Assembly: GCA_000153745.1 (NCBI GenBank)
Contig: DS022282.1
Coordinates: 1,594,816-1,658,815, forward strand
Reading direction: 5' to 3'
Source: Rhodobacterales bacterium HTCC2255
GTDB taxonomy: Bacteria; Pseudomonadota; Alphaproteobacteria; Rhodobacterales; Rhodobacteraceae
Length of the DNA stretch: 64,000 nt
The translations under genes were made by a program, and so were the position numbers. Under the pieces are notes generated by a model. The model was given only the letters and a program-made list of their open reading frames with translations, did not search any database and was not told where the DNA came from. The number at the start of each line of letters is the position of its first letter. Within the stretch, counting starts at the first letter, position 1. Below, one piece after another: positions 1 to 64,000 of the stretch.

Positions 1-180
1 TCATGATTGGTGCTTTAGGAAATGCATGAGTGGGAAATTCATTGTAGAGGAGCTGTCAAAAATGGCGTTAGTAAAGAAGAAATTCGTGCTATAATTCATG
101 TGATTGGGATATATTGTGGGGTTCCGCAAGCACTGGAATGTTTTAGAGTCGCTAAAATTGTTTTGAGTGAAAACGAGTAA
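1..180 (+). pseudogene. carboxymuconolactone decarboxylase-family fragment, frameshifted, 5' end outside window
   Basis: The 3' end of a gene runs to the TAA at 178-180. From position 22 the reading frame gives MHEWEIHCRGAVKNG followed by a segment ending in CFRVAKIV, which has the look of the C-terminal helices of the carboxymuconolactone decarboxylase (AhpD-like) family. The stretch just upstream fits this family only in another frame (MIGALG, 3-20), so the frame breaks at the A-run around 20-22; two missing A residues would restore it. This is either a real lesion or an assembly error near a contig end. The family includes 4-carboxymuconolactone decarboxylase and alkylhydroperoxidase-like proteins, and too little is visible to choose. 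Confidence 0.55.
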
Positions 181-221
181 GTTGTAAGTTTAAAGTTAGA
201 AAAACTTTTTTATAGTATAAA

Positions 222-298
222 TGGTACACCCGACAGGATTCGAACCTGTGACCCCCTGATTCGAAGTCAGGTGCTCTATCCAGCTGAGCTACGGGTGC
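222..298 (-). tRNA. tRNA-Arg (anticodon TCG)
   Basis: A cloverleaf is readable on the minus strand: a 7-bp acceptor stem starting GCACCCG with a G-U first pair, a D-arm with AGCTCAGCTGGAT, an anticodon stem CCTGA/TCAGG closing the loop CTTCGAA (anticodon TCG, reading CGA codons), a T-loop GGTTCGAATCC, and encoded CCA at 222-224. It is almost identical to the tRNA-Arg at 2062-2138. Confidence 0.97.
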
Positions 299-306
299 GT
301 ATTATG

Positions 307-337
307 ATGATATCACACGACAAGAACCCACTGTCAA
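307..337 (-). promoter_or_regulatory. probable sigma-70 promoter of tRNA-Arg(TCG)
   Basis: On the minus strand a perfect -35 hexamer TTGACA (332-337) is followed after 17 bases by GATATC (309-314). TATCAT (307-312) at 19 bases is an alternative -10. Both lie just upstream of the tRNA 5' end. Confidence 0.45.
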
Positions 338-365
338 TCGATGAAGATTAACTGATATATCATAT

Positions 366-911
366 TTAATATTTAAACATTCTCAAAAACTTGAAGATAT
401 ATATTAGCATGATCATTAAAATAATTTGGCCAGACATATCTCCAAAGATATAACCAAACATTGAAGATGTTAATACTCCATTGTTGTGGAGAAAGGAGCT
501 AGAAATACCATTTAAAATAGATCCAATGAAACCTCCAAGAAGCAGATGTTTCCACTCTTTTTCAATATGGCCCGTTTTATTTTTTGACACCACTTTCACC
601 CCTATGATGCAACTTAAAACACTGAATATTGGCTGTAAGGGATGTAGGGGTACTCCAGATCCATGCACAATTACAAACCACATTATGTAAGTAGATGGTA
701 TCAAAAAGAAAAACGCATTCCATCCATAGTAGTAGGCTGCCAAGATTCTGATACCATGAGGTAAAAATAATAGGCTTATTACTGTCGTGTAAGATGGCAG
801 GAGCATAGATTGCAACGGAACAATAAAGCCATTGGTGAGTGTGTAGCTTGCGATATAAGCTAGACTTACTATTAAAAATACGCTGAAAGTATCTTGGGAT
901 ACAATTTTCAT
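366..911 (-). CDS. integral membrane protein of unknown function, paralogue of the 1111-1668 gene
   Basis: This 181-residue, very hydrophobic protein has about five to six predicted membrane segments and no recognised catalytic motif. It is clearly homologous to the next upstream gene (1111-1668). Both contain the identical block SLLFLPHGIRILAAYYYGW and, after one more helix, GSGVPLHPLQP, followed by a short basic loop (VSKN or VSKK). I do not recognise the family. The FLPHG-R-LAA-YYGW pattern is faintly like the first helices of MASE1-type sensor domains, but no output domain follows. It lies 199 bases downstream of its paralogue on the same strand, so it may be co-transcribed or have its own promoter. 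Both genes probably arose by tandem duplication. Confidence 0.7.
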   Translation of the reverse strand: MKIVSQDTFSVFLIVSLAYIASYTLTNGFIVPLQSMLLPSYTTVISLLFLPHGIRILAAYYYGWNAFFFLIPSTYIMWFVIVHGSGVPLHPLQPIFSVLSCIIGVKVVSKNKTGHIEKEWKHLLLGGFIGSILNGISSSFLHNNGVLTSSMFGYIFGDMSGQIILMIMLIYIFKFLRMFKY

Positions 912-1110
912 TAAGCAATAACTAATGAAAATAATTTAAAGTAAATGGAATTTTTTGGATATTTTTGCAATTTATACTCCGTTTTGAAAAGGTTGCGGAT
1001 ACTTTATACAAATAAATATAACTTGATTGGTAATATTTAAAAGCTCAAAGTGATATTTGATTGTAATTAAGATGTATTTTATGACTTCATCTTGAAAATT
1101 AGAAGTTATA

Positions 1111-1668
1111 TTATTTAACCGAAATTATAAATTTTACTGTTTGAGAAAATAAAAGCATTAAAACTATTAGCCCCAAAACATCACCAATTATGAAATATAA
1201 AGCTTCTAATGTAAAAAAACTTTGGTTTATAGCCAAACTGTTAAATAACCCATTTAGAATAGACCCACAGATTCCGCCAAGTAATATAAATTTTAAATCT
1301 GCTCTGAAATTGAGGGTAAGTTTTTTTGACACGATCATAATACCCAAAACACAACTCACACCACTAATTAGGGGCTGTAGTGGATGTAAAGGAACGCCTG
1401 AGCCATAAACTGTTATCACCCACATGAAATACATTGATGGCAATAATAGGAAAAATGATTTCCAGCCGTAGTAGTATGCTGCCAAAATTCTGATGCCATG
1501 TGGCAGAAATAGTAAACTAATTGATGTTGTAAAAGTTGGAAATATTAAGTGTTGTAGTGGTGATAAAAAGCCGACCACTAATGTGTAGCTTGAAATATAA
1601 GCTAAGCTTATTATTGCAAAAGAACCCATTATTTGCTTGGACATTAACGGATGGAAAATTGTATTCAA
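1111..1668 (-). CDS. integral membrane protein of unknown function, tandem paralogue
   Basis: A 185-residue membrane protein with about five to six hydrophobic segments, sharing the conserved blocks described for the 366-911 gene. Its ATG overlaps the stop codon of the small regulator upstream (ATGA at 1665-1668), so the two are translationally coupled and the regulator probably controls or works with this membrane protein. An internal Met nine residues in (MSKQIMG) is a possible alternative start that would align better with the paralogue. No enzyme or transporter family is recognised. The conserved His and Arg in LPHGIRILAA and the conserved HPLQP turn are the most likely functional positions. 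Confidence 0.7.
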   Translation of the reverse strand: MNTIFHPLMSKQIMGSFAIISLAYISSYTLVVGFLSPLQHLIFPTFTTSISLLFLPHGIRILAAYYYGWKSFFLLLPSMYFMWVITVYGSGVPLHPLQPLISGVSCVLGIMIVSKKLTLNFRADLKFILLGGICGSILNGLFNSLAINQSFFTLEALYFIIGDVLGLIVLMLLFSQTVKFIISVK

Positions 1669-1958
1669 ATAGAATTGACTATAAATAATCCAACTTTTTT
1701 GTCAGGCGCATTTACAAGCAATCCTTTTTCTTGAATAGATTTTAGCGCGCGAAAAAATGTTGGTCTAGACATTTTCTGAGTAAATGTATGATCTAAAATA
1801 TGTTTTGTTTCAACAATACCATCATGAGATTTTATGTCTTGTGCAGCGAGATATACATTTTTTTCAACTGAAGATAATTCGGCTAAACCAAAGTCTTGCT
1901 CCATATCACTTAACATAGATTTTAAGCGTATTATATTTTCAACAATGCTAGAAGCCAT
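1665..1958 (-). CDS. small winged-helix DNA-binding protein (MarR-like), probable regulator
   Basis: A 97-residue protein starting MASSIVENI. This ATG was chosen because GGAGAAG sits a few bases upstream (1962-1968); a longer form from 1997 would add 13 residues but lacks such a site. The first half is helical. The second half has the spacing of a winged helix: a recognition-type stretch SRPTFFRALKSIQEKGLL followed by a short wing with KKVGLF. Such MarR- or replication-initiator-like folds usually bind DNA as dimers. The stop overlaps the start of the membrane protein gene at 1668, giving an operon of regulator, membrane protein and perhaps the second membrane protein. The target is unknown. 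Confidence 0.6.
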   Translation of the reverse strand: MASSIVENIIRLKSMLSDMEQDFGLAELSSVEKNVYLAAQDIKSHDGIVETKHILDHTFTQKMSRPTFFRALKSIQEKGLLVNAPDKKVGLFIVNSI

Positions 1959-2061
1959 TATCTTCTCCATATAAATATTCAGTTTAAATTGAGACAATAA
2001 TTCAACTTCTCATTTTATTGCTTAGGTGTCAATTATATATATTCTATAAATTGAATAATAG

Positions 2062-2138
2062 TGGTGCACCCGGCACGATTCGAACGTGCGACCCCCTGAT
2101 TCGTAGTCAGGTACTCTATCCAGCTGAGCTACGGGTGC
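2062..2138 (-). tRNA. tRNA-Arg (anticodon ACG)
   Basis: The minus strand reads GCACCCG at the acceptor 5' end, the D-arm AGCTCAGCTGGAT, the anticodon stem CCTGA/TCAGG around CTACGAA (anticodon ACG, presumably converted to ICG to read CGU, CGC and CGA), T-loop GTTCGAATC, and encoded CCA at 2062-2064. The acceptor stem is fully paired. It differs from the tRNA-Arg(TCG) at 222-298 at only a few positions in the 5' two thirds. Confidence 0.97.
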
Positions 2139-2147
2139 ATTAGATGC

Positions 2148-2176
2148 GATTTACTTGGCCTATCGTCACTTGGCAA
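2148..2176 (-). promoter_or_regulatory. probable promoter of tRNA-Arg(ACG)
   Basis: Minus-strand TTGCCA (2171-2176) and TAAATC (2148-2153) are separated by 17 bases and end about nine bases before the mature tRNA 5' end. Confidence 0.4.
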
Positions 2177-2207
2177 GAGCCAATTTAGATTATTTAATCC
2201 AACATTA

Positions 2208-3788
2208 TTAAATTTTAATATTCATGGCTGCTGAAATTAATTGCTTAGTATAATCAGATTTTGGGTTTTTAAATATGTCTTTATTTGTGCCGGCTTCTAC
2301 AATATCTCCTTTCGACATAACTATCACTTTATGACTAAGTGCGCGGATAACACGGAGGTCATGACTGATGAATAAATATGCTAAACCATATTTAATCTGA
2401 AGTTCACGTAAAAGTTTAACTATCTGGACTTGAACTGTCATATCTAAAGCTGACGTTGGCTCGTCAAGAATAAGAAGCTTGGGTTTGAGTATCATGGCCC
2501 GAGCAATTGCAATTCGTTGACGCTGCCCACCTGAAAATTCATGAGGGTAACGATCAATCATATCCTTTTCGAGGCCTACCTCCAGTAAGATATTTTCTAC
2601 CGTGGTTCTACGATCCTGACCTCTGTCCAAGTTATGGACATCAAGACCTTCAGAAATAATTTGTTCAACTGTAAATCGAGGTGATAATGACCCATAAGGA
2701 TCTTGAAATACCATTTGTATATCGCGCCTGAACGGTTTTAATTGTTTGTTAGTAAGCCCATCTAACTTATTTCCCATAAAAGTAATTTGCCCTTTGGAGG
2801 ATATAAGACGCATGATAGCTAATGCTAAAGTTGTTTTCCCAGAACCACTCTCTCCAACAATACCTAATGTTTCACCCTCTGAAATACTTAGGGTCGCATT
2901 ATTAACTGCTTTTACATATCCAACAATTTTTCGCATTAAGCCTTTAACAATTGGAAACCATACTTTTATATTTTTAATATTAATGATTTCTAAAGCATTA
3001 GCTTTTATTGGCGTGGGAGCACCTGATGGTTCTGCATTTATTAGTTTTTTTGTATATGCATGCTTTGGAGAATTAAAAATTTCGTTTGTAGATCCTACCT
3101 CAACAATTTGTCCATCTTTCATAACGCAAACACGATCTGCAATGCGTCTAACAACACTAAGATCATGTGTAATAAACAACATACCCATGCCCTCAGATTT
3201 TTGAATTTGTGCTAAAAGTTCTAGAATTTGAGCCTGTATAGTTACATCTAAGGCTGTTGTGGGTTCATCAGCTATTAACAAGTCTGGCTTGTTGGCGAGT
3301 GCCATGGCAATCATAATTCGTTGACGCTGTCCGCCAGAAAGTTGATGCGGGTAATTAGAAATCCTTTTGTGTGCTTCTTCAATACCAACCTTTGCAAGTA
3401 AATCTAATATTTTTTCTAGAACTTTTGGTCCTTTTAATCCCTGATGAAGCCTTAAACTTTCACTTAATTGGCGTTCGATTGTATGAAGAGGATTTAACGA
3501 TGTCATAGGTTCTTGGAAAATAAAACTTATATCATTTCCTCTAATTTTGCGTAAATCTTTATTAGAGGTATTAACGATTTCTTTTTCACAATATTTTATA
3601 GAACCAGATATAGCTGCTGCTTTATCAATTAGATTCACAGTAGCAAGAGCAGTGACAGATTTTCCAGAGCCACTTTCACCAACCAATGCAACAGTCTCAC
3701 CTTTCTTTATAGAAAAAGTTACATCTCTCACGGCTTTATGTTCGCCAAAACTTACAGATAAATTTTTTATACTCAAAATTTGTTTCAT
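2208..3788 (-). CDS. yejF: peptide ABC transporter, duplicated ATP-binding protein (YejF type)
   Basis: A 526-residue protein with two complete ABC ATPase domains in one chain, the arrangement of YejF. Domain 1 has Walker A GESGSGKS (about 37-44), signature LSGGQRQRI (about 150) and Walker B LLIADEPTTALD. Domain 2 has Walker A GESGSGKT (about 312-319), signature FSGGQRQRI (about 418) and Walker B LLILDEPTSALD. Both signatures and H-loops (ITHDL, ISHDL) are intact, so both sites should hydrolyse ATP. It energises import through the YejB and YejE permeases; in enterobacteria the Yej system takes up peptides including microcin C. The start overlaps the yejE stop by four bases. It is the last gene of the yejABEF operon. 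Confidence 0.93.
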   Translation of the reverse strand: MKQILSIKNLSVSFGEHKAVRDVTFSIKKGETVALVGESGSGKSVTALATVNLIDKAAAISGSIKYCEKEIVNTSNKDLRKIRGNDISFIFQEPMTSLNPLHTIERQLSESLRLHQGLKGPKVLEKILDLLAKVGIEEAHKRISNYPHQLSGGQRQRIMIAMALANKPDLLIADEPTTALDVTIQAQILELLAQIQKSEGMGMLFITHDLSVVRRIADRVCVMKDGQIVEVGSTNEIFNSPKHAYTKKLINAEPSGAPTPIKANALEIINIKNIKVWFPIVKGLMRKIVGYVKAVNNATLSISEGETLGIVGESGSGKTTLALAIMRLISSKGQITFMGNKLDGLTNKQLKPFRRDIQMVFQDPYGSLSPRFTVEQIISEGLDVHNLDRGQDRRTTVENILLEVGLEKDMIDRYPHEFSGGQRQRIAIARAMILKPKLLILDEPTSALDMTVQVQIVKLLRELQIKYGLAYLFISHDLRVIRALSHKVIVMSKGDIVEAGTNKDIFKNPKSDYTKQLISAAMNIKI

Positions 3789-4906
3789 TTGAATGTCTTT
3801 CGAGGGTCAAAGGCATCTCTAATACCTTCAAAAACAAAGACTAATAACGATAACATCACGGCTAATGTAATGAATGCTGAGAACGCTAACCAGGGTGCTT
3901 GGAGATTATTTTTAGCCTGCAATGCTAATTCACCTAGCGATGGATAACTAGGGGGTAGGCCGTATCCTAAAAAATCTAAAGTCGTTAATGTTCCAATTGA
4001 TGCAGTAATTGTGAAAGGTAAGAATGTTAATGTAGCAACCATTGCATTGGGCAAAAGATGTCGAAACATTATCTTAATATCACTTACACCCATTGCTCTA
4101 GCGGCTCGAACATATTCAAAATTGCGCGCTCTTAGAAATTCAGCTCGGACGACGCCAAGTAATCCTGTCCAGCTAAACAAAATGACCAAGAATACTAATA
4201 TTGGAAAGTTTATATTAAATAAGGCAGCCATTATAATAATGACATACAGCATTGGCATTCCATCCCAAATTTCAACAAGTCTTTGTAATATTAAATCCAC
4301 CCAACCGCCGAAATAACCCATTACAGCTCCTGCAGCTATTCCAATAATTGAACTAAATAAAACAACTATTAATCCAAAGATTGTTGATATTCGAAAGCCA
4401 TAAATAATTCTTGCAATTACATCACGAGTTTGGTCATCAGTACCTAATAGATGATTGCGATCTGGAGCAGATGGTGCACGATCAATGTCATAATTTATTG
4501 TATCAAAACTATAAGGTATAGGTGCCCATAGCATCCATCCTTTTGTGATTTGCCCATCTGATGAAGTTAACGATTCATTATATAATGAATTTAATGTTTC
4601 ATCAGGTTCATCAAGACAGATTTCAAGGCCACCTGTTTTAATCAAGCACTGTGTTTCCATTTCTTGGTAAATTGCTTCTGTTTTAAAATCACCACCAAAA
4701 TAATATTCTGAATAATATTTAAAAGCTGGTGAATGTAACTCATTTTTGAATTTAATCAGTAATGGTTTATCGTTTGCTATTAATTCTGCGAATAAACATA
4801 AGATAAATATTGCTCCAAATATCCAAAGAGACCAAAAAGCACGCCTATTAGATTTGAAGTTTTGCCATCGCCTTTTTGCTAAAGGTGATTTTAATATTTT
4901 TCTCAT
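3785..4906 (-). CDS. yejE: peptide ABC transporter permease (YejE type)
   Basis: A 373-residue inner-membrane permease. One N-terminal helix (about 23-45) is followed by a long periplasmic segment of roughly 100 residues, and then the binding-protein-dependent transport permease domain with five helices. The EAA-type coupling loop that contacts the ATPase is visible as RAARAMGVSDIKIMFRHLLP. The C-terminus ends FEGIRDAFDPRKTFK, a typical DppC/YejE tail. Its ATG overlaps the yejB stop (TAATG) and its stop overlaps the yejF start (ATGA), so the permeases and ATPase are translationally coupled. Confidence 0.92.
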   Translation of the reverse strand: MRKILKSPLAKRRWQNFKSNRRAFWSLWIFGAIFILCLFAELIANDKPLLIKFKNELHSPAFKYYSEYYFGGDFKTEAIYQEMETQCLIKTGGLEICLDEPDETLNSLYNESLTSSDGQITKGWMLWAPIPYSFDTINYDIDRAPSAPDRNHLLGTDDQTRDVIARIIYGFRISTIFGLIVVLFSSIIGIAAGAVMGYFGGWVDLILQRLVEIWDGMPMLYVIIIMAALFNINFPILVFLVILFSWTGLLGVVRAEFLRARNFEYVRAARAMGVSDIKIMFRHLLPNAMVATLTFLPFTITASIGTLTTLDFLGYGLPPSYPSLGELALQAKNNLQAPWLAFSAFITLAVMLSLLVFVFEGIRDAFDPRKTFK

Positions 4907-5988
4907 TACGTTTCACGGCTCCCAAAATCAATTCTTGGGTCAATCCAGATATAGGTAAGATCAGAAAGTAGTTTTACTAATAAACCAATTAAAGCAAAAA
5001 TATAAAGTGTTGCAAAAAATACTTGATAGTCTCGATTTATGGCTGCTTCATATCCAAGAAGGCCAAGTCCATCCAACGAAAAAATAACTTCAATAATTAA
5101 CGATCCACCAAAAAATATTCCGACAAATAATGCTGGAAACCCACTTATAACTATTAACATGGCATTTCTGAAAACATGGCCGTAGAAAACATTAAATTCT
5201 GTTAAGCCTTTTGCACGCGCAGTCATTACGTACTGTTTGTTTATCTCATCAAGAAAGCTATTTTTAGTTAAAAGAGTTAATGTAGCAAATGCAGCAATTG
5301 TGGAAGTTAAAATGGGTAAAGCTGCATGCCAAAAGTAATCAGCAATTCGCTCAAAAAACCCAAAATCAGCGGCACCTTCAGATGCAAGACCTCTCAATGG
5401 AAAAATTTGCCAGTAGGAGCCTCCTGCGAATAAAACAATTAGTAAAATACCAAAAAGCAATCCTGGAATTGCATAAGCTGCGATTATTATACCTGAAGTC
5501 CACACATCAAATGCTGAACCATCTTTGATTGCTTTGCGGATACCCAAGGGTATAGATACCAAGTATGCTAATAAGGTGGACCACAAGCCTAAGGTTATGG
5601 ATACAGGCATCTTTTCTAGTATAAGATCAATTATGGTTATTGACCTAAAGTAACTTTCACCAAAATCGAAGCGTATATAATTCCATAACATAGTAAGAAA
5701 TCTTTCGACTGGAGGTTTATCAAAACCGAATTGCTTCTCTAAGTCTTCAATTAATTCAGGAGGCAATCCACGAGCCCCTTTATATTCATTATTTTCTGAT
5801 TGATTATTTGAATCGTCTCCACCGCCTGTGAACCGATCAGTCGCTCCTGCACTACCGTCTTCCATTTGTGCAATTATTTGTTCAATTGGACCACCGGGTA
5901 CAAATTGAATTAGCACGAAGTTTATAAGCATAATTCCTATTAAAGTTGGAATTATTAAAAAGAGTCTCCGGAGAATATATGCGCCCAT
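4906..5988 (-). CDS. yejB: peptide ABC transporter permease (YejB type)
   Basis: A 360-residue permease with the classical DppB/YejB N-terminus: a helix ending in FVPGGPIEQ. It is followed by a Gly/Ser/Asn-rich periplasmic insert (about 45-75) characteristic of YejB, and then the permease domain. The coupling loop is [21 protein letters not shown]. The C-terminus ends [15 protein letters not shown]. The start codon directly abuts the yejA stop (TAAATG), and the stop shares a base with the yejE start. It forms the heteromeric translocation pore with YejE. Confidence 0.92.
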
Positions 5989-7845
5989 TTATTTAAAAGC
6001 ACCTTTTGCAATCAGGGCATCATATTTTTCCTGATCAAACCACCAAGTGCTTACAACGCCAAGATCATACTTGGGTTTAATTTTAGGGCGACCAAATACA
6101 TCCCAATAAGCTAAGCGATCTGCTGCTAAATGCCAATTAGGAATTCGAATATGATAAGCCCTTAAGATGCGATCAATGGCGCGTACTGCGATATGCATCT
6201 CATCCCTAGTTTTAGCACCACCCACTTTTTTTATTAAGTCGTCTACAGCTGGGTGCCCAAAACCAGATAAATTTGCTCCTCCAAGTTGTTCGATACCAAC
6301 AGTGCCATATAACTGGGCAATTTCCTCACCTGGACTCGAACTTGTTCCGTAACCAGCAACAAGTACATCAAAGTCGTAGTTTTTCATTCTCTCAATCATT
6401 TGCGCTCTATCAATTTGGATAAATTTTGCATCTATTCCCGCACGTTTCATGGTATCTATGATTGGTGTTAAAATATGTAAGAAATCGTCATTATCATCAA
6501 TGAATTCTATACTAAAAGTTTCACCCTGTTTATCTTTCAGAACACCATTTTCCAAAACCCATCCTGCATTTTCTAACAATTTACTTGCTGTGCGTAATGC
6601 TTTTCTGTCAAATTTATTTTGCTTCATTACAGGTGGGATATAAGCTGGGTCTTCAAAAATAGTAGGTAATAATTGATCACGGTATTTCTGAATTAAGCTA
6701 AGTTCATCAGTTGTTACCATTCCTTCAGCTTGCATAAGAGAGTTTTCCCAAAAACTATCTGAACGTGTATATGAATCATAAAAAACAGTTTTGTTAGTCC
6801 ATTCAAAATTAAATAAATGTTGAAGTGCTTCACGTGTTTTAATATTTTTAAATTGTTTTTTACGTAAGTTTAGCCAAATTCCTTGATTTGATTGCGGAGA
6901 GCCATCAGGAAGTAGTTCAGCTTTAACCCAACCTTTTTGTATTGCTGGAAAGTCATATTGAGTTTTCCATTTTTTTGAAACATTTTCTTCACGAACTAAA
7001 TAAGCGCCACTTTTAAACGCCTCAAAGCTAACATCACCGTCTTTAAAATATTCGTACCTTATACAATCAAAATTTCCTGTTCCAACATTTGCCGGATGAT
7101 CCTTCGCCCAATAAGTTTCTATTTTACAATATTTTACAAATAAGCCTGGTTCAAAATCAGTGATTGTATAGCCACCTGAACCAACTGGAATGTCTGTCCC
7201 TGACTCTCCAAAATCACGATCTTTCCAATAATGTTTTGGTAATATTGCTAATCCACCAGCATATTGTGGTAAATCGCGCATATTTGCGCCTTTTTTAAAA
7301 TTAAACTTAACTGTTTTGCCGTCTATAATTTCGATGGCATCAAAATCTTTAAAGAAAACGTTTTTGTAAAATGGATGCCCTTTTTCTTCTAGTATATTAC
7401 GCGTAAATTCAACATCATACGCAGTAATTGGCACACCATCTGAGAAAGTAGCATCTTCGCGAATTTTAAAGATTACCCATGAACGATCTTTTGGATATTC
7501 CATACTTTCAGCCATATATAAATAAGAACTATCAGGTTCATCAGCAGATGAGGTCAATAAGCTATCAGATAACAACCCTAAACCTGTAACGCGTGCACCT
7601 TTTAAGATATAATTGTTAAAGCTATCAAAAGTAGAACCACCTCTTGAAGGGCGTAATCTAAGTGTACCTCCTTGGGGTGCATTTGGGTTTACGTATTCAA
7701 AATGCATATAGTCTGCTGCGTATTTTAAATCTCCATATGCCGAGATACCATGTGTATTAAATGTTTCTTCGGCATTTGTGGTGGTTCCTAGTGTTAAAAA
7801 TAAGCTAAAAATTATTTTAGTGGCTATTTTACTATATCTTTGCAT
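5989..7845 (-). CDS. yejA: periplasmic peptide-binding protein of the Yej transporter
   Basis: A 618-residue solute-binding protein of family 5 (DppA/OppA/YejA). The N-terminus is a signal peptide (basic KIATK, hydrophobic IIFSLFLTLG, probable cleavage after TNA). The mature protein starts with the typical YejA stretch HGISAYGDLKYAADYMHFEYVNP. Other family features are an APQGGTLRL segment and a tail ending in PKYDLGVVSTWWFD. It should capture oligopeptides in the periplasm and hand them to YejBE. GGAG lies seven bases before the ATG. It is first in the four-gene operon, behind the promoter at 7867-7894. Confidence 0.93.
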   Translation of the reverse strand: MQRYSKIATKIIFSLFLTLGTTTNAEETFNTHGISAYGDLKYAADYMHFEYVNPNAPQGGTLRLRPSRGGSTFDSFNNYILKGARVTGLGLLSDSLLTSSADEPDSSYLYMAESMEYPKDRSWVIFKIREDATFSDGVPITAYDVEFTRNILEEKGHPFYKNVFFKDFDAIEIIDGKTVKFNFKKGANMRDLPQYAGGLAILPKHYWKDRDFGESGTDIPVGSGGYTITDFEPGLFVKYCKIETYWAKDHPANVGTGNFDCIRYEYFKDGDVSFEAFKSGAYLVREENVSKKWKTQYDFPAIQKGWVKAELLPDGSPQSNQGIWLNLRKKQFKNIKTREALQHLFNFEWTNKTVFYDSYTRSDSFWENSLMQAEGMVTTDELSLIQKYRDQLLPTIFEDPAYIPPVMKQNKFDRKALRTASKLLENAGWVLENGVLKDKQGETFSIEFIDDNDDFLHILTPIIDTMKRAGIDAKFIQIDRAQMIERMKNYDFDVLVAGYGTSSSPGEEIAQLYGTVGIEQLGGANLSGFGHPAVDDLIKKVGGAKTRDEMHIAVRAIDRILRAYHIRIPNWHLAADRLAYWDVFGRPKIKPKYDLGVVSTWWFDQEKYDALIAKGAFK

Positions 7846-7866
7846 TTTATGACTCCATTTTTTTTT

Positions 7867-7894
7867 ATATTATGTGATTTTGAGCAGACCTCAA
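7867..7894 (-). promoter_or_regulatory. probable promoter of the yejABEF operon
   Basis: On the minus strand TTGAGG (7889-7894) and TAATAT (7867-7872) are separated by 16 bases, and the -10 ends about 20 bases upstream of the yejA start codon and its GGAG ribosome-binding site. Confidence 0.45.
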
Positions 7895-7920
7895 CACAAA
7901 GAGACATTTAAATGCCAATT

Positions 7921-7949
7921 AAAAAAGCCGCCCCACTGGGACGGCTTTA
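7921..7949 (-). terminator. rho-independent terminator of the cytochrome c gene
   Basis: The minus strand reads AAAGCCGTCCC, loop AGT, then GGGGCGGCTTT followed by a run of T. The stem has one mismatch and is GC-rich in AT-rich surroundings. It lies about 20 bases after the cycM stop. Confidence 0.85.
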
Positions 7950-7967
7950 AAAAAAAGTTCATTAATA

Positions 7968-8501
7968 CTATTTTATAGTTTGCAAGTACGCGATTATATT
8001 TGCTCTATCGGTTTCTTTTTTAATACCAGCGAAACCCATTTTTGTACCTGGTGCATATTTTTTGGGATTTTTCAAAAATCCATCTAAGGCTGCTGTTGAC
8101 CAGCCACCTTCGAGACCTGCTAAAACAGCAGAGTAGCCAAAGCCATCAATGGATCCTATGTCACGATCTACAACATTATATAGATGTGGACCTGTACCAT
8201 TTGCTCCATCTGCAAGCTTGTGACAGGCTTTACATTTTGAGAATACTTTTTGCCCTTTGGAAATATCAGCGACTAATAGTAAATCTTCCAAATTTGATTC
8301 GACAACTACAGTTTCTGTTTCCACCACAACGTTATAAATAGACGCTGGTGATAGTGATGCGCTTTCAGAGTGAGAATCTCCGTGACCGCTGTCACCAGAT
8401 TCTACATGATAAAGAGTTTCTGCGCCCCAATTAATCATTAAAAAGAATAATAAAGCCCCGCATAATGCTCCAGTGATTTTTGTGAATTCCATGTTGTCCA
8501 T
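7968..8501 (-). CDS. cycM: membrane-anchored cytochrome c (CycM / c552 type)
   Basis: A 177-residue protein. The start chosen is the ATG at 8501 (MDNMEFTKI), with GGAGAG seven bases upstream. The longer open frame to 8735 runs antisense into pheA and its extra N-terminus has no cytochrome character. An N-terminal membrane helix (about 10-25) is followed by a His/Ser/acidic linker and a class I cytochrome c domain. The haem site is CKACH, and the methionine ligand lies in GTKMGFAG. Family members carry electrons between the bc1 complex and terminal oxidases in alphaproteobacteria. It is divergent from pheA, as in relatives, and has its own terminator. Confidence 0.92.
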   Translation of the reverse strand: MDNMEFTKITGALCGALLFFLMINWGAETLYHVESGDSGHGDSHSESASLSPASIYNVVVETETVVVESNLEDLLLVADISKGQKVFSKCKACHKLADGANGTGPHLYNVVDRDIGSIDGFGYSAVLAGLEGGWSTAALDGFLKNPKKYAPGTKMGFAGIKKETDRANIIAYLQTIK

Positions 8502-8621
8502 AGCTGTGCTCTCCGTAGGCTTTGGATTCTTTAATTTATCTGTTGCCCTTCTAGCCTCTTCCAATGTTAGAATGCAAGCTGTAGAACCGCGACTAAACGA
8601 CCATTTTAAAAGGAACGTGAA

Positions 8622-9458
8622 ATGTCTGATACTACTATCAAAATAGCATTCCAAGGTGTCTTGGGTGCATATTCGCATCAAGCTTGTTTTGAAGCGTATC
8701 CTGAGGCAAATGTTTTGCCATGTAATAGTTTTCAAGCCGCAATTGATGCAGTTTCAGTGGGAAATGCAGATTTGGCCATGTTGCCAGTTGAAAACTCAAC
8801 TTATGGGCGAGTCGCTGATATTCACCAGTTACTTCCAAATTCTGGATTGCATATAATTGGCGAACATTATGTACGAGTTCATATAAACCTTCTAGGTTTA
8901 CAAGGTTCAAAGTTATCAGATATTAAATCTGCAATGAGTCATACAGTTTTATTGGGACAATGCCGCAATTATCTCAAAGAGCATAATATTGAATCGATTA
9001 CTGGTGTCGATACAGCGGGCTCAGCAGAGATTGTTTCAAAAAATCAAAATTTAAATCAGGCTGCTCTAGCCTCAGAATTGGCTGGGAAAATTTATGGATT
9101 GGATGTGCTTGCGAGGCATATCGAAGATGAGTCAAACAACACAACGCGTTTCTTAGTTATGTCTACAAACACTAAGAGCGTAAAAATAAAAGAAAATAGA
9201 ATTAAAACATCTTTGGTATTTCGTGTTCGTAATATTCCTGCAGCACTTTATAAAGCTATGGGTGGATTTGCTACAAATGGCGTGAACATGGTCAAGCTAG
9301 AAAGTTACATGGTTGATGGGTCATTTACTGCTACACAATTTTACCTAGATATCATTGGCCATCCAGATGAAACTGCCGTCAAACGGGCAATGGAAGAGTT
9401 ATCATATTTCACAACTGATGTTAAAATTTTAGGTGTATATGAATCAGGTGAATACTAA
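8622..9458 (+). CDS. pheA: prephenate dehydratase
   Basis: A 278-residue monofunctional enzyme converting prephenate to phenylpyruvate in phenylalanine synthesis. The catalytic domain (about 1-185) shows GVLGAYSHQA near the N-terminus and the substrate-binding NNTTRF motif. A C-terminal ACT domain (about 195-278) contains KLESYMVDGSF, the position of the ESRP-like allosteric Phe site. There is no chorismate mutase domain. Its stop codon directly abuts that of the convergent nudC. AAGGAA precedes the ATG. Confidence 0.93.
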   Translation: MSDTTIKIAFQGVLGAYSHQACFEAYPEANVLPCNSFQAAIDAVSVGNADLAMLPVENSTYGRVADIHQLLPNSGLHIIGEHYVRVHINLLGLQGSKLSDIKSAMSHTVLLGQCRNYLKEHNIESITGVDTAGSAEIVSKNQNLNQAALASELAGKIYGLDVLARHIEDESNNTTRFLVMSTNTKSVKIKENRIKTSLVFRVRNIPAALYKAMGGFATNGVNMVKLESYMVDGSFTATQFYLDIIGHPDETAVKRAMEELSYFTTDVKILGVYESGEY

Positions 9459-10424
9459 TTATTTCTTATGAGTTAGAGTACCCTTTACCCAATTTTGTAT
9501 TAGAAATTCTGCTATAGTTCCAGGTCGAGCGGGTGTGATTCCAACGTCATAACCTGCATAGGCTTTTAAGAGTACGTCTTTACTGACCCATTGAGCATCT
9601 TCTAACTCATTTTGATCAATAGTAATTTCGCGAGTTATTGCTTTTGCCATACAGCCAAGCATTAGGGATGATGGAAATGCCCATGGCTGAGAAATCACAT
9701 AATTAACATGACTTATATCAATGTTAGTTTCTTCTTTTACTTCTCTTGCAACTGCTGCTTCCATTGTTTCACCTGGTTCAATAAATCCAGCAAGACAAGA
9801 ATACATTTTTTCTGGCCACTGAGGTGAGCGTCCTAATAAAATTTTGTTTCCCTGAGTAATTAACATGATTACTACAGGGTCTGTTCTTGGATATTGGGAG
9901 GTATTACATTTATTGCAATCACGTTGCCATCCAGATTGGGTTGAAACGGTTTTATTTCCACATTTTGAACAAAATGTATTATTATTATGCCAAGAAAATA
10001 GTGCTTTTGCTGTAGAAGCTAAACCAGCTTCCATGTCAGACAACTGTGTCATAATAAATCTTAGGTCGTTGAAATTTTGATAAAATGGTAAATCTGGGTG
10101 GCTTTGAGAAGTTTGATCTATAAAGCTTGGTTTTATATTGTCGGGTAAATCCTCAGGGTTCCAGTTTGAGATATCATGTGCAAAATAGTTAAATTTATCT
10201 ACCTGTCCTAAAAAGATTGGTGGAACATTTGAATGTTTAATTAATGGATGAGTTGAAGATAAATACACAAGACTAAAATTATTTTGGTCAATTAGAATTT
10301 TCCCGCGCCAAATAATTAAATTTTTTGCAATTGATTCGATTTTTGTATTATTAAACTTAGACCTTAAGTGTGCTGCTCTATCAAATTCCGAGCCATAAAA
10401 ACTTAATTCAGTTAAATCTAACAT
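9459..10424 (-). CDS. nudC: NAD(+)/NADH diphosphatase (NudC family Nudix hydrolase)
   Basis: A 321-residue protein with the full NudC layout: an N-terminal domain, a four-cysteine zinc ribbon (CSKCGN and CNKCN), and a Nudix domain whose box reads GFIEPGETMEAAVAREVKEE. The NudC-specific SQPWAFPSSLM motif follows the Nudix box. NudC hydrolyses NAD(H) to NMN(H) and AMP and removes NAD caps from RNA in E. coli. Convergent with pheA and divergent from the SRP RNA gene. Confidence 0.92.
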   Translation of the reverse strand: MLDLTELSFYGSEFDRAAHLRSKFNNTKIESIAKNLIIWRGKILIDQNNFSLVYLSSTHPLIKHSNVPPIFLGQVDKFNYFAHDISNWNPEDLPDNIKPSFIDQTSQSHPDLPFYQNFNDLRFIMTQLSDMEAGLASTAKALFSWHNNNTFCSKCGNKTVSTQSGWQRDCNKCNTSQYPRTDPVVIMLITQGNKILLGRSPQWPEKMYSCLAGFIEPGETMEAAVAREVKEETNIDISHVNYVISQPWAFPSSLMLGCMAKAITREITIDQNELEDAQWVSKDVLLKAYAGYDVGITPARPGTIAEFLIQNWVKGTLTHKK

Positions 10425-10450
10425 AGTTTACCTTTGTGCGCTCTCAGCTC

Positions 10451-10478
10451 TTGATGCTGCTTATATAACGCTTTATAT
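10451..10478 (+). promoter_or_regulatory. probable promoter of the SRP RNA gene
   Basis: TTGATG (10451-10456) and TTATAT (10473-10478), 16 bases apart, end about eight bases before the predicted 5' end of the RNA. Confidence 0.5.
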
Positions 10479-10485
10479 CCATCGT

Positions 10486-10585
10486 CGAGAGGTTGGCGCG
10501 GGCAAGCGCCTCGCCAACCCGGTCAGGTCCGGAAGGAAGCAGCCGCAACGAGCCCCGTTTGGGTCGCTGTCCAGCCTCTCACCTT
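10486..10585 (+). ncRNA. ffs: signal recognition particle 4.5S-type RNA
   Basis: The conserved apical domain is unmistakable: GGTCAGGTCCGGAAGGAAGC followed by AGC...CAACGAG. The outer stem is GAGAGG at the 5' side (10489 onward) paired with CCTCTC (about 10575-10580). The product is the short bacterial SRP RNA, which binds Ffh for co-translational membrane targeting. Ends are approximate. The order ffs-dnaX-ybaB-recR is conserved in many alphaproteobacteria. Confidence 0.95.
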
Positions 10586-10713
10586 TTCTTAGTTTTTCAA
10601 TATATGAAAAATATTAAAAAAATTACAAATAATGTGATTGTTTACAATCAGAGCCTTGCCGTGATGCGTCGCAAGCTTTACGTTAATATAAGTATAATGA
10701 AGCTGTGGAGCCA

Positions 10714-12498
10714 ATGAGCGAGATTCCAGAAACCAAAAAAACATCATATCAAGTTTTAGCACGAAAATACCGCCCAGAAACTTTTTCTGATATGGTTGGT
10801 CAAGATGCCATGGTGCGTACGTTAAAGAATGCGTTTGAGGCTGATAGAATAGCGCATGCATTTGTTATGACTGGAATACGTGGTACGGGTAAAACAACGA
10901 CTGCTAGAATTATAGCAAAAGGAATGAATTGTGTCGGTGTCGATGGTACAGGTGGTCCTACAACTGAACCATGCGGACAATGTGAGCATTGCTTGTCAAT
11001 AATTCAGGGTAGACATGTAGATGTTATGGAAATGGATGCAGCTAGCCGAACTGGTGTTGGTGATATTCGTGAAATAATAGATAGTGTGCATTACTCTGCC
11101 GCATCTGCAAGATATAAAATTTATATTATCGATGAAGTGCACATGTTATCGACTAGCGCTTTCAATGCTTTATTAAAAACTCTTGAAGAACCTCCAGCGC
11201 ATGTAAAATTTATTTTTGCAACGACTGAAATCCGCAAGATCCCTGTGACTGTTTTATCTCGTTGTCAAAGGTTTGATCTCCGACGAATTGAACCTGATGA
11301 TATGATGGAATTGTTGAAAAAAATTGCTGAGTCGGAAGAAGCGAAAATTTCTCAAGATGCGCTTGCATTGATTACCCGCGGTAGTGAAGGTTCTGCAAGG
11401 GATGCTATTTCATTGCTAGATCAAGCTATTGCTCATGGTGCTGGGGAAACTAACGCTGACCAAGTAAGGGCTATGCTTGGGCTTGCTGATCGTGGCCGTG
11501 TATTGGATTTATTTGACATGATAATGCGTGGGCAAGCTGACAAAGCGCTAGAAGAACTATCTGGTCAGTATGCTGATGGAGCTGATCCTTTAGCTATATT
11601 GCGTGATTTGGCTGAGATCACACACTGGATTTCAGTAATTAAGATTTCTCCCCAAACTGTAGATGATCCTACTGTATCACCCGATGAGCGAGAGCGTGGT
11701 AAAGCTGCAGCATCTGATCTGCCAATGAGAGCTATGACACGAATGTGGCAAATGTTATTAAAGGCAATAGAAGAAGTTTCATCTGCTCCCAATGCAATGA
11801 TGGCAGCTGAAATGGCAATCATTCGGTTAACACATGTGGCTGATTTACCAAGTCCAGAAGAGCTCATTAAAAAAATACAAAATGATCCTAATCCACCTGT
11901 TTCATCTGGTCACAATGGGCCATCAGTTACTACTCAATCTGAGAATAAGGCCCCTAAGCAACAAAACATTCAAGTTCCGTCTAATCTCTCGGGCACTAAA
12001 TTATCCAGCGAGGGGATTATGAGTATTGTGGCTCCTCAACTTCAAGAAGAAGAGCCATTAGTAAAATATAGCGAATTTAATCAAGTGTTAGAATTAATTC
12101 GATCACATCGAGATATGAAACTTCTTTACGATGTTGAGACATATGTTCGTGTTGTAAAATATTTACCTGGAAGGTTGGAGTTTGAACCCACCAAGGAGGC
12201 ACCAAAAGATTTAGCTCAGAGATTAAGTCAGAAGTTACAAGATTGGACTAAATCTCGTTGGGCAATCACTTTGGTAAATGAAGGTGGTGCGGCAACTATT
12301 GCAGAGCAAAAATTAGAAGCTCGAGATGATTTACACGCTAAAGTGTCTACTCATCCACTAGTTCGAGCAACACTATTAGCATTTCCAAATTCTGAAATTA
12401 GAAATGTTAAATCTCTAAAGGATATGAATATTGATGATCAAATATTACAAGAAGTTCCAGAAGAGGACGATAGTTGGGATCCGTTTGAGGATAATTAA
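10714..12498 (+). CDS. dnaX: DNA polymerase III subunits gamma and tau
   Basis: A 594-residue clamp-loader ATPase. Walker A is GIRGTGKTT (about 54-62), followed by a zinc module with the cysteines of CVG, PCGQCEHC, then DEVHML (Walker B) and the arginine-finger motif VLSRCQRF. After the AAA+ and collar domains (to about 365) there is a low-complexity linker and a C-terminal tau-type domain. The ATG at 10714 is preferred, with GGAG just upstream; an in-frame GTG at 10705 would add three residues. It heads the dnaX-ybaB-recR operon: ybaB follows after 12 bases with its own GGAG. Confidence 0.95.
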   Translation: MSEIPETKKTSYQVLARKYRPETFSDMVGQDAMVRTLKNAFEADRIAHAFVMTGIRGTGKTTTARIIAKGMNCVGVDGTGGPTTEPCGQCEHCLSIIQGRHVDVMEMDAASRTGVGDIREIIDSVHYSAASARYKIYIIDEVHMLSTSAFNALLKTLEEPPAHVKFIFATTEIRKIPVTVLSRCQRFDLRRIEPDDMMELLKKIAESEEAKISQDALALITRGSEGSARDAISLLDQAIAHGAGETNADQVRAMLGLADRGRVLDLFDMIMRGQADKALEELSGQYADGADPLAILRDLAEITHWISVIKISPQTVDDPTVSPDERERGKAAASDLPMRAMTRMWQMLLKAIEEVSSAPNAMMAAEMAIIRLTHVADLPSPEELIKKIQNDPNPPVSSGHNGPSVTTQSENKAPKQQNIQVPSNLSGTKLSSEGIMSIVAPQLQEEEPLVKYSEFNQVLELIRSHRDMKLLYDVETYVRVVKYLPGRLEFEPTKEAPKDLAQRLSQKLQDWTKSRWAITLVNEGGAATIAEQKLEARDDLHAKVSTHPLVRATLLAFPNSEIRNVKSLKDMNIDDQILQEVPEEDDSWDPFEDN

Positions 12499-12510
12499 AG
12501 GAGAGCATGT

Positions 12511-12855
12511 ATGTTAAAAGGTTTAGGTAATCTAGGTGATATGGCTGGTATGATGGCCAAAGCAAAGGAAATGCAATCAAAGGTTGAGGAAGCTCAAGCT
12601 AAAGTTTCGGAAATCGAAGTAGATGGTGAGGCTGGAGCTGGGCTGGTTACGTGTAAGGTAAATGGTAAAGGTGAAGTTAAGGCATTAAATATTGATAAAT
12701 CTATTTTTAGCCCTGATGATAAAGAGATTGTTGAAGATTTAATAATTGCTGCATTAAAAGATGGAAAAGATAAGGCCGATATTAAAGCTAAAGCGGAAAT
12801 GGGAAAAATAACTGAAGGTTTAAATTTACCTGCTGGTATGAAGTTACCATTCTAA
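12511..12855 (+). CDS. ybaB: YbaB/EbfC nucleoid-associated protein
   Basis: A 114-residue protein of the YbaB/EbfC family. It starts MLKGLGNLGDMAGMM, then has the helical KAKEMQSKVEEAQAKV segment, and ends with the LNLPAGMKLPF tail. Family members are small dimeric DNA-binding proteins that coat the nucleoid and are almost always encoded between dnaX and recR, as here. GGAG lies seven bases before the ATG, and the stop codon is immediately followed by the recR start. Confidence 0.94.
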   Translation: MLKGLGNLGDMAGMMAKAKEMQSKVEEAQAKVSEIEVDGEAGAGLVTCKVNGKGEVKALNIDKSIFSPDDKEIVEDLIIAALKDGKDKADIKAKAEMGKITEGLNLPAGMKLPF

Positions 12856-13452
12856 ATGTCTAATAATCAGGACATTGATATATTAATTGCGCTGATGGCT
12901 AAGCTTCCTGGTCTTGGTCCTAGATCAGCGAGAAGAGCAGTACTTCACCTTATTAAAAAACGTGATATTTTGTTATCTCCTTTGTCGGATGCAATATATA
13001 ATGTGGCTCAAACGGCAAGAGAATGTTTGAGTTGTGGAAACATTGATACAAAAGATATTTGTGAAATTTGCATAAACTCAAAACGTGGGAATGGACAAAT
13101 CTGTGTTGTTGAGGATGTATCTGATCTATGGGCGATGGAAAGATCAAATGTTTTCAAAGGGAGATACCATGTCTTGGGAGGTAATCTATCTGCTCTAGAT
13201 GGTATTGGGCCAGATGAATTACGTATCCCGCATCTTGTAAAGCGCGTTAAAGGTGAAAATATTAATGAAATAATCCTTGCATTAAATGCAACTGTTGATG
13301 GTCAAACAACTGCACATTATATTGCAGATCAATTAGATGAAATGGATGTTGCTGTCACTTCTCTAGCGCAAGGTGTCCCAATTGGTGGTGAACTTGATTA
13401 CTTAGATGATGGCACCATTTCTGCAGCTTTAAATGCTAGAAAATCAGTTTAA
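12856..13452 (+). CDS. recR: recombination protein RecR
   Basis: A 198-residue protein. The N-terminal helix-hairpin-helix includes [16 protein letters not shown], followed by a four-cysteine zinc finger (CLSCGN and CEICIN) and a Toprim domain beginning [16 protein letters not shown]. RecR works with RecO and RecF to load RecA onto SSB-coated gaps; recO is also in this window (39302-40033). It starts directly after the ybaB stop without a gap. The last bases overlap the stop codon of the convergent DMT transporter gene. Confidence 0.95.
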
Positions 13453-14330
13453 TTTTTTGCTAACCGTTCACGGTTAGTAATATAAATAGTTGCTGCAATT
13501 ATTATTGTTGCACCAATATATGTTGTAACAACTGGTATTTCATTGAAGAAAAGATAAGCCATTAGACCAATAAGAACTACCCGAAAATATGATATGGGGG
13601 CAATTACAGCAGCCTGTGCATAAGTATACGCTTGAATATCTGAATATTGGCGTAAAATACCAAATATAATTAAAACTAAGGTCCAAAGAATTATATTTGT
13701 ATCTGTTGTAATTTCAAATACTGGAGCAGCCAATGGGATTGTAACTATTAGGCCAATGGCACTAGTTGATATCAAAGTGCTCAGAGGGCCATCGGTTCGA
13801 GCAAGATTTCTTGACATAACTAATGAAAAGCTAAAAAATATTGAAGATCCAATGCCATAGATCATATTAGTATCTATTATTTCAGAAGATGGGCGCATGA
13901 CTATGATAGTGCCGATAAACCCAACTAAAATGGCTAAAGTACGGCGGATACCAATTGTTTCCCTTCCCATTGCCACACTAATTATAGTCGCAAATATTGG
14001 TGCTGTAGCAAATAGTATTGCTGCAGCAGCAAGTGGTACAATCGATAATGTATAAAAACCTAAATGAACTGAAAATGCCATTAAAATTCCACGAATTAAG
14101 TGAGCACGTGGTTGTTTGAAATGTACTTTTGAGCGTAATCTTGGAACGACTAAAATAAGTATTCCAATTAGAATTAAAGTAAAAAAAAGGCGATACCCAA
14201 CAAGTAATCTAGTGTCCAGTCCTAGAGATGCTCCACGAACAGATATTGCCATCGCTGAAGCGCCTATCACTGAAAGCATTGCCCATAATATGCCGCGCCA
14301 GTTTTCCGCTTCTTGATTTTGTTCTGTCAC
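13449..14330 (-). CDS. DMT-superfamily (EamA-type) membrane transporter
   Basis: A 293-residue protein with ten hydrophobic segments in two EamA repeats, the hallmark of drug/metabolite transporters. It carries a Pro-rich loop ([18 protein letters not shown]) in the first repeat and a corresponding [15 protein letters not shown] in the second. The substrate cannot be deduced. It ends antisense into recR by two bases and lies 18 bases downstream of hemE on the same strand, so the two may be co-transcribed. Confidence 0.85.
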
Positions 14331-14348
14331 GACAAACCCTTTTTGAAA

Positions 14349-15386
14349 TTAATTTCTTATGGCCTCTATCATCTTCGTTACATTGCTGGGATCTGCGTCT
14401 GGTGTAATTCCGTGACCTAGGTTAAATATATGTGGCCCGTTTGATAATGCTTTTACAATTCTTTTTGTTTCGTTAATGAGAGTTTGCCCACCAGAAACTA
14501 GTAACTTTTGATCTAAATTCCCTTGTACACAGGTTACTTTTTGTAGCTCATTTGCTGCCCACTGAGTATCAACTGAGCTATCAATTGCGACGCAATCAAC
14601 AGCCGTTGATTGAGCATAATTAAGATAGCCGTTATTTGTTGCTCCACGGGGAAATCCAATTATTTTGATATTTGGATGAATTTTTCTCAATTCATCAGAA
14701 ATTATTTTGGATGGTTCAATGCAATATCGTTCAAATAATTCGCCCTTTAATGATCCAGCCCAACTATCAAATATTTTCACAACTTCAGCACCAGCATCAA
14801 TCTGTTTAGATAAATAATGCACTGTGGCGTGCGTAATTTTATTTATTAATAAATCAAAAACTTCTGGATTTGTTTTGATCAAATCTAAAGCTGGTTTTTG
14901 GTTTGGTGTTCCACGCCCTGCAATCATGTATGTCGCTACCGTCCAGGGTGCGCCAGCAAATCCAATTAAAGTTGTTTCATCAGGTAATACTGATGATAAT
15001 TTACGGACAGTTTCATATATTGGAGAAAGAACTTGATCAATATTTTCTATATCGCCAAGTAAATCAAAATCATTTTGGTCTGTAATGGTCGATAATCGTG
15101 GCCCCTCACCAGTCACAAACCATAGTTTTGCTCCGAGTGCTTGAGGAATTAGTAAAATGTCAGCAAATAATATAGCAGCATCAAAGCCGTATTTTCTAAT
15201 TGGTTGTAAGGTAACCTCAGTTGCTAACTCTGGATTATAGCAAAGTGATAAAAAATCACCGGCTAAAGAGCGCGTTGCTTTATATTCAGGTAAATAGCGA
15301 CCTGCTTGACGCATCATCCAGACAGGGGGCGTAGAGAGTTTTTCACCATTTAATGCACGAATAATTAATTTATTTTTTGTTTCCAT
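14349..15386 (-). CDS. hemE: uroporphyrinogen decarboxylase
   Basis: A 345-residue enzyme decarboxylating the four acetate groups of uroporphyrinogen III to give coproporphyrinogen III. The signature [15 protein letters not shown] is near the N-terminus, the catalytic region [14 protein letters not shown] follows, and the C-terminal [13 protein letters not shown] loop is typical. It is divergent from hemC, so two consecutive haem-synthesis enzymes share an 85-base control region, an arrangement common in Rhodobacterales. Confidence 0.96.
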
Positions 15387-15471
15387 TTTTGTGTTTTAGC
15401 GAGGATATGTCACATAGGAAAGTGTAATCATTACCATTGAAGCGAATGTCGCAGGAGGTTATCAAGAAGAT

Positions 15472-16395
15472 ATGAGATTTACACCAAATTCCCCTTTAGT
15501 CATCGGAACACGAGGTTCTCCGTTAGCATTGGCACAAGCTCACGAAACAATGGGGAGATTAATACGTTCAACTGGATTAGATGAAAGTTGTTTCAAAATA
15601 ACAGTTATCAAAACAAGTGGTGATAAAATACAGGACCGACCATTAAGCGAAGTTGGAGGTAAAGGTTTATTTACCAAAGAGATTGAAGATGCGATGTTAG
15701 ATTATGGTATTGATATTGCAGTTCACTCAATGAAAGATATGCCAGTTATTTGTCCAGAAGGGTTGAAGCTCAGTTGTTATCTACCACGGGAGGATGTGCG
15801 CGATTCGTTTATTTCTACTAAATATAAAAATATAAACGAATTACCAAAAGGTGCTACTGTAGGTACTTCAAGTTTACGACGCCGTGCACAATTATTAAAT
15901 AAAAGACCAGATTTAAAAATTGTTGAATTTCGGGGTAATGTTCAAACAAGATTACGTAAACTTAATGAGGGGGTTGCTGAAGCAACTTTCTTGGCCTGTG
16001 CGGGTTTGAACCGGTTAGGTCGTAATGAAATCTCAAATCCAATTGAACCTGATGATATGCTTCCAGCAATTGCCCAAGGTTGTATTGGCATTGAGCAACG
16101 CGAAGGTGATACCGAAATAGCTGAAATTTTAACAAAAATTAATGATAAGTCAGCGTCTTTGCGATTGGCAGCTGAGCGTACTTTGTTGGCAGAATTAGAT
16201 GGATCATGTCAAACACCTATTGCTGGTCTTGCAGAATTAGATGGCCAAAAAATGCGTTTACGTGGTGAAGTTATACGACCTGATGGATCTGAAGTTCTTA
16301 AGGATGAAATAATATGTCATGTGAATGAGGGCGTTGAGATGGCTTCAGGCATGGCTAAACGCCTTAGAGATCAAATGGGTGAAGATTTTTTCTAA
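15472..16395 (+). CDS. hemC: hydroxymethylbilane synthase (porphobilinogen deaminase)
   Basis: A 307-residue enzyme joining four porphobilinogen units. It opens with VIGTRGSPLALAQA, has the cofactor-binding arginines in SSLRRRAQLL, and carries the dipyrromethane-attachment cysteine in LDGSCQTPIAG (about residue 246). AGGAGG precedes the start at a slightly long spacing. It is transcribed away from hemE. Confidence 0.96.
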   Translation: MRFTPNSPLVIGTRGSPLALAQAHETMGRLIRSTGLDESCFKITVIKTSGDKIQDRPLSEVGGKGLFTKEIEDAMLDYGIDIAVHSMKDMPVICPEGLKLSCYLPREDVRDSFISTKYKNINELPKGATVGTSSLRRRAQLLNKRPDLKIVEFRGNVQTRLRKLNEGVAEATFLACAGLNRLGRNEISNPIEPDDMLPAIAQGCIGIEQREGDTEIAEILTKINDKSASLRLAAERTLLAELDGSCQTPIAGLAELDGQKMRLRGEVIRPDGSEVLKDEIICHVNEGVEMASGMAKRLRDQMGEDFF

Positions 16396-16451
16396 AATTT
16401 GCGAAATTGAGTTTACAAACTTGATTTTTCACGCCACAAGGTCCACGTGAT

Positions 16452-16537
16452 GCGAGCGTGGCGGAATGGTAGACGCGCCAGACTTAAAATCTGTTGTCCG
16501 TATGGGCGTGGGGGTTCAAGTCCCCCCGCTCGCACCA
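16452..16537 (+). tRNA. tRNA-Leu (anticodon TAA)
   Basis: An 86-base class II tRNA. The acceptor is GCGAGCG/CGCTCGC, the D-arm is TGGCGGAATGGTAGACGC, the anticodon loop is CTTAAAA in stem CAGA/TCTG (reads UUA), and a variable arm and a GGTTCAAGTCC T-loop follow. CCA is encoded at 16535-16537. The codon it reads suits this AT-rich genome. Confidence 0.97.
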
Positions 16538-16593
16538 CAAAATCTCAAAATTATTTAGAATACACCTTAAATATAATTAATTTTTAGATATTT

Positions 16594-17169
16594 TCATTCA
16601 TAGCTTTGGATTATAGCTTCCAATAAATTTATGGCATCTTGAGAAAACCAATCTGCTTCACGTTGAATTCTGGCAATTTCTTGCCCTTCAGGATTTAGAA
16701 TCAGTGTTGCTGGTAATCCACGAACTCCAAAAGATGCAGCTAATTTCATTTTTGGATCTCTGTGAAGTGTCAGTGATGTGATTGAGTTTTCTTTAAAAAA
16801 TTGTTTCATTATTGGAATTGAATTACGCCCTACGGCTATTGTGACAACCTCAAACTTATCGGCACTAATTTTTTTATTTATTGCATCAAGAGATGGCATT
16901 TCAGCTCTGCATGGCGCACACCATGTTGCCCAAAGGTTTAAAAGAATAACTTTACCGTTATAATTAGACAGGTTTAAAGTATTATCATTTTCATCAGAAA
17001 AAGTTGTATTAACCATAGCTTTTGGCTCTGTGTGAATAGCTACTAAGCGCATATCCCCTGAACGCATATTTAAAAGATTATCCACATTAAGCGTATTAGC
17101 TGTCAAAGGATTTGCACCTACTGCCAGCAAGGTATAAAGCGTTGCGCAGAGAATTCTAATTTTAGTCAC
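16594..17169 (-). CDS. TlpA/ResA-type periplasmic thioredoxin-like protein
   Basis: A 191-residue secreted or membrane-anchored protein. The N-terminal hydrophobic stretch ILCATLYTLLAVGANPLTA is a signal peptide or anchor. The thioredoxin fold carries the redox motif WCAPCRAEMP and the cis-Pro segment GLPATLILNPEG. Family members reduce disulfides in the periplasm, often for cytochrome c or oxidase maturation. It is divergent from argH, a common arrangement in Rhodobacteraceae. The substrate is not evident. Confidence 0.88.
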   Translation of the reverse strand: MTKIRILCATLYTLLAVGANPLTANTLNVDNLLNMRSGDMRLVAIHTEPKAMVNTTFSDENDNTLNLSNYNGKVILLNLWATWCAPCRAEMPSLDAINKKISADKFEVVTIAVGRNSIPIMKQFFKENSITSLTLHRDPKMKLAASFGVRGLPATLILNPEGQEIARIQREADWFSQDAINLLEAIIQSYE

Positions 17170-17200
17170 AATGTGGCTCCTTTAAAATGGTATTAATTAT

Positions 17201-18595
17201 ATGTCTGATAAAAATTCATCAAATGCAATGTGGGGCGGACGTTTCGCAAGCGGTCCAGATGCCATAATGGAGTCAATTAATGCATCTATTGATTTTGACA
17301 AGAGGATTGCAGTTCAAGATATTGCAGGATCGATTGCCCATTCTGCAATGTTGGCCAAACAAAATATAATTACTGAGACTGATGCAGAAGCCATAAAAGA
17401 AGGACTTCTTATAATCTTGTCAGAAATTGAAAATGGAACTTTTGAGTATTCAAAAGCACTAGAAGATATTCATATGAATATTGAAAGCCGTTTAAAAGAA
17501 ATAATTGGTGAGCCTGCTGGTCGATTGCATACTGGGCGTTCAAGAAACGACCAAGTTGCAACAGATTTCAAATTGTGGACACGTGATCAATATGATGCAA
17601 TAATTGAAGGCTTATCAGAGTTGATGAAAGCATTAATAAACCAAGCTGACGAAGGCGCTGAGATTGTTATGCCTGGCTTTACTCATTTACAAGTGGCTCA
17701 ACCAGTTACTTGGGGACACCATATGATGGCATATGTCGAAATGTTTGCAAGAGATCGTTCTCGTTTTTCAGATGCTAGAGCTCGAATGAATGAAAGCCCG
17801 TTAGGAGCAGCTGCTCTTGCTGGTACTGGTTTCCCCATTGATAGACATGATACTGCTCATGCACTAGGCTTTAGTGCGCCCTCGGCAAATTCATTAGATG
17901 CAGTTTCTGATCGTGATTTTGCATTAGAGTTCTTAAGTGCATCATCAATTTGTGCTACTCATTTATCTCGTTTTGCAGAAGAGTTAGTTATTTGGTCTTC
18001 TGCTCAGTTTAAATTTGTTACTTTATCTGACAAATTTAGCACGGGTTCATCTATTATGCCTCAGAAAAAAAATCCAGATGCGGCGGAGTTAATTCGAGCT
18101 AAAGTTGGCCGTATTACAGGATCATTAGTGGGGCTTTTAATGGTCATGAAAGGTCTACCTCTAGCTTATTCAAAAGATATGCAAGAAGATAAAGAACAGG
18201 TATTCGACGCCTCTGACAGCCTGATGCTGGCACTCGCAGCAATGACTGGAATGGTATCAGATATGAAGCCTAATATTGCATCTCTTGAAAGTGCAGCCTC
18301 ATCAGGATTTTCAACAGCTACTGATTTAGCTGATTGGTTGGTTCGAGACTTGGGAATGCCATTTAGAGAAGCACATCATATTACAGGAGCTTTGGTAGCA
18401 AAAGCAGAGGAAAAAGGGTGTGATCTACCTGATTTAAGCCTCAAAGAGATGCAAAAGGTAAATGAAAAAATTAACGTTGATGTGTTCAATTTTTTAGGAG
18501 TTCAAAATTCTGTTGCAAGTCGTCAAAGTTATGGAGGAACAGCTCCTAAACAGGTGCGGATGCAGATAGCTCGGTGGAGAGAAGTTCTATCATGA
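17201..18595 (+). CDS. argH: argininosuccinate lyase
   Basis: A 464-residue fumarase/aspartase-superfamily enzyme giving arginine and fumarate from argininosuccinate. Visible motifs are [11 protein letters not shown] at the N-terminus, the substrate loop [12 protein letters not shown], and the superfamily signature [12 protein letters not shown] with the catalytic serine (about 280-292). Length is standard. Its TGA overlaps the ATG of a tiny lipoprotein gene (ATGA at 18592-18595). Confidence 0.96.
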
Positions 18596-18705
18596 TTTAT
18601 AAACTATTTTTTGCACTATTTTTAATTTCAAGTATCAACGGTTGTGGGATAAAAGGTGACCCTTTGCCCATTGATGAGGGTGTGTCATGTCTTTCATGCG
18701 ATTAA
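18592..18705 (+). CDS. lptM: LptM-like (YifL-type) small lipoprotein, 37 residues
   Basis: This short gene starts inside the argH stop codon (ATGA). The protein is [14 protein letters not shown], then the lipobox INGC with Cys18, then [14 protein letters not shown] lipid-modified cysteine followed by C-G-x-K-G-x-L matches the LptM family, which helps mature the LptD/LptE LPS translocon in E. coli. In many proteobacteria this gene sits next to lysA, and lysA is only 309 bases downstream here. The assignment rests on the signal peptide, the motif and the position. The last 19 bases overlap the next gene in another frame. Confidence 0.75.
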
Positions 18706-19007
18706 TTTATTTAATTTTAGCTATATTGGGTGGCATTAAACCTATGATGCATTTCTTAGCATGGTTTAATGAATTTGGTTATTCATGGGGTGGAATTGTT
18801 TCTGCATGGACTGTTAATGAAGCAGCACGTGGTTTAATGTGGGATTTAACAATTTCAGCATTTGTTTTAATTATTTGGATAGCTTCAGAAATAGTACCGC
18901 GAAAAGATTGGTGGGTTTTCATAGTATGCTTTATTGCAACCTTTGGCGTTGGTGTTTCGTGTGGTTTACCACTATATCTATTCTTGCGCTCGCGCTCAAT
19001 TAAGTAG
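18687..19007 (+). CDS. DUF2834-family membrane protein
   Basis: A 106-residue membrane protein with three hydrophobic segments (about 3-17, 45-66, 74-98). The pattern of a first helix ending in GG, followed by WFNEFG, then NEAARGLMWDLTISAFVLIIW, fits the uncharacterised DUF2834 family. It overlaps the lipoprotein gene by 19 bases and is followed after six bases by lysA, so argH, lptM, this gene and lysA form one tight operon. No function is known to me. A second ATG at 18696 (MRLIYL) is a possible start. Confidence 0.75.
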   Translation: MSFMRLIYLILAILGGIKPMMHFLAWFNEFGYSWGGIVSAWTVNEAARGLMWDLTISAFVLIIWIASEIVPRKDWWVFIVCFIATFGVGVSCGLPLYLFLRSRSIK

Positions 19008-19013
19008 GTAATT

Positions 19014-20279
19014 ATGGATCATTTTTTATACCACAAAGGTATTTTGCATGCTGAAGATGTTGCTATAACAGAAATAGCAGCTGCAGTTGGCACGCCTTTT
19101 TACGTTTATTCTCAGGCTACTTTAATGCGTCATTTTCGAGTATTTGATGAAGCTTTGAATGGAATGAAACACCTTATTTGTTATGCAATGAAAGCAAATT
19201 CAAACATTGCTATTTTAAAGATCCTAGGGAATTTAGGCGCAGGAATGGATGTCGTTTCTGGTGGTGAATACTTAAGGGCTAAAGCAGCAGGTATATCTGG
19301 GGACAAAATTGTATTTTCTGGCGTTGGTAAAACTCGTGAAGAAATGGCATTAGCTATAAAGAATGGTATCCGACAATTTAATGTTGAAAGTGAAGCAGAA
19401 TTAAAAGTATTAAATGAAGTAGCTTTATCACTGGGTGCAATAGCTCCTATTACGTTGCGTGTGAATCCAGATGTTGATGCTAAAACACATGCCAAAATAG
19501 CCACTGGTAAATCTGAAAACAAATTTGGTATTCCAATTTCAAAAGCACAAGAAGTATATTCAATAGCAGCATCTATGGAGGCAATTGATGTTGTCGGTAT
19601 TGATGTTCATATAGGTTCACAATTAACAGATTTAGAACCCTTCAGATTGGCGTATAAAAAAGTTGCTGAATTAACAAAAATGTTAAGACAAGACGGTCAT
19701 AATATTAGGCGTTTAGATTTAGGTGGTGGATTGGGTATACCTTATGAGAATTCAAACCAAATACCACCTACACCTGAAGATTATGCAAAAGTTATTCACG
19801 AAACTGTTGGTGATCTTGATTGTGAGATTGAAATAGAACCAGGCAGATTATTAGCTGGAAATGCTGGTTTAATGGTGTCGTCTGTAATTTATAATAAATC
19901 GGGTGAAGGGCGTGATTTTATGATTGTTGATGCTGCAATGAACGATCTCATACGACCAGCAATGTATGAAGCTTATCATGAAATTATTCCTGTTATTGAA
20001 ACTACTGGGAGTCCTGAAATAAGAGATTATGATATTGTTGGCCCAGTATGTGAAACTGGTGATACATTTGCAAATAAAAGAGCATTAACCCCAGTTGCTG
20101 ATGGAGAGATGGTTGCATTTCGCTCAGCAGGAGCGTACGGCGCCGTTATGGCATCTGAATATAATACACGACCTCTTATACCTGAGGTTTTAGTGTATGG
20201 AGATCAATTTTCTATAATACGGAATCGCCCAAGTATCGAAGCTATAATAAAAAGAGATATTATTCCTGACTGGCTCTAA
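19014..20279 (+). CDS. lysA: diaminopimelate decarboxylase
   Basis: A 421-residue fold-type III PLP enzyme making lysine from meso-diaminopimelate. The PLP lysine is in YAMKANSN (about residue 60). Other motifs are VDVHIGSQL, the phosphate-binding LGGGLGIPYE, EPGRLLAGNAG, the active-site cysteine in GPVCETGDTF, and GAYGAVMASEYN near the C-terminus. It is the last gene of the argH operon and converges on the zinc-ribbon protein gene. Confidence 0.96.
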   Translation: MDHFLYHKGILHAEDVAITEIAAAVGTPFYVYSQATLMRHFRVFDEALNGMKHLICYAMKANSNIAILKILGNLGAGMDVVSGGEYLRAKAAGISGDKIVFSGVGKTREEMALAIKNGIRQFNVESEAELKVLNEVALSLGAIAPITLRVNPDVDAKTHAKIATGKSENKFGIPISKAQEVYSIAASMEAIDVVGIDVHIGSQLTDLEPFRLAYKKVAELTKMLRQDGHNIRRLDLGGGLGIPYENSNQIPPTPEDYAKVIHETVGDLDCEIEIEPGRLLAGNAGLMVSSVIYNKSGEGRDFMIVDAAMNDLIRPAMYEAYHEIIPVIETTGSPEIRDYDIVGPVCETGDTFANKRALTPVADGEMVAFRSAGAYGAVMASEYNTRPLIPEVLVYGDQFSIIRNRPSIEAIIKRDIIPDWL

Positions 20280-20309
20280 TTTTCTATTAAATGAAAACTA
20301 ATCGGTTGA

Positions 20310-20915
20310 TTATAGAAATTTATCAATTTTTGGAAAAACAAATTCCATATAGCTATCTTTTATGTTTGAAAAAACATAAGTGACCTTTGATTTATATATT
20401 TTTAATGAATTTTCAGCTTGAGGGATATGCTTTGATATTTCTGGAGCAAAAACATATGTGCCAGTTGCAATTGTTAAAATAAGAAATATTCCAATTATTA
20501 ATTTAGAAAATTTATTGCCAAAAAGTTTAATACCATTTTTGGAAGATTTAGATTTTTTGTGTTTTGAAGATAGCATACTTATAGAGCTATTAGCTTCTAT
20601 CTTTAGATTAAGTTTTTGAAGGTCTTTCTTTGATATATTAAGTTTTTTAGAAGTAATGCTTCCACCTTTATTCAGACTTTTTGTATTTTTTGAATATGCT
20701 GCTTCTTCTTGGAGTATAGATTGAATGTCAGATGATATCTGCGGATGAAGTTTGTTATCCTTAACGTTCTTATGCCCATTGTTTTCTTGAGTTTTTGGAA
20801 AAGTATATTTCCAAATTTCCAAACAGTTTGTGCACTGTAGAATATGTTCAATTTCTAAAGTTATATTTTCAGAAATATCATATCGTGCGTCACAGTTTGG
20901 ACAATCTATCTGCAT
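20310..20915 (-). CDS. MJ0042-type zinc-ribbon membrane protein
   Basis: A 201-residue protein. The N-terminal zinc ribbon has two CxxC knuckles, IDCPNCDARYDI and LQCTNCLEIWKY, as in the MJ0042 zinc-finger family. A long Lys/Ser/Asn-rich, probably unstructured linker (about 45-125) follows, then a single membrane helix (LIIGIFLILTIATGTYVFA) and a short external tail. Related proteins occur across alphaproteobacteria, usually near cell-division or DNA-repair genes, without a settled function. It is divergent from the acyltransferase gene. Confidence 0.75.
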   Translation of the reverse strand: MQIDCPNCDARYDISENITLEIEHILQCTNCLEIWKYTFPKTQENNGHKNVKDNKLHPQISSDIQSILQEEAAYSKNTKSLNKGGSITSKKLNISKKDLQKLNLKIEANSSISMLSSKHKKSKSSKNGIKLFGNKFSKLIIGIFLILTIATGTYVFAPEISKHIPQAENSLKIYKSKVTYVFSNIKDSYMEFVFPKIDKFL

Positions 20916-21106
20916 ATTGCGCTCTGTTTTATTTATAATATGTTTTGTTTAATTAATTCGCATATTATAGGATGAAATAAGAAATTTTCTTTTGGTTATT
21001 ATTACTATCTTATTATGCTTTACTTTATAGTCCAATATAGAATTTCAAAATAAAGGTTGTTTATAAATTTGGCAATCACATGAGGCTAATTACAGGGAGT
21101 ATCTAG

Positions 21107-21826
21107 TTGGTTGTTATACAATTTTTGTTGTCTTTGATATTTATATTTTCAATGTACTTATCAATGACGTTATTTGCGGTATTGGGAGCCATACCATCAC
21201 TTTTTTCACGTAAGGCAACTTATTGGGTTGTAAGGAACTTTGCTGGATCTGTAATACTTTTAGCAAGGATTATTTGTGGTCTTAAGGTTGAATTAAGGGG
21301 GGAAGTTCCAACTGGAAATGTTGTGATTGCATCAAAACACCAAAGTTTTTTTGATGTTATATTACATGCCTATTATTTAGAAAACGTGAATTTTGTAATG
21401 AAACAAGAACTAACATATTTTCCAATTGTTGGGTTCTATGGGAAAAGACTTGGAGTAGCCCCTGTAAAAAGAGGTGGTAAAGGAAAAGCAGTTTCTCAAA
21501 TGATGTCTGGATTAGAAAAAAGTGATCAAGATACGCAACTTGTAATTTATCCTCAAGGAACTCGTGTCGCTCCAGGAAAGGTAATGCCTTACAAAGTAGG
21601 TGCTGCAGTGGTGTGTCAACGTATGAATCGAAGGTGTATTTTGGCTGCAACAAATGTAGGAATGTATTGGCCAAAACACAGCTTACTTCGAAAGCGAGGC
21701 ACTGTTGTATTGGAATATTTAGGCGAAGTACCAAACGACCTGCAAACAAAGAGTTTTGTAAAATACATCGAAAAAAACATTGAAAAAGCTTCAAATGATT
21801 TAATGGCGGAAGCTATATTGAAATAA
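21107..21826 (+). CDS. plsC: 1-acyl-sn-glycerol-3-phosphate acyltransferase (PlsC family)
   Basis: A 239-residue membrane-bound acyltransferase. An N-terminal hydrophobic pair of segments is followed by the catalytic HX4D motif in SKHQSFFDVI and the phosphate-binding YPQGTRVAPG, in place of the usual EGTR. The role is transfer of an acyl chain to lysophosphatidic acid in phospholipid synthesis, though lyso-ornithine-lipid acyltransferases look similar. The start is a TTG at 21107 with GGAG seven bases upstream; no ATG lies near. The flavoprotein gene follows after 13 bases. Confidence 0.85.
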   Translation: MVVIQFLLSLIFIFSMYLSMTLFAVLGAIPSLFSRKATYWVVRNFAGSVILLARIICGLKVELRGEVPTGNVVIASKHQSFFDVILHAYYLENVNFVMKQELTYFPIVGFYGKRLGVAPVKRGGKGKAVSQMMSGLEKSDQDTQLVIYPQGTRVAPGKVMPYKVGAAVVCQRMNRRCILAATNVGMYWPKHSLLRKRGTVVLEYLGEVPNDLQTKSFVKYIEKNIEKASNDLMAEAILK

Positions 21827-21839
21827 GGATGAATCATTA

Positions 21840-22451
21840 ATGAAATTTATTAAATCAATAGATGAACTTGAGAAGATTTATGGTTTACCAAGTGTTGCTT
21901 CATTAAGAAAAGTCTCTGATCATATAACTCCAACTTATCGTAAATGGATTCAAGCATCATCATTGTGTACCTTAGCAACAGTTGGGCCTAATGGTGTTGA
22001 TGCTAGTCCAAGGGGTGATAATTCTAATGTTGTTCGAGAGCTTAATGAAAAAAATCTATTAATACCTGATTGGAGAGGAAATAATCGTATAGATAGCTTG
22101 AGGAATATTGTGAATGATCCAAGGGCTTCTTTAATGTTGATTGTTGGGGGTGCAAATATTGTTATCCGAATTAATGGAACTGCCAAAATTACATTAGATG
22201 AAGAATTGATTGAATCATTTGAAAAAAATAAAAATATACCACGTTCAATAATACTATTTGAAATTCAAGAAATTTATTTTCAATGTGCTAAAGCTTTCAG
22301 TCGATCTGAAATATGGAAAAATGATAGTTGGCCGGAACTTGTAAATTTACCAACTGCAGGGCAAATATTAGAAGAGATGACTAATTCAGAAGTGGATGGT
22401 AGTAAATATGATCATTCTTGGCCAAAACGTTCCGAAGAAACGCTTTGGTAG
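21840..22451 (+). CDS. pyridoxamine 5'-phosphate oxidase-type flavoprotein
   Basis: A 203-residue protein of the PPOX-type split-barrel flavoprotein group. The stretch SLCTLATVGPNGVDASPRGD with the following LLIPDWRGNNRIDSL is typical of the MSMEG_1061-like FMN-dependent subfamily. IPRSIILFEIQEIYFQCAKAF corresponds to the barrel C-terminal half. Specific substrates for this subfamily are unknown. It lies directly downstream of plsC with a GGAT-type ribosome site and converges on accA. Confidence 0.75.
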   Translation: MKFIKSIDELEKIYGLPSVASLRKVSDHITPTYRKWIQASSLCTLATVGPNGVDASPRGDNSNVVRELNEKNLLIPDWRGNNRIDSLRNIVNDPRASLMLIVGGANIVIRINGTAKITLDEELIESFEKNKNIPRSIILFEIQEIYFQCAKAFSRSEIWKNDSWPELVNLPTAGQILEEMTNSEVDGSKYDHSWPKRSEETLW

Positions 22452-22478
22452 AATATAAAAAGTATTATTTATGCAAAA

Positions 22479-23438
22479 TCATAGAGACTTAGACCCCAAT
22501 TCCAAGAATTTTTTACGCCGTTCTTTTAACAATGCGTCAGGCTTCTTTGATTGGAGCTCTTTTAAAGCTTCAGATATACCTTTTTTTACAACTTTGTATG
22601 TTTCTTTATGATCTCTTTGTGCACCACCAAGAGGCTCTTTCATTACCTTATCAGCAACGCCCAATTTTTTTAAATCTTGTGCTGTAAGGCGAAGTGCTTC
22701 TGCTGCTTCGCGCATTTTTTCCGAGTCTTTCCATAAAATTGAAGCACATCCTTCTGGAGAAATAACAGAGTATACAGAATGTTCTAACATTAATAATTTA
22801 TCAGCAGTTGCAAAAGCTACTGCACCGCCTGATCCACCTTCACCTGTTATGATGGATATTAATGGAACGCGAACTTGCAGACATTTTTCAGTAGATCTTG
22901 CTATAGCTTCAGATTGACCCCGTTCTTCCGCACCTTTTCCAGGGTATGCACCTGGTGTGTCGACTAAAGTGATTATTGGTAATCCAAATTTATCAGCCAT
23001 TTCCATCAATCTGATTGCTTTTCTATAACCTTCTGGTCGGGCCATGCCAAAATTTCGTTTGATCCGTGATGTTGTATCATAGCCTTTTTCATGACCAATA
23101 ACTACAACTGGCTGATCTTCAAAGCGAGCTAAACCACCCATTACTGCAGCATCATCAGCAAAGTTTCTATCGCCTTGAAGAGGAGTATATTCTGTAAAAA
23201 GTTCTTGGATGTAATCTTTACAATGTGGACGATCTTGATGACGAGCCACTTGGCATTTTCGCCATGGATTAAGATTTTTATACAACTCTTGAAGCATACT
23301 TTGTGCTTTTTTATCAAGTGCACTTGCTTCAGCATCCACGTTTACGTCGTCTTCAGATTTTTCAGCCATCAAGCGTAATTCAGCAGCCTTGCTTTCTATC
23401 TCTGCAAGGGGCTTCTCAAATTCAAGGTAGTTTTGCAT
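22479..23438 (-). CDS. accA: acetyl-CoA carboxylase carboxyltransferase subunit alpha
   Basis: A 319-residue protein with the AccA pattern. The N-terminal [12 protein letters not shown] coiled segment is followed by [16 protein letters not shown], the carboxybiotin-binding [13 protein letters not shown]-type region (here [20 protein letters not shown]) and the oxyanion stretch [17 protein letters not shown]. It transfers the carboxyl group from biotin to acetyl-CoA together with AccD, the first step of fatty acid synthesis. It is monocistronic, as far as the sequence shows. Confidence 0.96.
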
Positions 23439-23510
23439 AAAAATTTTCTTTGTTTGGTTGTCTTATATTACATATGACAAAGTGGCTGGATAATTGCAAC
23501 GCCCAAGACA

Positions 23511-24677
23511 TTATTGCAAATCATTGAACGCCTTCTGAAGGCGTTCCATTGCTTTGGATAATACCTCACGTTGTGTGGCAAAATTAAATCGTAAAAAAGT
23601 TTCCCCACCAGTGCCAAATGTATCTCCATGGCTTGAAGCTATTTGAGCCTGTTTTTGAACGCGATCAATATAATCAGCTTTACACATTCCAGTATCTGAA
23701 AAATCTACCCAAGATAAATATGTTGCTTCTAGCTCCATAGATTTAACACCAGGAATTTTCGCAATTGTATTATCAAGTATCTTTCTGTTTCCGTCTAAAT
23801 ACTCACATAACTCATCTACCCATTTGTCACCATGTTTATAGGCAGCTTCTACCATATATAATCCAAATGAATTAGGTGAAGTGCCTGTTGCCTTCATTGT
23901 TTTTGCGAATTTTGCGCGTAATTTATTATCAACTATTATTATATTCCCCGTATGGCAGCCTGCAATGTTGAAAGTTTTAGTGGCTGCAGTCATCATAACC
24001 AATCGTTCTGATATTTCAGGTGCTGCATTTTGCATTACTGTATGCTTAGAGCCAAAAGTTATATCATGATGTATTTCATCAGATATCAAAATTAAATTAT
24101 GTTTTTCCGCAAATGCGGCTACTTGTTTGAGTTCAGCAATAGACCAAATGCGCCCACCTGGATTATGGGGTGAACACAGTATAGCCATTTTTGCGCTACC
24201 ATCCATCTGAGAGTCATACTTATCAAAATTCATTTCATAACGCCCATTATTTATTTCCAGTTCACATTCGATAATTTTGCGATCGGCTGCATTTATTACT
24301 CGGGAAAAAGCGTGATAAACTGGCGTAAATAAAACGATACTATCACCTACATTTGTGAAAGACTGGACACATAAAGCGGTTCCATTTACGAGGCCATGCG
24401 TAGAAAAAATATGATCTGGGTCCACATCCCAATTATGCCGCCGGCCCATCCAACCTACAATGGCTTCACGGTAACTTTTATCATTGCCATAATATCCATA
24501 TACACCTTGTTTAGCCATCAATGATAAAGCGTTATTAACTTCAATTGGTGGTTCAAAATCCATATCGGCTACCCACATTGGTGTGCCTTTTGTAGGATCA
24601 ACTCCATAATTTTCTTCCATCATATCCCATTTATCAGAATGTGTATTAATACGATTTATTGCTTTATCAAAATTCAT
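23511..24677 (-). CDS. MalY/PatB-type PLP-dependent C-S lyase
   Basis: A 388-residue fold-type I aminotransferase-like enzyme. MNFDKAINR is chosen as the start because PatB proteins begin the same way; an ATG nine bases upstream is possible. Motifs are MWVADMDFEPP, SPHNPGGRIW, ISDEIHHDITF and the PLP lysine in AATKTFNIAG. MalY/PatB enzymes cleave cystathionine or other cysteine conjugates to pyruvate, ammonia and a thiol, and may serve in methionine synthesis or thiol release. It is not possible to tell which from sequence alone. Confidence 0.88.
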   Translation of the reverse strand: MNFDKAINRINTHSDKWDMMEENYGVDPTKGTPMWVADMDFEPPIEVNNALSLMAKQGVYGYYGNDKSYREAIVGWMGRRHNWDVDPDHIFSTHGLVNGTALCVQSFTNVGDSIVLFTPVYHAFSRVINAADRKIIECELEINNGRYEMNFDKYDSQMDGSAKMAILCSPHNPGGRIWSIAELKQVAAFAEKHNLILISDEIHHDITFGSKHTVMQNAAPEISERLVMMTAATKTFNIAGCHTGNIIIVDNKLRAKFAKTMKATGTSPNSFGLYMVEAAYKHGDKWVDELCEYLDGNRKILDNTIAKIPGVKSMELEATYLSWVDFSDTGMCKADYIDRVQKQAQIASSHGDTFGTGGETFLRFNFATQREVLSKAMERLQKAFNDLQ

Positions 24678-24729
24678 ATTGTGCATTTCCTTGATGTTGC
24701 ATGACTTTAAGTTTTCTTAGTAAATTATA

Positions 24730-26169
24730 CTAAGTCCCACAAAATGTTTTATAATCAGAGTTTACCATAATTGGTGGGTTTGAATAGATTTCTTTATTAG
24801 GTCTTTCATCGAAGGGGCTAGTGACTATTTCTAAAAGTTGTTGAAACTGTGAATAGTCGTCTTCTAATTCTGCTGCGTTTAGAGCTGCCTCTACTAAATG
24901 ATTTCTGGGGATAAATATGGGATTTTCTTTGCGAATATTTATTGCTAAATTTTTCTCAATTGAACTACGTTTATTAAATATATTTATCCATTCATCCAAA
25001 AGTTTTGTGTCTAAATAAAGATTACGTAGTTTAGTGGGATTGCCCTCTGCTAAGTCAGCCAATGCACAAAATGATTGTGTAAAATCGACTTGATTATTTG
25101 TCATAGTTTCAAAAAAACTATCAAATAATTCAGCATCACTCTCTTTATTTTTTTTAAAGCCAAATTTTCTACGCATTTCCATAAGCCAGAATTTTTCATA
25201 TATATCAGAAAAATTTTCTATTATTTCTGTTGCAGCTTCAATTGCTTTATTTGCATCACTATTTATTAACGGTAGTAATGTTTCCGCTAGTCTTGCCATA
25301 TTCCATCTGGCAATAAGTGGTTGATTAGAGAACGCATATCTACCATTTCTGTCTATTGATGAAAAAACGGTTTTTGGGTCGTAAAAATCCATAAATGCAC
25401 ATGGCCCATAATCGATAGTCTCACCTGATAATGTTGTATTATCTGTATTCATAACGCCATGGATGAAACCTAAGCCCATCCATTTTGATATTAAATAAGC
25501 TTGGTTATTGGCTGCATTCCTTAATAATTCTAAGTACGGATTTTCATAATTTTTGGCATCTGGATAATGACGGGCTATAGTATAATCAGCAAGTTTTTTT
25601 AATTTACTATTTTCTTTTCTAGAAGCAAAAAATTGAAATGTCCCAATTCGAATATGGCTGCTTGCAGTTCGGGTTAAAATTGCACCTTTTTTATTAGTAT
25701 CTCTTTGAATGTTTTCTCCAGTAGATATCGCGGCCAGTGCTCTAGTAGTCGGCACACCAAGAGCATACATTGCTTCAGAAACTAAATATTCTCTTAAGAC
25801 TGGACCTAGTCCAGCTTTGCCGTCACCATTTCTAGAAAATGGTGTTCGCCCGGAGCCTTTTAATTGGATATCAATTCTTTTACCTTTTTTAGAAATCACT
25901 TCGCCAAGAAGAAGCGCTCTACCATCACCAAGCTGTGGGTTGAAATGCCCGAACTGATGTCCTGCATAAATTTGTGCAAGAGTGTTTGCACCTTTAGGCT
26001 TTTCACTCCCAGAAAAGATACTGGTTAGATTTATATTTTTTGTATTGATCCCTAATTGAGTTGCCAGATCTTTATTAAATTTAATTAATTCTGGATTAGG
26101 AGGAATATCTGCATCACATTCTGCATAAAAATCATTAAGTTTGTTAAAATATGTATTATCAAATTGCAT
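24730..26169 (-). CDS. selO: SelO-family protein adenylyltransferase (YdiU)
   Basis: A 479-residue pseudokinase-fold protein. Family motifs are AQIYAGHQFGHFNPQLGDGR, the nucleotide-binding LKGSGRTPFSRNGDGK and the catalytic loop HGVMNTDNTTLSGETIDYGP. SelO transfers AMP to Ser/Thr/Tyr residues of redox proteins in E. coli. The C-terminus ends KTFCGT: it keeps one cysteine but has no selenocysteine codon. Length matches bacterial SelO. It is divergent from the first def gene across 160 AT-rich bases. Confidence 0.92.
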   Translation of the reverse strand: MQFDNTYFNKLNDFYAECDADIPPNPELIKFNKDLATQLGINTKNINLTSIFSGSEKPKGANTLAQIYAGHQFGHFNPQLGDGRALLLGEVISKKGKRIDIQLKGSGRTPFSRNGDGKAGLGPVLREYLVSEAMYALGVPTTRALAAISTGENIQRDTNKKGAILTRTASSHIRIGTFQFFASRKENSKLKKLADYTIARHYPDAKNYENPYLELLRNAANNQAYLISKWMGLGFIHGVMNTDNTTLSGETIDYGPCAFMDFYDPKTVFSSIDRNGRYAFSNQPLIARWNMARLAETLLPLINSDANKAIEAATEIIENFSDIYEKFWLMEMRRKFGFKKNKESDAELFDSFFETMTNNQVDFTQSFCALADLAEGNPTKLRNLYLDTKLLDEWINIFNKRSSIEKNLAINIRKENPIFIPRNHLVEAALNAAELEDDYSQFQQLLEIVTSPFDERPNKEIYSNPPIMVNSDYKTFCGT

Positions 26170-26329
26170 TTAAAAATCTTTAATTAATTTAAAGTTAAAT
26201 GAATTCTAAGATGTCTAGATCATTACTTAAAGTAAATTAATTCCAATCATCTAATAATTTTAGATAGTAAGCTATATCAACATATGCTTATAACTTGAAT
26301 ATATACTTACTTTAACATAAATCCATTAC

Positions 26330-26848
26330 ATGTCATTATTACCTATTCTTTTACACCCTGACCCGAGACTTAAAAAGCTATGTGTTCCTGTGCAATCAGT
26401 AGATGCAGAAACTAGAAAGTTGGCAGATTCGATGATCGAGACAATGTATGATGCACCAGGCGTTGGCTTGGCTGCCCCACAAGTCGCTTCAGATGCAAGG
26501 ATTTTCGTTATGGATTGTACTGATAGTGAATCTGATAACCAACCGTTAGTACTAATAAATCCTGAAATTATTTCGGTTTCTGAAGAGTTAAACACATATT
26601 CTGAAGGTTGCTTATCATTACCTGATTTGTTTGAAGATGTTGAAAGACCAAAGCAAGTTAGGATGTCATTTCTAGACATTGATGGGAAACAACATAATGA
26701 GCTTTTTGATGGTCTTTGGGCTACATGTGCACAGCATGAATTAGACCATTTAAATGGAGTTTTGTTTATTGATCATTTGAGTAGAATGAAGCGATCAATG
26801 ATGACAAAGAAAATGGTTAAATTGAAAAAAGAATTGGCACTTTCTTAA
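26330..26848 (+). CDS. def: peptide deformylase, catalytically intact
   Basis: A 172-residue deformylase with all three motifs: GVGLAAPQV (about 44-52), EGCLSLP with metal ligand Cys94, and QHELDHLNG with His136, Glu137 and His140. It removes the formyl group from nascent proteins. It heads a def, def-like, fmt operon: its stop overlaps the next start by one base (TAATG). Confidence 0.95.
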   Translation: MSLLPILLHPDPRLKKLCVPVQSVDAETRKLADSMIETMYDAPGVGLAAPQVASDARIFVMDCTDSESDNQPLVLINPEIISVSEELNTYSEGCLSLPDLFEDVERPKQVRMSFLDIDGKQHNELFDGLWATCAQHELDHLNGVLFIDHLSRMKRSMMTKKMVKLKKELALS

Positions 26849-27357
26849 TGGCTATTAAAAAGTTTATTCGGTACCCCGATAAACGTTTATCAGTAAAATG
26901 TGAGCTTATAAGTTCTATAACTGATAAAGACCATGAAGTATGGAAAGATATGTTTGACAGCATGTACAATATGCCTGGTATTGGTCTTGCCGCATGCCAA
27001 ATCGGTATTATGCGATCTTTGGCTGTTGTCGATGTTGGAGATGGTAAAGTTGAACCATTTGAAATGGCTAATCCAAAAATATTATATTCTTCTGGTGTTT
27101 ATATAGAGAATCAAGAAGGAAGCCCGAATCTTCCAGGTGTATGGGCAAATATAAAGCGTCCAAGAGCAGTAACAGTCAGGTATATTGATAAAAATGGAAA
27201 CCAAATTGAACGAGATTTTGTTGGGCTTTGGGCAGTGTCTGTGCAACATCAAATTGATCACCTAAATGGGAAAATGTTTTTTGAACATTTAAGTTCTACA
27301 AAGCGTAAGATGTTAATAAATAAATCGCAAAAGTTGTCAAAGCAAGGATTGAAGTAA
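26848..27357 (+). CDS. degenerate peptide deformylase-like protein
   Basis: A 169-residue deformylase homologue whose active site is altered. Motif 1 is kept as [10 protein letters not shown], but motif 2 reads EGSPNLPG, so the metal-binding cysteine is replaced by Ser92, and motif 3 reads QHQIDHLNG, so the catalytic glutamate is Gln135. His134 and His138 remain. Deformylase activity is therefore unlikely. The open frame is intact and translationally coupled on both sides (TAATG from def, TAATG into fmt), which suggests a retained function rather than decay. A regulatory or binding role is possible but not shown. Confidence 0.85.
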
Positions 27358-28259
27358 TGCGAATAATTTTTATGGGCTCTCCAGAGTTCTCTGTGCCTAT
27401 TTTGAGTTCTATTATTTCTGCTGGTCATGATGTTGTAGCTGTTTATTGTCAGCCGCCCCGTCCTGCAGGACGTGGCAAAAAGGAACGATTAACACCAGTT
27501 CATAGTCATGCGCTTGAATTAGGATTGGATGTAAGGCATCCAGTAAACTTTAAAAGTAAGGAAGCAGTTTCCGATTTTGCTGCTTTAAAGGCAGATATTG
27601 CAGTTGTTGTTGCGTATGGTTTAATATTACCTCAAGAAATCTTGGATTCAGTCGATAAAGGCTGTTTGAATATTCATGCAAGCCTTCTGCCTAGGTGGCG
27701 GGGCGCTGCTCCCATACACCGAGCAATCATCTCTGGGGATGCTAGTACTGGAATATGTATCATGCAAATGGATGCTGGACTCGATACAGGTGATGTTCTT
27801 TATCACAAAGAAACTGAAATATTACCTTCTGATACAACAGCAGTTTTGCATGATCGATTAGCTCATATTGGCTCACAATGTATTGTAGATGTACTCAAAA
27901 AATATGCTTTTTTGGAAGCAGTTCCTCAATCAGATATAGGAATTATTTATGCTTCAAAAATTGACAAAAATGAATCTAAAATTGACTGGAATAAATCTGC
28001 CATTGAAATTGATCGACAAATTAGAGGATTATCGCCATTTCCAGGGGCGTGGTTCGATGATGGAGAGCAAAGAGTCAAAGTGTTAATGAGTGAAGTTGTT
28101 GAGGGTTCCGGTTTTCCCGGTGAAATATTGGATCATGCAACAATTGCTTGTCAAAGTGGCGCTTTAAAATTAACGCGACTTCAAAGAGCAGGTAAAGGTG
28201 CAATGGATATTAAGAATTTTTTACTTGGTTATAACTTCCCAAATAAAAAATTAAACTAA
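27357..28259 (+). CDS. fmt: methionyl-tRNA formyltransferase
   Basis: A 300-residue enzyme formylating initiator Met-tRNA. It begins [16 protein letters not shown], has the catalytic signature [20 protein letters not shown], and has the 10-formyl-THF site [16 protein letters not shown], followed by a C-terminal OB-fold domain. It is third in the def operon, and its last four bases overlap the convergent rnhA stop. Confidence 0.95.
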
Positions 28260-28708
28260 CTTTTAAATGGTTCCATTCCATTACGAGCCAATTCATCAGC
28301 CTGCTCATTTTCAAAATGACCAGCATGCCCTTTAATCCATTCCCATGATACATCGTGTAGTTCTGTAGCTAATTCTAAACGTTTCCATAGTTCTTCATTT
28401 TTTACAGGTTTTTTAGCAGCTGTTTTCCAACCATTTTTTTTCCAACCAAAAATCCATTTTGTAATACCATCTTTTACATATGAACTATCTGTGATTAGTG
28501 TAATCTTACTGGGCTTTGCCAATGCTTCTAGTGCCATAATAGCAGCGGTTAATTCCATTTGGTTATTAGTAGTTTCGGCAGTTCCACCAGATAGATTCTT
28601 TGTTTTTATGATTTTAGAACCTTCTTTGGCGATCATAAGTACACCCCATCCTCCTGGTCCCGGATTCCCAGAGCATGCACCATCCGTGTAAGCATAGAGG
28701 TCAGGCAT
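28256..28708 (-). CDS. rnhA: ribonuclease HI
   Basis: A 150-residue RNase H. The first acidic residue is in [17 protein letters not shown], the second in [12 protein letters not shown], the third in [13 protein letters not shown] and the fourth in [11 protein letters not shown], with the catalytic-loop histidine in WIKGHAGH. It degrades RNA in RNA-DNA hybrids. It is the last gene of the ispH operon and overlaps the methyltransferase stop by eight bases. Confidence 0.96.
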
Positions 28709-29294
28709 AAGCAGTCACAATCATAAAAGGTTCTATCATGCCTGTCATTGAAATTGCTCCATCCATATCCAAGCGTATTGTATTTATAGTAAACCCTGCT
28801 GAAATTAGAAGAGATTTTAATTCTTTTGGTTGATAATATGTATACTGACGCCCTAAAGTATCACGTTTCTCACCGTTTCCAATTTTCAATCCAATATGCA
28901 GATATCCTTTTTTCTTTAAAGATCTATTAATTTTTTTCAAATTTGATAGCATTTCAGACCTTGGCGCATGAAGCAAAGAAAAGTTAGCCCATACGCCATC
29001 ATATAAATCGATTTCTGAAAGTTCTTTAAACTCAGCCTTTATTGCATCAACATTAAATTTATTTTTTGCGATATCTACCATTTTTTGACTACAATCAGAT
29101 GCTTGAACATTTAACCCAGCACTCTGCATCATAGCTGAGGAATTTCCTGGCCCGCATCCAAGATCTAATACTGTTCCTCCAGACTTAATTGAATTTATAA
29201 ATGATAAAAGGTCACTGTCTGGATATGTATTGCATACTTTATCAAGGTAAGATTCAGCAGATTTATCATAATATTTGATAGTTTCTGTGTCCAA
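28701..29294 (-). CDS. class I SAM-dependent methyltransferase
   Basis: A 197-residue Rossmann-fold methyltransferase. The SAM site is [15 protein letters not shown] (about 35-49), motif II contains [12 protein letters not shown], and motif IV-like [11 protein letters not shown] follows. The C-terminal [20 protein letters not shown] is typical of UbiE/Tam-like small-molecule methyltransferases. The substrate is unknown. It is between DUF3429 and rnhA in one minus-strand operon. Confidence 0.85.
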
Positions 29295-29318
29295 ACCTTA
29301 CTCCATTAATGTTAATAT

Positions 29319-29768
29319 TTATTTTAAGATGCTGTAAATAATCAAGATCCCAAACACTGTAACAGATAGAGGAATTCTTAATAACAGCCACCACTTAGGG
29401 GCCATCTTAGATTTGGAAAAATATATATCAATAGGTATTAATAAAATGAAGCCAAAACCAATCAAAGGTAAAAAATATTCATCAAAATAAAGATGAATGC
29501 CTAAAATATAAAGTGTTGGTAATATTGAGAGTGTATAGGGCAATGTATCTTGATTTTTTGCATTTGATGAAATGCCCCAATATGTGCCTGACATAAAGCA
29601 TAGTATAATTGTTGAGTATATAATCTGAAGTTCATTAATATTTATTTTGAAATATGATACTAATAAAAAATATAAATTTGCATTAATTGTTGAAAAAAGT
29701 GCAATTAAGAATGGTAATAAACCAAGTAATCCTAATATTTTAGCAGGCTTTGGTATTTTTGATGTCAT
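29319..29768 (-). CDS. DUF3429-family membrane protein
   Basis: A 149-residue membrane protein with five hydrophobic segments. It begins with [17 protein letters not shown], has a central FMSGTYWGI motif and ends with [16 protein letters not shown]; this order of conserved PF, SGxxWG and PxWWLxLR elements fits DUF3429. Function is unknown. Its start overlaps the ispH stop by four bases. Confidence 0.75.
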
Positions 29769-30715
29769 GATGTTTCGCGTAAAATTCTTGGTACTTTGAA
29801 CTCAATATTTTCCACTGCGGTTTCAACAATTTTTTGGGTCACATTAAAACGGCTAGATATTGCCAATATAACCTCATTTATCAATATTTCTGGGGCAGAA
29901 GCACCAGCGGTTATTCCGATTGATTTCGCCCCTTTCAGGGCTCGCCAGTCGATGTCTGAGGCGCGCTGAACCATTTGAGAGTACTTACACCCTGATGACT
30001 TACCAACTTCGACCAGTCGTTTTGAATTTGAGGAATTGGGAGCGCCAATTACTAATAAAGCATCAACTTTTGGCGAAACTGCTTTAACTGCTTCTTGACG
30101 ATTTGTTGTTGCATAACAAATATCTTCTTTGTGTGGTCCGACAATGCTTGGGAAACGAGCTTTAAGCTTTTTGACTATTTCAATTGTATCATCAACCGAA
30201 AGTGTAGTTTGTGTAATATATGCGAGTTTTTCGATATTACGAGGCGTTATTTTAGTTACATCTTCGGGGGTTTCAACTAAAAGAACTTCCCCTTTAGGCA
30301 ATTGGCCCATTGTCCCAATAGTTTCGGGGTGCCCTTCGTGCCCAATCATTACCATTTGTAATCCATTTGAATAATGGCGCTCAGCTTCGATATGTACTTT
30401 GCTTACAAGTGGGCAAGTAGCATCTACAAAAACCATTTTACGAGCACTAGCTTCAGCTGGAATAGATTTAGGAACTCCATGTGCTGAGAATATCACAGGC
30501 CTATCTGAAGGACATTCTTCGAGGGTTTCAACAAATATTGCCCCTTTTGAGCGTAACTCATCAACGACATATTTATTATGTACTATTTCATGCCTTACAA
30601 AAATTGGCGCACCCCATTTTTCAATTGCCATTTCAACAATTTTAATAGCACGATCAACACCTGCACAAAATCCTCGTGGCGCGGCAAGATAGAGTTCTAA
30701 ATTTGGTTTTGTCAT
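29765..30715 (-). CDS. ispH: 4-hydroxy-3-methylbut-2-enyl diphosphate reductase
   Basis: A 316-residue iron-sulfur enzyme making IPP and DMAPP in the last step of the MEP isoprenoid pathway. The three cluster cysteines are in [25 protein letters not shown] and [15 protein letters not shown], and the catalytic region FSAHGVPKS and [13 protein letters not shown] are intact. It heads an operon with DUF3429, a methyltransferase and rnhA. Confidence 0.96.
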
Positions 30716-30776
30716 GAATGTTATTTTAAACTAATATCAAGCAATTGCACAATGGATTTTAATTATAATCCTTATC

Positions 30777-31301
30777 CTAATTCTGACTTATAACATCTCG
30801 CAATTCTTCCAGATCAATATAATTATCTGCTTGTCTGCGCAGTTCGTCAGCAATCATTGGAGGATGCGAACGAGTGGTAGAAACTACTGAAACTCGAACA
30901 CCTTGGCGCTGTAAAGATTTAACTAATGATTGAAAGTCACCATCGCCTGAAAATATAATTATATGCTCAACATTAGGCGCTAATTCCATCGCATCAATTG
31001 CTAACTCAATATCCATATTTCCTTTGATTCTTTTTTGGCCTGCAGAATCTGTAAATTCTTTTGCAGGTTTTGAAACTATTGTGTAGCCGTTGTATGTTAG
31101 CCAATCAACAAGTGGTCGCAGTGGAGAGTTTTCTTCGTTTTCAATTAAAGCTGTGTAATAGTAGGCTCGCAGTAGTTTTCCTCGTTTGATGAATTCATTT
31201 TTTAATTTTTTATAATCAATCTCGAGGTTTAAAGCTTTTGCTGATGCATGAAGATTTGATCCATCAATAAATAGTGCAGTTCTCTCATCACTATAATTCA
31301 T
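30777..31301 (-). CDS. NYN-domain (LabA/DUF88-like) putative ribonuclease
   Basis: A 174-residue PIN-like protein. Acidic residues expected at the metal site appear in TALFIDGSNLHASA, KGNMDIELAIDAME and IIIFSGDGDFQSLVK. This is the NYN/LabA arrangement, whose members are probable RNA nucleases. Synteny with folK and rpoZ on the opposite strand is usual in Rhodobacterales. The target RNA is unknown. Confidence 0.88.
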   Translation of the reverse strand: MNYSDERTALFIDGSNLHASAKALNLEIDYKKLKNEFIKRGKLLRAYYYTALIENEENSPLRPLVDWLTYNGYTIVSKPAKEFTDSAGQKRIKGNMDIELAIDAMELAPNVEHIIIFSGDGDFQSLVKSLQRQGVRVSVVSTTRSHPPMIADELRRQADNYIDLEELRDVISQN

Positions 31302-31409
31302 GCGTTATCCTTTATAAAGTTGTGGTTAAAATTAGTTGTTTATTATAATATAAAACATTTAAGAAATAGACTTAATCATTAACCAGCAAAGTTATTTAAT
31401 CAATATTTA

Positions 31410-31985
31410 ATGTTAAAATCTCATCCTAAAAGAGTATTAATAGCTATGGGTTCTAATGCATCAAATGATTTAAAAGAATCACATGATCTACTTGTGGATG
31501 CATTAAAATCCCTTACCAATGAATTTATTACTAACGTAAATATCAGTAGATTTTATAAAACTCCTGCATTTCCTGCTGAATCAGGTCCTGATTTTATTAA
31601 CTGTGTACTATCTGGAAAAACTTATCTTTCACCAGAACATTTGTTGAATAAAATGCACCTTATCGAAGAAGATTTTGGAAGAACTAGAATGAAAAGATGG
31701 GGCCAAAGAACCCTTGATATTGATTTGTTAGATTTTGATAATAACGTTATTCCAAGTGGTATATATGTGAATAAATGGTTGAATATGCCACTTGATATGC
31801 AAAAAATAAAAATACCTGATCAATTAATTTTACCGCATCCTCGAATTCAAGATAGGCCTTTTGTTTTAATACCTTTGGGCGATGTTTCACCTAAGTGGAA
31901 GCACCCAATTTTTAATAAAACTTCTCAAGAAATGCTAAATGAATTAGCGCCTGAGTTGTCAATTGGAATTAGCTGTTTTGCTTAA
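31410..31985 (+). CDS. folK: 2-amino-4-hydroxy-6-hydroxymethyldihydropteridine pyrophosphokinase
   Basis: A 191-residue HPPK, slightly longer than the usual 160. It begins with the nucleotide-binding VLIAMGSNAS, has the Phe-containing SRFYKTPAF and PDFINCVL motifs, and carries the Mg2+ and substrate signature RWGQRTLDIDLLDFD followed by LPHPRIQDRPFVLIPL. It activates the pterin for folate synthesis. It lies upstream of rpoZ and is divergent from the NYN gene. Confidence 0.94.
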   Translation: MLKSHPKRVLIAMGSNASNDLKESHDLLVDALKSLTNEFITNVNISRFYKTPAFPAESGPDFINCVLSGKTYLSPEHLLNKMHLIEEDFGRTRMKRWGQRTLDIDLLDFDNNVIPSGIYVNKWLNMPLDMQKIKIPDQLILPHPRIQDRPFVLIPLGDVSPKWKHPIFNKTSQEMLNELAPELSIGISCFA

Positions 31986-32072
31986 TCAGTTTCCTCTAAC
32001 GGCTCTTGCCATTTTTATAAAAACACCGTAAGTAACGGCTTTCTAAAGATATCTTAAATTTGGAGTTTCCTG

Positions 32073-32423
32073 ATGGCACGTGTAACAGTAGAAGATTGCG
32101 TTGATAAAGTACCAAATCGTTTTGACTTGGTTATGCTAGCTGCACATCGTGCACGTGAAATATCTTCTGGGTCAGAAATTACTGTTCCGCGTGACAATGA
32201 TAAAAATCCGGTTGTTGCATTGCGTGAAATTGCTGATGAGACTCTAAGTGCAGCAAACTTGCATGAAGCAGCTGTACAAAGCTACCAAACACAAATTGAA
32301 GTTGATGAACCTGAAGAAGATGAAATGGCTTTGTTGATGGGTGGAGCTGATGACGAACCAGATGATGGCATGAATGATGAAAATTTATTGCGTGCACTCA
32401 TGGAAGCTCAGGAATCAAAGTAA
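32073..32423 (+). CDS. rpoZ: RNA polymerase omega subunit
   Basis: A 116-residue omega subunit. The conserved N-terminal core [20 protein letters not shown] and [12 protein letters not shown] is followed by a strongly acidic C-terminal tail typical of alphaproteobacterial omega. GGAG precedes the ATG. It is 33 bases upstream of the (p)ppGpp enzyme gene, with a UUCG-capped hairpin between them; the omega subunit forms part of a ppGpp site on RNA polymerase in E. coli. Confidence 0.95.
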
Positions 32424-32424
32424 G

Positions 32425-32438
32425 TGGGCTTCGGCCTA
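32425..32438 (+). other. UUCG-tetraloop hairpin between rpoZ and rsh
   Basis: The five-base-pair stem TGGGC/GCCTA closes the tetraloop TTCG with the stabilising C-G closing pair, immediately after the rpoZ stop. No T-run follows, so it is more likely an mRNA stability or processing element than a strong terminator. Confidence 0.5.
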
Positions 32439-32456
32439 TTTCTGGGAGCCTGTTAA

Positions 32457-34589
32457 ATGATCGATATTCAAACACTTGTTGATCATGTTCGAACATACAA
32501 TCCAAAATGTAATGAAGACCTTATACGTCGTGCTTATGAATACGGTAAGGAAAAGCATTCAAAGCAAAGACGCCAATCAGGTGAGTTATATTTTACTCAC
32601 CCAATTGAAGTAGCAATTATTCTTGCAGGTCAAAAACTTGACGATGACACTATTATAACTGCTCTTTTACATGATACATTAGAAGATACAGATGCCACTT
32701 TCAAAGAACTTACAGAATTATTTGGGGTTGAAATTGCTCAATTAATTGACGGAGTTACGAAGTTAACCAACTTAGAACTGTCTTCAGTGCAGGCAAAGCA
32801 AGCAGAAAATTTTCGAAAATTGTTACTTGCAATGTCTCAAGATTTGAGGGTTTTGTTGGTAAAGTTGGGTGATAGGCTGCACAATATGCGGACTATCAAG
32901 CATATGAAACCTGAAAAGCAGATTGGCAAAGCACGAGAGACAATGGATATATTCGCTCCATTGGCAGGGCGAATGGGTATGCAGTGGATGCGTGAAGAAT
33001 TAGAAGATTTAGCATTTAAGGTTTTAAATCCTGAAGCCAGAAACTCAATTATACGCCGGTTTATTAATTTAAGAGATCAATCTGAAGATCTAATACCTTC
33101 AATTATAAAAGATGTACGTAGTTTATTATCAGCTAACAATATTGAGGCAAGTATTACAGGGCGCGAAAAAAAACCATATTCCATTTGGAGAAAGATGGAA
33201 GAAAAGCAGCAAAGTTTCTCCAGGCTATCTGATATATATGGTTTTAGAATTATTACAGAAAATGAAGATAATGCTTATCGTGCATTAGGAGCTGTGCATC
33301 AAAGATGGACTGGTGTTCCTGGGCGATTTAAAGATTACATATCTGCACCAAAATCAAATGGATATAGGTCAATTCATACAACAGTTGCTGGTCGTGATGG
33401 TAAGCTAGTTGAAATACAAATTCGCACTCGTGAAATGAATGAAGTAGCTGAAGTTGGGGTAGCTGCACATTGGTCTTATAGAGATGGTAGGCGCGCTAAA
33501 AACCAATTTACCGTGGATCCGTTATCATGGCTATCAAGTTTAGCGGTTCGCATTGAAAGTGAAGAAGACGACTACGAGGAGTTTTTAGAACATGTGAAAC
33601 TTGAAATGTTTTCTGACCAAGTTTTTTGCTTCACACCAAAAGGTGACGTAATCCAACTGCCTCGTGGAGCAACACCAATAGATTTTGCTTTTGCTATTCA
33701 TACCAGAATTGGATCAACTTGTGTGGGGACAAAAGTTGATGGTCGTAGAGTGCCATTATGGACACGTTTGCGAAATGGACAGTCTGTAGAAATTCAAACT
33801 GCTACTGGACAAAGGCCGCAAGCAACATGGATAGACATTGTAATTACTGGACGGGCTAAATCAGCTATCCGACGTGCTTTACGTGAAGATCACCAGGCTG
33901 GATACATTAAACTTGGAAGAGAATTAGCACGAGTTGCGCTTGAGCATGTTGGAAAGAAAGCTACTGATAAAGCTCTAACTACTGCTGCGAAAAAACTTGG
34001 ACTGAAGGATTATAAGCAAGTATTACTTAAACTAGGTAGTGCTGAACTTATGGGTGTTGAGCTGGTGGAAGCTCTTTATCCTTCGCTTCTCAAAAAGTCT
34101 GAAAATAATACAAATAAACCAGTTGCAAAAATTATAGGTCTGGATGCAGATCAATATATTGAAGGTGCATCTTGTTGCCAACCATTACCTGGCGAACGGA
34201 TAGTTGGAATTGCAACGCGAGGTAAGGGTGTTTCAGTACACTCTATGCATTGTGATACTTTAATCGAATACGAAGATAAAACGGATCGGTGGATAGATCT
34301 AGCTTGGACAAAGGGCCATAGTGCGACTGTTAATAAAGTTACAATTGAAGTTACGATGGCTAATTTCAGTGGTGTTTTAGGTCGAATATGTATTCTAATA
34401 TCTGAACAAGATAGCAACATAATCGATATGCACTTTAGTGATAGAAAACAAGATTTTTATCGTATTGCAATTGATATTGAAGTCAGAGATGTTGAACACT
34501 TGGAAAATATTATCACTGCAGTTGAGGCAGATTCAGATGTTGCTCAGGTTTTACAATCTCGAAGACATCAAGTTACACTAGAAAAATAA
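32457..34589 (+). CDS. rsh: bifunctional (p)ppGpp synthetase/hydrolase (Rsh)
   Basis: A 710-residue RelA/SpoT homologue. The HD hydrolase site LLHDTLEDT is intact (about 70-79). The synthetase domain has SDIYGFRII and NGYRSIHTTV. A TGS domain (VFCFTPKGDVIQLPRGATP, about 390-455) and a C-terminal ACT domain follow. Alphaproteobacteria usually have a single bifunctional Rsh, and both active sites here look functional. It is co-directional with rpoZ and the pdxJ cluster. Confidence 0.95.
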   Translation: MIDIQTLVDHVRTYNPKCNEDLIRRAYEYGKEKHSKQRRQSGELYFTHPIEVAIILAGQKLDDDTIITALLHDTLEDTDATFKELTELFGVEIAQLIDGVTKLTNLELSSVQAKQAENFRKLLLAMSQDLRVLLVKLGDRLHNMRTIKHMKPEKQIGKARETMDIFAPLAGRMGMQWMREELEDLAFKVLNPEARNSIIRRFINLRDQSEDLIPSIIKDVRSLLSANNIEASITGREKKPYSIWRKMEEKQQSFSRLSDIYGFRIITENEDNAYRALGAVHQRWTGVPGRFKDYISAPKSNGYRSIHTTVAGRDGKLVEIQIRTREMNEVAEVGVAAHWSYRDGRRAKNQFTVDPLSWLSSLAVRIESEEDDYEEFLEHVKLEMFSDQVFCFTPKGDVIQLPRGATPIDFAFAIHTRIGSTCVGTKVDGRRVPLWTRLRNGQSVEIQTATGQRPQATWIDIVITGRAKSAIRRALREDHQAGYIKLGRELARVALEHVGKKATDKALTTAAKKLGLKDYKQVLLKLGSAELMGVELVEALYPSLLKKSENNTNKPVAKIIGLDADQYIEGASCCQPLPGERIVGIATRGKGVSVHSMHCDTLIEYEDKTDRWIDLAWTKGHSATVNKVTIEVTMANFSGVLGRICILISEQDSNIIDMHFSDRKQDFYRIAIDIEVRDVEHLENIITAVEADSDVAQVLQSRRHQVTLEK

Positions 34590-34616
34590 ATAATATTAAG
34601 GTAAATTTTCAATCTA

Positions 34617-35270
34617 ATGTTTAAACGCCGCACACCACTCTCATATTGGCAATGGTTTAAAGAAGGGGTTTATCCCCGTTCTGGCTGGCGAAGAGTTATT
34701 AATTATACAAGCTATCGCTTGAAACGACTTCCCGATACGCCGCATAGAATTTCTTTAGGTTTTGCATGTGGTGCATTTGCAAGTTTTTCACCACTATTTG
34801 GATTACACTTCTTTATAGCAGCATTTCTTGCAGTGGTATTACGCGGAAATGTATTATCTTCATTGATGGGTACATTTTTTGGAAATCCTGTTACATTTCC
34901 AATAATTGGTGTTGTTAGTTACCAAACAGGATTATTTATGATGGGCATGGGCCCTGAAGAAACTGCCTGGCAAACAATTAGATTTGGTATTGGGGAAGCT
35001 TTCAGTAGTATTTGGAGTGGAATTAAGTTTTTGTTTGGATATGGACCAACAAAATGGGATGGGTTTGTGGATTTTTTCCACAGTGTATTTATTCCATATT
35101 TTTTTGGTGGATTAGCGCCAGGATTTATAACTGCAATAGTAATTTATTTTGCCTCAAAACCCTTGGTAAAAGCATATCAGCAACGTCGTCGTGGAAGGTT
35201 AATGAATAAAATTAAAGAAATACGTGATAAAAGAGAAGCCGAAATCTCAAAAAAAGATATATCAAAGTAA
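34617..35270 (+). CDS. DUF2062-domain membrane protein
   Basis: A 217-residue protein. A basic N-terminus (FKRRTPLSYWQWFKEGVYPR) precedes the DUF2062 core with SLGFACGAFASFSPLFGLHF and GTFFGNPVTFPIIG, two to three further membrane segments and a basic C-terminal tail. Function is unknown. Location between the Rsh gene and pdxJ is seen in Rhodobacterales. It starts 27 bases after rsh. Confidence 0.8.
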   Translation: MFKRRTPLSYWQWFKEGVYPRSGWRRVINYTSYRLKRLPDTPHRISLGFACGAFASFSPLFGLHFFIAAFLAVVLRGNVLSSLMGTFFGNPVTFPIIGVVSYQTGLFMMGMGPEETAWQTIRFGIGEAFSSIWSGIKFLFGYGPTKWDGFVDFFHSVFIPYFFGGLAPGFITAIVIYFASKPLVKAYQQRRRGRLMNKIKEIRDKREAEISKKDISK

Positions 35271-35322
35271 ATAATATTTTAAGTTTAAAATAATTCAAAA
35301 AATAGAATTAGAGGAAATTACA

Positions 35323-36081
35323 ATGATACAATCAAATTCAAAGGATTTGCGTTTAGGCGTTAATATTGATCATGTGGCTACAGTTCGTAATGCACGTGGT
35401 GGGAAATATCCAGACCCACTTCGAGCTGCATTGCTAGCTGAGAAGGCTGGCGCAGATGGAATAACAGCGCACTTACGTGAAGATCGGCGACATATTACGG
35501 ACCAAGATATTGAATCATTAATTGATGGACTAAATGTTCCATTGAATTTTGAAATGGCTGCCACAAAAGAAATGCAAGATATTGCACTTCGTCATATCCC
35601 TCATGCGGTTTGTATCGTTCCGGAAAAACGTGAAGAGCGCACAACAGAAGGGGGTTTGGAAGTTGCTCGTGAAGAGAATAAAATTGGTGATTTTATTGCT
35701 CCGTTACGTGAAGCTGGATGTAGAGTATCAATCTTCATAGCCGCTGATAAAAGACAGATTGAAAGTGCTGCTAGGATTGGTGCCCCAGTGATTGAATTGC
35801 ATACTGGAGCGTACTGTGATGCTCATGCTGAGGGCAGAATTGAGGATTGTAGGGCTGAATTGCAGCGGTTGAGTGAAATGTCTGAATATGCAAATGAGTT
35901 AGGTTTAGAGGTGCATGCAGGACATGGCTTAACATTTGGTTGCGTTAAACCTATTGCAGCTTTCCCTCAAGTAATGGAATTAAATATTGGACATTTTTTA
36001 ATTGGTGAAAGTATTTACATAGGTCTTGAAGCGGCAATAAAGAAAATGCGAAACTTAATGAATGATGCAAGATCTCAATAA
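35323..36081 (+). CDS. pdxJ: pyridoxine 5'-phosphate synthase
   Basis: A 252-residue TIM-barrel enzyme condensing deoxyxylulose phosphate with 3-amino-2-oxopropyl phosphate. Signatures are LGVNIDHVATVRNARGGKYPDP, ITAHLREDRRHI, NFEMAAT, ELHTGAYCD and VHAGHGLTF. GAGG precedes the ATG. It opens the pdxJ-acpS-lepB-rnc-era run conserved in alphaproteobacteria. Confidence 0.96.
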   Translation: MIQSNSKDLRLGVNIDHVATVRNARGGKYPDPLRAALLAEKAGADGITAHLREDRRHITDQDIESLIDGLNVPLNFEMAATKEMQDIALRHIPHAVCIVPEKREERTTEGGLEVAREENKIGDFIAPLREAGCRVSIFIAADKRQIESAARIGAPVIELHTGAYCDAHAEGRIEDCRAELQRLSEMSEYANELGLEVHAGHGLTFGCVKPIAAFPQVMELNIGHFLIGESIYIGLEAAIKKMRNLMNDARSQ

Positions 36082-36122
36082 TCATTTTTAGGTTATAATT
36101 AACATTAGATGGATTCAAGTTT

Positions 36123-36524
36123 ATGATCTTAGGTATTGGAACAGATTTAGCAAATATAGATCGTATTCAAAAAACAATTGACCGTTTTGGTCAAAGGTTT
36201 AAGAATCGTGTATTCACAGTCACTGAACAAGATAAAGCTGAAAATAGAAAAGATATAGCTGGGACATATGCAAAGCGATGGGCTGCTAAAGAAGCATGTT
36301 CTAAAGCGTTAGGTACTGGTTTAGCTATGGGTATTTCTTGGAAAGATATGTCTGTATCAAATTTAAAGACTGGCCAGCCAACAATGGTACTAACTGGATG
36401 GGCAGCAAAGAAAATGTCTGAGATGACACCAGAAGGATATGAAGCTATAGTTCATGTAACGCTTACTGATGATCACCCTTGGGCGCAGGCATTTGTTGTT
36501 ATTGAAGCAATGCCCTTATCATAA
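36123..36524 (+). CDS. acpS: holo-[acyl-carrier-protein] synthase
   Basis: A 133-residue phosphopantetheinyl transferase. The Mg2+ and CoA site is formed by [14 protein letters not shown] and [16 protein letters not shown]. It converts apo-ACP to holo-ACP. It sits between pdxJ and lepB in the expected order. Confidence 0.95.
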
Positions 36525-36587
36525 TGACAGGTTGACTATAAGAAAGCATTAGACCAAGTAACATCAAAACAAATTCAAGAGTAAGAA

Positions 36588-37373
36588 ATGGCAACTAAGC
36601 AAAAAAAAGAAGACGGAATTGGTGAATTAATTAAGACAGTGGTTTATGCGTTGTTAATAGCTGGGTTTGTTCGCACTATTTTTTTCCAGCCATTTTGGAT
36701 TCCATCAGGTTCGATGAAGAATACTCTTTTAATAGGTGATTTTATGTTTGTTAATAAAATGGCTTATGGTTATTCACGGCACTCATGCCCATTTTCAATG
36801 TGCCCATTTTCTGGACGTATATTTGGTAGTGAACCGGAGCGAGGGGACATTGTTGTTTTTAAGCATCCTTCAACTCAAGTGGATTTTATAAAACGATTAA
36901 TTGGCCTTCCAGGTGATCGTGTGCAAATGAAAAATGGGCTTTTACATTTAAATGATAAATTAGTGCCACAAGTACAATCAAATCCTTTTATTGAAATTAA
37001 AAACCAGCAAGGTCCTATGAAGAATGTTCCAAGATGCGCAAATGATCCTGTCGGTATTGGTGCAGATTGTAAGAAAGATTTAGCTATAGAAAGATTACCT
37101 AACGGTGTTGAGCATAATGTATTAAATATTGCAGATACTTTTGCAGATAATACGCCAGTCTTTACAGTTCCCAAAGGACAATATTTCTTTATGGGAGATA
37201 ACAGGGATAATTCTGGAGATAGTCGAATACCAGCAAATATTGGTGGTGTAGGGTTTGTGCCTTTTGAGCAATTGATAGGCCGAGCAGACCGCGTAATTTT
37301 TTCATCTGCAGGTTCAAGAATTTTATATTTTTGGACATGGCGTAAGGATCGATTTTTTAAGGCTTTAAATTGA
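36588..37373 (+). CDS. lepB: signal peptidase I
   Basis: A 261-residue membrane peptidase. One N-terminal helix is followed by the catalytic serine in PSGSMKNTL (Ser42) and the general-base lysine in [13 protein letters not shown] (about Lys101); the [11 protein letters not shown] box is intact. It cleaves signal peptides from exported proteins. Its TGA overlaps the TTG start of rnc. Confidence 0.95.
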
Positions 37374-38050
37374 AGCCCTCAGCTGAATTAACTGCTTTTT
37401 CTAAACGATTAGGCTATGATTTTCAAAAGCCTGAATTGTTGATTCAAGCTATGACACACTCATCTTTGTCATCTACAACGCGAGGAGACAATCAAAGATT
37501 TGAATTTTTGGGCGATCGGGTGCTTGGTTTGTCAATCAGTGATGCCTTGTTCCATAAAGATTCTGATGCTTCGGAAGGATTATTAGCGCCTAGGTTTAAT
37601 GCACTTGTAAGGAAAGAAACATGTGCAGAGATTGCTATCGAAATTAAACTTGGCGAAGCATTAAAAATGGGTAGATCTGAAATGCTGTCAGGAGGGCGAC
37701 GAAAAATTGCAGTTCTTGGTGATGCAATGGAAGCAGTAATTGGCGCAGTTTATCTTGATGCAGGATTTGAAATAGCAAGAGATATGGTAATACGTTTGTG
37801 GTCAAATCACATTGATAATGCCGCCCACGATGCACGTGACTCAAAAACTATCTTACAAGAATGGGCTCAAGCAAAAAAATTACCAACACCAAAATATATA
37901 GAAGTTGATCGATCTGGTCCTGATCATGCGCCAATTTTTACTATTGAAGTAAGTATAGAAACCGGCCAAAGCGCTAAAGCACAGGCTCAATCAAAACGTG
38001 CGGCAAGTCAAGATGCTGCTGCAGACCTACTGGGTCAGTTAGAGAGTTAA
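37370..38050 (+). CDS. rnc: ribonuclease III
   Basis: A 226-residue RNase III. The signature [13 protein letters not shown] carries the catalytic acidic residues, and [17 protein letters not shown] carries the second set; a C-terminal double-stranded-RNA-binding domain (about 155-224) follows. The start is a TTG overlapping the lepB stop (TTGA). [16 protein letters not shown] aligns with the usual start of the family, so the unusual codon is probably real and implies translational coupling to lepB. Confidence 0.95.
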
Positions 38051-38052
38051 AT

Positions 38053-38964
38053 ATGACAGAAACGAAATGTGGTTTTGTGGCCTTAATTGGTGAGCCAAAT
38101 GCTGGAAAATCCACTTTAATGAATCGTATTGTTGGCGCTAAAGTGTCAATTGTTACGCATAAAGTTCAAACTACTCGGGCCCGTATTAGGGGTATTGCTA
38201 TGCAAGAGAATTCCCAATTAGTTTTTGTTGATACACCAGGATTATTTAAAACAAGACGAAAGCTAGACAAGGCAATGGTAGCTGCTGCTTGGAGTGGAGC
38301 GGCAGATGCAGACATAGTAGTTCTAATTGTTGAAGCCCATCGAGGAATTACTGACGGTGTGGAAATGATATTGGAAGGCTTGGAAAAACGCGATGTAAAA
38401 GGGCAAAGATTAATATTAGCAATCAATAAAATTGATAAAATTAAATCTGATGCGCTTCTCAGTTTAACCCAAAGTTTAAATCAAAGGTTAAATTTTGAAG
38501 AAACATTCATGATTTCTGCAGAAAAAGGATATGGGGTTAAAGTCCTTCAAGATTGGCTTTCCTCAAATCTTCCTTTTGGGCCTTATCTTTATCCTGAAGA
38601 CCAAATTGCAGATGTTCCAATGCGAATGATAGCAGCTGAAATGACACGTGAGAAATTAATGTTAAGGTTGCATCAAGAACTACCTTATACTTTAACTGTT
38701 GAAACAGAGAAATGGGACGAAAAAAAAGATGGATCTGTTCGTATAGAGCAAGTTATTTATGTTGCACGTGAAGGGCATAAGGGAATTGCATTAGGCCCTA
38801 AAGGTGAAACAATTAAAAGTGTCTCAATGGCCTCTAGAAATGAATTAAAAGAAATGATGGGTCGTGAAGTCCATTTGTTCTTACAAGTTCGAGTAAGGCC
38901 GAACTGGGAAAATGAAGCGGAACGCTATACTGAGATGGGTTTGAATTTCAAAGATACAAAATGA
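38053..38964 (+). CDS. era: GTPase Era
   Basis: A 303-residue ribosome-assembly GTPase. G1 is GEPNAGKST (about 13-21), the switch region contains VQTTRARIRG, G3 is DTPGLF, and G4 is NKID. A C-terminal KH domain includes IALGPKGETIKSV. Era binds the 3' end of 16S rRNA. It starts two bases after the rnc stop, and its own stop overlaps the DUF1491 start. Confidence 0.96.
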   Translation: MTETKCGFVALIGEPNAGKSTLMNRIVGAKVSIVTHKVQTTRARIRGIAMQENSQLVFVDTPGLFKTRRKLDKAMVAAAWSGAADADIVVLIVEAHRGITDGVEMILEGLEKRDVKGQRLILAINKIDKIKSDALLSLTQSLNQRLNFEETFMISAEKGYGVKVLQDWLSSNLPFGPYLYPEDQIADVPMRMIAAEMTREKLMLRLHQELPYTLTVETEKWDEKKDGSVRIEQVIYVAREGHKGIALGPKGETIKSVSMASRNELKEMMGREVHLFLQVRVRPNWENEAERYTEMGLNFKDTK

Positions 38965-39293
38965 CTGCGCGCATAACCACAGAATTTTGGATTTCAGCAT
39001 ACAGAAAGCGATTGGAGCTTTCTGAAGTTCCTGTTTTTGTTACAAAAAAGGGTGATGATACCGCTGGTGCAATTTTGGTAAAATTAAATACACTTGATGG
39101 TAATGCCAAGCTTTTCCATAGAACTTTTAATGAAAATTTTAACCGTGAGTGGGCTATTTTTTTATCTGGTAAAGAAACAGAAATTGATAATAATATTGTT
39201 GAACAAATTAAATTTGATTCAGATCTCTGGGTTCTTGAGGTTGAGGATAAAAATGGGAGACACTTGCTGGACGATAAGAGCTTGAACGTCTAA
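38961..39293 (+). CDS. DUF1491-family protein
   Basis: A 110-residue soluble protein. It starts MTARITTEFWISAYRKRLEL, with VTKKGDDTAGAILVKLN in the first half and a tail LWVLEVEDKNGRHLL, all matching the uncharacterised DUF1491 family. Members are consistently found between era and recO in Rhodobacterales and relatives. The start overlaps the era stop by four bases. Confidence 0.85.
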   Translation: MTARITTEFWISAYRKRLELSEVPVFVTKKGDDTAGAILVKLNTLDGNAKLFHRTFNENFNREWAIFLSGKETEIDNNIVEQIKFDSDLWVLEVEDKNGRHLLDDKSLNV

Positions 39294-39301
39294 TATGAAT
39301 A

Positions 39302-40033
39302 ATGGAATGGACTAGCGAAGGAGTGATTGTATCGGTACGTAAGTATGGAGAAAACTCTGTTATAATTGACACATTAACGCCGAAACATGGACGCCATTTA
39401 GGTGTTGTACGTGGTGGTGCGTCAAGGAAAATGGCAGCAACTATACAACCAGGGTCACAAGTTAAATTAGAGTGGCGCGCACGTTTGGAAGAACATTTAG
39501 GTAACTTTCGTGTTGAGCAATTAGAAAGCCGATCTGATATGTTTGATGATCGATTGAGGTTAGCTGCATTAAGTTCGATTTGTTCTATTGTTACTTTTTC
39601 ATTTCCAGAGCGCATGCCTGTGGCTGAACTTTATAATAGTACTTTGAATTTAATGGATACTTTAAATACAGGTGGAGATTGGAAGCCACTTTATGCACTT
39701 TGGGAATTGCAAGTGCTTGAAGAAATGGGCTTTGGGCTTGATTTAACATCATGTGCAGTGACGAATGTAACCCAAGACTTAATTTATGTTTCACCAAAAT
39801 CAGGAAGGGCAGTGAGTCGAAAAGCTGCCGGTGAATGGAAGGAAAGGCTTCTTCCATTACCAAGTTTTTTGCGAAACAAATTTGAAACTGCTAACCATGA
39901 AGATATTTTGAATAGTTTGAAAACTACTGGTCATTTTCTATCATCATGGTTAGCCACCTCTCTTGGTGAACGAAAGTTACCCGAAGCACGAAATCGCTTA
40001 ATTTCTCGATTGGAAAATAAAAAATTCTATTGA
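39302..40033 (+). CDS. recO: DNA repair protein RecO
   Basis: A 243-residue protein. The N-terminal OB-fold begins MEWTSEGVIVSVRKYGENS and includes HLGVVRGGASRK. The all-helical C-terminal domain contains WELQVLEEMGFGLDLTSCAVT, the remnant of the cysteine knuckle region. RecO anneals DNA and loads RecA with RecR. It is the last gene of the pdxJ-recO cluster and converges on pckA. Confidence 0.93.
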   Translation: MEWTSEGVIVSVRKYGENSVIIDTLTPKHGRHLGVVRGGASRKMAATIQPGSQVKLEWRARLEEHLGNFRVEQLESRSDMFDDRLRLAALSSICSIVTFSFPERMPVAELYNSTLNLMDTLNTGGDWKPLYALWELQVLEEMGFGLDLTSCAVTNVTQDLIYVSPKSGRAVSRKAAGEWKERLLPLPSFLRNKFETANHEDILNSLKTTGHFLSSWLATSLGERKLPEARNRLISRLENKKFY

Positions 40034-40036
40034 TAG

Positions 40037-41641
40037 TTACTTATTTTTTATTGCTTGAGCTAAAACTGATGGTCCTACAAAATTTTCATACTGAGAAAAA
40101 TTATCTACAAACATTGAAACAAGTTTTGAAGCAGCTTTATCATAAGCATTTCTGTCTTCCCATGTATCTCTAGGGTTTAATAATAAGGTATCTACACCAT
40201 CTAAATGTGTTGGCACCTCGAAGCCAAAGTTATCATCTTTACGGTATGAACTACTATTAAGTGAACCATTTAAAGCGGCAGTTAATAATGCTCGGGTAGC
40301 TTTTATTGGCATTCTGGAACCTTTTCCATATGCTCCTCCAGTCCAACCCGTATTGACTAACCAGCACTTTGATTTATTTTTTGCAATCTTATCACGTAGC
40401 AAAGCACCATAAACTTCAGGTCTCCGTGGCATAAATGGTGCACCAAAACATGTTGAAAAAGTTGGTTGAGGTTCGGTTACTCCTCGCTCTGTTCCCGCTA
40501 CCTTAGAAGTGAAACCTGAGAGAAAATGATACATAGCCTGCTCTGGTGATAACCTTGCGATTGGTGGTAAAACGCCAAATGCATCACAGGTCAGCATTAT
40601 TATATTATTAGGTTGCCCACCAATAGCAGTATCTGAAGCGTTAGAAATATATTCTAGAGGATAAGCACATCTCATATTGGCGGTTATGCTATCATCATAA
40701 AAATCTAAATCTTTTGAGTAATTATCGTAAACCATGTTTTCAATGACTGTTCCAAACTTTTCAGTCGTTGCATGAATTTCTGGCTCAGCTTCTGAAGATA
40801 GGTTTATGGTTTTAGCATAACACCCACCTTCGAAATTAAATGTTGTGGTATCTGACCAGCCGTGTTCGTCGTCGCCAAGCAAAACGCGATTAGGATCAGC
40901 GGATAGAGTGGTTTTGCCCGTGCCTGATAAGCCAAAGAATACTGCAGTATCTGTTATATCTCCAATTGCATGATTCGCTGAGCAATGCATCGGCATTATA
41001 TTTTTTTCTGGTAAAAGGTAATTTAAAATTGAAAAAATAGACTTTTTGTTTTCACCAGCATATTCAGTACCTGCAATTAAAATTGTTTTTTGTTCAAATG
41101 AAATTGCAATAACAACATCTGATCTGCAGCCGTGTTTTAATGGATCTGAATTAAAAGTTGGGCAATTTATTACCGTGAATTCTGGTATGAAACTATTTAA
41201 CTCTTCAGTCTTTGGCCTGCGTAACATTGTTCGTATAAAAAGACTATGCCAAGCAAGTTCAGTAATCATTCGTACATTAAGTCTATGCTCTGGATCTGAA
41301 CCTCCATAAAGGTCTTGAACAAAGTATTCTTTTTGAGCCATGTGCTCTAGCATATCAGACTTTAATTTATTAAATGCGGACACTTCCATAGGTGGATTAT
41401 TTTCCCACCAAATTGTGCCTTGAACACTTTTCTCATTTACAACGAATTTATCTTTTGGGGATCGGCCAGTATATTTTCCAGTAGAGACAAGAAAAGATCC
41501 ACCATTACCTAATACACCTTCCCCACGTTTGATTGCTTCCGTTATTAGATCGTGATCTTTTAGATTATAAAAGATTTTCGCTGTGTTGAAAATTCCATTG
41601 TCTTCTAAAGTTTGATTTGGATTTACGCGTCCGACAATCAT
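40037..41641 (-). CDS. pckA: phosphoenolpyruvate carboxykinase (ATP)
   Basis: A 534-residue ATP-type PEPCK converting oxaloacetate to phosphoenolpyruvate, the entry to gluconeogenesis. The kinase-1a loop is [16 protein letters not shown] (about 235-250). Other features are NDDEHGW-type [11 protein letters not shown], the metal-binding [10 protein letters not shown] and the C-terminal [21 protein letters not shown] precedes the ATG. A perfect 16-bp palindrome lies 88 bases upstream of the start (41729-41744). Confidence 0.96.
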
Positions 41642-41728
41642 TAGATATGCTCCTTGGTAAACAAGTTTTTTAGCTGATGTGTTTTTGCTATATCTGACGG
41701 TTTTAAGAGTGTCGACAGCCTTATCCCA

Positions 41729-41744
41729 TTGTTAGCGCTAACAA
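41729..41744. promoter_or_regulatory. 16-bp perfect palindrome, LacI-family-type operator upstream of pckA
   Basis: TTGTTAGCGCTAACAA is perfectly self-complementary and has the central CG of LacI/GalR-family operators. It lies in the 270-base divergent region between pckA and hprK, much closer to pckA. In Sinorhizobium a LacI-type regulator (PckR) controls pckA, so a similar regulator is the likely ligand. That is inference; the regulator is not in the window. Confidence 0.65.
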
Positions 41745-41911
41745 ATTTTTTTTTATTAGAAACCTTTAACCATCGAGTTTATATCTAATAATAAACCCTT
41801 AAATTAATCAAATTTTGACGAGAAATGAATTATCTATAGAATAATATTATTCAAAATTATGTAATAGATACTAATATAAGATTTACAAATTAAGAGACTG
41901 GTAATGATTTT

Positions 41912-42343
41912 ATGATTGAGTTGAAAAGAGGTTTGCAACACGCTTCATGTGTGGATTTCAACGGAAAAGGGTTACTAATTCTAGGTGCCCCAAGAAGTGG
42001 AAAGTCATCATTAGCAATTGCATGTATGTCTATTGGCGCCACTTTAGTAGGAGATGACTATATAGAGATCAATGTTCATAATAAATGTATTATAGCTACT
42101 AGCCCACCAAACATTATGGGTAAGATTGAGGTATCTAGAGTGGGAATTTTGAATTGCAATTTTATTAACGAAACAAAAATAAATTTAATCATAAACATGT
42201 CTGAAGTTGAAACAATGAGACTACCTAAGCGGCGATATATATATTTAAATGAATGTAGGGTCCCTTTGATTTATGGTGGTAATATCCCTAATTTACATAT
42301 AATTGCTTCTCAGTTTTGCAAGATGGGCTTTGCTTCTGATTAA
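41912..42343 (+). CDS. hprK: HPr kinase/phosphorylase, short alphaproteobacterial form
   Basis: A 143-residue protein consisting only of the C-terminal kinase domain, as is normal in alphaproteobacteria. The P-loop is GAPRSGKSS (about 25-33), and LVGDDYIEI carries the acidic residues of the active site. It phosphorylates HPr on serine and so adjusts carbon regulation; its partner HPr is encoded 600 bases downstream. The two-component genes (chvI/chvG) that often lie between pckA and hprK in relatives are absent here. Confidence 0.88.
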   Translation: MIELKRGLQHASCVDFNGKGLLILGAPRSGKSSLAIACMSIGATLVGDDYIEINVHNKCIIATSPPNIMGKIEVSRVGILNCNFINETKINLIINMSEVETMRLPKRRYIYLNECRVPLIYGGNIPNLHIIASQFCKMGFASD

Positions 42344-42422
42344 TTTTTAGTAAAATTTTCAGAAGGTTATTTAAATAGCACAAGAAGCAATCTATTAAAC
42401 AATAAGATTTGAGATAGATCGG

Positions 42423-42450
42423 TTGCCATAATGCTATAAATACATATAGT
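42423..42450 (+). promoter_or_regulatory. possible promoter of the EIIA-HPr gene pair
   Basis: TTGCCA (42423-42428) and TATAGT (42445-42450) are 16 bases apart in the 195-base gap between hprK and the EIIA gene, about 90 bases before the GTG start. Confidence 0.35.
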
Positions 42451-42538
42451 TTAATTTGAATGAATGTGGCAGATTCTGTCATGCTTTAATAAAGAAAAGA
42501 CGTAACAAAATTGTATGTTACTTAGGAGAATTTTCCGA

Positions 42539-42934
42539 GTGATTGGTATTGTAATTGTTGGACATGGCCGGCTTGCAGAAGAATATTTAGCTGCAATAGA
42601 ACATGTGATGGGTCCACAAAAAGGTATTAGAGCAGTGTCTATTGCTGCTGAATGTGATCGCTCAAAAAAACAATCTGAAATTTGTGATGTTGCAAATTTT
42701 GTAGATACTGGAACAGGTGTAATTGTTGTTACTGATATGTTTGGTGGTTCACCTTCTAATTTATCAATGAAAGCTTGTGATTGTGATAATCGCCGAATTC
42801 TCTATGGCGCAAATCTTCCAATGCTTCTCAAATTAGCTAAGTCACGAACTATGAGCGTTGATCAAGCTTTAAATGTTTCGATGGAAGCTGGTAAAAAATA
42901 TATCAACTGCTGTAATGGATCGGCGGGAATTTAA
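42539..42934 (+). CDS. PTS EIIA component, mannose family, regulatory type
   Basis: A 131-residue protein starting at GTG 42539 (MIGIVIVGHGRLAEEYL) with AGGAGAA upstream; an ATG 24 bases earlier has no ribosome site and breaks family alignment. The phosphorylated histidine is His9 in VGHGRLA. VVTDMFGGSPSNLSM is the second family signature. It is thought to belong to the regulatory nitrogen/carbon PTS of alphaproteobacteria, which lacks sugar permeases. HPr follows after nine bases; enzyme I is not in the window. Confidence 0.88.
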   Translation: MIGIVIVGHGRLAEEYLAAIEHVMGPQKGIRAVSIAAECDRSKKQSEICDVANFVDTGTGVIVVTDMFGGSPSNLSMKACDCDNRRILYGANLPMLLKLAKSRTMSVDQALNVSMEAGKKYINCCNGSAGI

Positions 42935-42943
42935 AAATTTTTT

Positions 42944-43210
42944 ATGAAAAGTAGAATTAAAATTATAAACGAAAAAGGGCTTCATGCGCGTGCTTCAGCA
43001 AAGTTTGTTGAAGTTGTAGAATGCTATGATGCTTCGGTCATTGTATCAAAGGACGGTCTTGATGTGACCGGCAGCTCTATAATGGGACTTATGATGTTAG
43101 CGGCATCAAAGGGAACTTATATTGAGATAAGTACCTCTGGGAAAGAGGCGGAAAATCTATCGTATGCTTTAATAGCTTTAATCGATGGCTACTTTGGAGA
43201 AGGTTTCTAA
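42944..43210 (+). CDS. ptsH: HPr phosphocarrier protein
   Basis: An 88-residue HPr. The phosphotransfer histidine is in EKGLHARASAKFVE (His14), and the HPr-kinase target serine is in VTGSSIMGLMML (Ser44 or Ser45). Both sites are conserved, so it can report PTS flux and be controlled by the HprK encoded upstream. Confidence 0.94.
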   Translation: MKSRIKIINEKGLHARASAKFVEVVECYDASVIVSKDGLDVTGSSIMGLMMLAASKGTYIEISTSGKEAENLSYALIALIDGYFGEGF

Positions 43211-43230
43211 TTTAATGATTAATTTAGATT

Positions 43231-43260
43231 TTCAAAGGCTCTAAGTTTAGAGCCTTTGAA
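43231..43260. terminator. bidirectional terminator-like hairpin between ptsH and etfA
   Basis: TTCAAAGGCTCTAA and TTAGAGCCTTTGAA form a perfect 14-bp inverted repeat separated by two bases, between the ptsH stop and the convergent etfA stop. Only short T-runs flank it, so it may act by blocking read-through from both sides. Confidence 0.7.
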
Positions 43261-43266
43261 GTTTAA

Positions 43267-44193
43267 TTATAATGCGTCTGATAGTTCAGGAACTGCATCA
43301 AACAAATCAGCAACTAGACCATAGTCAGCAACTTGGAATATTGGTGCTTCTTCATCTTTATTTATTGCAACAATTATCTTTGAATCTTTCATTCCAGCTA
43401 AATGTTGGATTGCACCAGAAATCCCACACGCAATATAAAGGCTTGGTGCAACTACTTTGCCAGTTTGTCCAACTTGCCAATCATTTGGAGCATAACCAGA
43501 GTCAACAGCAGCGCGAGAAGCTCCAACAGCCGCATTTAATTTATCTGCAAGTGTCTCAATAATTGCAAAACTTTCTTCTGATCCAACCCCACGTCCACCT
43601 GAAACAACAATCTCAGCAGATGTTAACTCTGGTCTATCTGATGTTTGGACTTTATCTTCTACCCATTCAGATAAATTTGGATTTTCAGTTGCCGAAATGG
43701 TTTCAACTGTAGCTGAGCCAGTTTCAAGTGCGGCATCAAAACCAGCTGTTCTTATTGAAATAACTTTTTTTGCATCACTAGACTTTACAGTCTGAATAGC
43801 ATTTCCTGCATAGATTGGACGTTCAAATGTTTCTGCATCAATAATGCCAGTTACATCAGTGATGACCATTGCATCTAATAAAGCTGCAACTCTTGGCAAA
43901 ATATTTTTTGCATTTGATGTTGCTGGTGCTGCTATGTGATCATAATCAGCAGCTAAAGATACAATTAAATCAGCTGTTGGTTCAGCTAAACCATTCTGTA
44001 ATAATGAGCTATCAGCGCATAGAATATTTTTAATTCCTTCTAATTTAGAAGCTGCTGTGGCTGCAGAAGAGCAATCATTTGATGCACACAATAGTGTAAC
44101 ATCACCTAATTTTTTGACTGCGCTTAAAGCTTTTCCAGTTTGATCTATGGATATTTCACCACCTACGATTTCTGCTAGTAAAAGTACGGCCAT
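43267..44193 (-). CDS. etfA: electron transfer flavoprotein subunit alpha
   Basis: A 308-residue ETF alpha subunit. The FAD-binding C-terminal domain includes [34 protein letters not shown] and the signature [16 protein letters not shown], followed by [20 protein letters not shown]. It passes electrons from acyl-CoA and other dehydrogenases to ETF-ubiquinone oxidoreductase. Start and etfB stop share one base. Confidence 0.96.
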
Positions 44194-44954
44194 TATATAA
44201 CCCCCGCTTCATCTTTAAGTTTTGTAATTAATTCAGCTACGCTAGACACTTTTACACCAGCGGCTCTTTCAGCTGGCTCTGAAGTTGATACAACTGTTAA
44301 TCTAGGTGTTATATCTACGCCAAGATCTGATGGGATTTTTTCGTCCATAGGTTTTTTCTTTGCTTTCATTATATTTGGTAAAGAAGCATATCGAGGCTCA
44401 TTTAATCGTAGATCTACTGTAATAACTGCAGGCATTTTTATTTTTATTGTTTGCAAACCGCCATCAACTTCACGTGTTACAACCGCAGCATCTCCATCTA
44501 CATCAAGCTCTGATGCATAAGTCGCTTGTGACCATCCTAATAACGCTGAAAGCATTTGCCCGGTAGCATTCATATCATTATCTATTGCTTGTTTACCACA
44601 AAGCACTAGCTGAGGTTGCTCTTCATCTACAACTGCCTTTAGCAGTTTTGCTACTGATAAAGGCTCTATATCGTTATGAACATCACTTGTTGCTTCAATT
44701 AAAATTGCACGATCTGCGCCCATTGCAAGAGCAGTTCGCAATGTTTCTTGAGATTGCTTAACGCCAATTGATACGGCTATAATTTCATCAACCTTGCCAG
44801 CTTCTTTTAAACGAATAGCCTGTTCTACTGCGATCTCATCAAATGGGTTCATGGACATTTTAACGTTTGCAAGATCAACACCGCTTCCGTCAGCTTTAAC
44901 GCGAACTTTTACATTGTAGTCAATTACACGTTTAACGGGAACTAACACTTTCAT
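44193..44954 (-). CDS. etfB: electron transfer flavoprotein subunit beta
   Basis: A 253-residue ETF beta subunit starting [19 protein letters not shown]. The ATG at 44954 has AGGAG eight bases upstream; an ATG six bases earlier is too close to it. AMP-binding and signature stretches are [29 protein letters not shown] and [23 protein letters not shown]. It lies upstream of etfA with one-base overlap. Confidence 0.95.
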
Positions 44955-45011
44955 ATGCATTTCTCCTAAATCATCGGAATTTATTTATTTGTAATTATCA
45001 AGAGTCTTGTA

Positions 45012-45040
45012 TCTTTATTAGTATGTGCCGAAAAGTGCAA
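45012..45040 (-). promoter_or_regulatory. possible promoter of etfBA
   Basis: Minus-strand TTGCAC (45035-45040) and TAAAGA (45012-45017), 17 bases apart, about 60 bases upstream of etfB. Confidence 0.3.
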
Positions 45041-45132
45041 AATAGACAGTTTAAGCCATTATTACGCCGCGTTAGGTGTAAACTTCTTTATCACATAATA
45101 TACTATTTAGAGAATTTCCAAGACTCAGACTG

Positions 45133-45705
45133 TTATCTGTTTGCGCCGGGTACCCATAATATATCATCTGCACCATTATTATTAGCAACTCTGCCAGCAA
45201 CAAAAAACCAATCTGATAAACGATTTAGATATTTAACCGCATCTTTGTTAATATCTTCTAGCGTTGCTAGTTCTACACAGATTCTTTCCGCTCTTCGTGA
45301 TATAGTTCTGCATAAATGTAGATGTGCAGCTAGCTGAGATCCACCAGGTAAAATAAAGCTTTTTAAGGGCGAAAGGTTTTTGTTCATACTGTCAATCTCA
45401 GTTTCTAAACGTTCAACCTGTGACGAAGCAACACGTAACGGTGGGTATTCTGCATCTGCGTCGTTGGCCATATCTGGGCGGCACAAATCAGCGCCTAAAT
45501 CAAACAAATCGTTTTGGATCATTTTTAAACCAGTATCTATATTTTCGCTTGAATATAGCCTTGCTAATCCAACCGTTGCATTGGTTTCATCAACAGTACC
45601 ATATGCATTTACACGTAAGGATTGTTTGCCAACGCGTTGCCCATTGCCTAAAGCAGTTTCTCCAGAATCACCTGTTTTTGTATATATTTTATTTAATGTA
45701 ACCAT
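45133..45705 (-). CDS. cobO: ATP:cob(I)alamin adenosyltransferase (PduO type)
   Basis: A 190-residue PduO-family enzyme making adenosylcobalamin. The ATP-binding N-terminus is KIYTKTGDSGETALGNGQRV, and the helical bundle motif RTISRRAERICVEL is intact. The symbol cobO follows common alphaproteobacterial usage; pduO or mmaB is equally apt. It starts just after the HIG1 gene and lies upstream of etfBA, the usual Rhodobacterales order. Confidence 0.92.
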   Translation of the reverse strand: MVTLNKIYTKTGDSGETALGNGQRVGKQSLRVNAYGTVDETNATVGLARLYSSENIDTGLKMIQNDLFDLGADLCRPDMANDADAEYPPLRVASSQVERLETEIDSMNKNLSPLKSFILPGGSQLAAHLHLCRTISRRAERICVELATLEDINKDAVKYLNRLSDWFFVAGRVANNNGADDILWVPGANR

Positions 45706-45709
45706 TTTT

Positions 45710-45904
45710 TTAACTACCTTTTAATGCAATAAATAATAAAATTAAACCAATCGCTATGGCTTGTAAGATAATGCGCCACCTCATTAATTTATTGGCATAC
45801 TTACGATTGAAATTTCCGCCTGTAGTAAATCCGCCAAGTCCAACCATGAGCACAATTAGTACTGCCAGTATTGCAATAACAACAATTATATAAAGAAAGT
45901 CCAT
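45710..45904 (-). CDS. HIG1-domain twin-helix small membrane protein
   Basis: A 64-residue protein with two membrane helices. It starts MDFLYIIVVIAIL at the ATG with AGGA eight bases upstream (an ATG six bases earlier is too close). The loop NFNRKYANKLMRWRI between the helices is the HIG1-domain signature. Related proteins associate with respiratory complexes in mitochondria and alphaproteobacteria. It precedes cobO by four bases. Confidence 0.85.
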   Translation of the reverse strand: MDFLYIIVVIAILAVLIVLMVGLGGFTTGGNFNRKYANKLMRWRIILQAIAIGLILLFIALKGS

Positions 45905-45958
45905 AAACATAATCCTTTTTTTTATGATTTAGCTCGACGCTATATGAAGTCTATATTT

Positions 45959-46792
45959 TTAAAGTTTAGATTTGATCCAGTCTAATACGCGCGTTGAAAA
46001 TAACCTATTACAGACTCCGGCTATAAAAGTAGGCATTGTTACATAATACCTAGGAGATGGGCGTTTTGACTCAAGTGCATGAATTATTTTTTGAGTAACT
46101 GCAGATGCTGGTAACTGGCCAAAATCAAGAGTATTTGTTGTAGAATATAATCTTGGGATTAATTTTTTTTCATAAAAGAGAATATCTCTCGAGGATTTCC
46201 AGTTAATCCATTTTTCGAAATGTTGTTGAGAATTAATTCGAATATTTGCAGTAATAGGACCTGGTTCAATTAAGATAACTTTAATAGGAGACTTTCCAAG
46301 TTCTAATCTTAAAGTATCTGTCAAACCTTCCATGGCAAACTTTGTCGCATTATATGCTCCCCGAGCCTTTATAGCTGTAAAACCTAATATTGATGAACAA
46401 TTTATAATTCTACCGTGACCTTGATCTTGCATAATAGGTAGAATTTTATTTATAAGATCAAAGTAGCCAAAAAGATTAACCTCAAAAATTGCTCTATAAG
46501 CTTCTCTCGGTATATCTTGCACTAACCCCGGTATAGCATATGCTCCGTTATTATATAAAGCATCCAACGTACCATTAGTTCGCTTGAGTGTTTCAGTTAC
46601 CGCGGCTTGAACGCTTTTCTCACATGAATAATCAAGAGTAAAACTCTCAAGGCCTTCATTTCGAAGTCTTATGCAGTCTTCTTCAAGGCGGCAAGTTGCA
46701 AAAACCCGCCAACCTTTTTGTAATAGAGTATGGGCAGCATCGTACCCAATTCCTGTAGAACATCCTGTTATTAAAATTGTTTTTTTGGTCAA
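45959..46792 (-). CDS. short-chain dehydrogenase/reductase
   Basis: A 277-residue classical SDR. The cofactor site is ITGCSTGIGYDAA, NAG-like NNGAY follows, and the active-site Tyr and Lys are in YNATKFAMEGL, with catalytic Ser in INCSSILGF. The start is a TTG (MTKKTILITG) with weak GAAAG upstream. The substrate is unknown, but the PGPITANI segment and long C-terminus resemble retinol-dehydrogenase/ketoreductase-like members. It is last in a four-gene operon after SixA. Confidence 0.87.
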   Translation of the reverse strand: MTKKTILITGCSTGIGYDAAHTLLQKGWRVFATCRLEEDCIRLRNEGLESFTLDYSCEKSVQAAVTETLKRTNGTLDALYNNGAYAIPGLVQDIPREAYRAIFEVNLFGYFDLINKILPIMQDQGHGRIINCSSILGFTAIKARGAYNATKFAMEGLTDTLRLELGKSPIKVILIEPGPITANIRINSQQHFEKWINWKSSRDILFYEKKLIPRLYSTTNTLDFGQLPASAVTQKIIHALESKRPSPRYYVTMPTFIAGVCNRLFSTRVLDWIKSKL

Positions 46793-46810
46793 AACTGATC
46801 TTTCAAAGTT

Positions 46811-47311
46811 TTATTTAAGTTCACTGGGAATAACGAAATCCATAAGATCACCAGAAGAAAATTTCAATTGACGCCAACTTGATACATTGAAGTCAACTAC
46901 AGTAGTAGCGCCAGATGGGTATCCTAAAAACCTGTAATGAATTGGAGGAGATTTACATATTTTTTCTGCAAATTCACCAATTCCTGGATTATGTGCAGTT
47001 AAAAATACAACATCTTCAGTAGCTGAATTGAGGCAATTCAAAATTATATTTGGTGATGAATGATATAGATCGTTGGTGTAAGAAACTTTTGCATTACTAT
47101 TTATTTTTGAATTAATGGTTTCCCAAGTTTGAATACATCTAGTTGCGGTAGACGAAAAAGCTTCTTTCGGGATGTAATTATTAGAAGACAGCCAATGACC
47201 TATAAGACCACAAGCCTCCAACCCACGTTCATTTAGTGTCCGTTGAAAGTCTGTATGTTCTAAATTTTCCCATCCAGATTTTGCATGGCGAGTTAGTATT
47301 AGCCTTTTCAT
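46811..47311 (-). CDS. SixA-like histidine phosphatase
   Basis: A 166-residue phosphoglycerate-mutase-fold phosphatase. The catalytic RHAKSGW is at the N-terminus and the second histidine is in LTAHNPGIGEFA. SixA removes phosphate from histidine phosphotransfer proteins in E. coli, but many homologues have other substrates. The start overlaps the ferredoxin gene stop (ATGA). Confidence 0.85.
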   Translation of the reverse strand: MKRLILTRHAKSGWENLEHTDFQRTLNERGLEACGLIGHWLSSNNYIPKEAFSSTATRCIQTWETINSKINSNAKVSYTNDLYHSSPNIILNCLNSATEDVVFLTAHNPGIGEFAEKICKSPPIHYRFLGYPSGATTVVDFNVSSWRQLKFSSGDLMDFVIPSELK

Positions 47312-47964
47312 TTAATTCCTTTGAAAGCATTCATATGTAGGAGACTATGTTCTGAATTATATTTTACTGCAACTGAAATTGGGCATGAAGTTCTTACTTT
47401 GCACGAGTTTGTCATACAGTTTTCTCCTCTATTAGTATCTAAAAAATCATAACAACTTTGAATGTCATAACCTTCTGGAGTTAAGGCATCTATTGGACAT
47501 GCATTTATACAGGGTTTTTTGATACATTTAATACATGGCTTTTCGGGGTACCTTTTCCTTAATTTAATCTTTTGGTCAAATATTAATGCGCCACGATAGC
47601 TTACCATTAGTCCCATTTTACTATGAATCAACATACCAATGGGAGAGTCCCATGCTTCACCAGATAATTTTGCCCACTCAAAAAAAGGGGCACCAAAATT
47701 TTTCCCAAAAGGAAATTTAGGCTCAGCAGAAACCTTAATTGCAATATTTGAAATTACTCTTTTTGACCATGTATCTATAGGATCTATTATTTTTTGATGA
47801 TATTCATCACTTTTCTTGAATATGGGCCAAAAATTATATGCAGGACTTAATAGTATTATAGTTTGTTTAAAATTTTTATGAAAAGAGCCTGAAACTTCTA
47901 ATCCATTTATTTTAGCATGAGCTTCAATATCTGAAAGTTTTATAATTTTTTGAATGGGATCCAA
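47308..47964 (-). CDS. QueG-related 4Fe-4S ferredoxin-like protein
   Basis: A 218-residue protein with a globular N-terminal domain (about 1-135) and a C-terminal iron-sulfur part. The first cysteine set is CIKCIKKPCINACPIDAL; a second set follows in SCYDFLDTNRGENC, NSCKVRTSCP, so two clusters are possible. The layout resembles the C-terminal half of epoxyqueuosine reductase but the catalytic barrel parts are not evident. The start is a TTG lying 25 bases inside the desaturase gene. The function is unknown; it may pass electrons to the neighbouring desaturase. Confidence 0.8.
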   Translation of the reverse strand: MDPIQKIIKLSDIEAHAKINGLEVSGSFHKNFKQTIILLSPAYNFWPIFKKSDEYHQKIIDPIDTWSKRVISNIAIKVSAEPKFPFGKNFGAPFFEWAKLSGEAWDSPIGMLIHSKMGLMVSYRGALIFDQKIKLRKRYPEKPCIKCIKKPCINACPIDALTPEGYDIQSCYDFLDTNRGENCMTNSCKVRTSCPISVAVKYNSEHSLLHMNAFKGIK

Positions 47965-48731
47965 AGTGACCAGCCTAGTTTTGTTGGTTTATTATCTTGC
48001 CACTTTAAGCCAAGTTTCATATCTTTATGACCGTCACGAGGCTGCTCTAAATAGCATCTAAATATTTTATCCCAAATTGATAATGAAAACCCATAATTTT
48101 TGTTATGTTCATCCTTATATACAGAATGATGTATTCTATGAAGATCTGGTGTTACAATGAATTTTCTTAAAATAGTTTCCAATTGATGAGGAATCCTCAG
48201 GTTTGCGTGGTTAAACATCGCCATCCCATTTAAAATAATTTCAAAAATTATTACTGCAATGGCACTTGCACCAAGTAAGTAAATTGAAGCTATTTTTATA
48301 AACATGGAAAAAATAATTTCAAAAGGGTGAAAACGAACTGCTGTAGTCACATCCAGATCTCGATCTGTATGGTGCATTCTATGAAATCGCCATATAAATG
48401 GAATTCTATGGCTTAAGTAATGTTGAGCCCAAATTACAAGATCCAAAATAATTACTATAAGTAATATTTCTAACCACGATGGAAAATTGATTATATTGAA
48501 AAGACCCCAATTCCCATTTGAAACATCTATTGCTGCTAGAACTGCAACAAAAGTAATGAGTATATTTACAATATTAACTGATATGGTATTTATAATTGTT
48601 ATTAAGCCATTAGTGATCCAACGATCTTTTCGTTTATGAATGCGGGTTTTTTTTGGCAACAATATTTCGGCTATTATAAGTATAAATAGAATCCCCAGGA
48701 AAAAACTTAAACGTATTGTAATATCTGACAT
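47940..48731 (-). CDS. fatty acid hydroxylase/sterol desaturase superfamily protein
   Basis: A 263-residue membrane di-iron enzyme with four or more hydrophobic segments. The histidine boxes are intact: HYLSHRIPFIWRFHRMHH, then FNHANLRIP and DLHRIHHSV. Family members hydroxylate or desaturate lipids using electrons from a ferredoxin or cytochrome. The substrate is not evident; bacterial members act on carotenoids, hopanoids or fatty acids. It heads the operon with ferredoxin, SixA and SDR genes, and follows argB after 13 bases on the same strand. Confidence 0.88.
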   Translation of the reverse strand: MSDITIRLSFFLGILFILIIAEILLPKKTRIHKRKDRWITNGLITIINTISVNIVNILITFVAVLAAIDVSNGNWGLFNIINFPSWLEILLIVIILDLVIWAQHYLSHRIPFIWRFHRMHHTDRDLDVTTAVRFHPFEIIFSMFIKIASIYLLGASAIAVIIFEIILNGMAMFNHANLRIPHQLETILRKFIVTPDLHRIHHSVYKDEHNKNYGFSLSIWDKIFRCYLEQPRDGHKDMKLGLKWQDNKPTKLGWSLWIPFKKL

Positions 48732-48744
48732 GTTAACCTTTGAA

Positions 48745-49614
48745 TTATGCGCGTATCATGGATCCTGCGCCGTGATCAGTAAATAGTTCTAATAAGCATG
48801 CGTTAGGTACACGACCATCCATGATTACAACTGCTCTAACTCCATCAAATATTGCATCAAGTGCAGTCTGAGTTTTTGGAATCATTCCTCCAACAATAAC
48901 ATTATTTTTAGTCATTGTGTTGACTTGGTTTGCAGTAAGATTTGTAAGAACATCACCTTCTTTATCTTTCACGCCATCAACATCAGTAAGTAAAAGAAGT
49001 CTATCTGCCTTTAGGCCACCTGCAATCGCGCCCGCAGCTGTATCTCCGTTAACATTGTAAGTCTCTCCATCTTCGCCTGTGCCTAAAGGGGCTATTACTG
49101 GTATGAAATCATTTTCTATTAAAGAATGAATTACATCAGCATTCACACAGAATGGTTCACCAACCATACCAAGTGATTTATCTGCTTGTTTACATTGCAA
49201 CAAATTTGCATCTTTTCCAGACAAACCCACAGCTTTTCCACCCTGGTTATTAATCGCCTGTACTATTGTTTTATTCACTTTTCCAGAAAGAACCATTTCT
49301 ACAACATCCACTGTTTCAGGTGTGCTTACGCGTTTACCTTTGACAAATTTAGTCTCAATATTAAGCTTTTCAAGCATATCATTGATCATAGGGCCACCAC
49401 CATGAACAATGACTGGTTTTAAATTGCATTGATGCATTAATACAATATCTCTTGCAAAACTTGCCATTGCTTCATCACTTGAGATTGCATGGCCACCTAA
49501 TTTTATGACAACAATAGAGCCATCATGTCTTTGAATGTGGGGTAAGGCTTCTGATAACATTCTTGCTGTAGCAATTGAATCACGTTCCATAGCTTGCGAC
49601 TTCTCCATAATCAT
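48745..49614 (-). CDS. argB: acetylglutamate kinase
   Basis: A 289-residue amino-acid kinase-family enzyme of arginine synthesis. Motifs are [11 protein letters not shown] (ATP site), [24 protein letters not shown] and the C-terminal [18 protein letters not shown]. argH is also in the window but far away. It lies between engB and the desaturase operon on the same strand. Confidence 0.95.
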
Positions 49615-49683
49615 AACAACCTTTTGTTTGGTTATCTTTAACTAGGAAATTAGCTGTCGCCAAGAGAATTTAAATATATTGAT

Positions 49684-50334
49684 TTAGATTAAAGTACGAA
49701 TAATGTGCCTTAAAGTTGGAATTCCATCACCCTTTTCAGAAGATGTTAAAACAAATTCTGGATAAGCTGCAGGATATTTAGCTACAATTCTGCCAGTTTC
49801 AGAAATGACTTTTTCCAGATCATTTTTTTTTGGTTTGTCTGACTTTGTCAAAACGACTTGGAAAGTTACAGCTGATCTACCTAATAATTCCATAATTTCC
49901 TCATCAACTGATTTTACGCCGTGTCGCGAGTCTATGAGTAGAAATACTCTCCTCAATGAAGCTCTGCCTGATAAATACGCTTTCAATAAAGTTTGCCATT
50001 TTTTAACTACAGGTAAAGGTGCATTTGCAAAACCATATCCTGGTACATCCACCAAATAATGGCTTTCACTCAAAGTGAAAAAATTTATCTCTTGGGTGCG
50101 CCCTGGCGTATTAGATGTTCGAGCTAAAGATTTCCGACCAGTTAGTGCATTAATTAAACTTGATTTCCCTACATTTGAACGCCCTGCGAAGCAAACTTCC
50201 ATCCTGTCAGCTGGTGGCATGCCATCCATTCCTACAACACCTTTTAAAAAATCTGTAGGTTGTGAAAACAATAACCGTCCTTGCTCGGCCTCATCAGGAG
50301 TTGCATTTTCTGTGATAGTATATTGCATTTCCAT
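49684..50334 (-). CDS. engB: ribosome-biogenesis GTPase EngB (YihA/YsxC)
   Basis: A 216-residue GTPase. G1 is GRSNVGKSSLIN, G2 region ARTSNTPGRTQEINFF, G3 DVPGYGFA, and G4 TKSDK. EngB is essential for 50S ribosome assembly. Its start overlaps the MOSC gene stop (TAATG), completing the yidC-MOSC-engB order. Confidence 0.95.
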   Translation of the reverse strand: MEMQYTITENATPDEAEQGRLLFSQPTDFLKGVVGMDGMPPADRMEVCFAGRSNVGKSSLINALTGRKSLARTSNTPGRTQEINFFTLSESHYLVDVPGYGFANAPLPVVKKWQTLLKAYLSGRASLRRVFLLIDSRHGVKSVDEEIMELLGRSAVTFQVVLTKSDKPKKNDLEKVISETGRIVAKYPAAYPEFVLTSSEKGDGIPTLRHIIRTLI

Positions 50335-51080
50335 TAAACTAATTCCGCCTTATCATTGATTTTAATATAGCCAGATTTTGAAACAATACCAAACACACCA
50401 AAATTTTGATGCCCATATACTTTGTTGAGTGTGTTTAATGTATCTGCATTCGAAATAGCTGTCTCAGGATCTAGTGTCGTAGCCATGCAGCGCTCAATTG
50501 GTTCTATAATCTCTATTTCAGCAGTCCCAATACGAATTACTTTACCTATCCAATCAAATTCAGACCAAGCGGCTTCTCCATTTAGCCATATGTTTCCACG
50601 AAAGCATCTTTGGTCTAAAGGTTTATTCATACTTTTTGAAAGGTCTTCCAAAGTAGAATTAGTATGAATTGAAATTGTTTGTGCGGATGTGTCTGTAATA
50701 CCTCTGTTAGTTTTAAAAACTCTTAAAGGTAATGAACGATTTGGATTACATATCTGAATAAGCCAATTAACAAGTTTATTGCTGTCTACATCTGGGTTGA
50801 TGGTTAAGTCGTTTAGTTTTGGGTGCTTGAGTGTGATTAGTCCTGATTCTTCGTTTAAAAAAGAAGATATGGCCATCAGCTCATAGTTACTAGCCGCTCT
50901 TACAAAATTCAGACAGGACGCCCATTCTGGATTTTGGAAGTTTACTTTAGAGTTTTCATGAGCAATTGCCCAATTCCGGTCCATAGGCATACATCGCCCA
51001 CTTTCTAAAGTCACATTCCTTAGCTCTTCGCGCCCAACGCCTTTTATGGGGTGCCGCCATAAATTAGCGACAGAACCCAT
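50334..51080 (-). CDS. MOSC-domain protein
   Basis: A 248-residue protein. The N-terminal beta-barrel domain begins GSVANLWRHPIKGVGREEL, and the MOSC core contains RCFRGNIWLNG and CMATTLDPETA with its conserved cysteine. Such proteins bind molybdenum cofactor or carry sulfur, for example in molybdenum-dependent N-hydroxylated-compound reduction. Coupling by TAATG on both sides to yidC and engB is conserved in Rhodobacterales. Confidence 0.88.
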   Translation of the reverse strand: MGSVANLWRHPIKGVGREELRNVTLESGRCMPMDRNWAIAHENSKVNFQNPEWASCLNFVRAASNYELMAISSFLNEESGLITLKHPKLNDLTINPDVDSNKLVNWLIQICNPNRSLPLRVFKTNRGITDTSAQTISIHTNSTLEDLSKSMNKPLDQRCFRGNIWLNGEAAWSEFDWIGKVIRIGTAEIEIIEPIERCMATTLDPETAISNADTLNTLNKVYGHQNFGVFGIVSKSGYIKINDKAELV

Positions 51081-52918
51081 TATGTTTCTTCTTTTTTGAA
51101 GCGTTTGAACATATTTCCTAAAATATCAGGATTAACTCCTTGGCTTCTCATAATTGTATATTGCTGCATAAATGTAAGTGTATTGTTTGCAACCCAATAT
51201 ATTACTAATCCAGACGCAAAGCCGCCGAGCATAAACATAAATACCCAAGGCATCCAAGCAAAAATCATCGCTTGAGTTTTATCAGTCGGGGCAGGATTTA
51301 ATTTTTGTTGTAACCACATTGTTATGCCCATTAATATTGGCCAAACACCAATTGATAAAATAACAAAGAAACTATTTGGACCTGGTGCATCCCAAGGCAT
51401 CAATCCAAATAAATTCAACAGTGAACTTGGATCTGGGACTGATAAGTCCTTCAACCAACCTATAAAAGGAGCGTGACGTAGTTCTAAAGTTACAAAAATA
51501 ACTTTATATAATGAGAAGAAGATGGGTATTTGTAAAAGAATTGGCAAACAGCCAGCAGCAGGATTTACCTTTTTAGTTCGGTACATTTCCATTGTCGCTT
51601 TTTGCATAGCCTGACGATCTTCACCATGCTTTTCTTTAAGCTTTTCCATTTCTGGTTGTAATTCTTTCATACGTGCCATTGATACAAATGATTTATATGC
51701 CAGTGGGAATAATATAGTTTTTATAATTAGTGTCAGAGCAATAATTGCCCACCCCATGTTACCTATTAACCCATTTAAAAAATGTAGTAACGCAAACATT
51801 GGTTTAGTTATAAAAAAGAACATTCCCCAATCAATACTATCAACAAAGTCAGTAACACCTTCTTTATCACCATAGTGTTGAATTGTTGCATACTCTTTCG
51901 CACCAGCAAATAGTCTAGATTGAACGTCTCTTCTTTGTCCAGCAAGTATTTGTATGGTCTCTTGACGTGCCTCTGCTTGATATCTGTCAGCACCTTCTGT
52001 GTACTTTGATACTGCTTTAAATGCTGAGTTATCAGGGATTAATGTTGTCATCCAATACTTGCCTGTAAAGCCAATCCAACCCTTCTTAGTAGAGTCTACA
52101 ACTTTTAAGTTTGCACGTTCGGATGATGAAAAATCTTCGTCAGGCATATCGCTATAATCTATTTCTTCTAGTGATGAGCCAGTCTGAAGAACAATACCTT
52201 CGTGTAAAATGTATACGCCGTTTTTTGAGCTTTCTTGGCGCCCATAAGCAGCCCTGGCAATTGGACCTTTTTGTGCAATTAAACCGTATGGGGCTAATGA
52301 AATGTTTGCATTTGTATTATTTTGAACACTTTGAGTTATAGTGAACATATAGTCATCATCAACTTCAATTTTTCTATAAAAAACCAAGCCGTTGCTATTG
52401 TCCCATTTTAAAGTAACTGATGAATTAGGTGTTAATATATTACCATTTTCAACTGACCAAATGGTTGTAGCAGTTGGAACATCGTCAAAATCTAATGAAC
52501 CTGCGGGTGAAAACCCATGAAGAATATAATAAGCAGAAGGGCCTCCTGCCGGAGAAAGAAGTGTTACTTTTTCGGATGTATCATTTAATTTTACATTATA
52601 ATCTAATAATTTTAGGTCATCTATGCGAGCGCCTGTCAAAGATAATGAACCTTTGATACGGTTTGACCTTATCTCTACTCGTTTGGTTTTTTCTAAGGCT
52701 ATTTCACGAGTTTCTGCTACTGTTGTACTAATAGCTGGAGCGGATGCAATACCATTTCCTGCCGTTGGCGCAGCTGCGATACCGTTTTCGGATGCAGTAA
52801 TCTGATTAGTTGCCACTGGTTGATAGTCTTCTTGTGGAAAGAAATAGAACCAAGTTAAAAGCACTAGCATTGAAAGCACACTAGCTAAAATCATGTTTTT
52901 ATTGTTGTCGTCTTGCAT
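51080..52918 (-). CDS. yidC: membrane protein insertase YidC
   Basis: A 612-residue Oxa1/YidC insertase. The start chosen is MQDDNNKNMILASVL, matching relatives; a TTG 12 bases upstream is also open. An N-terminal helix with FFPQED is followed by the large periplasmic beta-domain (about 60-350) and a conserved five-helix core with WAIIALTLIIKTILFPLAYKS, YRTKKVNPAAGCLPILLQIPIF and YWVANNTLTFMQQ. It inserts membrane proteins alone or with SecYEG. Confidence 0.96.
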   Translation of the reverse strand: MQDDNNKNMILASVLSMLVLLTWFYFFPQEDYQPVATNQITASENGIAAAPTAGNGIASAPAISTTVAETREIALEKTKRVEIRSNRIKGSLSLTGARIDDLKLLDYNVKLNDTSEKVTLLSPAGGPSAYYILHGFSPAGSLDFDDVPTATTIWSVENGNILTPNSSVTLKWDNSNGLVFYRKIEVDDDYMFTITQSVQNNTNANISLAPYGLIAQKGPIARAAYGRQESSKNGVYILHEGIVLQTGSSLEEIDYSDMPDEDFSSSERANLKVVDSTKKGWIGFTGKYWMTTLIPDNSAFKAVSKYTEGADRYQAEARQETIQILAGQRRDVQSRLFAGAKEYATIQHYGDKEGVTDFVDSIDWGMFFFITKPMFALLHFLNGLIGNMGWAIIALTLIIKTILFPLAYKSFVSMARMKELQPEMEKLKEKHGEDRQAMQKATMEMYRTKKVNPAAGCLPILLQIPIFFSLYKVIFVTLELRHAPFIGWLKDLSVPDPSSLLNLFGLMPWDAPGPNSFFVILSIGVWPILMGITMWLQQKLNPAPTDKTQAMIFAWMPWVFMFMLGGFASGLVIYWVANNTLTFMQQYTIMRSQGVNPDILGNMFKRFKKEET

Positions 52919-52992
52919 TTTATGGCCCAAATAATAGTAATTTTAATTTGAGCTTGTTCAATAGATTATTGAGCAAAAGGTCAAGGGAATTG

Positions 52993-53835
52993 CTATTTAT
53001 CTTCTGCAGGATTTGGCCTGACAAGGCTATTAAAATCAAAAAGTTTTTCATCCAAGAGGTGACTAGGGCGTGCATTTGTTAAACTCTTGAACAAAATTTG
53101 CCGTCTACCAGGTGAGTTTTTTTCCCATTCATCCAATATAGCTTTAACTTGTTGTCTTTGTAGGCCATCTTGAGAGCCGCATAAATCACATGGGATAATT
53201 GGATAATTTAAAGATTTTGCAAATTTCTCACAATCAGCTTCTGCTACATGAGCAAGAGGTCTGTATACAAATAAGTCACCTTCATCGTTTACCAATTTTG
53301 GTGGCATTGTTGCTAACCGACCACCATGAAATAAATTCATAAAAAAAGTTTCCAGCATATCGTCCCTATGGTGGCCCAGAACTACTGCTGAACAGCCCTC
53401 TTCTCGAGCTATGCGATATAGGTTGCCTCGACGAAGTCTTGAACACATTGCGCAGTAAGTACGCCCGGCAGGAACTTTTTCTTTCACAATAGAATAAGTA
53501 TCTTCATATTCTATTCTATTAGGTACCCCCATTTTTTTTAGAAATTCTGGTAATACAGTTGCTGGAAAATTTGGCTGCCCTTGATCAAGGTTACAAGCAA
53601 GGATTTCAATTGGTAGCAAACCACGCCATTGAAGTTCAGTTAGAGCTGCTAACAGAGTGTAACTATCTTTTCCGCCTGATAAGCAAACTAACCATTTTTT
53701 CCCACGCTCTACCATTCCGTACTGCTCTATGGCTTCACGAGTTTGGCGAATGATCCTTTTTCGTAATTTTTTAAAATCTATTGTGCTTGGTGCACCTTCA
53801 AAAAGGGGATGGATTTCTTTTCGTTCATCTAACAT
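52993..53835 (-). CDS. ttcA: tRNA 2-thiocytidine biosynthesis protein TtcA
   Basis: A 280-residue PP-loop enzyme thiolating cytidine 32 of tRNA. The ATP pyrophosphatase loop is [12 protein letters not shown] (about 51-62), and the CxxC cluster motifs [10 protein letters not shown] and [12 protein letters not shown] are intact. It is on the same strand as yidC, 75 bases upstream of it. Confidence 0.94.
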
Positions 53836-53941
53836 AAAAATGCCTATAGCTGTTTATAATTGTGATGGCCAGTCAATGAGACTTGTGATTATAATAATTA
53901 TAATTAAAACATGTTCCACACAATTTTCCTGAAAGTAATTT

Positions 53942-54832
53942 ATGAATAATTTCAAAGGTATTTTATTGATGTTGATAGCTATGGCTGGCTTCACAATGGA
54001 AGATTTATTCATGAAAAAGCTTTCTGTGAATTTATCAACAGGACAGATTTTAATTACATTGGGCTTTGGAAGTAGTTTAGTATTTGCGCTAATGGCAAAA
54101 AGCAAAGGGTATAAGCTTACTGCAAAGATCTTTTGGTCAAAAGGTATGTTAATTCGTCAATTTGCCGAAGGAATAGCAGCCATAGCATTCATTACGTCTT
54201 TGACACTTATTCCACTTTCGACTGTTGCTGCTGTTTTTCAAGCAACTCCATTAGTAATTACAATGGGCGCTGCACTATTCTTGGGTGAAGCAGTTGGGTG
54301 GCGTCGATGGTTGGCAATAATTGTAGGTCTTATAGGTGTTTTAATTATAATTAGACCAGGACTGAATTCTTTTGATCCAAATGTAGGTTATGTTCTTATT
54401 GCAGTATTATTTGTTACTGTTCGTGATTTGATTACTAGAAAGTTACCAATGAATGTGCCGTCTACAATTGTTTCTTTTCAGGCTTTTGCATCATTGATAA
54501 TCGCTGGTGGTATTTTAATTTTTTTAAGTGATCAAAAAATTGTTGGTTTAGACAAAAATCAAATTTATTTTGTATTGGGTGGTATAATATTTGGTGTTAT
54601 TGGATATTATTGTATTGTCGCTTCAACACGTATAGGCGAAGCTGGAGTTGTAACACCATTTCGATATTCTCGTTTATTATTCGCAATAATTATTGGATTT
54701 TTGTTTTTCAATGAACGACCAGATTTTTTGACACTGCTTGGGGCAAGTATTGTAATCATGACTGGTATTTATACTGTATTGAGAGAGAGACATTTGGCGC
54801 GTAGATCACGCGCCAAAATGTTTAACAATTAA
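53942..54832 (+). CDS. DMT-superfamily (EamA-type) membrane transporter
   Basis: A 296-residue protein with ten membrane segments in two EamA repeats, beginning MNNFKGILLMLIAMAGFTMEDLF; the LIPLSTVAAVFQATPLVITMGA stretch marks the first repeat. The substrate is unknown. Its C-terminal coding sequence includes a GC-rich inverted repeat (54793-54817) and runs 11 bases into the convergent creatinase gene. A local pairing with creatinase is possible but cannot be shown. Confidence 0.85.
   Translation: MNNFKGILLMLIAMAGFTMEDLFMKKLSVNLSTGQILITLGFGSSLVFALMAKSKGYKLTAKIFWSKGMLIRQFAEGIAAIAFITSLTLIPLSTVAAVFQATPLVITMGAALFLGEAVGWRRWLAIIVGLIGVLIIIRPGLNSFDPNVGYVLIAVLFVTVRDLITRKLPMNVPSTIVSFQAFASLIIAGGILIFLSDQKIVGLDKNQIYFVLGGIIFGVIGYYCIVASTRIGEAGVVTPFRYSRLLFAIIIGFLFFNERPDFLTLLGASIVIMTGIYTVLRERHLARRSRAKMFNN
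54793..54817. terminator. GC-rich inverted repeat at the convergent gene junction
   Basis: TTTGGCGCG and CGCGCCAAA form a perfect nine-bp stem with a seven-base loop inside the last codons of the DMT gene and just beyond the creatinase stop. The GC-rich stem with flanking A and T stretches could terminate creatinase transcription, but the coding role of the same bases weakens this. Confidence 0.35.
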
Positions 54833-56039
54833 CAATATTGTGTTCTGGGCCGTAGGGAAACATTGTGATGTTTTCAACACCACCATCATGCAGTACCAAA
54901 ATATCATGTTCGCGATAACCACCACCGGCTGTATTATTGTCTGGAATTGTTATCATAGGTTCCATTGATACTACCATATTAGATGTAAGCTCTGTATCGA
55001 TGTCTTCTCTGAGTTCCAACCCAGCTTCGCGTCCATAATAATGTGACAGGACACCAAAAGAATGCCCGTATCCAAAGCTACGATATTGCAATAGATTTTT
55101 TTCTTCAAAAAGAGAGTTAATTTCTGCAGTTATTCCAGAACAAGTAGCACCTTCTTTGATTAGTGATATGCCAAGTTCGTGAGCCTCTATATTAGCTTCC
55201 CAAACTTTTAAACTTTCTTTATTTGGTTCACCAATAAATAGTGTTCTTTCTAAAGCTGTATAATATCCTGATATCATTGGAAATGTATTAAGAGATAGAA
55301 TATCTCCTTCTACTAATTTTCGTGTTGTAACTGGGTTGTGAGCACCATCAGTATTTACCCCAGATTGGAACCATACCCAAGTATCCCTCAATTCAGAGTG
55401 TGGAAAAGATTTGGCAATTTCAAATTCCATTGCATCTCGACCTGCCATAGCTATGTCAATTTCACGTGCGCCCACACTTATTGCATCATGAATAGCAAAG
55501 CCACCAATATCAGCTATTCTTGCGCCTTGACGAATTAATTCAAGTTCATCATTTGACTTAATCATACGCTGCTTCATGGAAGCAGGAGCAACATCTACAA
55601 TTTTATTTGGGCTTAAAAATTCATTCAACTTCGATTGTTGAACTATGGTGAGATGATCTGCTTCCATTCCAATTATATCTGCATTGCTAATACATGATTT
55701 CACGGCTCTCCAGAAATTATCTCTTTTCCAGTCTGAATAAATAATATTTTCAGTTGATGAGCGCCTTGCAGGCTGACCGCCGTCGATACCTGCTGATATT
55801 GTATATGCATGGTCGTGGGTTACAACACAAGCATATGGTCGCCCAAATGAACAATAAGTAAATCCAGTATAATAAGAGACACAATGCATAGAAGTAAGAA
55901 CTGTGGCTTCTATTCCCATTTCAATCATTATATTTCTCAAGCCATTAATGCGCAAATCATATTCAGCTTGTGAAAATTGCAATGGTGGCTTCTCACCATT
56001 TTCAAATTTATAAAAATCTTTACGTGTTGAAAGAGTCAT
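54822..56039 (-). CDS. creatinase (creatine amidinohydrolase)
   Basis: A 405-residue pita-bread-fold protein close in length to Pseudomonas creatinase (403). Long identical-looking stretches include YCSFGRPYA, IDGGQP, NTDGAHNPVTTRK, SGYYTALERTLF, YGREAGLELREDIDT and VVSMEPMI. All residues known from the Pseudomonas enzyme have counterparts: Phe65, Arg67, His234 (catalytic), Tyr260, Glu264, Arg337, Glu360. Creatinase hydrolyses creatine to sarcosine and urea. The M24 metal ligands are not all present, as expected for creatinase. It is inserted between yidD and ttcA/yidC; GGAGGA lies 10 bases before the ATG, behind an inverted-repeat-rich leader. Confidence 0.93.
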   Translation of the reverse strand: MTLSTRKDFYKFENGEKPPLQFSQAEYDLRINGLRNIMIEMGIEATVLTSMHCVSYYTGFTYCSFGRPYACVVTHDHAYTISAGIDGGQPARRSSTENIIYSDWKRDNFWRAVKSCISNADIIGMEADHLTIVQQSKLNEFLSPNKIVDVAPASMKQRMIKSNDELELIRQGARIADIGGFAIHDAISVGAREIDIAMAGRDAMEFEIAKSFPHSELRDTWVWFQSGVNTDGAHNPVTTRKLVEGDILSLNTFPMISGYYTALERTLFIGEPNKESLKVWEANIEAHELGISLIKEGATCSGITAEINSLFEEKNLLQYRSFGYGHSFGVLSHYYGREAGLELREDIDTELTSNMVVSMEPMITIPDNNTAGGGYREHDILVLHDGGVENITMFPYGPEHNIVNC

Positions 56040-56049
56040 TTTCGATTTA

Positions 56050-56140
56050 TCCTCCGATTTATTGGGGACAAATTATAATCCCCAGCAAAATGTCCGGGCG
56101 TTCAGGACATAAAGTTGAAGATTAGGCGACGCCATCGCCT
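56050..56140 (-). promoter_or_regulatory. creatinase leader: three inverted repeats and a TATAAT box
   Basis: Reading along the minus strand: AGGCGA/TCGCCT (56124-56140, loop TGGCG), ATGTCC/GGACAT (56090-56110, loop TGAACGCCC), TGGGGA/TCCCCA (56063-56084), then GGAGGA (56050-56055). A TATAAT (56072-56077) sits in the third loop and no clear -35 precedes it. The first two loops share the complementary tetramers GGCG and CGCC. The repeats may be operator sites of an activator-dependent promoter or a folded mRNA leader; the sequence alone does not decide. Confidence 0.5.
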
Positions 56141-56209
56141 CATTTACTTTTTAATAATATTTTGCGTTAGACTTCTATTTCAAAAACGACAATTTATTTA
56201 TCTAAATGG

Positions 56210-56431
56210 TTAATCAGGAACGTTATCGACACCTGAACTGCCCCATGGGTGGCACCTAAAAATTCTTTTTGTAGCAAGCCAGGATCCCTTTATGCCACCA
56301 TGCTTTTCTAAAGCTTCCAATGCGTATGCGGAGCAAGTTGGATGATATCTGCAATTACAACCAACCCATGGACTAAATATTAATCGATAAGCTCTAATAG
56401 GCAACATACAGATGTAGCTAAATGGAGTCAT
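56210..56431 (-). CDS. yidD: membrane protein insertion efficiency factor YidD
   Basis: A 73-residue YidD. The family core [20 protein letters not shown] with cysteines and the following [33 protein letters not shown] tail are intact. It supports insertion of membrane proteins by YidC. It follows rnpA with a four-base overlap. yidC itself is displaced about 3.5 kb away by the creatinase, DMT and ttcA genes. Confidence 0.94.
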
Positions 56432-56829
56432 TTATGAATCTTTTGCAATGCATAAGTTAGATCGTTTTTTAACTTTATAAAATCTCTTGAGGCAGTAACT
56501 TCTTTTTTTCCAATCAAGACATAATCCCAACCTTTTTTTGCAGAAGAAATAAGAATGAGATTTGTAATTTCACGTAACCGCCTTTTGGCGCGATTTCTTG
56601 CAACAGCATTACCAACTTTTTTTGAGCATGTGAAACCAACCCGGATGGTTTGATCGTCATCATTTCGATTTCTTGCTTGAAGTAAAAAGCCTTTAACCCC
56701 AAGCCTCTTTGCGTGAGAAGCCTGAATAAAATCGCTACGTTTCGTAATTCGTTTTACACATGAAAAAACCGCCGGTTGCGTCGCACCAGCTCCCTTTTGG
56801 GTGCTTGATGTCGCCTTGGGCGGTTTCAT
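56428..56829 (-). CDS. rnpA: ribonuclease P protein component
   Basis: A 133-residue RNase P protein. An N-terminal extension of about 25 residues precedes the core [14 protein letters not shown], and the family signature [17 protein letters not shown] carries the basic RNR motif. It joins RNase P RNA to process tRNA 5' ends. AAGGGA seven bases before the ATG is buried in a hairpin that spans the rpmH stop (56831-56856). Confidence 0.94.
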
Positions 56830-56830
56830 G

Positions 56831-56856
56831 GTAAATTCCCTTTAGGGATGGTTTAC
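56831..56856 (-). promoter_or_regulatory. hairpin covering the rpmH stop codon and the rnpA ribosome-binding site
   Basis: On the minus strand GTAAA (56852-56856, including the rpmH TAA) pairs with TTTAC (56831-56835), and inside it TCCC (56845-56848) pairs with GGGA (56837-56840), part of the rnpA Shine-Dalgarno AAGGGA. Ribosomes terminating on rpmH would open it, so rnpA translation may depend on rpmH translation. Confidence 0.5.
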
Positions 56857-56987
56857 GCAGATAGGCTCTTACGGCCCTGAACGCGACGTCGATTTAGAAT
56901 TTTACGGCCATTTTTAGTAGCCATGCGAGAACGGAAGCCGTGTCGGCGTTTGCGAACCAAATTACTTGGTTGGTATGTACGTTTCAT
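56853..56987 (-). CDS. rpmH: ribosomal protein L34
   Basis: A 44-residue highly basic L34: [20 protein letters not shown], then [11 protein letters not shown] and a tail [18 protein letters not shown] precedes the ATG. It is the first gene of the rpmH-rnpA-yidD operon, with a near-consensus promoter upstream. Confidence 0.97.
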
Positions 56988-57054
56988 ATCGATCTCCTGA
57001 TCGTCTTTGAGCCAAATCACAAAGGATTCGAAGCTTCTTAGTGTTCGAATGTGC

Positions 57055-57083
57055 TATTTAGGGGTGAAAACAGAGTAAGTCAA
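57055..57083 (-). promoter_or_regulatory. sigma-70-type promoter of rpmH
   Basis: Minus-strand TTGACT (57078-57083) and TAAATA (57055-57060) are separated by exactly 17 bases, about 68 bases upstream of the rpmH start. This is one of the best promoter matches in the window, fitting a ribosomal protein gene. Confidence 0.6.
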
Positions 57084-57203
57084 TTCAGTTTTCGTGTTAT
57101 TTCTCTTAATTATTAATTAATTTAAATCAATTTTCTTTTTTAAATTTTATTGTTAAAGCGATGCGCTAAGGTGCAATAAAGTCAGCTGTTGTTAAGTTTA
57201 CTG

Positions 57204-57209
57204 TATAAT
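57204..57209 (+). promoter_or_regulatory. TATAAT -10 element upstream of the TVP38-type gene
   Basis: A perfect TATAAT lies about 30 bases before the chosen ATG. No convincing -35 is visible 16-18 bases upstream. Confidence 0.3.
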
Positions 57210-57238
57210 TTTGACAAAAAATATTGGAATTTAATTAT

Positions 57239-57967
57239 ATGATTCAACAAAACATGAAATTTGAATTTAAATACATTTTAATGCTTTTATTAATTGTTAT
57301 GGTTGTTCTGTTTTGGTTTTTTTTCCTGAGATATTACATATCATATGAATTTTTAGTAAAAAATCATAATATTTTGTCCTCATGGAGAGATAATAATTAT
57401 AATTTTACAGTAATCACTTTTATCATAATTTACGTTACAACCGTGGCGTTATCTTTACCTGGAGCTACGATGATGTCACTCACGGGTGGATTTTTATTTT
57501 CTACATTTCCAGGAGTATTTTTTAATCTATTAAGTGCAGTAATCGGTGCTACGTTGATATTCATAGCTGCAAAAACATTTTTAGGGAATATTTTATTAGA
57601 TAAAATTAAACGTAAACAAGCTCGTGATAATTTCTTTATTAAGATGCAAAATGAAATACAAGAAAATGAATTTAGTTATCTAATTATCTTGCGTCTTATG
57701 CCAATAGTTCCTTTTTTTATAGCTAATCTAGCACCTGCATTTTTTGGTGTTAAATTACGTATTTTTATAGTTACAACATTAATTGGGATTTCACCCGGAA
57801 CAGTGGTTTACACTTCAATTGGCGCAGGTTTGAGTAATATTTTTAAAAATGATAACGCCCCAAGTTTAGATTTTTTTTCAAATCCATTTATCCTAATTTC
57901 ATCGGTTGGATTGTTTGCTTTAGCAATTTTTCCAATAATAATAAAAAAACTTAAAAAGGCTGATTAA
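57239..57967 (+). CDS. TVP38/TMEM64-family (VTT-domain) membrane protein
   Basis: A 242-residue protein with about six membrane segments. The VTT/SNARE-associated signature includes LPGATMMSLTGGFLFSTFPG and, later, ILRLMPIVPFFIANLAPAFFG, both typical of the TVP38/DedA group. Start choice: ATG 57239; a TTG 15 bases upstream is also open and neither has a strong ribosome site. Its stop is immediately followed by the TTG of the oxidoreductase gene. This two-gene pairing, sometimes a single fused protein, recurs in bacteria without an assigned role. Confidence 0.82.
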   Translation: MIQQNMKFEFKYILMLLLIVMVVLFWFFFLRYYISYEFLVKNHNILSSWRDNNYNFTVITFIIIYVTTVALSLPGATMMSLTGGFLFSTFPGVFFNLLSAVIGATLIFIAAKTFLGNILLDKIKRKQARDNFFIKMQNEIQENEFSYLIILRLMPIVPFFIANLAPAFFGVKLRIFIVTTLIGISPGTVVYTSIGAGLSNIFKNDNAPSLDFFSNPFILISSVGLFALAIFPIIIKKLKKAD

Positions 57968-59380
57968 TTGGATAAAATATATACTGATATATGTGTAATT
58001 GGTGCGGGCTCGGGGGGGCTTTCTGTTGCATCAGCTGCTGCTCAATTAGGATTAAATGTAGTTTTAATTGAGGGCCATAAGATGGGTGGAGATTGCTTAA
58101 ATTATGGGTGTATTCCTTCCAAAGCTTTAATTGCTGCATCAAAATCTGCATATGCACTTACCAAAGGAGACGCATTTGGAATAAGAAGTGTTAGCCCAAA
58201 AATAGAATTTTCTGAAGTAAAAAAACATATTTCAAGAGTTATAAAAAAAATTGAACCACATGATAGCGTAGAAAGATTTGAAAAATTAGGTGTAAAAGTA
58301 ATCCAAAATTATGGGAAATTTATTTCTAAAAATGAAGTGTTGGCAGGGGACCAATTAATTGTAGCTCGTAGATTTGTAATAGCTACAGGTTCTGAACCGT
58401 TAATCCCAAAAATTAAAGGGCTTGATAAAGTAGAGTACTACACAAATAAAAATATTTTTAAAATTTCTGAATGCCCTAAACATCTAATTGTAATAGGAGG
58501 CGGTCCAATTGGAATTGAAATTGCTCAAGCATATGCAAGATTAGGTGCAGCTGTTACAGTTTTAGATGCAAGAAACATTTTGGATAACGATGATCCTGAA
58601 GCGGTGAGGGTCGTTATGGCACAACTTGAAAAAGATGGTGTAAAGATTGTTGAGCATCAAGAAGTAACCTATATCGAAAAAGATAGTAATAATATAAAAG
58701 TGATTACATCTGATGAAACTATTTATAACGGATCTCATCTATTAATCGCAGCTGGTCGTGAACCAAATATTAAACACATAGATTTAGATATAGCTGGTGT
58801 AATTCAATCAAACAAAAATATAAAAGTTGATGCATTTTTGAAAACTTCAAATAAGCGTATTTTTGCAATTGGTGATGTGACTGGCGAGAGACAATTTACT
58901 CACACAGCAGAATATCATGCTGGAATAATCATAAAGTCAGCTGCCTTTGGATTGAAGGCTAAAGAAAAAAAATATCATATACCTTGGACGACTTATTTAG
59001 ATCCTGAAATTTCTCAAGTTGGATTAACGGAAAAGCAAGCATTCAATAAATATGGAAAAAGGGTAACTATAGTAAAGGTTGAATATAGTAATAATGATAG
59101 AGCTATTACAGAATTAGAGCCTGTTGGGTTTGTGAAGGTAATGGTTTTCAAAGGTAGGCCAATAGGTGCTACTATAGTTGGCAAACATGCTGGTGAATTA
59201 ATTCAAATTTGGTGTTTAGCAATATCAAGTAAATTGAAAATGACAGCAATTTCAGCAATGGTTTCGCCTTATCCAACGCTAGGTGAATTAAATAAAAGGG
59301 TCTCTAATGCGTATTTGGCTCCAAAGGTGCTAAATAGTCCTATAATTAAAAGATTTGTGCGGATAATACAGAAATTATAA
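57968..59380 (+). CDS. FAD-dependent pyridine nucleotide-disulfide oxidoreductase (MerA/Lpd-like)
   Basis: A 470-residue class I disulfide oxidoreductase. FAD binding is at VIGAGSGGLSVA, the redox cysteines are in GGDCLNYGCIPSKALI (Cys43, Cys48), NAD(P) binding at VIGGGPIGIEIAQAY, and the second FAD stretch is IFAIGDVTG. The C-terminal dimer motif, HPTLSE in lipoamide dehydrogenase, reads SPYPTLGE, so the catalytic histidine is missing, and no vicinal cysteines for mercury are present. It is thus neither standard Lpd nor MerA. The start is TTG, directly after the TVP38 stop. Confidence 0.87.
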   Translation: MDKIYTDICVIGAGSGGLSVASAAAQLGLNVVLIEGHKMGGDCLNYGCIPSKALIAASKSAYALTKGDAFGIRSVSPKIEFSEVKKHISRVIKKIEPHDSVERFEKLGVKVIQNYGKFISKNEVLAGDQLIVARRFVIATGSEPLIPKIKGLDKVEYYTNKNIFKISECPKHLIVIGGGPIGIEIAQAYARLGAAVTVLDARNILDNDDPEAVRVVMAQLEKDGVKIVEHQEVTYIEKDSNNIKVITSDETIYNGSHLLIAAGREPNIKHIDLDIAGVIQSNKNIKVDAFLKTSNKRIFAIGDVTGERQFTHTAEYHAGIIIKSAAFGLKAKEKKYHIPWTTYLDPEISQVGLTEKQAFNKYGKRVTIVKVEYSNNDRAITELEPVGFVKVMVFKGRPIGATIVGKHAGELIQIWCLAISSKLKMTAISAMVSPYPTLGELNKRVSNAYLAPKVLNSPIIKRFVRIIQKL

Positions 59381-59385
59381 AATTT

Positions 59386-60402
59386 TTATACTATCATTCC
59401 TACAGCGTTTTTAACCTTTTTCAATATTGGAGCTGCAATTGCATCAGCCCGCATTGCACCGTCATTAAGTAACCGATCAATTTCAACAGGATCATCCATT
59501 AATCGTGCCATCTCTGAAGAAATTGGAGCCAAATGATTTACTGCCAATTCAGCTAGGATTGGTTTAAATGTTCCAAATTGTTGACCGCCAAATTCTTTTA
59601 ATACATCTGAGACAGAAGAGTCAGATAAGGCAGCATATATATTTACTAAATTACGTGCTTCTGGCCTATTTTCTAATCCTTTGGGTTCACTTGGGAGTGA
59701 ATCAGGGTCTGTTTTAGCTTTTCGTATCTTTGAAGCAATCGTATCTGCATTATCTGTCATATTAATACGACTTTTGTCAGATGGGTCAGATTTTGACATT
59801 TTTTTTGAGCCATCTCTCAATGACATGACGCGTGTGGCTGCACCTTCAATTATGGGTTCTGGTAAAGGAAATAACTCTAGACCATAATCATGATTAAATT
59901 TTGCTGCAATATCTCGTGTTAATTCAACATGCTGCTTTTGATCTTCTCCAACAGGCACATGTGTGGCTTGATATGCTAATATATCGGCAGCCATGAGGGC
60001 TGGGTAAGCATATAAGCCAAGTGACATCTTCTCAGCATTTTTTCCAGCTTTGTCTTTAAATTGTGTCATGCGATTCATCCAACCTAGTCGTGTAACACAA
60101 CTTAGAATCCAACCTAACTCTGCATGAGCTGATACTTGGGATTGGTTAAACAAAATTGATTTATTAGGATCTAAGCCACAGGCGATATAGGCTGCAGCTA
60201 GTTCACGGGTTTGTGTTTTAAGGGCAATTGGATCTTGCCAAACAGTTATAGCATGTAGATCAACCATACAGTATATTGTTTCAATCCCACTATTTTGCAT
60301 TTCAACAAAACGTTTTACTGCACCCAGATAATTACCAAGTGTTAAGTTTCCTGAAGGTTGTATTCCCGAAAATACACGTTCTTTGAAGTTTGTTTCAGAC
60401 AT
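59386..60402 (-). CDS. trpS: tryptophanyl-tRNA synthetase
   Basis: A 338-residue class I synthetase. The HIGH-equivalent is in [16 protein letters not shown], with [12 protein letters not shown] in the active site, and the KMSKS loop is [14 protein letters not shown]. It charges tRNA-Trp. It is convergent with the FAD oxidoreductase gene (five-base gap) and divergent from the rhomboid-like gene. Confidence 0.96.
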
Positions 60403-60489
60403 AGTAATTTTTCTCCGTCTGTATTAAATCTGTTTGATCTGCTTATCGCGGCTATTTTGCAAATGGTCAACTAAAGGACGCACCCTGAA

Positions 60490-61158
60490 ATGTTTAATCC
60501 AGATTTAAATCAAAAACCTATAAATGTAATGCCTAAATCCGTTATTTTACTAATATTTTTGGTAGCTTTTGTGGAGTTTGTTTTGCAGTTAGGACAAAAA
60601 GGATTAATCGGTGATCAAGCCTCAATAGGCTGGCGTATGGAATTAATTCAAAAATATGGATTTTTTGATGCAATCTTCGAGTGGATGCGCGATAACAATA
60701 CATATAAATTAAATGATTTAATTAGATTCTTTACCTACAGTTTTATTCATAGAAGTTTTACAGAAATAATTTTTGTATTAGTTTTTATTGCTACGTTTGG
60801 TAAATTTATAGCTGAAGTTTATGGAGATATGGAGGTTGTATTAATTTTTATATTGAGTGGTGCAATCGGGGCCCTTGGTTTTGGAATATTTGCAAATGGA
60901 ACACTCCTTGTTGGCGGATACCCAGCGGTCTATGGTCTCATTGGTGCTTTCACTTGGGTGCAGTTTGCTATTCAAAGAATGAAAGGGGAAACAGGATTTC
61001 AAGCGTTTCACTTAATTATATTTTTTATGATTATAGCATTAATTTATAATCTGGTTTACTCAAATAATAATAATGAATGGATAGCTGAGATAATTGGCTT
61101 TATTTCTGGATTTTGTATTTCAATTCTAGTAAAATTTTTAAAAGCTGAGTTTATCTAG
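60490..61158 (+). CDS. rhomboid-family membrane protein, catalytic residues lost
   Basis: A 222-residue protein with about six to seven membrane helices and the rhomboid order: an L1-type WR motif (IGWRMEL), FTYSFIHRSF, then the helix that normally carries GxSG. Here it reads VGGYPAVYGLIGAF, so the catalytic serine is replaced, and the later helix reads AEIIGFISGF, so the catalytic histidine is also absent. It should be an inactive rhomboid (iRhom- or derlin-like in principle). Its position next to trpS and murJ is usual in Rhodobacterales, which suggests a conserved non-proteolytic role. Confidence 0.8.
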   Translation: MFNPDLNQKPINVMPKSVILLIFLVAFVEFVLQLGQKGLIGDQASIGWRMELIQKYGFFDAIFEWMRDNNTYKLNDLIRFFTYSFIHRSFTEIIFVLVFIATFGKFIAEVYGDMEVVLIFILSGAIGALGFGIFANGTLLVGGYPAVYGLIGAFTWVQFAIQRMKGETGFQAFHLIIFFMIIALIYNLVYSNNNNEWIAEIIGFISGFCISILVKFLKAEFI

Positions 61159-61250
61159 CAGAGCTTTAACTAGAAAATTCGATAATTCTTTTGCTGTGTA
61201 AAAATCGATTATTTCTTATATTTTGATATACCAAATATTTTTAACTTCTA

Positions 61251-61478
61251 TTAAGCTTTAACCCATGTGTAACATTTAACAGTATCGCCAAATCCATCCA
61301 TAACATCATTGCCCTTTGAATCTTTAACTGTTGTTAAAACACGGATCCTATTAGTAGAAGAATTCGCACCCGGTACTGTTACTGCCGGATCTACTTTAGT
61401 GGCTAATGATGCAGCAGACGATACAGAAGCTATAGAAAGTGATATGATGCTTAAAAGTGCTAATTTAGATAAATTCAT
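61251..61478 (-). CDS. small secreted protein of unknown function
   Basis: A 75-residue protein from ATG 61478 (MNLSKLALLSIISL), chosen because GGAG lies seven bases upstream; a longer frame adds six residues without a ribosome site. The signal peptide SLSIASVSSAA probably ends near residue 20-24, leaving about 52 residues with a Pro/Gly/Asn-rich first part and one Cys in TVKCYTWVKA. No family is recognised. It stands alone between the rhomboid-like gene and murJ. Confidence 0.6.
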   Translation of the reverse strand: MNLSKLALLSIISLSIASVSSAASLATKVDPAVTVPGANSSTNRIRVLTTVKDSKGNDVMDGFGDTVKCYTWVKA

Positions 61479-61570
61479 CTTAAGTCTCCAAAACATATAT
61501 TAATTTTATTTTTATATACTTAGTTTTGTTGGTAACAATTTACAACATAATAATGTATGTCACTTTTGTA

Positions 61571-63094
61571 TTATCCCCTTATAAGGCCTTTTAAGTTTTT
61601 CTTTGATACTACACCAAATAAAATTATAAAAAATATATAACTTATTATACCTGACAATATTAAAATAACGAGCATGATGTAGCGAATGTTTGGCGTGTGT
61701 AAGCTGTTGTTTAAAAAATACTGTACGATATAAATTATAAAACCCATTAAAATACTAGAAATTATAATGAATGGAAGGTTGTGTTTAAGGCGGTTATCAA
61801 TTCGCGATGATTTACCCATTTTTTTACAACCATTCCACAATAGAAATATCATAGCCCATGAGGATACTGATGTACCAATAGCAGCAGCTAAAAACCCTAT
61901 ATAAAAAGATAAACCAATAGCTAGACCTACGTTTAATAACATTGCTATTAATGCAAATTTAAATGGTGATTTAGTATCCTCTCGAGCAAAATATAGTGGT
62001 TGTAATACTTTTTGTAGAACAAATGCAGGCAAGCCAAGGCCATAAATGGCTAATGCATGAGCAGTTGAGATTGAGTCTGTATTTGTGAATGCACCTCTTT
62101 CAAATAATACAGAAATTAATGAAAGAGGAATAATTATTAAGGCAATTGCAGATGGTATTGTTAGCAATAAAGAAAACTCTAAAGCTCTATTAAATGCATT
62201 TTGCCCATCAGTACTATTTTTATTTATTAAAGTTCTAGATAATTCAGGAAGTAAAACTACACCTATTGCAATTCCAACAACGCCCAACGGAAGCTGATAC
62301 AATCGGTCAGCATAATATAACCATGCAAAAGCACCCTCAAAATAGCTAGCAACTTGACGACCTACTAACAAGTTTATTTGTACAACCCCGCCTGTAAAAA
62401 TTGCGGGAATGGCTAAGAGAAATAATTTTTTAATATCAGGCGTAAATTTCGGCATCTGTAAGGTTAATTTTACCCCCAACCTTCTGACAGCAATATACAC
62501 TAAACCCATCTGGGCAATACCTGCACAAAAAACTCCCCAAGAAAGTGTTACACCTGTATCCCAACCCATTTTTATAGATAAAATCATTGATAAAATTAAT
62601 ATGATATTTAGAATTACTGGTGCAGCCGCTGCTGCAATGAAATGTCTATGTGAATTTAATATGCCGCTAAATAAAGCAGTAAGTGATATGAAGATAATAT
62701 ATGGAAAAATAATTCGTGATAATTCAACGGCTAATTCAAAACGGTCGTTCCCTTCAAAACCACTTGCCATTGCGTAAACGAAATAAGGCATAAAGAGCTG
62801 TGATATTATTGTTAATAAAATCAATATACCCGCAAGCGTTGATAATGCCTGACTAGCAAACTCTTCATTACCATCCTGAGTTGCCAGTTTTTTTGTATAT
62901 AAAGGAACAAACGCTAAATTGAATGCACCTTCAGCAAAAAATCTTCGAAATAAATTTGGTAATGAAAAAGCTGCTTGAAAAGCTTCTGCTATTACACCTG
63001 TTCCAAGGTATGCAGCCATCATTAAATCTCTGAATAATCCTGCAAAGCGACTTATTAATGTCCAGCCACTTACAGTTAAAAAAAATTTTATCAT
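61571..63094 (-). CDS. murJ: lipid II flippase MurJ
   Basis: A 507-residue MVF-family flippase with about fourteen membrane helices. Typical stretches are SRFAGLFRDLMMAAYLG, FRRFFAEGAFNLAFVPLY, AWLYYADRLYQLPLGVVGIA and LFERGAFTNTDSISTAHAL. It moves lipid II across the inner membrane for peptidoglycan synthesis. Its start overlaps the glnD stop by four bases; glnD-murJ-trpS order is conserved. Confidence 0.95.
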   Translation of the reverse strand: MIKFFLTVSGWTLISRFAGLFRDLMMAAYLGTGVIAEAFQAAFSLPNLFRRFFAEGAFNLAFVPLYTKKLATQDGNEEFASQALSTLAGILILLTIISQLFMPYFVYAMASGFEGNDRFELAVELSRIIFPYIIFISLTALFSGILNSHRHFIAAAAAPVILNIILILSMILSIKMGWDTGVTLSWGVFCAGIAQMGLVYIAVRRLGVKLTLQMPKFTPDIKKLFLLAIPAIFTGGVVQINLLVGRQVASYFEGAFAWLYYADRLYQLPLGVVGIAIGVVLLPELSRTLINKNSTDGQNAFNRALEFSLLLTIPSAIALIIIPLSLISVLFERGAFTNTDSISTAHALAIYGLGLPAFVLQKVLQPLYFAREDTKSPFKFALIAMLLNVGLAIGLSFYIGFLAAAIGTSVSSWAMIFLLWNGCKKMGKSSRIDNRLKHNLPFIIISSILMGFIIYIVQYFLNNSLHTPNIRYIMLVILILSGIISYIFFIILFGVVSKKNLKGLIRG

Positions 63095-64000
63095 GCCATT
63101 GAAGCCTCTGCACCAACTTCAATTGCTTCTTGGAGTTTTCCTTTAATAATTTGCTGCTTATTTTCAGATGTAATTTTTAATCCTATCATGTCTTTTACAT
63201 AAAATACATCCACGGCTTGCGCTCCATAGGTCGCTATGACTGCACTTGCTATTTGAATGTTTGCATTAGCCAGCGTGCGCGTTAAATCAAATAATAAACT
63301 ATGACGATCCCGGGTGTCTACTTCAATAATCGTGTATATGTCTGATCCTTGATTATCAAATGTAATATCGGTTGGAACTTTGAAGTTTCGCTCTCTGGGT
63401 TTATATTTATTTCGAACTTTCAAAACATCTCTGGCGATAACATCTCCTGCAAGGGTTTGATCAATTAATTTTTTCAGTTTTCCTAATTTTGAAAAATCAA
63501 AGGGTTTTCCATCGTTATCTTGTATCCAAAATACTGGAGTAGCGTAGCCATCTGACGTGGTGTAAGTCCGAGCATCGATTACATTGGCATTTGCGAGCGC
63601 TATGGCTCCAGTAAGTCTCGAAAAAATACCTGGGTGATCTTGCATTACAAATTGAGCTCGAGTTGCATCACGGTCTTGGTCAACTTCAAAGTGGCTTTCA
63701 ATTTTTTTACTGCCAAGGTTTTTAAATAAATTTGCAAATATAAATTGTGTATTAGTGTCTAGCCCTTGCCAATAAGCTGGGTAATGGCGCTTAATTTCTT
63801 CTTGAATAGATAATTCATCCCAATTTTCCAATAATACCTTTAAGGAATTTCTAGCAATTAAATAAGGTTTATTTTTTCCTTGTGTATCAAGACCGCCTTT
63901 AATTAAGCTTCGAGTATTAGTATAAAGTTCACGTAATAGTTGAGCTTTCCAATTATTCAGTGCGCCTGGACCGACTCCCATTATATCACAAACTGTCAAA
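63091..64000 (-). CDS. glnD: [protein-PII] uridylyltransferase GlnD, C-terminal part (gene continues beyond window)
   Basis: About 303 codons of the 3' end are present; the 5' part, including the nucleotidyltransferase and HD domains, lies outside. LTVCDIMGVGPGALNNWKAQ is the end of the HD-adjacent region. Two ACT domains follow: one starting AQFVMQDHPGIFSRLTGAIAL, and a C-terminal one starting IIEVDTRDRHSLLFDLTRT. These sense glutamine and control uridylylation of PII. The frame is open at the window edge, so no start is claimed. Confidence 0.95.
   Translation of the reverse strand, partial: LTVCDIMGVGPGALNNWKAQLLRELYTNTRSLIKGGLDTQGKNKPYLIARNSLKVLLENWDELSIQEEIKRHYPAYWQGLDTNTQFIFANLFKNLGSKKIESHFEVDQDRDATRAQFVMQDHPGIFSRLTGAIALANANVIDARTYTTSDGYATPVFWIQDNDGKPFDFSKLGKLKKLIDQTLAGDVIARDVLKVRNKYKPRERNFKVPTDITFDNQGSDIYTIIEVDTRDRHSLLFDLTRTLANANIQIASAVIATYGAQAVDVFYVKDMIGLKITSENKQQIIKGKLQEAIEVGAEASMA

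Follow-up and report, generated by a model that had tools for sequence, protein, structure and literature searches.

The window analyzed here is a stretch of 64,000 nucleotides (C1:1594816-1658815) from the genome of Rhodobacterales bacterium HTCC2255, whose two-contig assembly totals 2,296,803 bases, with a listed completeness of 99.75% and contamination of 3.35%. Within a run of housekeeping genes, the window contains a reading frame for a predicted creatinase (Table 1). A first-pass annotation, made from the sequence alone, had delimited this reading frame exactly and given no strand; the gene is real and lies on the minus strand, and the plus strand has many stops. The neighbors that it had listed, rpmH-rnpA-yidD on one side and ttcA/yidC on the other, are also as described, and all of them are on the minus strand. 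The names rpmH, rnpA and yidC are our presumptive assignments from sequence and gene order.

Table 1. Genes at the creatinase locus, in window coordinates
Feature	Position	Strand	Basis or remark
rpmH, ribosomal protein L34	56853..56987	-	presumed from sequence
rnpA	56428..56829	-	presumed from sequence and position
yidD	56210..56431	-	TIGR00278, 76 bits against a cut-off of 40
Creatinase (creatine amidinohydrolase), 405 aa	54822..56039	-	predicted; ATG start, GGAGG upstream
EamA/DMT-family transporter	53942..54832	+	scan; cargo of the sub-clade
ttcA, tRNA 2-thiocytidine(32) synthetase	52993..53835	-	NF007972, 423 bits against a cut-off of 272
yidC	51080..52930	-	presumed from sequence and position
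MOSC-domain protein	50334..51080		between yidC and a ysxC-like GTPase gene

The creatinase gene is separated by 170 bp from yidD, which forms the upstream border of the site, and ttcA forms the downstream border. Between creatinase and ttcA, a gene for an EamA/DMT-family transporter lies tail-to-tail with creatinase and overlaps its 3' end by 11 bp. The promoter/terminator scan was uninformative, as 14.2 promoter-like sites were expected and 9 returned, and 2.8 terminator-like sites were expected and 3 returned. Further along, the gene for the MOSC-domain protein is found at the same place in many of the regions that we fetched from the genus.

Identity of the predicted creatinase

Searching PDB chains with phmmer gave three creatine amidinohydrolases as the best matches to the window protein (7yto, E 5.3e-149; 1chm, 3.9e-145; 1kp0, 9.9e-140), and the next match after the creatinases was a prolidase with an E value of 3.5e-20. 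Identity is 56% over 393 aligned residues to 1CHM and 57% over 394 to 7YTO. The Pfam domains PF01321 (Creatinase_N) and PF00557 (Peptidase_M24) are both present above cut-off. Ten NCBIfam families match the reading frame. Every one scores far short of its cut-off, and no creatinase is among their names. Of the matches listed, the closest ones from named sources belong to Rhodobacterales UBA7416 (84%) and to Amylibacter and Neptunicoccus (71-76% across the best segment).

The first-pass annotation had described a creatinase with a complete active site, and the alignment bears this out. All 13 of the pocket columns checked are identical in the window protein (P0001), 1CHM, 7YTO and 109 of 109 homologue rows, which are the best-scoring relatives rather than a broad sample and include 13 rows more than 97% identical to another row. 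Residues F65, R67, H234, Y260, E264, R337 and E360 of P0001 align with F62, R64, H232, Y258, E262, R335 and E358 of 1CHM. We take these seven residues to serve substrate binding and catalysis in 1CHM, whose numbering was fixed by matching known residues; the identity of the columns is computed. The metal site of the M24 fold is a separate matter. Xaa-Pro dipeptidase and aminopeptidase P bind metal through D, D, H, E and E. In P0001, three of these columns (D, D and E) are occupied by N251, A262 and H378, and the same replacements occur in 1CHM and in 109 of 109 rows. The remaining two ligands, H326 and E360, are kept, as in 1CHM.

We also built a tree of 20 rows, in which a branch with 99/99 support splits 14 selected creatinases from the six further M24 proteins encoded in the window's genome. 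The outgroup rows are long-branched and may join falsely, which makes the joins among outgroups unreliable. P0001 groups with the creatinases, which answers the tree comparison proposed in the first-pass annotation, and stands apart from the genome's own DddP. Its identity to the six other M24 proteins is only 19-24%, and columns of M24 proteins at such distances (~20% identity) are unreliable. The six include a DddP (L007, at G000:C1:109743-110369; 819 bits against a cut-off of 600), a type of enzyme described as an M24-fold metalloenzyme in PMC4108388, and a DoeA-like protein that falls below its cut-off (L005, 541 against 613).

Two other identities for the protein have to be weighed. An Xaa-Pro peptidase, DddP or ectoine hydrolase that merely resembles creatinase would carry the same M24 and Creatinase_N domains, which are common to both, and NCBIfam gives weak matches to PepQ and DoeA, both well under cut-off, that point the same way. 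However, the low identity to the genome's six M24 proteins, the absence of three of five metal ligands and the 99/99 creatinase branch make such an enzyme extremely unlikely. We rejected DddP in particular because the P0001 hits at E 0.001 do not include NF043017, the metal ligands are missing and the genome's DddP lies elsewhere, and we rejected Xaa-Pro dipeptidase and aminopeptidase P on the three absent ligands. The protein could instead be a creatinase-fold enzyme acting chiefly on another guanidino compound, such as guanidinoacetate, since an identity of 56-57% leaves room for substrate drift outside the 13 checked columns and no creatine-specific neighbor was recognized at the locus. Against this, every checked column is invariant. 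Additionally, when we surveyed the neighbors of the best 80 of at least 582 confirmed named creatinase loci, using flanks of up to 6 kb, sox-cluster genes were present in the flanks of 10, and a Roseobacter is stated to grow on creatine (a passage of PMC8864220, citing Wawrik 2017). We regard a different main substrate as improbable. On the basis of homology, pocket columns, lost metal ligands and the tree, we accept the gene as that of a predicted ordinary, metal-independent creatinase.

A variable-cargo site between yidD and ttcA

To place the locus in the genus, we compared 33 genus genomes, of which 27 contain creatinase, the window's genome (G000) included. Matches in the genus-mates are mostly 66-90% identical to the window protein. 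In 22 of the 27, creatinase is linked to ttcA and/or yidD, and the same linkage is found down to about 69-70% identity. In 19 genomes, creatinase and ttcA share a contig and are no more than 5.1 kb apart (in G005 only a piece of creatinase is involved); a creatinase end adjoins ttcA at a contig end in G020, the gene adjoins yidD and the DMT gene at a contig end in G027, and it sits beside yidD, away from ttcA, in G009. The other five creatinases of the genus were not placed at the site. Those of G010, G015 and G024 are on another contig, and each of these genomes has its own yidD-ttcA site without creatinase; that of G032 is ~126 kb from ttcA and 55% identical; and no ttcA was found in G012. 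One genus region (L183, G025:C23) has yidD and creatinase inverted together between ttcA and rnpA.

The same site can be examined where creatinase is missing from it. We collected 24 creatinase-free ttcA regions. Twenty of them were divided between the genus (seven) and other genera of its family (thirteen), and the remaining four were those of G009, G010, G015 and G024. Both borders are visible in 21 of them, yidD being absent from the regions of G008 (which ends at a contig end), G050 and G009. Nine of the 21 have a near-empty junction, with about 30-250 bp separating the yidD and ttcA matches; one is G026, from the same genus, and eight represent other genera. The other 12 have 0.6-2.9 kb of other DNA there, which in G017 is the DMT gene. 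The yidD-ttcA interval (53835-56210 in the window; regions L154-L176) holds differing cargo in different relatives. It is a variable-cargo site, like a small insertion-prone spot in a housekeeping cluster.

The DMT gene occurs at the site in seven creatinase-bearing genomes, which are the window's sub-clade (G000, G002, G007, G022, G023, G027 and G029), and in G017 without creatinase. This distribution led us to reject the transporter as a creatine partner, and it does not support the earlier suggestion that the two genes were inserted together.

We examined relationships within the creatinases using a larger tree of 105 rows, kept from 118 after dropping 13 that were more than 97% identical to a kept row. 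The tree was used only within the creatinases because its outgroup branch lengths are absurd (10). Genus-mates fall inside a 22-row set that includes Thermohalobaculum (SH-aLRT 95), or are near-copies of rows in it. Neither tree includes four of the 27 genus creatinases, namely those of G005 (two fragments), G012, G024 and G032.

The first-pass annotation had read the locus as an acquired insertion. In its strongest form, this would be a recent horizontal acquisition by the strain together with the DMT transporter, and it is favored by the nine relatives, G026 from the genus itself among them, whose yidD and ttcA nearly abut with no creatinase between them. However, the linkage is common to genus members as divergent as about 69-70% in creatinase identity, the same-genus creatinases placed in the larger tree belong to the 22-row set or are near-copies of its members, and the DMT gene of G017 stands without creatinase. 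The composition of the gene is also host-like, with a GC content of 0.373 and a GC3 of 0.234 that are within the range of its neighbors. Because the gene is retained at or next to this position in most of the genus-mates searched, the creatinase is not a fresh insertion, and a recent acquisition by this strain is highly implausible. What survives of the earlier claim is that the gene is inserted relative to its near-empty relatives; what does not is that this is peculiar to the genome, given the linkage in 22 of 27 and the host-like composition. Creatinase probably entered the yidD-ttcA interval at an early stage of the genus and has mostly stayed there. The shared position is computed, and the early date is what it makes probable.

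Predicted fate of sarcosine and urea

The predicted enzyme would hydrolyze creatine to sarcosine and urea. Sarcosine could then be converted to glycine and a one-carbon unit by one of two heterotetrameric-type sarcosine oxidases, as the genome contains two soxB genes (658 and 635 bits against a cut-off of 529) and two soxA genes (1260 and 1324 against 1164) above cut-off. The sox loci also contain soxD twice and soxG once, in each case as a match below cut-off, and the second gamma candidate had no family match at E 1e-20.

The urea side looks different. The single urease alpha model had no match in the genome (as a control, it scored above cut-off in 3 of 14 named genomes), and creatininase had none either (control found in 6 of 14). 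Urea carboxylase gave eight matches, none above cut-off and the best at 553 bits against 1304 (control above cut-off in 1 of 14), which we read as pieces of other enzymes, and UrtA gave two, again with none above cut-off (best 72 bits against 493). Because neither urease nor urea carboxylase was found, urea is probably lost: it would remain unassimilated and leave the cell. The creatine route envisaged in the first-pass annotation, and the search of the genome that it recommended, thus come out divided, with two sarcosine oxidase loci on one side and no urease, urea carboxylase or creatininase on the other. We infer activity on creatine and the loss of urea; the computation does not itself show them.

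No creatine importer was recognized beside the window creatinase. In the neighbor survey, in which each cluster was named by scanning a single member, PotABC-like ABC transporter clusters contribute at least one gene at 15 of the best 80 loci (of at least 582) and two or more at 12. The ABC binding protein of the neighbor cluster had no NCBIfam family match at E 1e-20. The best candidate importer in the window's genome is a homologue of the ABC cluster that adjoins creatinase in Sulfitobacter and Aliiroseovarius, with a binding protein 71% identical over residues 10-218. The two ends of contig C1 each carry part of this PotABC-like candidate (L193, 15359-17226; L194, 1-2251), and its binding-protein gene is broken, with the halves in inconsistent orientation, possibly reflecting an assembly join. 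The survey also returned a frequent neighbor family (cluster 1, 29 reading frames), which we set aside as a presumed antisense frame of creatinase in G+C-rich genomes.

Other genes of the genome were recorded in passing. DmdA matches twice, at 521 bits (above the cut-off of 410) and at 392 bits (narrowly under it), and a TMAO demethylase scores above cut-off (1189 against 1100), all among L147, L151 and L152. Fifteen GCV_T-domain matches occur in this 2.3 Mb genome, several of them in fused proteins of about 800-860 residues, whose NCBIfam matches at E 1e-20 are below cut-off except for the TMAO demethylase.

We then asked how urease is distributed in the genus. Among the 27 creatinase-bearing genomes, urease is above cut-off in 12, present as fragments below cut-off in one (G005) and without a match in 14, the window's genome among them; 10 of these 14 are at least 90% complete. 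In the six creatinase-free genomes, urease is above cut-off in none, with weak matches in two (G008 and G018). Counting the fragmented case, urease thus accompanies creatinase in 13 of 27 genomes versus 0 of 6 without creatinase (Fisher p 0.06, uncorrected for kinship), a co-occurrence that is only suggestive.

Taken together, our results make it highly probable that the locus encodes a standard creatinase, one probably placed early in the genus, whose sarcosine would be oxidized and whose urea would probably be lost. The broader proposal, that a marine Rhodobacterales lineage takes sarcosine from creatine, gaining one nitrogen, glycine and one-carbon units, and discards urea, is tentative, and we would put it at a little under an even chance. 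If it is true, creatinase-bearing cells that lack urease would supply urea to neighbors that have the enzyme. Likewise, if the urease-free members excrete urea, creatine would be a small route from animal or plankton nitrogen to seawater urea.

Comparison with known creatine systems

Published work already documents the use of creatine in marine bacteria, among them a Roseobacter. In passages of the respective papers, a SAR11 gene cluster is named creatinase and creatine-to-glycine genes are enriched in the Red Sea (PMC3686209), sponge microbiomes contain creatinase and urease genes (PMC6742649), and AEGEAN169 has the potential to use creatine and urea (PMC11366302); an Alcaligenes creatinase is the subject of PMC7568399. 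A search of the open-access literature for creatinase together with Rhodobacteraceae found no papers. To known marine creatine use, the present locus adds a positionally conserved case that is common to most of the searched genus members, and it leaves unchanged what creatinase is and how it works.

The window creatinase is homologous over its full length to the creatinases 1CHM (from Pseudomonas putida), 7YTO and 1KP0. It shares the residues at the 13 columns with 1CHM and 7YTO and the loss of metal ligands with 1CHM, whereas 43-44% of aligned residues differ from 1CHM and 7YTO and the genomic setting is different. The creatinases of Amylibacter, Neptunicoccus and the genus-mates are closer, mostly with the same ttcA/yidD linkage, although the adjoining cargo varies. 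A physiological parallel is Roseobacter denitrificans OCh114, which is likewise marine and, in a figure legend of PMC8864220, has a creatine gene cluster with a heterotetrameric sarcosine oxidase. The same source states, citing Wawrik 2017, that R. denitrificans uses creatine as a nitrogen source for growth.
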